Positions 1-32,253 of a stretch of 32,253 bases of DNA are shown here, in pieces; within the stretch, counting starts at the first letter, position 1; each line of letters starts with the position of its first letter. A model generated the notes under the pieces. The model had not been told where the DNA came from and ran no database searches. It saw only the letters and a list, made by a program, of their open reading frames with translations. Source of the stretch: Lentisphaerota bacterium (GTDB taxonomy: Bacteria > Verrucomicrobiota > Kiritimatiellia > RFP12 > UBA1067); the NCBI GenBank assembly GCA_012838435.1, contig DUPH01000167.1, forward strand, positions 1-32,253. Reading direction: 5' to 3'. The position numbers and the translations under genes are program-made.

Positions 1-145
1 CCAGAAACCCAGAAACCTTGAAACCAGAAACCCAGAAACCTTGAAACCAGAAACCCAGAAACCTTGAACCCAGAAACCTTGAAACCAGAAACCCAGAAAC
101 CTTGAAACCAGAAACCTTGAAACCAGAAACCCAGAAACCTTGAAA
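1..145. repeat. Tandem repeat array, about 23-bp unit, upstream of rnfD
   Basis: The first 145 bases are built from CCAGAAAC and CCTTGAAA blocks. Full 23-bp units lie at 1-23, 24-46, 85-107 and 123-145. Shortened units lie at 47-68, 69-84 and 108-122. All forward frames contain stops within the array, so it does not look coding. Units are near-identical and there are no unique spacers, so it is not a CRISPR array. It is a simple satellite-like repeat that continues off the left edge, probably between rnfD and the gene upstream. Confidence 0.9.
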
Positions 146-171
146 CCAAAAGCCATTCTGTCCCTTTTCCA

Positions 172-1236
172 ATGAAACCCGAAGCCTCATCAGACCTTTA
201 CATCATCAGTTCATCGCCGCACACGCACAGTGGCGAGTCGGTCACGCGCATTATGCTTGATGTCGTGATTGCACTCATGCCGGCGTTTGCCATGTCGCTC
301 TGGCTCTTCCAGTGGCAGGCACTGCGTCTCGTCGCAGTCTGCGTGGCAACCTGCCTGCTGACCGAATGGCTCTGCCGGCGAGCGATGCAGCGCCCGTCGT
401 CACTGTCGGATTGCAGTGCCGTGGTCACCGGCCTGTTGTTGGCCTTCAACCTGCCGCCCGCTCTGCCAACGTGGATGGCGGTGGTCGGCTCGGTTTTTGC
501 CATTGCCGTGGCCAAACAGGTTTTCGGCGGACTCGGCTACAATCCTTTCAACCCCGCGCTGGCGGGGCGCGCCTTTATGCTCATCTCATTCACCGGCGCA
601 ATGACCACCTGGAGTGCTTCGCCCTGGATTCAAAAAGTGGGCTATGCCGCCAGCAGTGCCGCCACGCAGGCAACGCCCAAAGTCGTGGACGCCATGACTA
701 CTGCCACGCCGCTGACTTTCGCTAAAGATGCGCTTAAGACCGGAGCGCCGATGCCGCTGTTCAACGATCCCACATTGCTCAAGGATTTCTTTCTGGGCAA
801 TGTCAATGGCTGCATCGGTGAAACATCGGCTGCGGCTCTGCTGCTCGGTGCCGCCTATCTGCTGTTCCGCAGGGTCATCACTTGGCATATCCCGGTTGCC
901 TATCTGGCTACTGTCTTTGTATATGCCGTAATCCTGCATCTGATCTTGCCCGACACGTCGCTACCGCCGCATGTGCATCTGTTGACCGGAGGCTTGATGC
1001 TGGGGGCGTTCTTTATGGCTACGGATATGGTGACCTCGCCGCTTACACACCGTGGCATGCTGGTGTTCGGCGTCGGTTGCGGCATTATCACCATGCTGAT
1101 CCGTACCGTGAAAACCGGTTCCTATCCCGAGGGTGTGAGCTTCGCGATTCTGATCATGAACGCCTTCACGCCGCTCATCGACCGCGCCACGCGCAACCGC
1201 GTTTTCGGCACCAAGAAGAGGAACGCCCGTTCATGA
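172..1236 (+). CDS. rnfD: Rnf electron transport complex subunit D (RnfD)
   Basis: A 354-residue polytopic inner-membrane protein of the NqrB/RnfD family. RnfD is a membrane subunit of the Rnf complex, which couples electron flow between ferredoxin and NAD+ to Na+ or H+ movement. The sequence shows several hydrophobic segments (about 28-66, 83-141, 216-260, 268-335). It has the family block GGLGYNPFNPALAGR at 119-133 and a D-x-x-T-x-A-T-P motif at 173-180, where RnfD carries covalently bound FMN on threonine. The length fits RnfD; NqrB is longer (about 410). The stop overlaps the start of rnfG by four bases (ATGA), so the two are translationally coupled. No good Shine-Dalgarno site precedes the ATG, which follows the tandem repeat directly. 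Confidence 0.93.
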   Translation: MKPEASSDLYIISSSPHTHSGESVTRIMLDVVIALMPAFAMSLWLFQWQALRLVAVCVATCLLTEWLCRRAMQRPSSLSDCSAVVTGLLLAFNLPPALPTWMAVVGSVFAIAVAKQVFGGLGYNPFNPALAGRAFMLISFTGAMTTWSASPWIQKVGYAASSAATQATPKVVDAMTTATPLTFAKDALKTGAPMPLFNDPTLLKDFFLGNVNGCIGETSAAALLLGAAYLLFRRVITWHIPVAYLATVFVYAVILHLILPDTSLPPHVHLLTGGLMLGAFFMATDMVTSPLTHRGMLVFGVGCGIITMLIRTVKTGSYPEGVSFAILIMNAFTPLIDRATRNRVFGTKKRNARS

Positions 1237-1793
1237 AAGACACTGCCAAACTGATTCTCGTTCTCACGCTCATCTGCGCGATCAGCTCTGCGTTGCTCGC
1301 TGCGGTCTACAATATCACCAAAGCACCGATCGAGGCCGCGTTGGAACAACGCACGATAACAGCGGCGGCTAAAGTGTTGCCCGAGGGCGCTCCGTTGCCG
1401 GAGAAAAAAGAAGTGGCGGGCGAAACTTTCTTCGTCGCCCGTAAAGGGGGACAGCTCTCTGCCGTCGCGGTTGAAGGCCGTTCCAAAAACGGATACGGCG
1501 GCGAGATTGTCCTGATGGTCGGGCTGAGTGGCGACGGACGCTTGGTGAACTATCAGCAGATCGTGGCCAGCGAAACTCCTGGCCTCGGCTCGAAGATTGA
1601 GTCGGACACCTTCCGCAAGCCGCTGCTGGGCCGGGCGTTGAATGCCGACTGGCGCGTTAAAAAAGACGGCGGCGAGGTAGACGCTATCACCGCCGCCACC
1701 ATCTCGTCGCGCGCCGCGCTGGAGTGCATCCGCGATGCAATCGCGAAATACCAGAAGGCGGCGGACGCGCTGAAGGCTGGCGCCGCGCCGTGA
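1233..1793 (+). CDS. rnfG: Rnf electron transport complex subunit G (RnfG)
   Basis: A 186-residue protein with one N-terminal membrane anchor (about 6-26) and a periplasmic FMN-binding domain. RnfG passes electrons between membrane subunits of the Rnf complex. Family markers are ETPGLGSK at 114-121 and D-A-I-T-A-A-T-I-S-S at 150-159, the site where FMN is attached to threonine (expected Thr156). The start at 1233 is chosen because it overlaps the rnfD stop as ATGA and gives the usual anchor; the open frame runs further upstream, inside rnfD. rnfE and rnfA, which commonly follow rnfG, are absent: the next 370 bases are repeats and then an unrelated gene. Confidence 0.93.
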   Translation: MKDTAKLILVLTLICAISSALLAAVYNITKAPIEAALEQRTITAAAKVLPEGAPLPEKKEVAGETFFVARKGGQLSAVAVEGRSKNGYGGEIVLMVGLSGDGRLVNYQQIVASETPGLGSKIESDTFRKPLLGRALNADWRVKKDGGEVDAITAATISSRAALECIRDAIAKYQKAADALKAGAAP

Positions 1794-1821
1794 GCGCGCC
1801 GGTGCATCATCGCATCCGCCG

Positions 1822-1971
1822 ACACTTCGTCAAGACACTTCGTTGCTGGCGCAATCGACTAAGTGTGGAGACAGTGTAGACGACTAAGTGTGGGGATTAA
1901 GTGTGTCTCCGCGCACAGCGCGGAGGGAAAGCGGTGCCGCGACCCGCGCACAGCGCGGCTTTTGTCACCGC
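1822..1971 (+). repeat. Composite inverted repeat, copy 1 (2 left / 3 right units plus hairpin module)
   Basis: Left units ACACTTCGTC/T lie at 1822-1831 and 1835-1844, then a core ending in GCGCAATC. Right units GACTAAGTGTG lie at 1857-1867 and 1882-1892, with a variant ATTAAGTGTG at 1896-1905 and a degenerate unit between. Left and right units pair at 9 of 10 positions. A hairpin follows (CTCCGCGC / aca / GCGCGGAG, 1907-1925). Then comes a stem GCGGTG (1931-1936) with CACCGC (1966-1971) enclosing CCGCGC/GCGCGG. Related copies are at 5795-5962 and 7157-7363. Further downstream, 2001-2016 holds an inverted copy of the AACGCTCAAC motif that precedes copies 2 and 3. The rest of the gap to 2154 holds only short direct repeats (CGCCAAGG, TTTCATG). 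Confidence 0.85.
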
Positions 1972-2154
1972 ACCCCAAATTTTGCCCACTTACTTGGGCA
2001 TTGAAAGTTGAGCGTTTTCTGGAACCGCCAAGGACGCCAACGCCAAGGTGCCACTGTTTTTCATGAAGTTTCATGTGTTTCATGGTTCCACTTGAACGCT
2101 GTGGTCGCTGTCCAGAGTTGCAGCATAATTTGTGGCCGGAGTAGTCATCCCGGC

Positions 2155-2160
2155 AGGAGG
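2155..2160 (+). promoter_or_regulatory. Strong ribosome binding site deciding the start at 2167
   Basis: A perfect AGGAGG lies six bases before ATG 2167. The open frame extends to 2008 without another such site. The ATG at 2167 begins a clean signal peptide, so it is taken as the start. Confidence 0.85.
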
Positions 2161-2166
2161 TACGAT

Positions 2167-4521
2167 ATGCACGTTAGAGCGTTAGTGATCAGTTGCACGG
2201 TGTTCAGCCTGTGCGTGGCGTCGGCGCAGGAGTTGCGCAACGGCGGATTCGAAGAGGTGTCGGACAACGGCACTCTGAAGGGGTGGCGTGCCTATGGCGC
2301 TTACGCCTGCGATACGGCGCAGGTGCATGGCGGGACGCGCTCGATCCGCTGTGACGTGCCGGCGGGCAGTAAAGGGCGGGGCGGTGTGATGCAGGAGATC
2401 GTCTACGACCGGCCCGACACCACGCCGATCGTGTTCGGCGGTTGGAGCCGCGCCGAAAATGTCGCGGCCTCGGAGTACTGCATCTACCTCGATATCTGGT
2501 ACGCCGGCGGCGGCAATGCGTGGGCCGTGATGGCCTCGTGGTCGCAACCGACCCACGACTGGGAATACACGGCGGAGGTGTTTTACCCAGAAAAGCCGGT
2601 GGAGAAGATACAGGTCTTCGTCTTTTTGCGCAACGGTTCCGGACGTGTCTGGTTTGACGACCTCACGCTGGAACGGCGCGTGCCGGCGCTCGGCATCAAG
2701 TCGGTACGGCTGCATACCGACGTTCCGCGCTCTCCCGACGGCGTGGTGGTAAATCTCGCGTTCTGGAAACGCGCGCAGTGGCAGTGCCGCGTGCTGGAGC
2801 GAGGCGAAGAACGGGAGCGTGTTTCTGGCGACGGCGCGACAGCGGTTTTCAGCGCGACCGGCGGTCCGGACCGCACACTGGCGGTCACCGCACGCGCTGG
2901 CGAGGAGCATTTCGAGCAGACGTTAGCTCTGCCTGCGGTTCCGCTGACGCGCACGAATCCGGTCCCGCGCGGTTGCGCGGTGTGGACCGCCGACGCGATG
3001 CGCCACATCACGCCGCTGACCTATCCGACTGCTTCTGAGATTGCCGCACCAGAGATCGCACTGGACCTTGCGCGCCGTGAGTGCGAGAGTGCGCAGCTTC
3101 TGGTGACGGCCGCCGATGGCGTAGCGGTGTCGAACGTGAATGTGACGGTGACGGCGCTGACCGATGACGCGGGACGGCGCTTTGACGGCGAGGTGACTTG
3201 GCAACGCGTCGGTTACATTCGCAGGCAGCGCCCGTACCATCCGCATCCCTGCGGTGCTCCGGTCGATGAGAACTGGCTGCCCGATCCGTTGTTGCCGGCC
3301 GCTCCGTTCACGGTGCGGCCTGCCGCCACCCAAGGCGTGTGGCTGACGGCGCGCGCCGCGCCGGATGCCGTGCCGGGCACCTACCGCGGGCAGATCACTG
3401 TGAGCGTTGGAGACCAGCCGTTGCGGATTCTGCCGATCACCGTGCGTGTGCGCGGATTCGCCAATCCCGTGACCTTCGGCATGCCCACCGCATTCTGCGT
3501 GATGGACGGCTTCACGCGCGCGCAGTATCCGGATCGCTTCGAGGAGATGAAGCGCAAAACCCACGATCTGATGCTCAGCCACCGGCTCAATCCAGATGAC
3601 ATCTCGCGAACCGAGCCGCCCCGCATCGACGACCTGCTGTATGCGCGCGAGCGCGGTATGAATCGTTTTAACATCCTGAACTTGGTGCCGAAACCGACCC
3701 GCCCGGTCAAGTGGATCTGTTACTCTCCGCTCGATGTCTATACACCAGCTTTTTATGACGACCTCAAGGCGCGCCTCACACCGTATGTCGCGGAGTTGCG
3801 GCGGCACGGTCTTGAGAAATACGCGTACCTCTACGGATTCGACGAGCGGCGGCACGACTATTATCCCGCAATCGCCGAGTTGTGGCGTGCGCTCAAACGC
3901 GACTTCCCAGATATTCCGATGATGACGACGGCCATGATGTACCGAGACATGCGCGATGGCAAAAACTATCCAGAGCAGGACATCACCGACTGGTTTTGTC
4001 CGTTGACCAGCGTGTACGATCCAGAACTCTCCGCGCGTCTGCGCGCTCAGGGGCGTCAGGTCTGGTGGTATGTCTGCTGCGGACCGACCTGGCCGCATGC
4101 GAACTTCGCGTCATACGAATATCCGCCGATCGAGGGACGGGTGCTGGGGTGGCTGACCTACCATTATCGCTCGGACGGCCTGCTCTTCTGGCATGTGAAT
4201 CTGTGGCCGGACCGTCCGCCGCTCCAAACCGGCGACACCTTCTTGCACGAATGGGTGGCGGAGCACTCGCTGAAAATGCCCGGCGACGGCCAGTTGCTCT
4301 ATCCGGGAACGGATGGGCCACTGCCTTCGATCCGGCTGGCCCAAGTGCGCGACGGGATAGAGGATTACGAGTGGTTACAGATGCTGGAACACTGCGCGGG
4401 GCGCGCCGCCGCCGACGCGATGACCGGCGAATTGATCCGCAGCATGACTGATTTCACGCGCGACCCGGCTGCGTTGCGCCGTGTACGCGCGCGCATCGCT
4501 GACGCACTTGAACGCCCTTAA
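2167..4521 (+). CDS. Secreted DUF4091 protein with N-terminal carbohydrate-binding-like domain
   Basis: A 784-residue exported protein. Residues 1-20 form a signal peptide with an A-S-A/Q cleavage site. Residues about 23-170 open with ELRNGGFEE and look like a galactose-binding/CBM-type beta-sandwich. The middle contains a beta-rich domain with PGTYRGQITV. The C-terminal half is a DUF4091-like catalytic-type fold. It ends with the family signature R-D-G-I-E-D-Y-E-W-L at about 728-737. DUF4091 proteins are widespread in polysaccharide-degrading Verrucomicrobia and Planctomycetes and are presumed glycoside hydrolases, but the substrate cannot be read from the sequence. The next gene starts 12 bases downstream, so the two are probably co-transcribed. 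Confidence 0.85.
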   Translation: MHVRALVISCTVFSLCVASAQELRNGGFEEVSDNGTLKGWRAYGAYACDTAQVHGGTRSIRCDVPAGSKGRGGVMQEIVYDRPDTTPIVFGGWSRAENVAASEYCIYLDIWYAGGGNAWAVMASWSQPTHDWEYTAEVFYPEKPVEKIQVFVFLRNGSGRVWFDDLTLERRVPALGIKSVRLHTDVPRSPDGVVVNLAFWKRAQWQCRVLERGEERERVSGDGATAVFSATGGPDRTLAVTARAGEEHFEQTLALPAVPLTRTNPVPRGCAVWTADAMRHITPLTYPTASEIAAPEIALDLARRECESAQLLVTAADGVAVSNVNVTVTALTDDAGRRFDGEVTWQRVGYIRRQRPYHPHPCGAPVDENWLPDPLLPAAPFTVRPAATQGVWLTARAAPDAVPGTYRGQITVSVGDQPLRILPITVRVRGFANPVTFGMPTAFCVMDGFTRAQYPDRFEEMKRKTHDLMLSHRLNPDDISRTEPPRIDDLLYARERGMNRFNILNLVPKPTRPVKWICYSPLDVYTPAFYDDLKARLTPYVAELRRHGLEKYAYLYGFDERRHDYYPAIAELWRALKRDFPDIPMMTTAMMYRDMRDGKNYPEQDITDWFCPLTSVYDPELSARLRAQGRQVWWYVCCGPTWPHANFASYEYPPIEGRVLGWLTYHYRSDGLLFWHVNLWPDRPPLQTGDTFLHEWVAEHSLKMPGDGQLLYPGTDGPLPSIRLAQVRDGIEDYEWLQMLEHCAGRAAADAMTGELIRSMTDFTRDPAALRRVRARIADALERP

Positions 4522-4533
4522 AAGGAGACGCTG

Positions 4534-5538
4534 ATGAAAAAGAAACTGAATAAGGAAACGATCCTCGAAATGGCACGCGGGTTCCAACCGTCATGCGTGA
4601 TCATCGCCGCAGCGGAACTGGACGTCTTTACGATCTTGCACGCTCGCCCCATGAATGCGGTGCAATTGGCCGCCCGCATCAAAGGCGATCTCAGGGCTGT
4701 GATTATCCTGCTGGATGCGCTCGTCGCGCTTGGTTTTTTGACCAAGTCGACCGACACTGAACCCGTTTATCGCGTGCCGAAAGCGGTGGCCGAAGTCCTG
4801 ACCGCAGATGGGGCGCAGAGTATGCTGGGCATGGTGCGCCACCTTGGTAATTGTCAGCGCGCCTGGGGGCAGTTGGCCAGTGTCGTGTTGCGCGGCAAGC
4901 CCGCCGTCCGCCGTCCGAGTGTTCTGGGCGCCGATGGCGATCTGGCTTCATTCATCCAGGCCATGCACGAGGTGTCCGATCCTGTGGCGACACCGCTCGT
5001 CGCCAGCCTTGGCAAGCTGACGTTCACGCACCTGCTGGATCTCGGCGGTGCCTCCGGTACATGGACCATTCCCTTCCTCCAACTCAATCCCGACGCCTGT
5101 GCAACCATCATGGATCGGCCCGACGTGATTCCTATGGCCAAGCGGCGGATGCGGCAGGCCGGGCTTACGCGCAGGGTGCGGCTGTTCCCCGGTGACTTCA
5201 TGAAAAACGCATTGCCGAAGGGGGCCGATCTGGCATGGGTGAGCGCGATCGTCCATCAGAACTCGCGGGAGCAGAACCGCAAACTGTTCGCGAAGGTGTT
5301 TGCGGCCCTTGAGCCTGGCGGTCAGATTCTGATCCGCGACGTCTTCGTGGATGCGTCTCGCACACGCCCGGCAAGCGGTGCGCTCTTTGCGGTCAACATG
5401 CTGGTCAACACGCCCGGCGGCGGGACCTTCACCTTCGGCGAAATGCGCGATGATCTTACGTCCGTCGGGTTCTCAAAAGTCAAAGTCCTGCGCCGTGGTC
5501 AAGCGATGGACTCCGTGATCTGCGCCTCAAAAAAGTGA
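4534..5538 (+). CDS. SAM-dependent O-methyltransferase (acetylserotonin/hydroxyneurosporene type)
   Basis: A 334-residue cytoplasmic enzyme of the COMT-like methyltransferase_2 family. Residues about 20-95 form a winged-helix dimerisation domain. The SAM-binding motif L-D-L-G-G-A-S-G-T-W lies at 168-177, with an acidic residue near Asp194 that could hold the SAM ribose. The block GDFMKNALPKGADL at about 220-233 matches the family. Where plant and bacterial O-methyltransferases usually have a catalytic His in an L-H-x-W block, this protein reads I-V-H-Q-N at about 239-243, so the His is retained. AAGGAG sits just before the ATG. The acceptor is unknown. The DUF4091 gene lies 12 bases upstream, which suggests a two-gene operon without explaining the chemistry. 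Confidence 0.8.
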   Translation: MKKKLNKETILEMARGFQPSCVIIAAAELDVFTILHARPMNAVQLAARIKGDLRAVIILLDALVALGFLTKSTDTEPVYRVPKAVAEVLTADGAQSMLGMVRHLGNCQRAWGQLASVVLRGKPAVRRPSVLGADGDLASFIQAMHEVSDPVATPLVASLGKLTFTHLLDLGGASGTWTIPFLQLNPDACATIMDRPDVIPMAKRRMRQAGLTRRVRLFPGDFMKNALPKGADLAWVSAIVHQNSREQNRKLFAKVFAALEPGGQILIRDVFVDASRTRPASGALFAVNMLVNTPGGGTFTFGEMRDDLTSVGFSKVKVLRRGQAMDSVICASKK

Positions 5539-5764
5539 AATCTCACACGAAAGCACGAAGGGCACGAAGGTTTTTTGGGTGGCATGGCTCGGGTTTATTT
5601 AACGCAGAGACGCAGAGGTTTTTGGGAGTAGCCCCGAAGGGGCGGCTTCACCTTAGCCCAGGGCAAGCGAAGCGCAGCCCTGGGTATCGTCGCCCCGTGC
5701 CAGCGTGCCCTGAAAGGGCCACTTCAATTCCGAGCGCTCAACGCTCAACTCTCAACGTTCAAGT
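5539..5764. repeat. Intergenic mosaic of short palindromic and direct repeats
   Basis: No gene is supported here. The stretch holds a CACGAAGG direct repeat (about 5547-5571) and a purine-rich AACGCAGAGACGCAGAGG motif (about 5601-5618) that recurs at 13479 and in inverse near 9373. Hairpins are GCCCC/gaa/GGGGC (5631-5643), CCCAGGGC/GCCCTGGG (5657-5664 with 5677-5684) and GCCCT/gaa/AGGGC (5707-5719). An AACGCTCAAC / AACGTTCAA motif lies at about 5740-5762. A 109-residue open frame across it is repeat-derived. Confidence 0.75.
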
Positions 5765-5962
5765 GGGCCGGGAGGGCGAGTGTCCCCACGAGCCGCACTT
5801 CGTCGCGACACTTCGTCCAAACACTTCGTCGTTAGCGCAATCGACTAAGTTTTTGGAGGACTAAGTGTGACCGACTAAGCGTGGGGGACTAAGTGTGTTT
5901 CCGCGCGTGGCGCGGAAGAAAGCGGTGCCGCGCCCCGCGCGTAGCGCGGCTCTTGTCACCGC
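5765..5962 (+). repeat. Composite inverted repeat, copy 2 (3 left / 4 right units plus hairpin module)
   Basis: A GGGCCGGGAGGGCGAGTG leader (5765-5782) precedes left units at 5795-5804, 5808-5817 and 5821-5830. The core reads GTTAGCGCAATC. Right units start at 5843 (GACTAAGT followed by T-rich bases), 5859-5869, 5873-5883 and 5887-5897. The following hairpin is TTCCGCGC / gtg / GCGCGGAA (5899-5917). Its outer pair is T-A where copy 1 has C-G, so the stem is kept by a double change. The second stem is GCGGTG (5922-5927) with CACCGC (5957-5962). From here to 6107 nothing further is recognised. Confidence 0.87.
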
Positions 5963-6117
5963 ACTCAAAAATTTTACATCTTCCAAGTAAACACAACAGA
6001 CAATGCGGTGAAGGCGACACGTACCGTTTGCCCATGCGCCGCTCAGCCCGTTGTTAATTCGTTATTCACTCTCCACCCTCTCCTGTGTTATTTTTTGCCA
6101 TCAAAACGGAGGCGGTT

Positions 6118-7101
6118 ATGTGGCGGATGGTTTTCTGGGTGGCGGTTATATTGGGGGCGGGGGGCTGTCTCGCGAGTGACCCGGTAGGGTCGAGTGTGCG
6201 GGCGGAGAACGGCCTTTATATGGTGGTCGACCTCTCCGGCGGGACGTCGGCGTCAAACTATCCCGTGAGCTATCTCAGCGGTGTGCCGTCAGACGGCTGG
6301 ACGGACGAATACAAAACCACAAAATTGGTGATGCGCCGCATCCCGGCGGGGACGTTCACGATGGGTAGTCCCTCGGGCGAACTGAGCCGTAGTGATGACG
6401 AACGGCAACATCGGGTGACGCTGACGAAGGACTTCTATATCGGGGTCTTCGAGGTGACGCAACGGCAGTGGGAACTGGTGATGGGGAACCGACCCAGCTA
6501 TTTCAGTAACACGACGTACTATCAGACCCGTCCGGTAGAGCAGGTGACCTACAGCGACATTCGCGGTTATTCCGCAGGGACGCACTGGCCCGCAAATGAC
6601 GCGGTAGATGCGGAATCGTTCATGGGCAGGCTACGGGCGAAGACCGGGCTGGCGACCCTTGATCTGCCGACGGAGTCGCAGTGGGAGTACGCTTGTCGGG
6701 CGGGGACGGGCACGGCGCTGAATAGTGGCAAGAACCTGACGGTGATCGGAAACTGCCCGAACGTGTCGGAGGTCGGGCGTTACTGGCACAACGGTGGTTC
6801 CGGAGAAAGTCAGGACTGCGCGCCGAACACGGGAACCGCGCCGGCGGGCAGTTATCTGCCTAACGCATGGGGCCTCTACGACATGCACGGCAACGTGGAC
6901 GAGTGGTGCCTCGACTGGTGCGAGACTTATCCGGAGGTTGCGCAGGATCCGGGCGGTGCTCCTGCGGGGACGTCCCGCGTGATGCGGGGCGGGAGCTTTA
7001 TCAGCCTCGCATGGGGCTGTCGCTCTGCGGGGCGCAGTGTCTGCGGTCAGGACTGCCGGTGCATTGATGCTGGCTTTCGCGTCGCCAGAATCCTCCGGTA
7101 G
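6118..7101 (+). CDS. Exported FGE-sulfatase (SUMF1) domain protein, probable lipoprotein
   Basis: A 327-residue protein of the formylglycine-generating-enzyme-like fold. Start 6118 is preferred over a GTG at 6085 because GGAGG lies at 6108-6112 and the N-terminus then gives a short hydrophobic signal ending A-G-G-C17, a plausible lipobox. The domain begins near residue 58 (RIPAGTFTMGS) and continues with E-V-T-Q-x-Q-W, LPTESQWEYACRAG and Y-D-M-H-G-N-V. It ends with RVMRGGSF and GFRVAR. The usual G-N-V-x-E-W block reads GNVDEWCLDW. Most such bacterial proteins are not true sulfatase activators, and no sulfatase is present here; a ligand-binding or structural role is equally possible. Confidence 0.85.
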   Translation: MWRMVFWVAVILGAGGCLASDPVGSSVRAENGLYMVVDLSGGTSASNYPVSYLSGVPSDGWTDEYKTTKLVMRRIPAGTFTMGSPSGELSRSDDERQHRVTLTKDFYIGVFEVTQRQWELVMGNRPSYFSNTTYYQTRPVEQVTYSDIRGYSAGTHWPANDAVDAESFMGRLRAKTGLATLDLPTESQWEYACRAGTGTALNSGKNLTVIGNCPNVSEVGRYWHNGGSGESQDCAPNTGTAPAGSYLPNAWGLYDMHGNVDEWCLDWCETYPEVAQDPGGAPAGTSRVMRGGSFISLAWGCRSAGRSVCGQDCRCIDAGFRVARILR

Positions 7102-7106
7102 AACGC

Positions 7107-7363
7107 TCAACGTTCAACGTTCACGAGGGCCGGGAGGGCGAGTGTCCCCACGAGCCGCACTTCGTTCCCACACTTCGTCGGTTACACCTCGTCCAAAACA
7201 CTTCGTCCCCACACTCGTCATTAGTGCAATCGACCAAGTTTTGGAGACTAAGTGTGAACGACTAAGCGTAACCGACTAAGAGTGAGGACTAAGAGTGTCT
7301 CTGCGCACGGCGCGGAGGGAAAGCGGTGCCGCGACCCGCGCACAGCGCGGCTCTTGTCACCGC
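7107..7363 (+). repeat. Composite inverted repeat, copy 3 (5 left / 5 right units plus hairpin module)
   Basis: Begins with AACGTTCAAC-type motifs and a GGGCCGGGAGGGCGAGTG block (from about 7128). Left units lie at 7157-7166, 7170-7179, 7184-7193, 7198-7207 and 7211-7219. The core is ATTAGTGCAATC. Right units start at 7232, 7246, 7260, 7274 and 7287. A hairpin CTCTGCGC / acg / GCGCGGAG (7299-7317) keeps pairing through a T-G wobble. The GCGGTG stem starts at about 7323 and closes with CACCGC at 7358-7363. This is the longest of the three copies. Confidence 0.87.
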
Positions 7364-7416
7364 AAAATTCTTGCGCCAGGCTTGCGGATCGGTATCGGGA
7401 TCGGTGCCTCGTCCGT

Positions 7417-7509
7417 ACGTGAACGTGAACCGCTGCGCGGTGTACGGCTTTTGCCGCGCATAGCGCGGCCCGGACAAGTGACACTTGTCCCTCCCGGCGC
7501 TCCGCAAGT
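7417..7509 (+). repeat. Hairpin repeat module B, copy 1
   Basis: The sequence shares extended similarity with 8378-8469. It contains a CCGCGC/ata/GCGCGG hairpin (about 7454-7468) and a near-perfect palindrome GGACAAGTG-A-CACTTGTCC (7472-7490). CTCCCGGCGCTCCGCAA follows. The ATCGGTATCGGGATCGG run just upstream (about 7388-7404) also recurs before the second copy. No gene is supported. Confidence 0.82.
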
Positions 7510-7539
7510 CGCCATACTCATCCGAACGTTGTGGCGGCC

Positions 7540-7569
7540 TTGACAATCTCCTGATAATCAGATTATCAT
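7540..7569 (+). promoter_or_regulatory. Promoter with palindromic operator for the Phd-like/PIN locus
   Basis: TTGACA (7540-7545) is followed after 18 bases by TATCAT (7564-7569). A perfect 17-base palindrome, TGATAATC-A-GATTATCA (7552-7568), covers the spacer and the -10 box. This is where an autoregulating antitoxin would bind. The predicted transcript start falls at about 7576, the A of the antitoxin ATG, and there is no Shine-Dalgarno sequence, so the mRNA may be leaderless. Confidence 0.75.
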
Positions 7570-7575
7570 GTCCCC

Positions 7576-7878
7576 ATGAACTATCTGGCCATTAAGGATC
7601 TCAAGGCACCCAAGCTCGTCCGGGAGAAGCTCGCCGCATACGGAACGGCGCTGGTCACCAACAATGGGCAACCCATGGCCCTGCTGGTCAATCTCGCCGA
7701 GGGCGAGTCTCCCGAACGTCTGGTCGAAGCAGTACGGCTGGCGCGCGCTCGGCTGGCACTGTCCGATCTGCGGCAGACAAGCCGCCGCAACGGCGTGGCG
7801 GCAATGACACCTGCCGAAATCGAAGGCGAAATCCGCGCGGCGCGTAACGCCCGCCGCGCGCGGCAAGGGCAGACGTGA
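7576..7878 (+). CDS. Antitoxin-like protein, Phd/YefM type (putative)
   Basis: A 100-residue protein whose N-terminal half (MNYLAIKDLKAPKLVREKL, then VTNNGQPMALLVNL) resembles the DNA-binding, dimerising fold of Phd/YefM antitoxins. The C-terminal half is Arg/Ala-rich and likely the flexible toxin-binding part. It would bind the palindrome at 7552-7568 and repress its own promoter. It ends with a four-base overlap (GTGA) into a PIN-domain gene, the classic antitoxin-toxin arrangement. The assignment rests on gene order, size and short motifs, not on a database match. Confidence 0.72.
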   Translation: MNYLAIKDLKAPKLVREKLAAYGTALVTNNGQPMALLVNLAEGESPERLVEAVRLARARLALSDLRQTSRRNGVAAMTPAEIEGEIRAARNARRARQGQT

Positions 7879-8288
7879 TCGCCGCCGTCTTCGACACCAA
7901 TGTTGTAGTGTCGGGCATACTCACACCCGGCGGTCCGCCGGGACGCATCCTCGACGCCATTTTGGACGGGGTTTGTCGGCCCGTGCTCACCGATGGCATT
8001 CTGGCGGAATACGAAGAGGTGCTTTGTCGCCCGAAGTTCCGCTTCTCCACCGACGACGTCCAACTCCTGCTTGATGCCATCCGGGCGTGCGCTCTGGTCG
8101 CGCCGTATACTCCGTTTCCGCTCAAAACACCTCTGCCCGATCCCGATGACATTATCTTTCTTGAGGCGGCTGCTGCGCTCGGTGCCCCGCTGGTCACTGG
8201 CAATGTCCGGCATTTCCCGCGCTCGGCCATCGGCCGCGTATCCGTGCTGACCCCCGCGTCTTTCCTAAACACGCTTGCAAATCAATAG
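7875..8288 (+). CDS. PIN-domain toxin (putative RNase, COG1569-like)
   Basis: A 137-residue PIN-fold protein, expected to be a Mg2+-dependent endoribonuclease toxin. The acidic residues of the active site are visible: Asp7 in F-D-T-N-V, Glu in A-E-Y-E-E-V near 46-50, and the Asp pair in D-P-D-D-I-I-F-L-E near 92-100. The terminal L-V-T-G-N-V-R-H-F block fits the PIN_3 family. The start is a GTG overlapping the antitoxin stop, so translation is probably coupled. The toxin role comes from family knowledge and the paired gene order. All key acidic residues are retained, so the toxin looks intact. Confidence 0.85.
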   Translation: MIAAVFDTNVVVSGILTPGGPPGRILDAILDGVCRPVLTDGILAEYEEVLCRPKFRFSTDDVQLLLDAIRACALVAPYTPFPLKTPLPDPDDIIFLEAAAALGAPLVTGNVRHFPRSAIGRVSVLTPASFLNTLANQ

Positions 8289-8312
8289 AGACCGAACGTC
8301 AGGACAATGCAA

Positions 8313-8470
8313 TTGGGGGGCGTGCGAATCGGTATCGGAATCGGTATCGCTATCGGGATCAGTGCGCCTTGTTCGTGCGTGAACATGAAACGCTGCACGG
8401 TGTACGACTTTTGCCGCGCATAACGCGGCCCGGACAAGTGACACTTGTCCCTCCCGACGCTCCGCAAGCC
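8313..8470 (+). repeat. Hairpin repeat module B, copy 2, with ATCGGT microsatellite
   Basis: An irregular ATCGGT/ATCGGG tandem run at about 8321-8360 is followed by a second copy of module B (8378-8469). The copy contains CCGCGC/ata/ACGCGG and the palindrome GGACAAGTG-A-CACTTGTCC (8432-8450). CTCCCGACGCTCCGCAA follows. The similarity to 7417-7509 is extensive and the orientation is the same. Confidence 0.8.
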
Positions 8471-8481
8471 GCCACACACCA

Positions 8482-8648
8482 AGCTTCGCGCCTTCGCGCC
8501 TTCGCGTGAAGGGCCGAGCAATGCTTTTACTCTCACGATTGCGAGCCACTGCGTGGTCGCAATAAGAGAGGTTGACTCGCGACCCGCGACTTGCGGCCGG
8601 TCCTGCCCCCAAAAAAATCTGCGTAGTCTGTGCCCATCTGTGGATAAA
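8482..8648. repeat. Short repeats and a strong hairpin before the relB promoter
   Basis: A CTTCGCGC triplet repeat lies at about 8484-8507. A hairpin spans 8530-8570: CTCTC with GAGAG, ATTGCGA with TCGCAAT, and CCAC/tgc/GTGG at the tip. At about 8609-8646 lies an inverted, diverged copy of the CCACAGATTACGCAGATTTTTTTGG-type sequence found at 13540. No open frame is convincing. Confidence 0.6.
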
Positions 8649-8720
8649 AACCTGAGCAGCATTACTCTAAGAACCTCTACGTGCGCGAAAAAAAACTAGT
8701 GTATTGCGCATATATTGCAC

Positions 8721-8749
8721 TTGATATGCACGCGTATCAATGGAATAAT
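8721..8749 (+). promoter_or_regulatory. relB/yoeB promoter with overlapping palindromic operator
   Basis: TTGATA (8721-8726), a 17-base spacer and AATAAT (8744-8749) form a good sigma70-type promoter. An imperfect palindrome with arms TTGATATGC and GCGTATCAA separated by AC (8721-8740) overlaps the -35 box and spacer, the expected place for RelB-type autorepression. TGAGGAG lies at 8759-8765, eight bases before the relB ATG. Confidence 0.7.
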
Positions 8750-8772
8750 GACGGCAACTGAGGAGAAAACTC

Positions 8773-9030
8773 ATGCGCAACGACACTGTGAATGTCACGT
8801 TACGGCTTGACCGCGAGATCAAGGAAGACGCCGAGATTTTATTCAAGGAACTCGGAATGAACCTGACGACGGCTTTCAACATTTTCGTCCGCCAGTCGCT
8901 CAGGTTGGGCAAGATTCCGTTCGAGATCGCTGATCCGTTCTACTGCGACAGAAACGTAGCCCGTCTGCACAGTTCCATCGCGAAAGCCGAGGCGGGAGAA
9001 CTGGAGAGACACGAGCTGATCGAGGAGTGA
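8773..9030 (+). CDS. relB: RelB/DinJ-family antitoxin
   Basis: An 85-residue ribbon-helix-helix protein. The N-terminal strand VNVTLRLD and the helices around EILFKELGMNLTTAFNIFVRQ are characteristic of RelB/DinJ antitoxins, which bind operator DNA as dimers. The acidic C-terminal part (about 50-85) would wrap the toxin. A good Shine-Dalgarno site precedes the ATG. The gene is followed after one base by a YoeB-type toxin. It probably neutralises YoeB and represses the palindromic promoter upstream. Confidence 0.9.
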   Translation: MRNDTVNVTLRLDREIKEDAEILFKELGMNLTTAFNIFVRQSLRLGKIPFEIADPFYCDRNVARLHSSIAKAEAGELERHELIEE

Positions 9031-9031
9031 G

Positions 9032-9286
9032 ATGCACCTGCTGTGGACCGATGAGGCGTGGGAGGACTACCTGTACTGGCAGGGCCAGAACAGCAAGACC
9101 TTGAGGCGCGTCAACCAGCTTGTCCGGGATATCCAACGGTCGTCTTACGACGGCATCGGCAAACCAGAGCCATTGAAAGGCGACCTTTCCGGTTGGTGGT
9201 CGCGACGTATAGACGATACCCACCGGCTTGTCTACCGGATAAAGGACGGTGCCGTGGAGATCGTCCAGTGCAGAGGCCACTACTAA
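9032..9286 (+). CDS. yoeB: YoeB/Txe-family mRNA interferase toxin
   Basis: An 84-residue toxin of the RelE superfamily, YoeB branch, which cleaves mRNA on the ribosome. Family marks are the N-terminal L-L-W-T-D-E-A-W-E-D-Y, the central I-G-K-P-E-P-L-K-G-D-L-S-G-W-W-S-R-R-I, the D-D-T-H-R-L-V-Y-R block and the terminal C-R-G-H-Y. In YoeB the catalytic Glu, Arg and terminal His-Tyr are all needed; equivalents are present here. YoeB usually pairs with a YefM antitoxin, whereas here the partner is RelB/DinJ-like. GAGGAG at the end of relB serves as its ribosome binding site. Confidence 0.93.
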   Translation: MHLLWTDEAWEDYLYWQGQNSKTLRRVNQLVRDIQRSSYDGIGKPEPLKGDLSGWWSRRIDDTHRLVYRIKDGAVEIVQCRGHY

Positions 9287-9287
9287 C

Positions 9288-9302
9288 GCGGGCGAAGCCC
9301 GC
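9288..9302 (+). terminator. Hairpin directly after yoeB, possible terminator
   Basis: GCGGGC/gaa/GCCCGC forms a perfect six-pair stem two bases after the yoeB stop. There is no T-tract, so intrinsic termination is uncertain; it could instead be a 3' stabilising hairpin or a repeat remnant. Confidence 0.35.
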
Positions 9303-9365
9303 AACCCAAGTTAATTAGTGCATTGGTTTGTCTGGGAGCGCGCTACCGCGCTTCGCGGCGCCCCT

Positions 9366-9428
9366 CAAAAAACTCTGCGTCTCTGCGCTTCTGCGTTAAA
9401 ATTCCTAATTCCTAATTCCTAAATCCTA
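9366..9428. repeat. Inverted CGCAGAGACGCAGAG motif and ATTCCTA tandem repeat
   Basis: CTCTGCGTCTCTGCG with a following CTTCTGCGTTAAAA is the reverse complement of the motif at 5601 and 13479. It is followed by four 7-bp ATTCCTA-type units (9401-9428). A candidate promoter for the next gene, TTGTTC (9430-9435) with CCTAAT (9453-9458) at 17 bases, lies immediately after; it is weak. Confidence 0.7.
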
Positions 9429-9474
9429 CTTGTTCTGCCGTGTTCAATGCCCCCTAATCTGCTAAACTGGTGGC

Positions 9475-11409
9475 GTGGTGAAATCATCGTACAGCCTATT
9501 TTCTTGCGTCTGCTGGATCGGCGCGCTGGTATTAACCGCGCGTGCGACCGAGCTTGACGATCAGTTCCGCACTCCGCCGCAGAATGTGACGCGCGTGTGT
9601 GTGGCACTTACTGTGCGGCGCGACGCCGCCGAAGCGGAGTGGCTGGAGCGGCAGCTTGAGCGCGCGCGTGACATCGGCGCGGGCGGGGTGCTGCTCTCCG
9701 TGCCGATGACCGTCGATGAGGCGGCATGGCAAGGTTTGGAACGGGCACTGGAGCGGGCCCGTCAATTGGGGCTGGATGTCGGCCTCTGTGATTTTTGCGT
9801 CGCGAAGGAGGACGCAGAAAAAGTCCCGCGCGCCAGAAAGCTGGTGTGGAGTCAGGAGACCGTACAAGCTGCTTCGTCGAACACAGTTGAAACGATACCG
9901 CAGATTTTTACGCCACCGCCCTCATACCGCAGTGTGGCGCATCTGGCGGTGCCCGATGGTGCTTCCGATCTTCAACCGCATCAGCTTATCGACCTGTCCG
10001 ATACGGCGTTGCCGACAAACGGCGCGTGGCGCGTTTTCCGTTTCGGGAGCGTGGAATTGGAACCGCAACGCATTGATCCGTTTTCCGAGACGACGTTCTT
10101 CCGCCATGTGAATCAATGGCTCTTTGCCACTCAGAAACAGTTTGAGCGGACATACGGCAACACGTTGCTCTGGGTACACTTCTCCGGACATCCTCAAACG
10201 GAATACGCATGGCCGCCTGACATGCCGGAAGCGTTTTTGAAGCGGAGCGGCTTAAACCTTTTCCGGCATCTGCCTGTGTTGGCGGGGGTACCCGTGGGAG
10301 GTGGATCGACCGCTGCTTTCGTGCGGCAGCACGCGGCGCGGACACTCAGGGAGTTGTGGCGCGACCGTTGTGGCAAGACCGTGAATGAACTCGTGCATGA
10401 AGCCGGACTGGAGGCCGCCATCCGGATCGACGAGGTGCCCGTGGAGTCCGTCGAGGTGGCCCGGTATTTCCGGCGACCGATCCTCATCGCCTCCGCCAAA
10501 GAGGAGGTGCGCGATTCCAATCGGCTTGCCGCAGGCGGGGCGCGGACGCTGGGTCGCCGTTTCGTGATGGGGTGGCTGGCACCCTTTGAAACGGAGCCTT
10601 CACCGGCGGCTGTGTTACTGCCGTTTCCGTGGAAACATGCGGTGGATCGTCTGCTGGCCGACGGCACGACACGCATACTCTTGGATGTCGGCGGGGCGCT
10701 GTCCAGTGATGAAGCAGTGTTCAAGCAGCTTCGCGACGGCTGTCTCTATGCGCATCGGTGTCAGGTCATGTTGCAGCAGGGGGCGCCAGCAGGGGATCTG
10801 TTGGTGTGGTCAGAAAAGCCGTTGCCCTCGCTGGCCGCGTATTCGTGCGATGTCGTGAACGGCACGATGCTGGCAGACGCGTCGGTCAGAGAGGGGCGCA
10901 TCCGCTTTGCTTCCGGACGCGAGTACACGGAGTTGGCAGTCGCCGCCGCTTCGCTGCGACACGCGGATGACGAACGCGTGGTGCGGACGCTGGCGTCACG
11001 TGGTGTGCGGGTCTGGCTCATGGCGGAAGATGACGCCTCCGAGTCGACGACAGTCGCACGGTTTTCAGGCACAGCCAACTGCGTGGTGTTGCCTGCGAAC
11101 ATGCGCGAGTTGCCGGGGCTCAAGCCCGATTGTGTCTGGCAGTCTGACGCACCGGGCATGCAGGTGCGCTTCATGCACCGGCGGACAGCGGCGCACGAGG
11201 TCTATTATCTCTTGAACGAGAACGCTGAGCCGGGAAGCGTGACCTGCACCTTTCGAGACACGGGAAAGGGCGCTCCCGAACGCTGGGATCCAACGACTGG
11301 CGAGATCGAGTTGCTGGAGACCGATGTCCGCCGTGACCCCGATGGGCGCGTCACCGCCAAAATTTTTCTCGGTGCGCATGATGCATGCTTTGTCGTTTTC
11401 GATCGGTGA
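9475..11409 (+). CDS. Secreted GH106-like (alpha-L-rhamnosidase-type) protein, short form
   Basis: A 644-residue protein with a signal peptide (cleavage after about residue 24, A-R-A/T). The N-terminus (DDQFRTPPQNV, then ARDIGAGGVLLSVPM) and the region YFRRPILIASAKEEV ... WKHAVDRLLADGTTRILLDVG resemble glycoside hydrolase family 106. A domain near 455-560 resembles the glutamine-amidotransferase-like part of GH106. The end, MHRRTAAHEVYYLLNEN at 567-583 followed by W-D-P-T-T-G-E-I near 604-611, is typical of the same enzymes. GH106 enzymes usually exceed 900 residues; the C-terminal sandwich domains are absent here. The start is GTG with no clear Shine-Dalgarno site. Activity and substrate are not established, and the similarity is remote. 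Confidence 0.6.
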   Translation: MVKSSYSLFSCVCWIGALVLTARATELDDQFRTPPQNVTRVCVALTVRRDAAEAEWLERQLERARDIGAGGVLLSVPMTVDEAAWQGLERALERARQLGLDVGLCDFCVAKEDAEKVPRARKLVWSQETVQAASSNTVETIPQIFTPPPSYRSVAHLAVPDGASDLQPHQLIDLSDTALPTNGAWRVFRFGSVELEPQRIDPFSETTFFRHVNQWLFATQKQFERTYGNTLLWVHFSGHPQTEYAWPPDMPEAFLKRSGLNLFRHLPVLAGVPVGGGSTAAFVRQHAARTLRELWRDRCGKTVNELVHEAGLEAAIRIDEVPVESVEVARYFRRPILIASAKEEVRDSNRLAAGGARTLGRRFVMGWLAPFETEPSPAAVLLPFPWKHAVDRLLADGTTRILLDVGGALSSDEAVFKQLRDGCLYAHRCQVMLQQGAPAGDLLVWSEKPLPSLAAYSCDVVNGTMLADASVREGRIRFASGREYTELAVAAASLRHADDERVVRTLASRGVRVWLMAEDDASESTTVARFSGTANCVVLPANMRELPGLKPDCVWQSDAPGMQVRFMHRRTAAHEVYYLLNENAEPGSVTCTFRDTGKGAPERWDPTTGEIELLETDVRRDPDGRVTAKIFLGAHDACFVVFDR

Positions 11410-11424
11410 GTTGGATGAATACGA

Positions 11425-11453
11425 TTGTCAGCGGCGTCACTTTTTAGCATGAT
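11425..11453 (+). promoter_or_regulatory. Candidate promoter for the ABC-F gene
   Basis: TTGTCA (11425-11430), 17 bases, then CATGAT (11448-11453). The predicted start of transcription (about 11460) almost coincides with the GTG at 11462, and no Shine-Dalgarno sequence is visible, so this transcript may be leaderless. Confidence 0.45.
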
Positions 11454-11461
11454 ACCTCCCC

Positions 11462-13450
11462 GTGATTGAGTTTCGTAATATCGGCGTGCGGTATGGCACG
11501 CAACAGGTTCTGAGTGAGGTCAACTTTCGTATCAATGCCGGTGAGCGCATCGGGATCATCGGACCCAACGGCTCCGGCAAGTCAACGCTCTTCCGCCTGA
11601 TTCTGGGCGAGGCTGATCCTGATGCTGGCGAGGTCATCATTGAGCAGTCGCCGCGCATCGGGCATATCCGTCAGCATCTTGAGGCGGAGTCCGAGACTGA
11701 GACGCTGGTTGAATATGCGTTGCGCGGGACACCCGGACTTGCTGAGATGGAACACGAGTTGCACGCGCTCGGGGCGTCGCTGGCGACAGCGACGGATGAA
11801 CCGGAACGCGCGCGGCTGCTGGCGCGTCTGGGTGAGGTGCAGACCGCATTCGAGCATCTCGGCGGTTATGAGATCGAGACCCGCGTCAAGGTCTCGCTCG
11901 GCGGACTTGGTTTTGCGGCCGAGGAGTTCGACAAGCCCTTCGCCAGTTTTAGCGGCGGTTGGCAGATGCGCGCGGAACTCTCGCGCGTGTTGGCTTCGAA
12001 GCCCGATCTGCTGTTGTTGGACGAGCCTTCCAACTATCTCGACCTGCCTGCCGTCGAGTGGCTGCAACGCTTTCTGCGCGCGTATGACGGCACGCTGGTG
12101 CTGATCTCGCATGACCGTTACCTGCTACGTACGCTGACCACCACGACGATCGAGGTGGATGCGAACACGGCCACGCGCTACAACGGCGATCTCGATTTCT
12201 ATCTGCGCGAGCGTGAGATCCGCCATGCCAACTTGCTGGCTGCCAAGGAAAATCAAGACCGTCGGCGCGAACAGCTTGAGCGTTTTGTCGAACGTTTCAA
12301 GGCGACCAGCACAAAAGCTTCTCAGGCGCAGAGCCGCATGAAGATGATCGAACGCCTGGACGAGGAGGCGATCATTCTGCCCAAGCGCAGTATGGCCGCC
12401 GGTCATCTGCGGCTGGCACCGGCACCGCATGCCGGGGCGCAAATCGTGTGCCTGGAGCAGGTCTGTTTCTCGTACGACGGTCAGCGTAATGTGCTACACG
12501 ATGTCAACCTCTCGATTGCACGCGGCGACAAAATCGCGGTCGTGGGTTACAACGGCATGGGCAAGACCACGCTTCTGCGCATCATGGCCGGTGTGCGCAC
12601 GCCCACATCCGGCACCTGCACGCTGGGGCACAAGGTGGTGCCGGGCTACCTTTCACAGGAATTTTCCGAAACGATACCGCCGGAGATCACGGTTTTCGAG
12701 TGCGCCAAACGGAGCAAGCCTGCGGCGACTGAACGCGAGTTGCGCTCGCAGCTTGGCGCGTTCGGTTTTTCTGCGGATGACATCGGCAAGCCGACCGGTG
12801 TGCTCAGCGGCGGCGAGAGGATTCGTCTCGCCTTTCTGCGTTTGTTTCTCGCGCCGCCGAATTTCATGCTGCTGGACGAACCCACCACGCACTTGGATCT
12901 CGAAGGACGTGCCACGCTGGAAAAGGCGCTCCGGGAGTATGACGGCACGGTTTGTCTGGTGAGTCACGATATTGAGTTCGTGCGCAACACGGTCACGTCG
13001 ATCATCGAAATCTCGCCCGCAGGCGTGCGGCGTTTTCCCGGCGGCTACGACTACTATCGCGAAAAAATTGCCGACGAGAATCGTGACGAATCACCGTCCG
13101 GTGCGTCTACACAGGCTGCCCAAACGGAAGAGGGAGACGCGCCGGTCAGTGCCAAGGATTTGCGGCGTGCGCGTGCTCAAGCGCGCGCCAAGCTGCAACC
13201 GAAGATCCGGGCGTTGAAGGAGAAGGTCGCCAAAACCGAAGCGCGCATCACCGAGTTGGAAGCCGAACTTGAGACGCTCTCCGGTATCTTGTTCAACCCC
13301 GAACCCGACACGGATTTCGCGGCGACGAACAAACGCCTCAAGGTGGTGCAGGATCAGATCGAGGTGTTTTCTGAAGAGTGGGAACGCGACGCCTCAGACT
13401 TGGAGCGTCTCCAGCACGAGCAGGAAGCAGCCCAAGAGCGGCTCGTCTGA
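11462..13450 (+). CDS. ABC-F family ATP-binding protein (Uup/YheS/YdiF-like)
   Basis: A 662-residue soluble protein with two ABC ATPase domains and no membrane segment. Members of this family act on the ribosome or in translation-linked stress. Domain 1 has Walker A G-P-N-G-S-G-K-S-T at 34-42, signature FSGGWQMR and Walker B LLLLDEPSNYLD. The charged linker KENQDRRREQLERFVERFK is the P-site tRNA-interaction motif region. Domain 2 has Walker A G-Y-N-G-M-G-K-T-T near 361, signature LSGGERIR and Walker B FMLLDEPTTHLD. A Lys/Glu-rich coiled coil of about 90 residues ends the protein, as in Uup and YheS. The GTG start gives the standard first beta-strand MIEFRNIGVRYG. The subgroup cannot be settled by eye. 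Confidence 0.95.
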   Translation: MIEFRNIGVRYGTQQVLSEVNFRINAGERIGIIGPNGSGKSTLFRLILGEADPDAGEVIIEQSPRIGHIRQHLEAESETETLVEYALRGTPGLAEMEHELHALGASLATATDEPERARLLARLGEVQTAFEHLGGYEIETRVKVSLGGLGFAAEEFDKPFASFSGGWQMRAELSRVLASKPDLLLLDEPSNYLDLPAVEWLQRFLRAYDGTLVLISHDRYLLRTLTTTTIEVDANTATRYNGDLDFYLREREIRHANLLAAKENQDRRREQLERFVERFKATSTKASQAQSRMKMIERLDEEAIILPKRSMAAGHLRLAPAPHAGAQIVCLEQVCFSYDGQRNVLHDVNLSIARGDKIAVVGYNGMGKTTLLRIMAGVRTPTSGTCTLGHKVVPGYLSQEFSETIPPEITVFECAKRSKPAATERELRSQLGAFGFSADDIGKPTGVLSGGERIRLAFLRLFLAPPNFMLLDEPTTHLDLEGRATLEKALREYDGTVCLVSHDIEFVRNTVTSIIEISPAGVRRFPGGYDYYREKIADENRDESPSGASTQAAQTEEGDAPVSAKDLRRARAQARAKLQPKIRALKEKVAKTEARITELEAELETLSGILFNPEPDTDFAATNKRLKVVQDQIEVFSEEWERDASDLERLQHEQEAAQERLV

Positions 13451-13469
13451 GCGCGCGGGAAGGTGAGCG

Positions 13470-14020
13470 TTTTTTTAACGCAGAGACGCGGAGGCGCAGA
13501 GATTTTTTTGGGGGGTGCATGGCTCGGGTTTTTGAGCATCCACAGATTACGCAGATTTTTTTGGGGGGGGGGCTGCCGGGACTGCGGGTGCTGCGGGTGG
13601 GGGCGGCGCGGAGCGCCGCCGCGGGCAAGTGACACTTGCCCCTCCCGGTGCTCCGCAATGAACCCCGAAATATCCTTCCGCACAGCGGAAGGGCGGCTCG
13701 TGGGGACACTCGCCCTCCAGCCCACGATTCGTCTCGCGGAGCGCCGGGAGGGACGAGCGTCTGCTCGTCCGGGCGGCGTGACCGCCGCCGCTTCTGAACG
13801 CCGGACGCTGAAGAAAGCGGCGTCGCGCGGGATACCGCTTGCCGCCGCACTCCAAGTTTTGCGTCCAGATTTTGGAGTGTGGTGCCGCGCCCCGCGCACT
13901 CCAGATTGCTGCGGGGACTGTGGGCACTGCCGGTACTGCGGGCGTGGGCGGCGCATGCGCCGCTGCGGGCAAGTGACACTTGCCCCTCCCGGTGCTCCGC
14001 AATGAACCCTGAAACTATCC
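13470..14020. repeat. Convergent intergenic region packed with palindromic repeats
   Basis: No gene is supported between the ABC-F stop and the guaA stop. The region holds AACGCAGAGACGCGGAGGCGCAGAG (about 13479, shown as a motif family), a CCACAGATTACGCAGATT motif (about 13540), and GC-rich hairpins. Two palindromes read GGGCAAGTG-A-CACTTGCCC (13623-13641 and 13967-13985), each followed by CCTCCCGGTGCTCCGCAATG. An inverted GGCTCGTGGGGACACTCGCC block lies near 13691. A diverged hairpin module has GCGGCG (13817-13822) pairing with CGCCGC (13843-13848). Overlapping open frames on both strands are repeat products. Confidence 0.8.
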
Positions 14021-14059
14021 TTTTGCAAGACATGCTGTTGCGGGCGAGGACGCCCGTGC

Positions 14060-15328
14060 TCACTCCCACTCGATGGTGGCAGGCGGCTTGCTGGTGATGT
14101 CGTACACCACGCGGTTGACCTGCGGCACGTTGGTCGTGATCTGCTCCGAGATTTTCTCAAGGATGTCCATCGGAATCTTGACGAACCGTGCGGTCATGAA
14201 GTCGGTGGTTTGCACCGCGCGCAGTGCCGCCGTGTAGGCGTAGGTGCGCGCACCGTCGGTGACGCCGACCGAGCGGTTGCCGGTCAGCGCTGCGAAGTAC
14301 TGGCTGGCTTGCTTCTCAAGTCCGTTGTCGACGATCGCCTGACGGAAGATCGCGTCGACCTCACGCAGGATGTCGAGCTTCTCCTTGGTTAGTTCGCCGA
14401 TACAGCGCACAGCCAGACCAGGGCCGGGGAACGGTTGGCGCATGGCGATTGAAGCGGGGATGCCCAGCGCCAGCGCGACTTGGCGGACTTCGTCTTTGAA
14501 CAGGTATTTGATCGGCTCCAGCAGTCCTTTGAAGTCGATGTTTTTGGGTAGCCCACCGACGTTATGGTGCGCTTTGACCGACTTGCCGCCTTCGCCGCCG
14601 CTCTCGATGATGTCGGGATAGATCGTGCCTTGTACCAGAAAATCGGGTGCACCTGCGGCACGTGCCTCCTCCTCGAACACGCGGATGAACTCCTCGCCGA
14701 TGATCATGCGTTTGCGTTCCGGATCGGTGATACCGGCCAGCTTGTTCAGGAACCGGCGCTCGGCGTTGACGTGGCGCAGCGCGATACCGAAGCCATCGCG
14801 GAAAACCCGGGCGACCTCCTCGGGTTCATCCTTACGCATCAGGCCGTGGTCGACAAAGACACAGGTGAGTTGATCGCCGATTGCACGGTGGACCAACACC
14901 GCGCAGACCGAGGAATCGACGCCGCCCGACATCGCCAGCAGCACCTTGCGGTCGCCGACCGTCTCGCGGATATCGGCGATAGCATCCGCGATAAAAGCCT
15001 CGATCGTCCAATCCTGCCGCAGGCCGCACTGCTTGAGCAGGAAGGGTTCGATGGTTGCCGTGTCGCACGGCAGGTCATTGAGATCGAGCACCGGCACACC
15101 GAACGCGGCGGGGTCGGCGGTGGGGGTGCGTCCCAGCGTGGCTTCGCCGCAGGTCGCGCCGCGTTGCAGGATGATCGCCTTGGGCTTCAGCGCGGCGATT
15201 CGCTCGGCCGGTGCCGTGTAGGGCAACACCTCGCAATACACCTTGAGCGAACGAACAATTTTAGCGGCGGCCTGACTGTTAATGGCGCCAAAATCCAGAA
15301 TCACGACCGTGTCATGCGTTGTTTTCAT
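14060..15328 (-). CDS. guaA: GMP synthetase with a degenerate, catalytically incomplete glutaminase domain
   Basis: A 422-residue GuaA; usual bacterial GuaA is about 510-525. The ATP-pyrophosphatase half is complete: P-loop S-G-G-V-D-S-S at 134-140, KSVKAHHNVGGLP, QPFPGPGLAVRCIGE and the dimerisation end PATIEWE. It converts XMP to GMP. The N-terminal amidotransferase is cut to about 100 residues. The first strand V-V-I-L-D-F-G (8-14) and VYCEVLP are kept, but G-G-P reads Q-R-G, and the G-x-C-x-G nucleophile block and both His/Glu of the triad are missing. The sequence jumps from FGVPVLDLND straight to the C-G-L-R-Q-D-W joint. GGAGGAGAG directly precedes the ATG. The enzyme should depend on free ammonia or on a separate glutaminase. 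Confidence 0.93.
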   Translation of the reverse strand: MKTTHDTVVILDFGAINSQAAAKIVRSLKVYCEVLPYTAPAERIAALKPKAIILQRGATCGEATLGRTPTADPAAFGVPVLDLNDLPCDTATIEPFLLKQCGLRQDWTIEAFIADAIADIRETVGDRKVLLAMSGGVDSSVCAVLVHRAIGDQLTCVFVDHGLMRKDEPEEVARVFRDGFGIALRHVNAERRFLNKLAGITDPERKRMIIGEEFIRVFEEEARAAGAPDFLVQGTIYPDIIESGGEGGKSVKAHHNVGGLPKNIDFKGLLEPIKYLFKDEVRQVALALGIPASIAMRQPFPGPGLAVRCIGELTKEKLDILREVDAIFRQAIVDNGLEKQASQYFAALTGNRSVGVTDGARTYAYTAALRAVQTTDFMTARFVKIPMDILEKISEQITTNVPQVNRVVYDITSKPPATIEWE

Positions 15329-15383
15329 CTCTCCTCCAAAAGCATGCCCGGCACAAAGGCTCCGCCGGGATGAATCGCCTTCC

Positions 15384-15413
15384 AGTGTAACAGGGGGACA
15401 AAGGCCACGACAA
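15384..15413 (-). promoter_or_regulatory. Candidate guaA promoter
   Basis: On the minus strand TTGTCG (15413-15408), 18 bases, then TACACT (15389-15384). The predicted leader is about 50 bases and contains a stem CCCGGC (15347-15352 on the plus strand) with GCCGGG (15364-15369), ending close to the GGAGGA ribosome site. It does not match a known purine riboswitch. Confidence 0.4.
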
Positions 15414-15442
15414 GGCGATAAGCGGTTGGCTTTGCTTCACGT

Positions 15443-16534
15443 TTAGTCCTCAACCCCGGCTTCCTCGCGAGGGATGCGGGCAGTCTTGTATTTTGCGCGG
15501 GTCAGGCTGTCTTGCGCCGTCAGGCTGAGGGGATCCGTGAAGTCGGCCTTGTCAATTTTGTCCATGCCCGGCAAGGGTCCCGAGGAGGAGGAGGTGCGGC
15601 GAGAGAATGAGAAAAAGCGGATCACGGAGATCAAGAACAGACATCCGGTCAACACTGCCAGTCCGATCCCGATTTTTTTCAGTCGTTGCTGCTGTTCTTC
15701 TTTGGCAACCAGTTCATCCAGCACCGCTTGCAGTTCCAAGGCAGGAGCAACGTTCGGGTGTGCGGCAAGGTATGTGCGCAACTCCCGGATGGCGCGGGGT
15801 CTGTCTGGGCCTTGGGCAAGTACTTTCAATGCGGCTACTTCGCGTTCGATGCGCCGACGCTCCTCTTGCTCCTGCGCGGCACGGAGACGGACCTCGCGTT
15901 TTGCGAGTGCATCGTCGAGCAGGGCGATTGCGGGCGCGAGATCCGTCCGGTGGGGGTAGCTGTTGGTGAGGGCCTGCAACAACTCGATTTGCTTGTCATC
16001 GTGCGATGTCTTTGTGGCCTCCCGAAACTTTTCGGCGTATTCGGCGTTTTCCCGGCATTGCGCGACGATCTCGCCCAGACGTTTTTGGTACGTTTGGGCG
16101 ACAAGTGGGCTCAGTTGAAATTGGGAGCCGCGTCCGAAGCACTGAGGACAGACCGCCTTTTCGCGCCGTCCCGTTCCGTTGCAGGCATCGCACGGGACGG
16201 AGTAGTGCTCGGCGGTAAGGGGAATGAGTTGGGCATCATCGGGGTAGGCCGCCCGATGCGCTTGTTGCGCCCGGACAAAGTTGTTCGTGTTGCCCTGCAA
16301 GAGCAAGGCCATGGCGTAAGCCGCCATAGCGCGACTGCGCAAAGCGGGCGGGTTGTCGCTGTTGCGCACATACTCAGAGAGAATGTGAAGATTCGGTACG
16401 CTCAACGGTGTTTGCAGCAGGGCTTCACTGGCGGCCCGCAAACGCGCTTCTTCTGGCACCTTTGCAACAAGAAGGAGCGGCAAGAACGTCGCCAGTGCCG
16501 CCAGTCTGAACATGATACGGGGATGATTATTCAT
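15443..16534 (-). CDS. Uncharacterised membrane-anchored protein with two DnaJ-like CxxCxGxG motifs
   Basis: A 363-residue protein. Residues 1-24 form a signal peptide or anchor. Helical repeat-like sequence runs to about 110. Two zinc-knuckle-like motifs follow: C115-D-A-C118-N-G-T-G and C129-P-Q-C132-F-G-R-G. These match half of the DnaJ cysteine-rich domain, enough to bind one zinc. A charged, coiled-coil-prone stretch spans about 150-285, with a membrane helix at about 287-309 and a polar Ser-rich tail. No J-domain is present. The gene overlaps the upstream gene by eight bases, so the two are translationally coupled. The family is not recognised; a redox or chaperone-like envelope role is speculation. 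Confidence 0.8.
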   Translation of the reverse strand: MNNHPRIMFRLAALATFLPLLLVAKVPEEARLRAASEALLQTPLSVPNLHILSEYVRNSDNPPALRSRAMAAYAMALLLQGNTNNFVRAQQAHRAAYPDDAQLIPLTAEHYSVPCDACNGTGRREKAVCPQCFGRGSQFQLSPLVAQTYQKRLGEIVAQCRENAEYAEKFREATKTSHDDKQIELLQALTNSYPHRTDLAPAIALLDDALAKREVRLRAAQEQEERRRIEREVAALKVLAQGPDRPRAIRELRTYLAAHPNVAPALELQAVLDELVAKEEQQQRLKKIGIGLAVLTGCLFLISVIRFFSFSRRTSSSSGPLPGMDKIDKADFTDPLSLTAQDSLTRAKYKTARIPREEAGVED

Positions 16535-17600
16535 AGCGTTGCTCGACTTTTTTAATCACGTCCTCGAAAGAAGGCTGACGCTTGGACTCGGATGGCAAGG
16601 CGACCAAGTGCGCGAAAAGCTGTCGCGCTTCGTCCTCGCGTCTGTTTCGGTGTAGGTCATAGATGGCATGCGAGAGAAAACGCCGGGTCACCATCTTCAT
16701 GGTTGCCGAAGGGTGGTTGCGGTAGGTGTCCATGAGAAATTCGGCGGTCGGCAGGGCGAGATCCAGATTGGGGGCTGTTTTCCACTGCTGGGCTTCGATG
16801 TCGCCGGCCAGGCGGCCGTTGGCGACGCTGAGGATCAGGGGCTGGTAAACGGCGCGCCGGGACATCAGGCGTTCGTGGCCGGTGGCGAACTCAAGCCCTT
16901 GCGCGGCCCAATAGATCGCATGAGAGTTTGCCAGCCGCCAGTCCAGTGGCCCGAAGCGCTGTTCCAAAGCGACCATCCGGTCGGCATCCAGACGCAGCGC
17001 GGATAATCGCTCACGGTTTTCGGGGGTGACGTGAACCGTGCCGTTGGTGTTGACGCAGGGCGCGAGTTGACGCGCGAGAGCCGTCTTGTACGTGAGGTGC
17101 GCGCTGTCTAGCACATCTCCCACTTTGTTCTGATAAAACCAGGCCAGTTCGCGATAGAGGCGTGCATCGCGCGGATTGAAACGCAAGCCTTCATCCCGCA
17201 GCAGCGCGATCCCGTTCAAAACCCAACGCAGGCGGTCTTCAGGCCGTCCCATCATCACGCTGACGTTGTAGGCGAGATTCCATGCGTTGTAGACCCAGGC
17301 TTCTGAGGCGTGCGGGTCGAGCATCGTCAGCCAGTCGGCAAGTTGCACGAGTTCGAAATAGCGCCCCGCCTCTTGCAGCCGGTTGGCGCGAAACCAGAGC
17401 ACTTCAGAGACCACGCCGCGAAAGCCGCCCAGACCGACCATCACGAAGGTGATCGCAGGCGGCACATCTGAGGTCGCCCCCGTATAGGACTCCGGCAACC
17501 GCTCGCGCCGCACCTCTGCCAAACGGCGGCTCTGCCAGGCCGCGAGCACGACGAGTCCGACCAGCAGGGCCAGCCACAGGATGGAAATTGATCGTTTCAT
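16527..17600 (-). CDS. Uncharacterised membrane-anchored helical-repeat (TPR-like) protein
   Basis: A 357-residue protein with one N-terminal membrane helix (about 6-24) and an otherwise soluble, helix-rich body. Aromatic and alanine spacing around 75-160 (LQEAGRYFELVQLADWLTMLDP, then YRELAWFYQNKVGD) resembles TPR units. It is expected to sit in the periplasm or at the membrane face. A good minus-strand promoter lies just upstream with a leader of only about ten bases. The partner gene overlaps its stop. No catalytic motif is seen and no function is assigned. Confidence 0.8.
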   Translation of the reverse strand: MKRSISILWLALLVGLVVLAAWQSRRLAEVRRERLPESYTGATSDVPPAITFVMVGLGGFRGVVSEVLWFRANRLQEAGRYFELVQLADWLTMLDPHASEAWVYNAWNLAYNVSVMMGRPEDRLRWVLNGIALLRDEGLRFNPRDARLYRELAWFYQNKVGDVLDSAHLTYKTALARQLAPCVNTNGTVHVTPENRERLSALRLDADRMVALEQRFGPLDWRLANSHAIYWAAQGLEFATGHERLMSRRAVYQPLILSVANGRLAGDIEAQQWKTAPNLDLALPTAEFLMDTYRNHPSATMKMVTRRFLSHAIYDLHRNRREDEARQLFAHLVALPSESKRQPSFEDVIKKVEQRYE

Positions 17601-17617
17601 GATCTGAATACGCCCCG

Positions 17618-17646
17618 ATTATGGTGAAAAGTAGCAAAGGCGTCAA
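17618..17646 (-). promoter_or_regulatory. Promoter of the two-gene membrane operon
   Basis: On the minus strand TTGACG (17646-17641), 17 bases, then CATAAT (17623-17618). The predicted start at about 17611 leaves a leader near ten bases before ATG 17600, with no clear Shine-Dalgarno sequence. Confidence 0.6.
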
Positions 17647-17663
17647 TTCACAAGCGAACAGGA

Positions 17664-17692
17664 TTGCAAAAGACGTCAGAATCGGGTATACA
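17664..17692 (+). promoter_or_regulatory. guaB promoter
   Basis: TTGCAA (17664-17669), 17 bases, TATACA (17687-17692). It stands back to back with the minus-strand promoter at 17646-17618; the two -35 boxes are 17 bases apart. AGGAGG at 17715-17720 is six bases before the guaB ATG. Confidence 0.6.
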
Positions 17693-17726
17693 ATAGCGGG
17701 AAAGCGAAGGAATCAGGAGGTTATCA

Positions 17727-19220
17727 ATGCACGTAAATGCCAATATTGCCGCTTTCATGGAACAGTTCCCGTTCGAAGGGTTGACCTTTGATGATGTCAC
17801 ACTGGTCACTCGGTATGCCGACTTTCTCCCTGACCAGACCACGATCTCCTCGCGGCTGACCAGCCGCATCACTCTCAACATCCCGTTTGTCAGTGCCGCG
17901 ATGGACACCGTGACTGAGGCCCGTATGGCGATCGCCATGGCCATGCTGGGCGGTATCGGCGTGATCCACAAGAACCTGCCGCCCGAACTTCAGGCCCAGC
18001 ATGTGCGCCGTGTCAAGCACCACCTCAACGGTCTGATCATGCGGCCGGTCGCTTTCTACAACACCGACTCTCTGGCCTACGTCCAGCAATATCGCCAAGA
18101 GCACCATCTTTCGTTTAGCGGTTTTCCGATCCTCGACGATCAGGATCGTCTCGCGGGCATCGTGACTTCCAGCGATCTCCGCTTCGCTAAAAAGAGTGCG
18201 ACAAGCGTTTCCGAGGTCATGACCACGGACGTGATCACAGCCGCGCCCGACACCACGCTGGAACAGGCTTACACCATCATGATGGAGAACAAGATCGGCA
18301 AGCTGCCCCTTGTGGACAAAAACGGGCGGTTGGTCGGCCTCTATTCCTTCACCGACGTATTGGAGTTGGTTGAGAACGCTCAACCGCTTTATACCCGCGA
18401 TTCGCGCTACCGCCTGCGCGTGGCTGCCGCCGTCAGTGCCAACGACCATGAACGCATGGAGATGCTGGCGGACGAGGAGGTCGATGTGGTGGTGGTTGAC
18501 AGTGCCCACGGTCACAGCAAGGGCATCCTCGACATGGTGAGCTGGATCGTCAAACACTATCCCGACATTGATGTGATCGGCGGCAACATCGCTACCGCCG
18601 AAGGTGCCGAGGCTTTGCAAAAGGCCGGTGCTCACGCTGTCAAAGTCGGTATCGGCCCCGGCTCGATCTGCACCACACGCGTCGTGTGCGGTGTCGGCAT
18701 CCCACAGCTCACCGCTGTCTACAATGCGGCGCGGGCGCTCGGCGGCTCCATTCCGATCATTGCCGACGGCGGCATCCGTCATTCTGGCGATGTGCCCAAG
18801 GCGCTGGTCGCTGGCGCGGACACTGTGATGCTCGGTTCGCTGCTGGCTGGTACTGAAGAGAGCCCAGGCGAGAAGATCATCCACGAAGGGCGTCACTACG
18901 TGGTCTATCGCGGCATGGGCAGCCTCGCCGCCATGAAAGAGGGCAAAGGCAGCCGCCAGCGCTACGATCAGGACAACGTCAAAGAGGACGATCTCGTGCC
19001 ACAGGGCATTGAGGGCATCGTGCCGTTGGCCGGCACGGTCAAGAAGATCATGACCCAGTTCTGCGGTGGTCTGCGGTCGTCGCTCGGTTACTGCGGTGCC
19101 CGCACGATTGAAGATCTGAAGCGCGACGGTCTCTTCTGCCGTATCACCGGTGCGGGCGTGCGCGAGGCCCATCCGCACGACGTCAAGATCATTAGGGAAG
19201 CGCCCAACTACCGTTCGTAA
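17727..19220 (+). CDS. guaB: Inosine-5'-monophosphate dehydrogenase
   Basis: A 497-residue cytoplasmic enzyme that oxidises IMP to XMP with NAD+, the step before GMP synthetase. The catalytic barrel is split by two CBS domains at about 104-220, which sense purine nucleotides. The substrate loop G-I-G-P-G-S-I-C-T-T-R lies at 308-318 with the catalytic Cys315. The N-terminal block L-T-F-D-D-V-T-L-V and the S-A-A-M-D-T-V loop are present, as is the flap YDQDNVKEDDLVPQGIEG. The length is normal. AGGAGG precedes the ATG at ideal spacing. Its product feeds the unusual GuaA encoded 2.4 kb away on the other strand. Confidence 0.97.
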   Translation: MHVNANIAAFMEQFPFEGLTFDDVTLVTRYADFLPDQTTISSRLTSRITLNIPFVSAAMDTVTEARMAIAMAMLGGIGVIHKNLPPELQAQHVRRVKHHLNGLIMRPVAFYNTDSLAYVQQYRQEHHLSFSGFPILDDQDRLAGIVTSSDLRFAKKSATSVSEVMTTDVITAAPDTTLEQAYTIMMENKIGKLPLVDKNGRLVGLYSFTDVLELVENAQPLYTRDSRYRLRVAAAVSANDHERMEMLADEEVDVVVVDSAHGHSKGILDMVSWIVKHYPDIDVIGGNIATAEGAEALQKAGAHAVKVGIGPGSICTTRVVCGVGIPQLTAVYNAARALGGSIPIIADGGIRHSGDVPKALVAGADTVMLGSLLAGTEESPGEKIIHEGRHYVVYRGMGSLAAMKEGKGSRQRYDQDNVKEDDLVPQGIEGIVPLAGTVKKIMTQFCGGLRSSLGYCGARTIEDLKRDGLFCRITGAGVREAHPHDVKIIREAPNYRS

Positions 19221-19247
19221 GGCGCTGCGCAAAACATCTCTGTTACT

Positions 19248-19273
19248 CACACGAAGGCACTTGCTTTCGTGTG
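19248..19273. terminator. Candidate bidirectional terminator hairpin between guaB and the hydrolase gene
   Basis: CACACGAA (19248-19255) pairs with TTCGTGTG (19266-19273) between two convergent genes. There is no strong T-tract on either side, so this is a weak call. The CACACGAA motif also resembles the repeat at 5545. Confidence 0.4.
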
Positions 19274-19298
19274 GGTCCCGATCACGGCATCCCGCGCG

Positions 19299-21581
19299 TC
19301 ACGGTTTTAGGAAGCGGTCAAAAAAATCGCAGGCGGCATCGACCGCAATCTCGTGTCCGCCGTCAAACCAGTGAATCGCCGTGCGGTCGGACAAGCCGAG
19401 TCTCGTATACAGGCGTCGTACACGCGCATATTCGTAGCCGACAAACTCGTCCCAGGCCACACCGTCCGTGTGGCCGCGTTGCGCCATGAACGGACGCGGT
19501 ATCAGCAGACCGGCAAGGTCGGCGTAGTTGAAGGTGTTGCCGAGATCAAACTCGAACATCTCGTACTCATCCACCAGCGCGAAGCTGAAGGGATAGCGGG
19601 TCGAGGCCATCTTGATGATGCCCTCATTAAAGTCGCCTGTCGCCACCACCAGACAGAAGCGCGGCATCACCGGCGGCACGCGCACCGCTGTCTTGCCGCC
19701 GTAGGATTGGCCGATGAACGCAATGCGCGCGCCGTCCACAAAGGGCAAGGTGTCCAGCCAGTCGAACATCTGCTCATACTGGAGATGGATGTATGAGTAG
19801 AGGGTCCATTGCAGCGGATTCGCCTTACGGACGAGCTGACGGTAGCGGTCTTCAAACACATACGGATTTTGCGGCGAAAACACGAGGTAGCCCCGTTCCG
19901 CAAGGCGTGGCGCGATCTCGTGGTACGTTTTACGACCGCCGTTCTGCAATGACATGAGCGTGCGCGGTGTGCCGCCGCGTCCGTGTTGCGCGACGATCAA
20001 CGGGCGTCGCTCGCCCGCTTGAATGTTGTTTGGAACCAACAGAAACCCGTAAAGTATGAAATCAGGCAGCACATCCAGCACCACCTCGTAACAGGTATAC
20101 GCAGCGGTCTTCTCGATCACGCGCGTGCGCGGATTCAACGCTGTTGTCCGTGCACTGTCAATGCGGCCCATCACGCGCTCCAGATAATACGTGCGGTACG
20201 CTGCGGCGGAACGGTCAAACGCTGCGGGCGAAGAGAGATCAAGGTCGGCGAGAAACGCATGGCGCACCGCCGGCGAAACCGCTATCAGATGCTGCGAAAA
20301 CGCATTCATCCCCTTGACCAGCCGCGCTTCCCGTGCCGCACACGCCGCCGCATCGACCGTCGCACCGTGCCACTTGCCGCCCGCCAAGGACGCAGCGGAA
20401 TCGTGGCTGTCGGCGGCCTCGCGTTCCGTCACCCGCACGAGCCAGCCGCCGCCGTCGGACGGCACCAACTCGCGGGCGCGCGCCACCTCGCGGTCGACGG
20501 CATCCGCTGTCGGCGAGACCAACTCGCCCGGAGCGCCGCCTTCGCCCTGCTTCAACTCACGTGTGATCGTCTCTTCCGGTCCCGGTGTGGACAGGACGGT
20601 GAGCCGCCGCGGCGCGATCAGCGCGGCCATCTCTGCATCGCCGAAGTGACGTAGCAGACCAAAAACGTTGCGGTCGATCGGTTCGCGCCACAAGGCCTCA
20701 CGCGGGCCGAAGTAGCCGGCCACCACGGTATGATCGATCCGCATGTCCAGCGCTCCCGCATACAGCGCCAGCATGCCGCCGTCGCCCCATCCCTCGACTT
20801 GGACCGATGCCGACGGGGTTTGGGCGCGGAACCAATCGATCAGCGCCAACACCTCCTGTACCTCATAGCCGATCACATGCCGTCCCATCACATAGGCCGG
20901 GCGATAGACAAATTCGCGGGCGGTCATGACTCTGCCGCCGCGCGTGGCCGCGCCCGGTTTGCGGGAAAGATCGGGCAGTTCGCTCAGGTATTTGGATTTT
21001 TTTCGACTGATCACAGCGGGCACAACCATTCGGCAATTCGACGGCGGGAAGCGAAAGCCCAGACGCGACGCTGCAGCGGCACCATTCGTGAGCCCCAGTA
21101 CCTGTTCAGGTGTGATGCCCGCATGCGGCAGATGCACGATGTTGGTGATGATGGCCGACGACTGTGTCGGTTCGAGCAACAGGCCCTCGGCTGCAAAATC
21201 ACCGATCACCGGCCAGCGGATGCGCAACAGCGTATGCGTCTCGGTATGTCCCACGACCGCGTCATGCGAAAGTGTGCCGAGCGTTTCGGGCGCATCGAAG
21301 GGCACGCGCGCATCACGTACGCCGAGCATGCGGCCCAGTTCGGTCCTGTTCGTGACCAGCCACGCGGCGGCAGCCGGACCGCCCTCGGACAAACGACGAC
21401 GCCATTGCGTTGATCTCTCGGCCGCGATGCGTTCCGTCTCGCGCAACGTGAAACGGTCGAGCCCGCTCAGATAGGCATCGGAAAGGTCATTCGTTCCGGT
21501 CAGCGGTTGGGTTCCTGCTAGCGGTTCTGCCATCGCCCAAGCCGCGCCCAAACAAACCAGAAGCGCACACACTCTTTTCAT
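19299..21581 (-). CDS. Secreted double-domain alpha/beta hydrolase
   Basis: A 760-residue protein with a signal peptide (about 1-18). The C-terminal half is an intact alpha/beta hydrolase: nucleophile elbow G-Q-S-Y-G-G with Ser626, a candidate acid near Asp706 and G-G-H-E with His743. It resembles acetyl-xylan-esterase/Abhydrolase_7-like proteins of Planctomycetes. The N-terminal half also looks like a hydrolase core, but its elbow reads G-W-G-D-G-G at 264-269, with Asp267 where the nucleophile should be, so this half may be inactive. The gene starts 23 bases after ftsZ with a purine-rich ribosome site (GAGGGGG), so it is probably the last gene of the division operon. Its substrate is unknown. 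Confidence 0.85.
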   Translation of the reverse strand: MKRVCALLVCLGAAWAMAEPLAGTQPLTGTNDLSDAYLSGLDRFTLRETERIAAERSTQWRRRLSEGGPAAAAWLVTNRTELGRMLGVRDARVPFDAPETLGTLSHDAVVGHTETHTLLRIRWPVIGDFAAEGLLLEPTQSSAIITNIVHLPHAGITPEQVLGLTNGAAAASRLGFRFPPSNCRMVVPAVISRKKSKYLSELPDLSRKPGAATRGGRVMTAREFVYRPAYVMGRHVIGYEVQEVLALIDWFRAQTPSASVQVEGWGDGGMLALYAGALDMRIDHTVVAGYFGPREALWREPIDRNVFGLLRHFGDAEMAALIAPRRLTVLSTPGPEETITRELKQGEGGAPGELVSPTADAVDREVARARELVPSDGGGWLVRVTEREAADSHDSAASLAGGKWHGATVDAAACAAREARLVKGMNAFSQHLIAVSPAVRHAFLADLDLSSPAAFDRSAAAYRTYYLERVMGRIDSARTTALNPRTRVIEKTAAYTCYEVVLDVLPDFILYGFLLVPNNIQAGERRPLIVAQHGRGGTPRTLMSLQNGGRKTYHEIAPRLAERGYLVFSPQNPYVFEDRYRQLVRKANPLQWTLYSYIHLQYEQMFDWLDTLPFVDGARIAFIGQSYGGKTAVRVPPVMPRFCLVVATGDFNEGIIKMASTRYPFSFALVDEYEMFEFDLGNTFNYADLAGLLIPRPFMAQRGHTDGVAWDEFVGYEYARVRRLYTRLGLSDRTAIHWFDGGHEIAVDAACDFFDRFLKP

Positions 21582-21604
21582 CCCGCCCCCTCTGTTCAGC
21601 CGTT

Positions 21605-22795
21605 CTAACGTTCCAGTGCGATCCCGCGCCGAATATAGGTCGGCACATCGAGATCCTGTCCCTCATGCAATGTGGGTTCCACGTCGCGGAACTTGCCGCG
21701 TCCGGTTGCGCCGAAGGAGAGCTTGCTGCCTTTCATGCGACTACGCCGGCTTCCCGGCTGGATGGGGAAGGTGTCGGCCACCGGCGGTTCCGCAGCGCTA
21801 GGCGGCACGGCATCCGTGGCCGCCGGAACAGGCTGGCCGACTGCGGCACTCCAGCTTTCAAACGAGAGGGCGACCAGTTCGATGCGCCCTTCATACCGCG
21901 CATCGAGCACTGTGCCCATTTCAAACAAACAACCTTTTTTAGCATGGCGGCGTAACGCATCCATGACCTCGCCGATTTCAGCCAGCCGCAAATCGGGACC
22001 AGCTAGAATGCCCAGCATCACAGCGCTTGCCTTGGTCAACGAGTCACCTTTGCGCAGCAGATGGCAGCTCTTGAGCGCCTCGACCGCATGACGCGCACGA
22101 TCCGCTCCAGAGGCTGACGCAAAACCCAGGCGCGCATTGCCACCTGTCAGCACCATGGTATGCAGTCTTTCGGGATCAAGTTGGATGAAGCCTGGCTTGG
22201 TCAACAGCCGCCACAGCAGCGTCACGCCTGCAGAAATCAAATTTTCCGCAACCTGAATCGCATCGGCCAGCATTTCTTCGTGCGCGTCGCTGAACAGATC
22301 ATCCAGCGGGATTACGATCAGCGAATCCGCCGTCTCCTCAATCATCGGCAGCACACGGGAAGCCAACTTTGCGCGGGCATCACCCTCAAAGGTGAATGGC
22401 CGCGTGGCAAAGCAGACGGTGGCCAAGCCCATATCGTGCAAGGCTTTGATAATCTCAGGCGTGGCACCACCGCCCGTGCCGCCGCCCAAACTTGCGAGGA
22501 TCACCACCGTTCTCACATCCTGCATTTGGGCGCACAGTGTTTCAAGATCATCTTGTGCGGCCAGACGCCCGAGAATCGCGTCGCCGCCTGTGCCGTGGCC
22601 GGAGAGCCGCGAGCCGCCAAGCAGCACAGTCGGTATGCCGGCACCAGCCGCAGTGCGTAACGGCTGCGCGTCCGTATCGACACACAGTACACGCAGACCC
22701 TCACCGTAGGCGGCGCGGACCGACGCGGCAAGACGGCAACCGCCGCCCCCCACGCCGAGCAAAAGCAATCCTGTATGTTGTTGCTCCTGATTCAT
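21605..22795 (-). CDS. ftsZ: Cell division protein FtsZ, divergent
   Basis: A 396-residue tubulin-like GTPase that forms the division ring. Recognisable parts are the G-V-G-G-G-G loop (14-19), the T4 loop at 104-111, the R-P-F-T-F-E-G block (132-138) and the E-T-A-D-S-L-I-V-I-P segment. The C-terminal peptide D-L-D-V-P-T-Y-I-R-R at 381-390 binds FtsA and other partners. Several normally invariant positions differ. The T4 loop is GGGTGGGA instead of GGGTGTGA. The T1 Asn is replaced (GGCRLA). The T7 motif N-x-D-F-A-D reads Q-L-D-P-E-R at 205-210, so the last catalytic Asp is Arg210. The ATG overlaps the ftsA stop by four bases. Confidence 0.95.
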   Translation of the reverse strand: MNQEQQHTGLLLLGVGGGGCRLAASVRAAYGEGLRVLCVDTDAQPLRTAAGAGIPTVLLGGSRLSGHGTGGDAILGRLAAQDDLETLCAQMQDVRTVVILASLGGGTGGGATPEIIKALHDMGLATVCFATRPFTFEGDARAKLASRVLPMIEETADSLIVIPLDDLFSDAHEEMLADAIQVAENLISAGVTLLWRLLTKPGFIQLDPERLHTMVLTGGNARLGFASASGADRARHAVEALKSCHLLRKGDSLTKASAVMLGILAGPDLRLAEIGEVMDALRRHAKKGCLFEMGTVLDARYEGRIELVALSFESWSAAVGQPVPAATDAVPPSAAEPPVADTFPIQPGSRRSRMKGSKLSFGATGRGKFRDVEPTLHEGQDLDVPTYIRRGIALER

Positions 22796-23991
22796 CGCCT
22801 GAACAACCCCCTAAAGATGTTTTTGACCGGTGCCAGCACACCACGGTCTTCATAGGTCATGTGTCCGTACAAGGCCAGACCGGCCGCTGTGCACAGCGCG
22901 GCGGGCTGATCCTCCTGCTCCAAACCGTCGACATTCACCGGCACACCGATGCGGCACGGTGCGCCGAAAACGCGCTGGGCCAACTCGGTGACTCTGCGCA
23001 GATAAGCGCCGCCGCCCGTCAGCACCACACCGCCGCCGACATGCGGCAACACACCGGCCTCGTGCAGTCGCGCACGTACCACGCGCAATGTCTCATCCAT
23101 GCGCGCATTGATCACCGTGTGCAGTGCCTTGCAACTCAGCGTGCGCTCCTCAAAACCTACGGCAGTCTTCAGCGTGATCCGCTCCGTTCCACTCTCCGCA
23201 TCAATCAGCGCGGAACCTTCGGTACGTTTCAACTCCTCGGCACTGTTCTGCGGAATGTTAAATGCCAAGGCGATGTCATTGGTGACGTGATCGCCGCCGA
23301 CCGCCACACTGCCGAGCGCCACAACCACATCGTTGCTGTAGGCGACGTAGTTTGTGGTGCCGCCGCCCAGATCGATCAATACCACGCCGTTGCGTTTTTG
23401 CTCCACCGTCAGTGCCGCCAAAGCCGCGCACACTCCTGAAAAAGCCACATCGACCACTTCCAGACCCGCGCTTTTCGCCACATTGACTGCGTTCTCGATC
23501 CGGCTCTTTACGCCGTGTACCGCCATGACGTTCAGTGAGAGCATTTTGCAGCGCATGCCCTCCGGCTTGACGATTCCGGGCTGATCGTCCACCGTGAACG
23601 TTTGGGTGATCGTGTGCAGCACTTGCCGATCAGGATCGAGATGCACTTCCTTGGCGTTTTCAATCACCTCTTCGATGTGGTCACGCGAAACCACGTAATC
23701 GCTCGAGCGGATTGTCAACATCCCCGGATTGACAGTAGTCATGATATGGCCGCCGGACAACGCCAGCAACACCTGCCAAATACTCACGTCCGATTGCTTC
23801 TCGGCTTGCTTCACCGCCGTTTCAACACCCGTGCGCGCCTGCGTCACATCGAATATCTGGCCTTTTCGCACACCGGTCGTGGGATAGGACCCCGTGCCGG
23901 TGATCTTGACGCGACCATTCTCAGACTCGCCCACGCACACCACGGTGCGCGACGTGCCGATCTCTAACGCCGCTATTGGAGGAATCGCCAT
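22792..23991 (-). CDS. ftsA: Cell division protein FtsA
   Basis: A 399-residue actin-like ATPase that tethers FtsZ to the membrane. The first phosphate loop is A-L-E-I-G-T-S-R-T (8-16), the second V-L-I-D-L-G-G-G-T-T-N near 200-212, and the adenosine motif V-V-L-T-G-G-G-A-Y-L lies in the last third. The C-terminal A-P-V-K-N-I-F-R-G-L-F-R-R is the amphipathic membrane-targeting helix. Start 23991 is preferred over the longer frame at 24042 because it gives the conserved N-terminus and avoids overlap with ftsQ; AAGGAAGAGG lies upstream. Its stop overlaps the ftsZ start, so the FtsA and FtsZ levels are translationally linked. Confidence 0.95.
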   Translation of the reverse strand: MAIPPIAALEIGTSRTVVCVGESENGRVKITGTGSYPTTGVRKGQIFDVTQARTGVETAVKQAEKQSDVSIWQVLLALSGGHIMTTVNPGMLTIRSSDYVVSRDHIEEVIENAKEVHLDPDRQVLHTITQTFTVDDQPGIVKPEGMRCKMLSLNVMAVHGVKSRIENAVNVAKSAGLEVVDVAFSGVCAALAALTVEQKRNGVVLIDLGGGTTNYVAYSNDVVVALGSVAVGGDHVTNDIALAFNIPQNSAEELKRTEGSALIDAESGTERITLKTAVGFEERTLSCKALHTVINARMDETLRVVRARLHEAGVLPHVGGGVVLTGGGAYLRRVTELAQRVFGAPCRIGVPVNVDGLEQEDQPAALCTAAGLALYGHMTYEDRGVLAPVKNIFRGLFRR

Positions 23992-24010
23992 ATGCCCTTG
24001 CCTCTTCCTT

Positions 24011-24883
24011 TCATTGAACCCCCACTGGCATCGCGAAGACACGATCGGGCAGCGTCGCGTCCCACATCATCCTCGGTTTGCCGATCTCACTTTCCATGGC
24101 CTTCGCCAAATTGTCAAAATGCCGCTGCATTAGCACGTCGGGTTCTTTCAGGTCATTCGCCATCCCGCGCCATGCAAACTTCGCCTGACGGTAATCAGAG
24201 AAGGTCAGTAACAGATAGTCTTCTTTGGACGCATCCACCGCCAGTAACCGCATCGAACATTCGGGCCGCAGCGTACTATGGATCAAGCGCACCGCAGCCA
24301 ACTCGTTGCCGTGCAGGCGTTCGCCGGGCTTGATCTGCGAAAACTCTGTGCCCTTGATGAGCGGCAGTCCCCCCGTACCCGCGTAACGGATGAACACCAC
24401 GCCTTCTTTATCGACTACGCGGCCGTGTGACCCCACACGCGCGATCGGCTCGCGCTCTACGATCGTGATTGCCAGTTTGTCCGGCATGCGCCGCACGATG
24501 GAAATCTCGCGGATGTTCGGTGCCTGCTCCAACAGTTCGCGCCGCTTCTCCTCAATCGGGATCGAGAAGAGGTTGACTCCCTCGCGCAGTCCGAGTTTTT
24601 CGCAAATCAGGTCGGGCGTCAGCGTCCGCCCGGTCACGATCACCACCGAACTGCGCAGGTCGCGCAACACGAACAGCGACTGCCCCTTGAAATAGTAGGC
24701 GATGAACAGCTTCCACACCCCCCACACGCCGAGCAGCAACACGACGACACAGGCCATAAGCGCGGCCGTAAGTTTCACGCTGGCTGGCAGATCCGTCACG
24801 ACGCCAGTCACACGCCGACCGCTTTTCATGAGCCGGTTGCCCCGTTTTTTACCCTTGCTCCCTATGGACAGTTTCCACTTCAT
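24011..24883 (-). CDS. ftsQ: Cell division protein FtsQ
   Basis: A 290-residue bitopic membrane protein. A basic cytoplasmic tail (1-35, Lys/Arg-rich) precedes one membrane helix at about 38-62. A POTRA domain at about 70-145 (I-V-T-G-R-T-L-T, R-M-P-D-K-L-A-I-T-I-V-E-R-E-P) and an FtsQ-type beta domain follow. FtsQ connects the cytoplasmic ring with the periplasmic peptidoglycan machinery. It lies between ddl (19 bases upstream) and ftsA (19 bases downstream of its stop), the classic dcw order. The overall sequence is divergent, as usual for FtsQ, and the call rests on domain order plus position. Confidence 0.9.
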   Translation of the reverse strand: MKWKLSIGSKGKKRGNRLMKSGRRVTGVVTDLPASVKLTAALMACVVVLLLGVWGVWKLFIAYYFKGQSLFVLRDLRSSVVIVTGRTLTPDLICEKLGLREGVNLFSIPIEEKRRELLEQAPNIREISIVRRMPDKLAITIVEREPIARVGSHGRVVDKEGVVFIRYAGTGGLPLIKGTEFSQIKPGERLHGNELAAVRLIHSTLRPECSMRLLAVDASKEDYLLLTFSDYRQAKFAWRGMANDLKEPDVLMQRHFDNLAKAMESEIGKPRMMWDATLPDRVFAMPVGVQ

Positions 24884-24902
24884 TGCTGATCCCGGCCTTC
24901 CA

Positions 24903-25799
24903 TCATCCGCAGGCCGCGCTTTCCACTAACCGCGCGCACAACGCACTGAATGAAATCCCCGCTTGGGCCGCCGCCTTAGGCAACAGGCTTGTCGACGTGA
25001 ACCCTGGCACCGTATTGATTTCCAGCACGTACGGCTTCCCGTCAGGCGTTACCCGGAAGTCCACGCGGCTCACGCCACGACATCCCACCGCTTTAAACGC
25101 CACCAGCGCCAGCACTTGACACGACGCCACCAGCGGCCGGTCCTCTTCCGCTTGCGGAAATGCGTAACGCGTCACACCTGCTGTGTACTTCTCCTGAAAG
25201 CCATACCAATCATGCGGCGTCTGAATCTCAACCACCGGCAACGCCTCGCCATCAAGCACGCCCACCGTCCACTCGCGGCCCGGTATGTAGGTCTCCACCA
25301 GCACCTCGCCCTGCGCGTCAACCTCACGCGCCGCCGCCAACGCGGCCGGCCACTCGTCCGCAACGTTCACCTTGGTGATGCCGACGCTCGATCCGTCGCG
25401 CGGCGGTTTTACCACCACCGGCAACGACAGCGTGGTCTCCGACACACCGCGCGGCAGCACCTCGTAGGGCGCGGTCGGCACGCCCGCCCGTTCCAGTACA
25501 CGCTTGGTGGCGATCTTGTCGATCGTAATCCGGCTGGCCGCAGCGCCCGGCCCGGTGTACGGCAACCCCAGACGATCCAGATCGGCCTGCACGCCACCAT
25601 TTTCGCCGTACCCGCCGTGTAACGCGATGAAGACCGCTTGGATGCCTTCGGGTAGCCCCTCCAATTGATCCCGCTCCAGCACCACCGGCCGCGCATCGTA
25701 TCCCGCCGCCTCTAACCCCTCAACCACCGCAGCACCCGACCGGAGCGACACTTCGCGCTCGTTGGAGGTCCCGCCCATGATGACCGCAACCCGTTTCAT
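24903..25799 (-). CDS. ddl: D-alanine--D-alanine ligase
   Basis: A 298-residue ATP-grasp enzyme that makes the D-Ala-D-Ala dipeptide for peptidoglycan. Motifs in order: V-A-V-I-M-G-G-T-S-N-E-R-E-V-S-L near the start, F-I-A-L-H-G-G-Y-G-E-N-G-G-V-Q, the ATP-binding V-V-V-K-P-P-R-D-G-S-S-V-G, E-K-Y-T-A-G, and the Mg2+ site V-L-E-I-N-T-V-P-G-F-T. It is full length. Start 25799 (ATG) is preferred over an in-frame TTG at 25808. A 101-bp inverted-repeat element separates it from murC-murB upstream, which may affect its expression. Confidence 0.97.
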   Translation of the reverse strand: MKRVAVIMGGTSNEREVSLRSGAAVVEGLEAAGYDARPVVLERDQLEGLPEGIQAVFIALHGGYGENGGVQADLDRLGLPYTGPGAAASRITIDKIATKRVLERAGVPTAPYEVLPRGVSETTLSLPVVVKPPRDGSSVGITKVNVADEWPAALAAAREVDAQGEVLVETYIPGREWTVGVLDGEALPVVEIQTPHDWYGFQEKYTAGVTRYAFPQAEEDRPLVASCQVLALVAFKAVGCRGVSRVDFRVTPDGKPYVLEINTVPGFTSTSLLPKAAAQAGISFSALCARLVESAACG

Positions 25800-25824
25800 A
25801 TCGTTCAATCCGCTCTCTCATCTA

Positions 25825-25925
25825 GAGGCTCTTGCAAAAACCCTTGCCTACAGGTGTGGCACGGGCATCTTGCCCGTGTTTCATGGGCGGGACGCCCATG
25901 CCACGAGAGGTTTTGCAAGATCCTC
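25825..25925. mobile_element. MITE-like palindromic element between murC-murB and ddl
   Basis: A 101-bp unit bounded by inverted repeats GAGGCTCTTGCAAAA (25825-25839) and TTTTGCAAGATCCTC (25911-25925), 14 of 15 matching. Inside are hairpins CACGGGCA/tct/TGCCCGTG (25860-25878) and CATGGGC/gggac/GCCCATG (25882-25900), with an outer GTGGCA/TGCCAC pair (25856-25861, 25899-25904). No coding sequence and no clear target-site duplication is visible. In RNA it would fold into a clover-like structure and could also act as an attenuator within the operon. Confidence 0.7.
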
Positions 25926-25928
25926 ATC

Positions 25929-28247
25929 CTAAAAAAAACCGCTAACTTCCGCCGTCAGCCGCACGTCATTGTGGCGCACGACACGACCGCGCATCCGCAT
26001 CACCACCGCCAACACATCCGAGGCTGTTGCAGTCCTGTCGGTCGCAACAATGTTCGCATGAAAATCCGTCACGTACGCGCCGCCGATCCGCATGCCCTTG
26101 CACCCCGCTGCATCCAACATGCGTCCGGCGGCCGTGCCCTCCGGATTTTTGAAAACCGATCCCGCGCAGCGCAACCCCGAAAGGGGCATCCGCTTGGCGC
26201 GCACTGCCTTCCGCAACGTTGCGACCTGCTCCGGTGTCGTGCGTTCCAGCCGCAATCCGCAAGCCAACGCGACACACCCGGCCAGCCCATCACACCGACG
26301 GTAGCCAAATCCACAATCGATAGCGTCCAGTATAGCGATTTCACCGACCGGATTCAAACAGCGAATCCAAGCAACTCGCGCCCCGATTTCGCCACCGTGC
26401 GCTCCGGCATTCATCGCCAGCCAGCCGCCCAGCGTGCCCGGCACGCTATCAAGACACTCAAGCCCCGAAAACCCCTCGCGCTCCAGCCGATCCAGCAGCG
26501 CTGGCCCCATCCAGCCGCACTCCGCCGTTACCTCGTCACCATGCACGTCGAATCCCCGGAACGCTCCCGGCGCGAAGCGGACCACGCAGCCTGCTTCGCC
26601 TAGGTCGCTGAACCAGGAGTTGGCGCCCGCCCCCACAAAGCGCCAGTTCACCCCGTGCGCGTTGCACAAACGCACCACGGCCGTCAGCGCCGCTTCGTCG
26701 ACGACCTCGACGCGCCAACGTGCCCAGCCGCCGACCTGATAATAGGACCAGTGCGTCAACGCACCGAACGGCACCGCCTCAACCCCTGGCAACGCCCTCA
26801 ATGCCGCCTCAAAACCTTCGGGGTCTCGGTGTGCCGGCCAACCACGCGCGAGATCTGCGCGGATCAAGTCGACCATGCCGATCACATCACCAGCACCCGC
26901 GATCACTACCAAATCACCCGACGCCAGTGTCAGCCGCAGGTAAGCCCACGCCTCCTCCAGCGTGCGCGCCAGTTTGAGGCGCGGGCCGATGCGCGGTGCG
27001 GATACGGCGGTGTCAGCATGCTGCGGGCTATCAGAGTGACGGAAGTGGGCATACAGGTCTTCGATGCAACCGCCGTCCAGCGGCGTTTCGGAAGCCGCAT
27101 AAACCGGTAGCAGGATCACTTCGTCGGCTTCGGCAAAAGCAGGAGGGAATTCTGGCCCCAGCGCCAGCGTACGCGTGTAACGATGCGGCTGGAAGAGCGC
27201 GACCAGACGCGCCGGACGCTCTTCGCGCGCCATTGCCAGCGCGGCTTTCAGTTCGGCCGGATGGTGCGCGTAATCGGCGATGATCCGAATGCCCTGCACA
27301 TCCGCCACGCACTCATAACGGCGTCCCGGCAGTTCGTCACAGGCGCGCGGCAGCGCCGCAAACACAGCCTCAGGCGCATGACCCAGCAACAGTGCGGCAG
27401 CGGCGGCGCCCAGCGCGTTGACGGCGTTATGTTGTCCGGCCACGCCCAAGGCGATGTGCCCTTGCGATACGCCGCGCCACGTCACGTCAAACGTGACGCG
27501 CCCCGCTTCGACGCGAACATCCGTCGCACACAGATCGGCATCCGCCGCCAGACCGTAACGCAGCAGCGGCACCGTGGCTGCGGCACCCACTTGGTCGGCT
27601 CGCGCGTTGTCACAGCAGACCGCGACACCTTCGCGCGTGCGGGCAACGACCGAGGCAAAACAGGCGGTCAGCGCGGTCTCGCCATCGAAGTGCTCCAAAT
27701 GATCCAGATCAATGCCGGTGAGCACTGTGACAGCGGGCGCATACTGCGCAAGTGTGCCGTCGCTTTCATCCGCTTCCGCCACCAGCAGATCACTGTTGCC
27801 GCAGCCCGCCACGCCGCCGAGGCGCGGCGTGGTGCCGCCAATGCACCACTCCGGCACAGCCCCCAATTCTTGCAGTAACCGCGCCGTGAAACAACTCGTG
27901 GTGGTCTTGCCGTGTGCGCCGCAGACAGCGATGCCGCGTGCGTCCGACACCAGCTTCGCCAGTACCTCGCCGCGACGGAAGACCGGCAGGCCCCGTTCAT
28001 GCGCGGCGAGCAATTCGGGGTCGGAAGCCGGGACCGCTGGTGTGACGATCACGCAGTCGACGTTTGTCAGATGGGCGGGATCATGGCCTTGCTCGACGCA
28101 TACGCCGTACGTGCGTAGCCAGTCGGCCCACGCATTCAGGTGCGCGTCGCACCCGCTCACACTCCAGCCGCGCCGCGCAAGCAGATAGGCCACGCCGGCC
28201 ATGCCCACGCCGCAGATGCCCTGCATGTGTACATGACCAACTACCAT
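25929..28247 (-). CDS. murC-murB: MurC-MurB fusion (UDP-MurNAc-L-Ala ligase / UDP-GlcNAc-enolpyruvate reductase)
   Basis: A fusion of about 772 residues. The N-terminal 450 or so are MurC: dinucleotide-type start H-M-Q-G-I-C-G-V-G-M-A-G, ATP loop G-A-H-G-K-T-T-T-S at about 110-118, D-Y-A-H-H-P-A-E-L and F-Q-P-H-R-Y-T-R-T. The C-terminal 300 or so are MurB: FAD-binding Q-V-G-G-W-A and V-G-A-G-A-N-S, F-G-Y-R-R, and the proton donor Ser near 697 in G-S-V-F-K-N-P-E-G. Its final E-V-S-G-F-F includes the catalytic Glu near 767. The two enzymes catalyse consecutive steps (MurB then MurC). A longer frame starts at 28301 inside sppA. ATG 28247 overlaps the sppA stop. MurB/MurC fusions are known from Verrucomicrobium spinosum. 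Confidence 0.95.
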   Translation of the reverse strand: MVVGHVHMQGICGVGMAGVAYLLARRGWSVSGCDAHLNAWADWLRTYGVCVEQGHDPAHLTNVDCVIVTPAVPASDPELLAAHERGLPVFRRGEVLAKLVSDARGIAVCGAHGKTTTSCFTARLLQELGAVPEWCIGGTTPRLGGVAGCGNSDLLVAEADESDGTLAQYAPAVTVLTGIDLDHLEHFDGETALTACFASVVARTREGVAVCCDNARADQVGAAATVPLLRYGLAADADLCATDVRVEAGRVTFDVTWRGVSQGHIALGVAGQHNAVNALGAAAAALLLGHAPEAVFAALPRACDELPGRRYECVADVQGIRIIADYAHHPAELKAALAMAREERPARLVALFQPHRYTRTLALGPEFPPAFAEADEVILLPVYAASETPLDGGCIEDLYAHFRHSDSPQHADTAVSAPRIGPRLKLARTLEEAWAYLRLTLASGDLVVIAGAGDVIGMVDLIRADLARGWPAHRDPEGFEAALRALPGVEAVPFGALTHWSYYQVGGWARWRVEVVDEAALTAVVRLCNAHGVNWRFVGAGANSWFSDLGEAGCVVRFAPGAFRGFDVHGDEVTAECGWMGPALLDRLEREGFSGLECLDSVPGTLGGWLAMNAGAHGGEIGARVAWIRCLNPVGEIAILDAIDCGFGYRRCDGLAGCVALACGLRLERTTPEQVATLRKAVRAKRMPLSGLRCAGSVFKNPEGTAAGRMLDAAGCKGMRIGGAYVTDFHANIVATDRTATASDVLAVVMRMRGRVVRHNDVRLTAEVSGFF

Positions 28248-29293
28248 GACCAGTGGTACAGCAACCGGCGTTCCGTCGCTTCCATGAGCCATTGCCGCCA
28301 TCCCGTATCCACCCCGATCCCGGGACGGGGCGAAAAGATGTCGCGCAGGGTCACATGCTCTTCATACCGAATCACCTTGATCGCCTTGGTGTTCAGCAGT
28401 TCCGCCATCGCCGCCTGCGCATCCGTATTGTAGCCGATTGCGTCGATCAATTTATGCTGCACCGCTTCGGCGGCCAGAAACACACGTCCGTCTGCGAGCG
28501 GTGCCACAGTCTCTTTCGGCAACTTGCGGTTTTCAGCCACCAACCCCACAAAGCGCTCGTGCATCGCCGCGATCACCTTTTGCAGCAGCTCCTTTTGCTC
28601 AGGCTTGACCTCATGAAACGGATTCAAAAGATCCTTGTTGGCGCCGGACTTGATCGTCACGTCCTGAACGCCCAACTTCGCCGCCAGGTCTTTGAAGTTG
28701 TACGACTGCATGATCACGCCGATCGAACCGGTCAGCGTCGTCGGATGCGCCAAAATCCGGTCGGACGCCAGCGCGATGTAATACGCGCCCGACGCGGCCA
28801 CATCGCCCATCAACGACACGATGTAACGTCCTTCCTGGGCTTTTTTGAAATCCAGCAGTGCCTTGTAGATAATGTCGCTGTCCGTGATGCCGCCGCCACC
28901 GCTGTTGATCTCCAGCAGAAGCCCCCGCACCTCGGGGTCGTGCGTTGCGCGGCGGATCGAGCGCAACACCGTGTTGGCGTTGCCGGCATACCATGCCGAA
29001 TCACCCAACATGATCATACCGTTGACCGGCACACGCACGACCTTCAAATCGCCCGCGCCGGACGACCAGCGTTCGATCATGTCTGGAGCTTCGTCCTCGC
29101 CCACACCATAGGCGGTGTTGTACGGTCGCATCAGGCTGTCCAGAGGAGAGCCTTTTCGCGCCGAAAGAGCGCCTAGGCTTCCCGCCAGCGCCAGCGCGGT
29201 CAATACGCCGAGACCGACAAACAGAATGACAATCAGCGCGCAACCGAATCCACATCCGCGCCCTTTACGAGTGTTACCTTGATTTTCAGCCAT
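28241..29293 (-). CDS. sppA: Signal peptide peptidase SppA (S49 family)
   Basis: A 350-residue membrane-bound serine protease with one N-terminal membrane helix (about 15-42). The catalytic Ser168 lies in D-V-A-A-S-G-A-Y-Y and the catalytic Lys220 in S-G-A-N-K-D. The 52-residue spacing equals that of short, Bacillus-type SppA. The substrate-groove loop N-S-G-G-G-G lies at 130-135. It degrades cleaved signal peptides in the membrane. GGGAGG precedes the ATG by six bases. It is the first gene of the run into murC-murB, whose start overlaps its stop. Upstream, 29294-29560 has no gene; a TATTAT-like -10 box (29322-29327, minus strand) is possible but unpaired with a good -35. Confidence 0.94.
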   Translation of the reverse strand: MAENQGNTRKGRGCGFGCALIVILFVGLGVLTALALAGSLGALSARKGSPLDSLMRPYNTAYGVGEDEAPDMIERWSSGAGDLKVVRVPVNGMIMLGDSAWYAGNANTVLRSIRRATHDPEVRGLLLEINSGGGGITDSDIIYKALLDFKKAQEGRYIVSLMGDVAASGAYYIALASDRILAHPTTLTGSIGVIMQSYNFKDLAAKLGVQDVTIKSGANKDLLNPFHEVKPEQKELLQKVIAAMHERFVGLVAENRKLPKETVAPLADGRVFLAAEAVQHKLIDAIGYNTDAQAAMAELLNTKAIKVIRYEEHVTLRDIFSPRPGIGVDTGWRQWLMEATERRLLYHWSW

Positions 29294-29560
29294 ACATATC
29301 CTCCCTTCGGGTTAAATCCGCGATAATACTAGCACACCTGAGCCACCCCATGCCACAGGGATAATTTCGTATTATGCGTTCTGGGTGGAATTGGGTGTTT
29401 CTGGGGCAATCGGTGTCGAAATCGGGATCGGCATGCTCTAGTTTTCAATACTCAACCGTGAAACACGAAATTTGGACGGCGCGAACTATTTTTCATTTGT
29501 ACCTCTTTTTGACGTATGTAGTCGCCGCCACGCTTACACCGATCGGCATGACTGTCTTCT

Positions 29561-31414
29561 TTATCTTTCCACCGCCACGCCATATCCATACCCCTTCAAC
29601 GTCATCGAACGCGGCTTGCCGGAGACAAAAATATCAAACGGTCCTGCGGTTGTCTCGCGCATGTTGTTCACAAGGACAGCCAGCGCCCCGTCTGGACGGC
29701 GCTTCGCCAAAAGGTGCACGCCGCGCGCGCCTGTGAGGCGGATCGGGATTTCCTGTCCGGTGAAGAAGCGCCAAATTTCGCGGACCGGTACCGCCGTCGG
29801 TGTCTCTTCGCTGCAATCAAGCTCGTACCAGCTTTTTTCAGAAACGGCGAACTTCTCGCCCTTCGCATTCTGGTAGAGACGCCAGCCGTCGATATTCCGG
29901 GCATCCGCCGCGAGCAACCCCACATCAACGCCGCGCTTTTGGAGAGTCTGCGCGCCGTCACGGTCGAGCAGTACGCCGCGCGTCAACCACGCATCCGGCA
30001 GTGTTGCGGCTGCGGGTCCAAACGCTGCCAGCGGTGCGCCAGAATCACGGTCATAGCGCGTTGGCGCACCGTTGGACGCAAGCAAAGCACCTGCCATCGG
30101 ATGAGAAAAGAATTTGACCAGCGCACGTTTGCCGGCATACGGCTGAGGCAGGATGGCGTCGCGCACGAGACGAGGCGGCGCAAATATCTCAAATCCAATA
30201 GGGGAGGCATCCTTGAATGTCGCGGCGATCCGCTTGGCTTCGTCCTGTCCCGCCAGATGGGCAGCGAGGTATTCTGGATCAATGCCCTTGTTCGTCTTGA
30301 CGTTGTGGCGCATCATGTACTTGTTCCGGACGATGCCCCCTTCGGCAATCACTGCGCGGTCGTATGCTTCGCATAATTGCTCGGGGACGACGCCCACATC
30401 GCGCGGGTAAGGATCATTCTCGTCCAGCGGTACGATGTCACAGGCATGGAGCAACGCGGACTGCCACCGCAAGAACTCAACGATGCCGCCGAGTCCCTGT
30501 CCCCAATTGCGCAGGTTGTGGGGATGACGCACCCAGTATGTGGCACCGGTCAGGCGCACGAACTGACGGTCAGTTCCCTTGCCAGCGAGCAGGCGGACGA
30601 GTGCCGGTACGTCAACACCGTCGAGGTCATACTGCGAAACGCTCAGACAGGTCGCGATCATCACGGACGGATCGATCTCATCTGCCGCCGCCCGCATCGC
30701 CTGAGCGTACTCCATGAGTGTCTCTCCCATGACGTCGACACAGGCCGTGCGGAGCGGGTTGGGCGCGCCCGCGTAGGCATCACGAATTTGTTCTGCTGTG
30801 ACGGACGTGGCACCGAGCCGGGCCGCGATGCGCCGTAGATGCTCGTCGCACACGCAGCAGATACCGGGACGGCACGCTTGAACGAGATCGTCGTCGAGGA
30901 GAATGACTTTCGCCCCCGCCCGAATGAAGTCACGCACATTCTCGGCAATCGCCTCACGGCAGGCGACATCCGTGGCACAGACCGCCGCTGTGTTTCCTTC
31001 CAGCGCACGCAACGGGCGATAGTTCGGGAAGCGCCGCAGAAAGTCTGGATTTGTCATGTTGCCGTAACCCAGCGTTGTGGTCCAAACCGCCACCGGGAAG
31101 CCCGCCTTCTCGAAGAAGCGTATTTCCTTGGCAAGCTTTGCGAGCGCATTCGTCCGCGCCGCGCCATCGAGATGAAACTCACACCGCTCGATCTGAATGG
31201 CTTCCGCTCCCGCCCGTATGGCGTCCGCCAACAACTTTTCGCATCCGATTTCCGCCAGATCGACGCCATCGAATTGAGTCACCAACCGACAATCAGCGAT
31301 GGACTTGGTTGCGCCCGGTTGCTTGTTGGCGTCGCCCCAGCCGTAACTCCCGGCCATCCAGACGCATCCGCACACTGTCAAATGCCGCAACGTACTCATC
31401 CAGATTTTCTGCAT
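29561..31414 (-). CDS. Secreted glycosidase-like protein of unknown family
   Basis: A 617-residue protein. The start at 31414 gives a signal-peptide-like N-terminus (MQKIWMSTLRHLTVCGCVWM) with AAGGGAAG upstream; the frame extends to 31546 without a better site. The body looks like a TIM-barrel hydrolase: A-G-A-E-A-I-Q-I-E-R near 70, a strand V-I-L-L-D-D-D-L-V followed by C-R-P-G-I-C-C-V-C-D-E-H, and W-G-Q-G-L-G-G-I-V-E-F-L-R-W. The C-terminal part resembles the beta-sandwich end of glycoside hydrolases (L-A-V-L-V-N-N-M). The D-D-D ... C-x-C-D pattern recalls uncharacterised hydrolases of Lentisphaerae and Verrucomicrobia. No catalytic pair is certain. It stands alone, with no obvious partner. 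Confidence 0.65.
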   Translation of the reverse strand: MQKIWMSTLRHLTVCGCVWMAGSYGWGDANKQPGATKSIADCRLVTQFDGVDLAEIGCEKLLADAIRAGAEAIQIERCEFHLDGAARTNALAKLAKEIRFFEKAGFPVAVWTTTLGYGNMTNPDFLRRFPNYRPLRALEGNTAAVCATDVACREAIAENVRDFIRAGAKVILLDDDLVQACRPGICCVCDEHLRRIAARLGATSVTAEQIRDAYAGAPNPLRTACVDVMGETLMEYAQAMRAAADEIDPSVMIATCLSVSQYDLDGVDVPALVRLLAGKGTDRQFVRLTGATYWVRHPHNLRNWGQGLGGIVEFLRWQSALLHACDIVPLDENDPYPRDVGVVPEQLCEAYDRAVIAEGGIVRNKYMMRHNVKTNKGIDPEYLAAHLAGQDEAKRIAATFKDASPIGFEIFAPPRLVRDAILPQPYAGKRALVKFFSHPMAGALLASNGAPTRYDRDSGAPLAAFGPAAATLPDAWLTRGVLLDRDGAQTLQKRGVDVGLLAADARNIDGWRLYQNAKGEKFAVSEKSWYELDCSEETPTAVPVREIWRFFTGQEIPIRLTGARGVHLLAKRRPDGALAVLVNNMRETTAGPFDIFVSGKPRSMTLKGYGYGVAVER

Positions 31415-31699
31415 TTGATGTCTTCCCTTCTGCTTGGCCCACACCGAGTAACATCCAGTTCTTATGATTGCATTTTTCATGCGGCAGATGCCACTCAAAA
31501 CGCCAGTAACTCCTTGCCGATAACAGTGTCGAGACAAGCGTTTCAATTATCCATCATTTCGCCGGTGACAGGGCTACGAGCTTGTCTTGCCAGACGGCTT
31601 GACCGTTTGGCGATTGGCAGTTTTTCCCCGCTACGGTCCGTTAAATAGAAAAGACACCGTAGGTTTTTTGGGGGTGGTGAAAAACGCGAAAAAACACAA

Positions 31700-31729
31700 T
31701 TGACAATACCTGCCGGTGAGGCGTATGCT
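31700..31729 (+). promoter_or_regulatory. Candidate promoter
   Basis: TTGACA (31700-31705), 18 bases, then TATGCT (31724-31729). It points toward the structured stretch and the partial gene at the right edge. The -35 is perfect and the -10 matches four of six bases. Confidence 0.45.
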
Positions 31730-31735
31730 GACGGC

Positions 31736-32076
31736 ACGATTTCGTGCAGGGTAATGTGTGCTGAGGGTACGGCACGTCGTTGTTCTCGCGATGACAGCGA
31801 GATATGACCAGAGGTGAGAGGCCGCGTGCATTGCGGCTGGATGTCTTAGAGACCGTCCTGCACATTTTGATTTTGCGCTTACGCGCATTAACGCTTCCCA
31901 GAAGAGACCGCCAGTTTATCCAAATGCAGAAGCGAAATGCTCGGAGGTGCGCCGCTACGGCGCGCCTCCAGTCTCGTGTTTCTGTATGGGCGCCTGGCGG
32001 TTGCCTTCTGGGAGGCACGGGCTGGGGTCCGCGCCCTTTTTGTGGGGGCGCGCGGAGCCCGGTGCGGCACGGGCGG
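31736..32076 (+). other. Structured non-coding stretch, possible long leader or small RNA
   Basis: No coding frame is convincing on either strand. A strong hairpin GGAGGTGCGCCG/cta/CGGCGCGCCTCC lies at 31943-31969. A second GC-rich stem sits near 32027-32060 (GGGTCCGCGCCC with GGGCGCGCGGAGCCC). It lies downstream of the promoter at 31700. I looked for tmRNA, RNase P and SRP signatures and saw none. Confidence 0.35.
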
Positions 32077-32091
32077 CGGGGAGATGGCACG

Positions 32092-32253
32092 ATGGATGGG
32101 AATCTTTTTTGCGGCGGAACGGATGTCGGCGGAACGGCGTTTATAGGACTGCCGGGCATTTTGGTTGTGGCGGCGTACGCGCTGTGCCTCGTGGTGTACA
32201 TGTGGGAGCGGGGCGTGTTCCGCGGGGTCTGGGCAGACCGGCGGGAGACATGG
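32092..32253 (+). CDS. Possible membrane protein, N-terminal part only (cut by window end)
   Basis: An open frame of 54 codons begins at ATG 32092 and runs off the right edge. It encodes a short polar start (MDGNLFCGGTDVGG), a hydrophobic helix at about 16-37 (FIGLPGILVVAAYALCLVVYM) and then a basic segment (R-G-V-W-A-D-R-R). GGGGAG sits about ten bases before the ATG. The pattern fits a membrane protein, but the piece is too short to identify and could be a chance frame. Confidence 0.4.
   Translation, partial: MDGNLFCGGTDVGGTAFIGLPGILVVAAYALCLVVYMWERGVFRGVWADRRETW

Follow-up and report, generated by a model that had tools for sequence, protein, structure and literature searches.

Architecture of the three loci

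The window, by which we mean the whole stretch of 32,253 nucleotides that was analysed, is contig C34 of a Lentisphaerota bacterium genome (G000; 3,998,345 bases in 449 contigs), and holds three intergenic loci of one design, in which n copies of ACACTTCGTC are followed by a core ending in GCAATC, by m copies of GACTAAGTGT, and by two GC hairpins. An initial annotation had placed this layout at 1822-1971, 5795-5962 and 7157-7363 with left/right unit counts of 2/3, 3/4 and 5/5, and both layout and counts are confirmed, as is the C-T mismatch in each left/right unit pair. The right arm of locus 1 has one extra degenerate unit, GAGACAGTGT, beyond its three, and the fifth left unit of locus 3, at 7211, carries a 1-nt deletion. 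Spacers of 3 or 4 nt keep the units from being joined strictly head to tail, which corrects the original description. The units are far more frequent in the window than expected: GACTAAGTGTG occurs 20 times with up to 2 mismatches (4.3 expected) and ACACTTCGTC 14 times with up to 1 mismatch (1.9 expected), and neither number was reached by any of 100 shuffles. Loci 2 and 3 have a common left flank, GGGCGAGTGTCCCCACGAGCC, and a common odd first right unit, and are therefore closely related, so that the three examples are not fully independent. The features, all on the plus strand, are as follows.

1790-1821, +: remnant (about 11 codons) of the ORF downstream of rnfG, truncated at the left boundary of element 1
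1822-1844, +: element 1, left arm, two units (ACACTTCGTC/ACACTTCGTT)
1845-1856, +: element 1, core GCTGGCGCAATC, identical to the subfamily consensus
1857-1904, +: element 1, right arm, three units (GACTAAGTGT/GATTAAGTGT) and one degenerate unit
1908-1924, +: element 1, first GC hairpin TCCGCGCACAGCGCGGA, next to the outer end of the right arm
1928-1975, +: element 1, second hairpin module, AAAGCGGTGCCGCG...CACCGC, which has dispersed array-less copies as well
5774-5794, +: element 2, left-flanking dispersed module GGGCGAGTGTCCCCACGAGCC, which also occurs without arrays
5795-5830, +: element 2, left arm, three units
5831-5842, +: element 2, core GTTAGCGCAATC
5843-5896, +: element 2, right arm, four units
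5900-5916, +: element 2, first GC hairpin
5919-5966, +: element 2, second hairpin module, ending in CTTGTCACCGCACTC
7136-7156, +: element 3, left-flanking dispersed module GGGCGAGTGTCCCCACGAGCC
7157-7219, +: element 3, left arm, five units, the innermost with the 1-nt deletion
7220-7231, +: element 3, core ATTAGTGCAATC
7232-7296, +: element 3, right arm, five units
7300-7316, +: element 3, first GC hairpin
7320-7367, +: element 3, second hairpin module, kept without an array at the matching site of the sister genome G002

Other repeats share the window with these elements. The modules GGGCGAGTGTCCCCACGAGCC and GAGTGCGGCGGCAAG lie at 13695-13715 and 13838-13852 (minus strand) without any array. 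The short tandem repeats at 5549-5620 (CACGAAGG and ACGCAGAG types) and the AACGTTC heptamers at 5735-5767 and 7098-7123 recur between genes in related genomes, and a further dispersed repeat at 8479-8660 has more than 10 copies in G002 (identity about 79-88%). Directly past element 3 comes a likely toxin-antitoxin pair (7576-8288, plus strand), in which a gene for a PIN_3 domain protein lies behind a small ORF. The only match in an Rfam scan of the window was an Acido-Lenti-1 RNA at 5630-5684 (minus strand), outside the elements and with a near copy on G002 contig C148; at the elements no structured-RNA family reached the gathering score.

Copies and distribution of the unit

A genome-wide search with a sequence-only model (E < 1e-8), in line with the model search proposed in the initial annotation, recovered 23 core-containing places in G000, that is, about 20 copies beyond the three window loci. 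About 20 more core-containing loci lie in G002. Among 60 relatives, the core as it stands in the window was found in G002, while other genomes, even G046, from another family of the order, carry arrays of the unit GACNAAGTGT around different cores. When 388 genomes of the phylum were searched for the exact pair ACACTTNGTC-N(2-6)-ACACTTNGTC, it was present in 18 (the reversed control pattern gave one match), in a patchy pattern in which near relatives of carrying genomes are devoid of arrays. The pair stands at 151 places in G046, 121 in G231, 48 in G042 and 31 in G000. Over 298 distinct arrays of at least three units, the information content of GACNAAGTGT is 0.1 bits at position 4 and 1.0-1.9 bits at each of the other nine, values that are inflated because the search allows up to 2 mismatches and ignores position 4; the spacers in these arrays are 2 (281), 3 (488), 4 (411) or 5 nt long (102). 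At four JABGQM loci (L128, L148, L163 and L187) the arrays face away from a GCGCTTCGCGC-like hairpin, and their outer unit, CGACTAAGCAGTT, is present in G001 and G003 as well. Similar pairs were also found in viral contigs; L204 and L207 resemble 12-bp satellites of an unrelated kind. A literature search with the unit sequences returned only unrelated papers among the matches listed.

The surroundings of the arrays bear on whether these repeats are kept for host use, as a cis-acting chromosomal site such as a terminator, an mRNA stabiliser or a cluster of nucleoid-protein sites. The elements indeed fold stably and lie mostly at 3' ends of genes, with 12 convergent and 3 divergent flanking gene pairs based on crude ORF calls, and in several genomes a GC hairpin follows the outer end of the right arm in 32 of 195 cases, compared to 2 of 195 at the core end. 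Such a site, however, would hardly be expected in only 18 of 388 genomes and to be missing from their near relatives, nor to destroy a conserved ORF as element 1 has done (see below), and the elements share no common neighbour gene: no recurrent protein family was found beside the arrays, where the largest clusters were spurious ORFs running through the repeats. We therefore regard a host-maintained site as very improbable.

The two arms vary independently

The near-matched counts of the window loci had led to the proposal that the arms expand together and pair as a zipper, that is, as an RNA or single-stranded DNA hairpin. Parsing arms outward from the core in 31 elements of the window's subfamily from G000 and G002, we found left counts of 1-8 and right counts clustering at 4, with no correlation between them (Pearson 0.05, Spearman 0.03, p = 0.87). 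Independent variation of the two counts had been named beforehand as grounds for abandoning joint expansion, and this is what the 31 copies display. Pairing tells the same story in the 29 elements compared: units of a copy's own arms pair no better than those of shuffled partners (0.842 vs 0.847), the variable unit position pairs in 12% of cases, the C x T mismatch persists almost throughout, and own arms exceed shuffled ones neither in equality of spacer lengths (0.556 vs 0.631) nor in spacer pairing (0.350 vs 0.424). Nothing keeps the left and right arms matched in this subfamily.

The zipper can nonetheless form on paper, given the inverted arrangement of the arms and RNA fold z-scores of -2.4, -2.0 and -4.9 for the three window loci; what fails is the idea that anything in the subfamily maintains it. 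In addition, the elements show no clear orientation preference with respect to flanking genes (6 and 5 co-directional). A point in favour of paired arms comes from one G046 subfamily with six units per arm, in which the third-ranked pair is C/G and all other ranks are T/A, as if the arms had once been an exact inverted duplication; an origin of that kind would fit, although these copies are very alike. For the window's subfamily the zipper is largely refuted, and overall we consider it improbable.

Carriers with TIRs and target duplications

Complete relatives in G002 and G046 are bounded by TIRs of 20-21 bp (GTAATCGGYTRGYGACAGGGG), those of G046 being 210-262 bp long, starting with GTAATCGGYTAGTGACAGGGG and ending with its inverse. 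TIR matches number 84 in G000, 60 in G002 and 139 in G046, with 0 control matches for the G000/G002 search. Of 41 TIR pairs, 12 have flanks that share a 9-bp direct repeat (1 mismatch allowed), against 0.33 in shuffled partners (the maximum of 500 shuffles was 3), and no duplications of 5-7 or 11-12 bp were found at these 41 pairs. In one element of 395 bp (L061), the TIRs enclose both arms, the core GCTGGCGCAATC and the hairpin modules, and the duplication matches at 8 of 9 positions; another of 330 bp (L140) holds a partial array and has a 9/9 duplication. TIR elements range from 66 to 710 bp, mostly near 250, and are multicopy and without coding capacity. With TIRs, target duplications and a short, multicopy, non-coding body, the complete relatives are MITE-like miniature transposons, and of the three readings offered in the initial annotation that of a mobile non-autonomous element is the best. 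TIRs and 9-bp duplications together argue for spread by a DNA transposase acting in trans.

A hairpin module with ends GAGTGCGGYGRCAAG was considered as the element's own TIR and rejected, as it is a separate dispersed module, usually array-less and without target duplication. The GTAATCGGYTRGYGACAGGGG element, moreover, is one carrier and not the whole story, since arrays are not near such a TIR in 7 of the 9 named genomes sampled, and of the 58 arrays in the G046 loci sampled just 9 have one nearby; in those seven genomes either other carriers or another spreading route must be at work. In 197-bp elements of G001 and G003 (L382 and L383), a single unit-like GACGAAGTGC lies 26-36 bp inside the TIR, which might hint at the unit's origin as a transposase site, or be chance.

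The main rival to a functional reading of the arrays is that they are neutral passengers: a miniature transposon or an intergenic hairpin would have acquired short tandem duplications, which were then copied with it and are read by no protein. The same intergenic regions and TIR elements are full of other short tandem repeats (of the ACGCAGAG, CACGAAGG, AACGTTC and GTCCTCG types), unit counts vary freely, and the preference for gene ends seen in the convergent pairs is what passengers might also show. Neutral duplications, however, do not readily explain a 10-mer kept across families at 1-2 bits in nine positions with a free fourth (a pattern partly imposed by the search) while cores differ, nor the fixed orientation of the unit relative to the TIR: within the first 90 bp of TIR ends 47 units point one way and 4 the other (0.4 and 0.7 expected), although many of these ends are related copies. 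We judge the neutral account unlikely, though a serious contender.

History of the window copies

The window copies show neither a TIR, with up to 3 mismatches allowed, nor a target duplication, and are mosaic relics without TIR ends. In G001, G003 and G004, rnfG is followed by an overlapping, intact ORF of about 105-115 codons, while in the window this ORF runs for about 11 codons and then turns into element 1, which has replaced most of it. At the counterpart of locus 3 in G002 the right hairpin module is present and the array absent, and the FGE-sulfatase gene between elements 2 and 3 (window 6118-7101) is mostly missing at the matching G002 place. The ORF loss at element 1 and the array-less G002 allele of locus 3 suggest that the arrival of the elements was lineage-specific.

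Probable autonomous partner and search for the transposase

In G002, six contigs stop 94-127 bp into an identical TIR end, which is the effect expected of a multicopy, longer insertion sequence and points to a probable autonomous partner with the same TIR ends, whose gene body lies outside the G002 assembly. The break ends carry a promoter-like stretch and an ATG (ATGAAAACAAAG), the shortest ones stopping before the ATG, and the left end reads GTAATCGG...TATGAT...ATGAAAACAAAG. A G004 relative encodes a 53-aa N-terminus whose sole match, below cut-off, is to DUF6788. No complete autonomous element was found among the fetched loci, and neither a plasmid search with the N-terminus nor a viral scan with the TIR gave a match. 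Two candidates were discarded: a 2.2-kb TIR pair on G000 contig C97 encloses an unrelated gene, and an IS66 origin, suggested by GTAA ends, is at odds with the absence of PF03050 from G000, G002 and G046 and with the 9-bp duplication, that of IS66-type elements being 8 bp.

The RAYT/TnpA-REP transposase that the initial annotation had suggested as a partner is not needed. A REP/BIME-type repeat moved by such a Y1 enzyme would agree with the intergenic mosaic of hairpin modules and with the five Y1_Tnp matches in G000, but no array was found in the stretches around any of these five loci, and G046, with at least as many arrays as G000, has no detectable Y1 transposase. Unless the enzyme sits in the missing contigs of that genome (93% complete), RAYT is refuted as the general mover. 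Furthermore, Y1 transposition does not fit a 9-bp target duplication and a 20-bp TIR. This is in our view the least probable of the explanations weighed. Of the original interpretation, the mobile non-autonomous element thus stands, while co-expanding arms, a maintained zipper and the RAYT link do not.

Interpretation

Our preferred reading, to which we give a probability of roughly 55%, is that all three loci derive, as degenerate copies, from a non-autonomous mosaic element that is dispersed in the genome, and that its arrays are putative sites for a DNA-binding protein, riding on MITE-like carriers. Its hallmark would be a subfamily-specific core between inverted arrays that both repeat one 10-bp site (GACNAAGTGT, with spacers of 2-5 bp). 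The TIRs, duplications and dispersed copies suggest that a transposase supplied in trans spread the element, and the window copies, as the lack of a TIR in the window and the array-less sister allele of locus 3 indicate, have lost their TIR ends through module shuffling and deletion. Units would be gained and lost separately on each arm by tandem duplication and deletion, through slippage or recombination, consistent with the uncorrelated counts. Since the unit is conserved between bacterial families amid drifting cores and spacers, its most likely role is that of a recognition site for a protein that binds double-stranded DNA, either the transposase or a host factor, which would profit from many sites in facing orientation.

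A bolder and rather unlikely extension is that an as yet unrecognised DNA-binding system of the phylum uses GACNAAGTGT arrays as its platform; several unrelated mobile carriers would have picked it up, and it would need facing arrays to act, for example to synapse or silence transposon ends. A 10-bp site kept across families amid drifting surroundings points to a protein that can be searched for directly. Variable-copy intergenic repeats of poorly studied phyla tend to be described from their shape only; in this case a guess of that kind, the co-expanding zipper, could be checked against dozens of copies and had to be rejected, while the search also turned up a carrier. Such elements also damage and rearrange genes, one copy having removed most of an ORF beside the Rnf operon.

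Comparison with known systems

Ends of the Tn7, Mu and Tn5053 types, like eukaryotic subterminal repeats, have several copies of a site at each end, inverted between ends. The elements described here share the multiple copies of one site and their inverted orientation; those sites, however, flank a gene-bearing interior, whereas about 12-50 bp separate our arrays, and the probable autonomous left end is array-less in its first 126 bp. REP, BIME and REPIN sequences are likewise intergenic mosaics of palindromic modules, but those moved by RAYT differ in that our elements combine TIRs with a 9-bp target duplication and abound in G046, where no Y1 transposase was detected. Bacterial MITEs, Correia and Nezha among them, have been reviewed (PMC10969869), and resemble our elements (66-710 bp) in being non-autonomous, foldable and of high copy number, with TIRs and target duplications; internal inverted arrays of a conserved site seem to be unmentioned in that review, whose text contains neither "tandem" nor "subterminal".

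The closest precedent is the BOX element of Streptococcus pneumoniae, a modular intergenic repeat of variable copy number composed of boxA, n copies of boxB and boxC, which has TIRs and a target duplication, for which mobilisation in trans by an IS has been proposed, and which is enriched between convergent genes and inserts into other repeats (PMC3049150). Our elements are, similarly, short, modular and intergenic, with a tandem module of variable copy number, TIRs, target duplication, a bias towards convergent genes and insertion into repeats. In spite of these commonalities, a tandem boxB flanked by boxA and boxC is not the layout of the window's elements: BOX has one array of a larger module, and what sets our elements apart by architecture is two facing arrays of a short, conserved 10-bp site.

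Follow-up and report, generated by a model that had tools for sequence, protein, structure and literature searches.

The ftsZ Gene and Its Locus

The window, which here means the whole stretch of 32,253 nucleotides that was analysed, contains ddl, ftsQ, ftsA, and ftsZ in this order on one strand, so ftsZ is found at its dcw position after ftsQ-ftsA. A murC-murB fusion lies upstream of these four genes. The same fusion is reported for Verrucomicrobium spinosum as well.

25929..28301, (-) strand: murC-murB fusion (Pfam domains)
24903..25808, (-) strand: ddl, D-Ala-D-Ala ligase (profile matches)
24011..24883, (-) strand: ftsQ (POTRA_1, 34.6 bits)
22792..24042, (-) strand: ftsA, with an ATGA overlap with ftsZ (TIGR01174, 312.2 bits against a cut-off of 175.85)
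21605..22795, (-) strand: ftsZ, 396 aa, ATG start (open reading frame, Pfam, and AlphaFold2/Foldseek match)

An earlier note on this DNA called the last of these open reading frames FtsZ. The open reading frame is real, and the identification stands with the specification that it lies on the minus strand. The intact ftsQ-ftsA-ftsZ order described there is supported by the profile matches and by the ATGA overlap. The protein scores over the cut-offs of both Pfam models, Tubulin (PF00091, 82.2 bits) and FtsZ_C (PF12327, 42.5 bits), and is below the cut-off of the NCBIfam equivalog TIGR00065 (171.8 versus 295.2 bits). FtsZ far under its equivalog model and FtsA above its own indicate divergence of FtsZ next to a partner, FtsA, that is still recognisable. 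The AlphaFold2 model of the protein has a mean pLDDT of 86.4 and a pTM of 0.77, and Foldseek places it closest to solved structures of FtsZ, with 8h1o at the top (E 1.2e-33, TMt 0.90). The closest named records are proteins of Kiritimatiellae or Verrucomicrobia MAGs, at most 93 percent identical.

The window genome (4.0 Mb, 90 percent complete) contains one FtsZ, with a single PF00091 match. A second ftsZ, which the earlier note had proposed to look for and which might supply the missing acid, was sought in this genome with the window protein, and only a chance-level match (E 0.08) was seen. Among 60 genomes of relatives, including that of the window, 57 contain exactly one tubulin-family match and three contain none; the three are 67, 72, and 89 percent complete. 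All 32 genomes with at least 90 percent completeness and at most 5 percent contamination have one match each. With one tubulin-family match per genome, no alpha-like partner is seen. The ftsA gene is directly upstream of ftsZ at 42 of the 57 loci of the order; it was not found at seven, and eight have too little DNA, which makes 42 of the 49 loci where the available DNA was long enough. The window protein is the genuine and sole FtsZ of its cell, a derived type common to most of one order of Kiritimatiellae.

Residue Changes in the Window FtsZ

The window protein was compared with four solved FtsZ proteins: 9isk (Klebsiella pneumoniae), 2vaw (Pseudomonas aeruginosa), 2vam (Bacillus subtilis), and 1rlu (Mycobacterium tuberculosis). 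Positions are numbered as in chain 9isk_A, which we take to be identical to the numbering of Escherichia coli FtsZ. The following sites are concerned.

22676..22678, (-) strand: codon of D40, position 43, T2 loop, Asn in canonical FtsZ (alignment)
22511..22513, (-) strand: codon of R95, position 96, Asp and an interface salt-bridge residue in characterised FtsZ (alignment)
22466..22486, (-) strand: T4 phosphate loop GGGTGGG, glycines intact (translation; G105 and G107 in 57 of 57 order members)
22160..22198, (-) strand: T7 loop, residues 200-212, KPGFIQLDPERLH (translation, gapless alignment, order-wide motif)
21608..21655, (-) strand: C-terminal FtsA-binding-type peptide, DLDVPTYIRRGIALER (motif [LYFI]DxP[TSA])

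The T7 loop reads Q-L-D-P-E-R. As the earlier note described, the second Asp is replaced by Arg, and both the translation and a gapless alignment bear this out; among characterised FtsZ proteins nearly all have this Asp, which takes part in splitting GTP. In this alignment Q205, D207, E209, and R210 of the window protein correspond to positions 207, 209, 211, and 212, so the loop carries N207Q, F210P, A211E, and D212R and keeps D209. The hydrolysis motif N-x-D-x-x-[D/E] is not found. Glu209 of the window protein was put forward as a possible catalytic acid, but it is not favoured: the alignment places it at position 211 instead of 212, and Glu is missing from this position in 14 of 57 order members.

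The T1 loop is GGGGCRL. The loss of its Asn is confirmed, and the residue is Arg (N24R). Further changes against the solved proteins are N43D, D96R, T110G, and N165L, and D45, G69, G71, G105-G109, E138, R142, and D209 are retained. The T4 loop is LGGGTGGGA against the signature GGGTG[T/S]G. The glycines and Thr108 are kept and T/S is replaced by Gly; this T110G change is minor, with the signature glycines intact. N24 and the H7 residues (F182 and N/D186) are taken here as guanine readers. N165 in T6 is described in a review as contacting guanine (PMC8456036). By these residues, the part of the GTP pocket that serves Mg and phosphate is conserved, and the guanine-reading residues are not. D96R, the loss of the guanine readers, and the parallel with tubulin discussed below were overlooked in the earlier note.

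The window protein resembles canonical FtsZ (9isk/8h1o, 2vaw, 1rlu, and 2vam) in its fold, the T4 glycine box, E138/R142, the FtsA peptide, and the dcw position. It differs in the T7 loop (Q-L-D-P-E-R instead of N-x-D-x-x-D/E), in Arg in place of D96, and in the absence of the T6 Asn, N24, and the H7 base readers.

Conservation in the Order and Distribution in the Phylum

The 57 FtsZ proteins of the order were compared with 55 other proteins of the class, from 37 families, and 68 other proteins of the phylum, from 29 families. Each family contributes one to four proteins, except family f40, which contributes 21 of the 68. Automatic retrieval of the top scorers supplied some of the class and phylum proteins and manual selection the others; those of f40 were mostly retrieved automatically. 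Uncounted rows are four tubulins (L031-L034), nine members of a second tubulin-like family (L164, L186, and L188-L194), and the fragment L166. This second family is seen in several other Verrucomicrobiota genomes, with the motifs GGGTGNG, SGNTGNI, and DG[HN][IV]D-ED, and was not seen in the order of the window. It is possibly the FtsZ-like family described by Makarova and Koonin.

The T7 change had been presented as a peculiarity of one protein. This is too narrow, as Asp is absent from position 212 in all 57 order members and in 49 of the 68 phylum proteins. In the order it is basic in 45 (R 40, H 4, and K 1), mostly within a conserved D-x-E-R motif. In the remaining twelve the residue at 212 is not basic, and in some of these it is Ser or Thr. 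D209 is kept in 49 of the 57 members and E211 in 43. Positions 209 and 212 are both non-acidic in eight. At position 96, 48 members have R and two have H, so 50 are basic there; the other seven have S or A. D43, G105, G107, and E138 are present in all 57 and R142 in 52. N207 is present in four, and Q47 ranks 267 of 295 by entropy. N165 is seen in six, all of family f4.

In the other proteins of the class, at least one acid is present at 209/212 in 55 of 55, and both are acidic in 27; Asp is found at position 96 in 34. Of the 68 phylum proteins, five have acids at both sites; 20 have T, 19 D, and 13 A at position 212, and 47 have D and 11 G at position 209. The full T7 motif N-x-D-x-x-[D/E] is found in none of the order proteins, in 16 of the 55, and in one of the 68. 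The motif N-x-D-x-x-D, by which FtsZ is often recognised, is thus incomplete in most Verrucomicrobiota proteins sampled. The FtsZ proteins of other Verrucomicrobiota are similar to those of the order in the frequent loss of one T7 aspartate, and different in that position 212 is mostly T, D, A, or S and N165 is kept in 63 of 68. The FtsZ of Verrucomicrobia has been described as one of the most divergent (PMC9871819).

These counts indicate that the loss of one T7 acid is ordinary in the phylum and that the loss of D212 alone is nothing special. What is unusual in the order is the conserved reversal to a basic residue together with D96R and the losses in the base pocket. Outside f4, 44 of 51 order proteins carry a basic residue at both 96 and 212, compared with none of the 55 and two of the 68. 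N24, N165, F182, and N/D186 are all lost in 33 of 57 order proteins, against four of 55 and one of 68. Altered catalytic residues of FtsZ in Kiritimatiellota and basic T7 residues in FtsZ were absent from the titles and abstract openings listed by searches of open-licence papers.

In the phylogeny the order forms one clade (SH-aLRT 96). Family f4, with six proteins that lack both arginines, is the earliest branch (99), and the remaining 48 rows form a group (97). This maps both charge reversals and the loss of the T6 Asn to one part of the tree. The tree was built by a quick method with no bootstrap from 160 of 181 rows, the reference included, after 16 near relatives and five incomplete or doubtful rows were dropped; 13 T7 and pocket columns (24, 43, 165, 182, 186, and 207-214) were omitted, and position 96 was left in. 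Independent-pair tests on this tree, with too few informative pairs, did not support a repeated joint change of 96 and 212.

Chance and a sequencing or binning error are ruled out by the recurrence of the T7 trait in 57 genomes of the order, that of the window included. An alignment artefact is ruled out by re-alignment to a profile made without order sequences, which gave the same order counts at the 12 positions rechecked. A pseudogene is ruled out by dN/dS.

C-Terminal Peptide and Selection

The tail of the window FtsZ carries DLDVPTYIRR, so the C-terminal FtsA-binding peptide is kept, as had been noted. The FtsA-type peptide [LYFI]DxP[TSA] is found in 54 of the 55 complete FtsZ proteins of the order. 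At locus L062, an FtsZ at 662-1810 on the (-) strand has no FtsA peptide and its C-terminus departs from the usual tail, which is probably a frameshift or an assembly error.

The ratio dN/dS was computed pairwise over the core for 17 pairs. It is 0.054-0.078 in five pairs of the window's genus and 0.042-0.120 in the remaining f1, f5, and same-class pairs tested; across all nine f1 pairs it is 0.04-0.12. The ftsZ of the window's genus is thus under strong purifying selection, at 0.05-0.08. One f6 pair gave 0.27, and the three f3 pairs ranged from 0.12 to 0.34. Selection may be relaxed in family f3. All six FtsZ proteins of f3 (L077, L079, L082, L083, L085, and L087) have a one-residue deletion in T4, reading GGGT-SGA or GGGT-AGA. 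With this deletion and an elevated dN/dS, these proteins may bind nucleotide differently or no longer bind it.

The FtsZ of the window is confirmed as a real, clade-wide, and conserved variant, and the interpretation in the earlier note is supported in part.

A Possible Tubulin-Like Filament Interface

Tubulin position 254 presumably corresponds to FtsZ position 212, judging from the shared motif. In beta-tubulin, K254 of T7 is reported to prevent hydrolysis of the GTP of alpha-tubulin, and in alpha-tubulin E254 at the same position is catalytic (PMC13394414). In Staphylococcus aureus FtsZ, D210 and D213 in T7 of the top subunit hold the catalytic water and N208 is a K+ ligand; the bottom subunit contributes the arginine-finger-like R143, and a salt bridge at the interface joins R67 (bottom) and D97 (top); the mutations D46A, R143Q, N208L, D210N, and D213N abolish assembly (PMC8936486). 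With an offset of one, these residues correspond to D209, D212, N207, R142, K66, D96, and D45 in 9isk_A numbering. In E. coli, D212A filaments are reported to form and hydrolyse slowly, and D212G is reported as functional in division (PMC4383033). D212G is also reported not to complement an ftsZ null without suppressors (PMC5405962). Total loss of hydrolysis would thus need compensation elsewhere.

The loss of assembly in S. aureus D213N and the slow hydrolysis of E. coli D212A/G lead naturally to the prediction that GTP hydrolysis is altered in the window FtsZ. By analogy with tubulin, there is about an even chance that its filament is re-wired, with an interface like the tubulin N-site and slow or absent GTP hydrolysis. 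On the face that docks onto the GTP of the neighbour, D212 in T7 and the salt-bridge residue D96 have both turned basic. The face that holds GTP has kept its phosphate and Mg residues and gained an extra Asp (N43D), with the Asn of the K+ site and the guanine readers lost. R212, and possibly R96, could reach to the gamma-phosphate of the neighbour, like Lys254 of beta-tubulin at the internal N-site. GTP would then be mainly interface glue, hydrolysed slowly or never, and filaments might turn over via slow residual hydrolysis through D209, via subunit exchange, or via partner proteins. Because the filament is single-component, a basic residue at 212 predicts this kind of interface throughout. 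The twelve order members in which 212 is not basic speak against this reading.

The likeness to beta-tubulin T7 (K254 facing the non-hydrolysed N-site GTP; AtubA K248) is that a basic residue stands where hydrolysing interfaces are acidic. In the tubulin heteropolymer such interfaces alternate with active ones, whereas the window FtsZ is alone and every interface would be of the N-site kind. The same position is altered in E. coli D212A/D212G and S. aureus D213N. Unlike these laboratory mutants, the variant is natural and order-wide, basic instead of neutral, and accompanied by many further interface changes. It can be speculated, more doubtfully, that this applies to the whole order: every filament interface would be of the N-site type, the nucleotide (GTP or another) would be structural glue held on the arginines of the neighbour, nothing would be hydrolysed, and the Z-ring would do without GTPase-driven treadmilling.

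The main rival, a possible but rather unlikely one, is a rebuilt active GTPase in which R212 acts in trans as an arginine finger replacing K+, N207, and D212, while D209 positions the water. Hydrolysis would then probably continue independently of K+. The retention of D209, which swings to place the catalytic water, in 49 of 57 order members and of the arginine-finger-like R142 in 52 would suit a still-active enzyme too, and the K+ ligands N207 and Q47 are free to vary. A positive function is also suggested by the D-x-E-R motif and by the strength of purifying selection. Against this, beta-tubulin also retains the Asp corresponding to D209, and there the basic residue accompanies non-hydrolysed GTP. 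R and H are moreover interchangeable at 212, and S or T occurs in some order members. The E. coli D212A and D212G results allow both the N-site-like interface and the arginine finger.

It is unlikely that the protein simply behaves as an ordinary FtsZ, with the second T7 acid dispensable in the phylum, one acid enough, and the arginines only re-tuning the interface. The small number of proteins with acids at both sites (27 of 55 in the class, five of 68 in the phylum) and the presence of at least one acid in all 55 class proteins agree with this idea, and in V. spinosum ftsZ is reported as essential, with division by binary fission (PMC12283558). However, eight order members have no acid at either site, the charge is reversed beyond mere loss, and the base-reading residues are gone too. 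A decaying FtsZ, which has lost its GTPase by relaxation in a cell divided by another system, is very improbable. The T4 deletion and higher dN/dS of f3 would fit such decay, but the low dN/dS of the nine f1 pairs, the intact open reading frames, the near-universal FtsA peptide, the upstream ftsA at most testable loci, and the presence of FtsW/RodA do not.

With the arginine kept across most of the order, these cells may have a division ring whose handling of GTP is unlike that of textbook bacteria. The debate on whether Z-rings depend on GTP hydrolysis and treadmilling has drawn on laboratory mutants such as D212A/G. The order apparently offers a natural experiment, an order-wide and selectively maintained replacement of D212, mostly by Arg, in a sole FtsZ. 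It could be a natural single-component counterpart to the non-hydrolysing interface of tubulin.

Other Features of the Window and Its Genome

MinC and MreB were sought in the 90 percent complete window genome without a match, and the MreB model finds only ftsA. The cell may not be rod-shaped. Three FtsW/RodA matches are present in the genome. In the window, an open reading frame at 14060-15328 on the (-) strand, with no Pfam match to a glutamine amidotransferase, is GMP-synthase-like and has the C-terminal domain.
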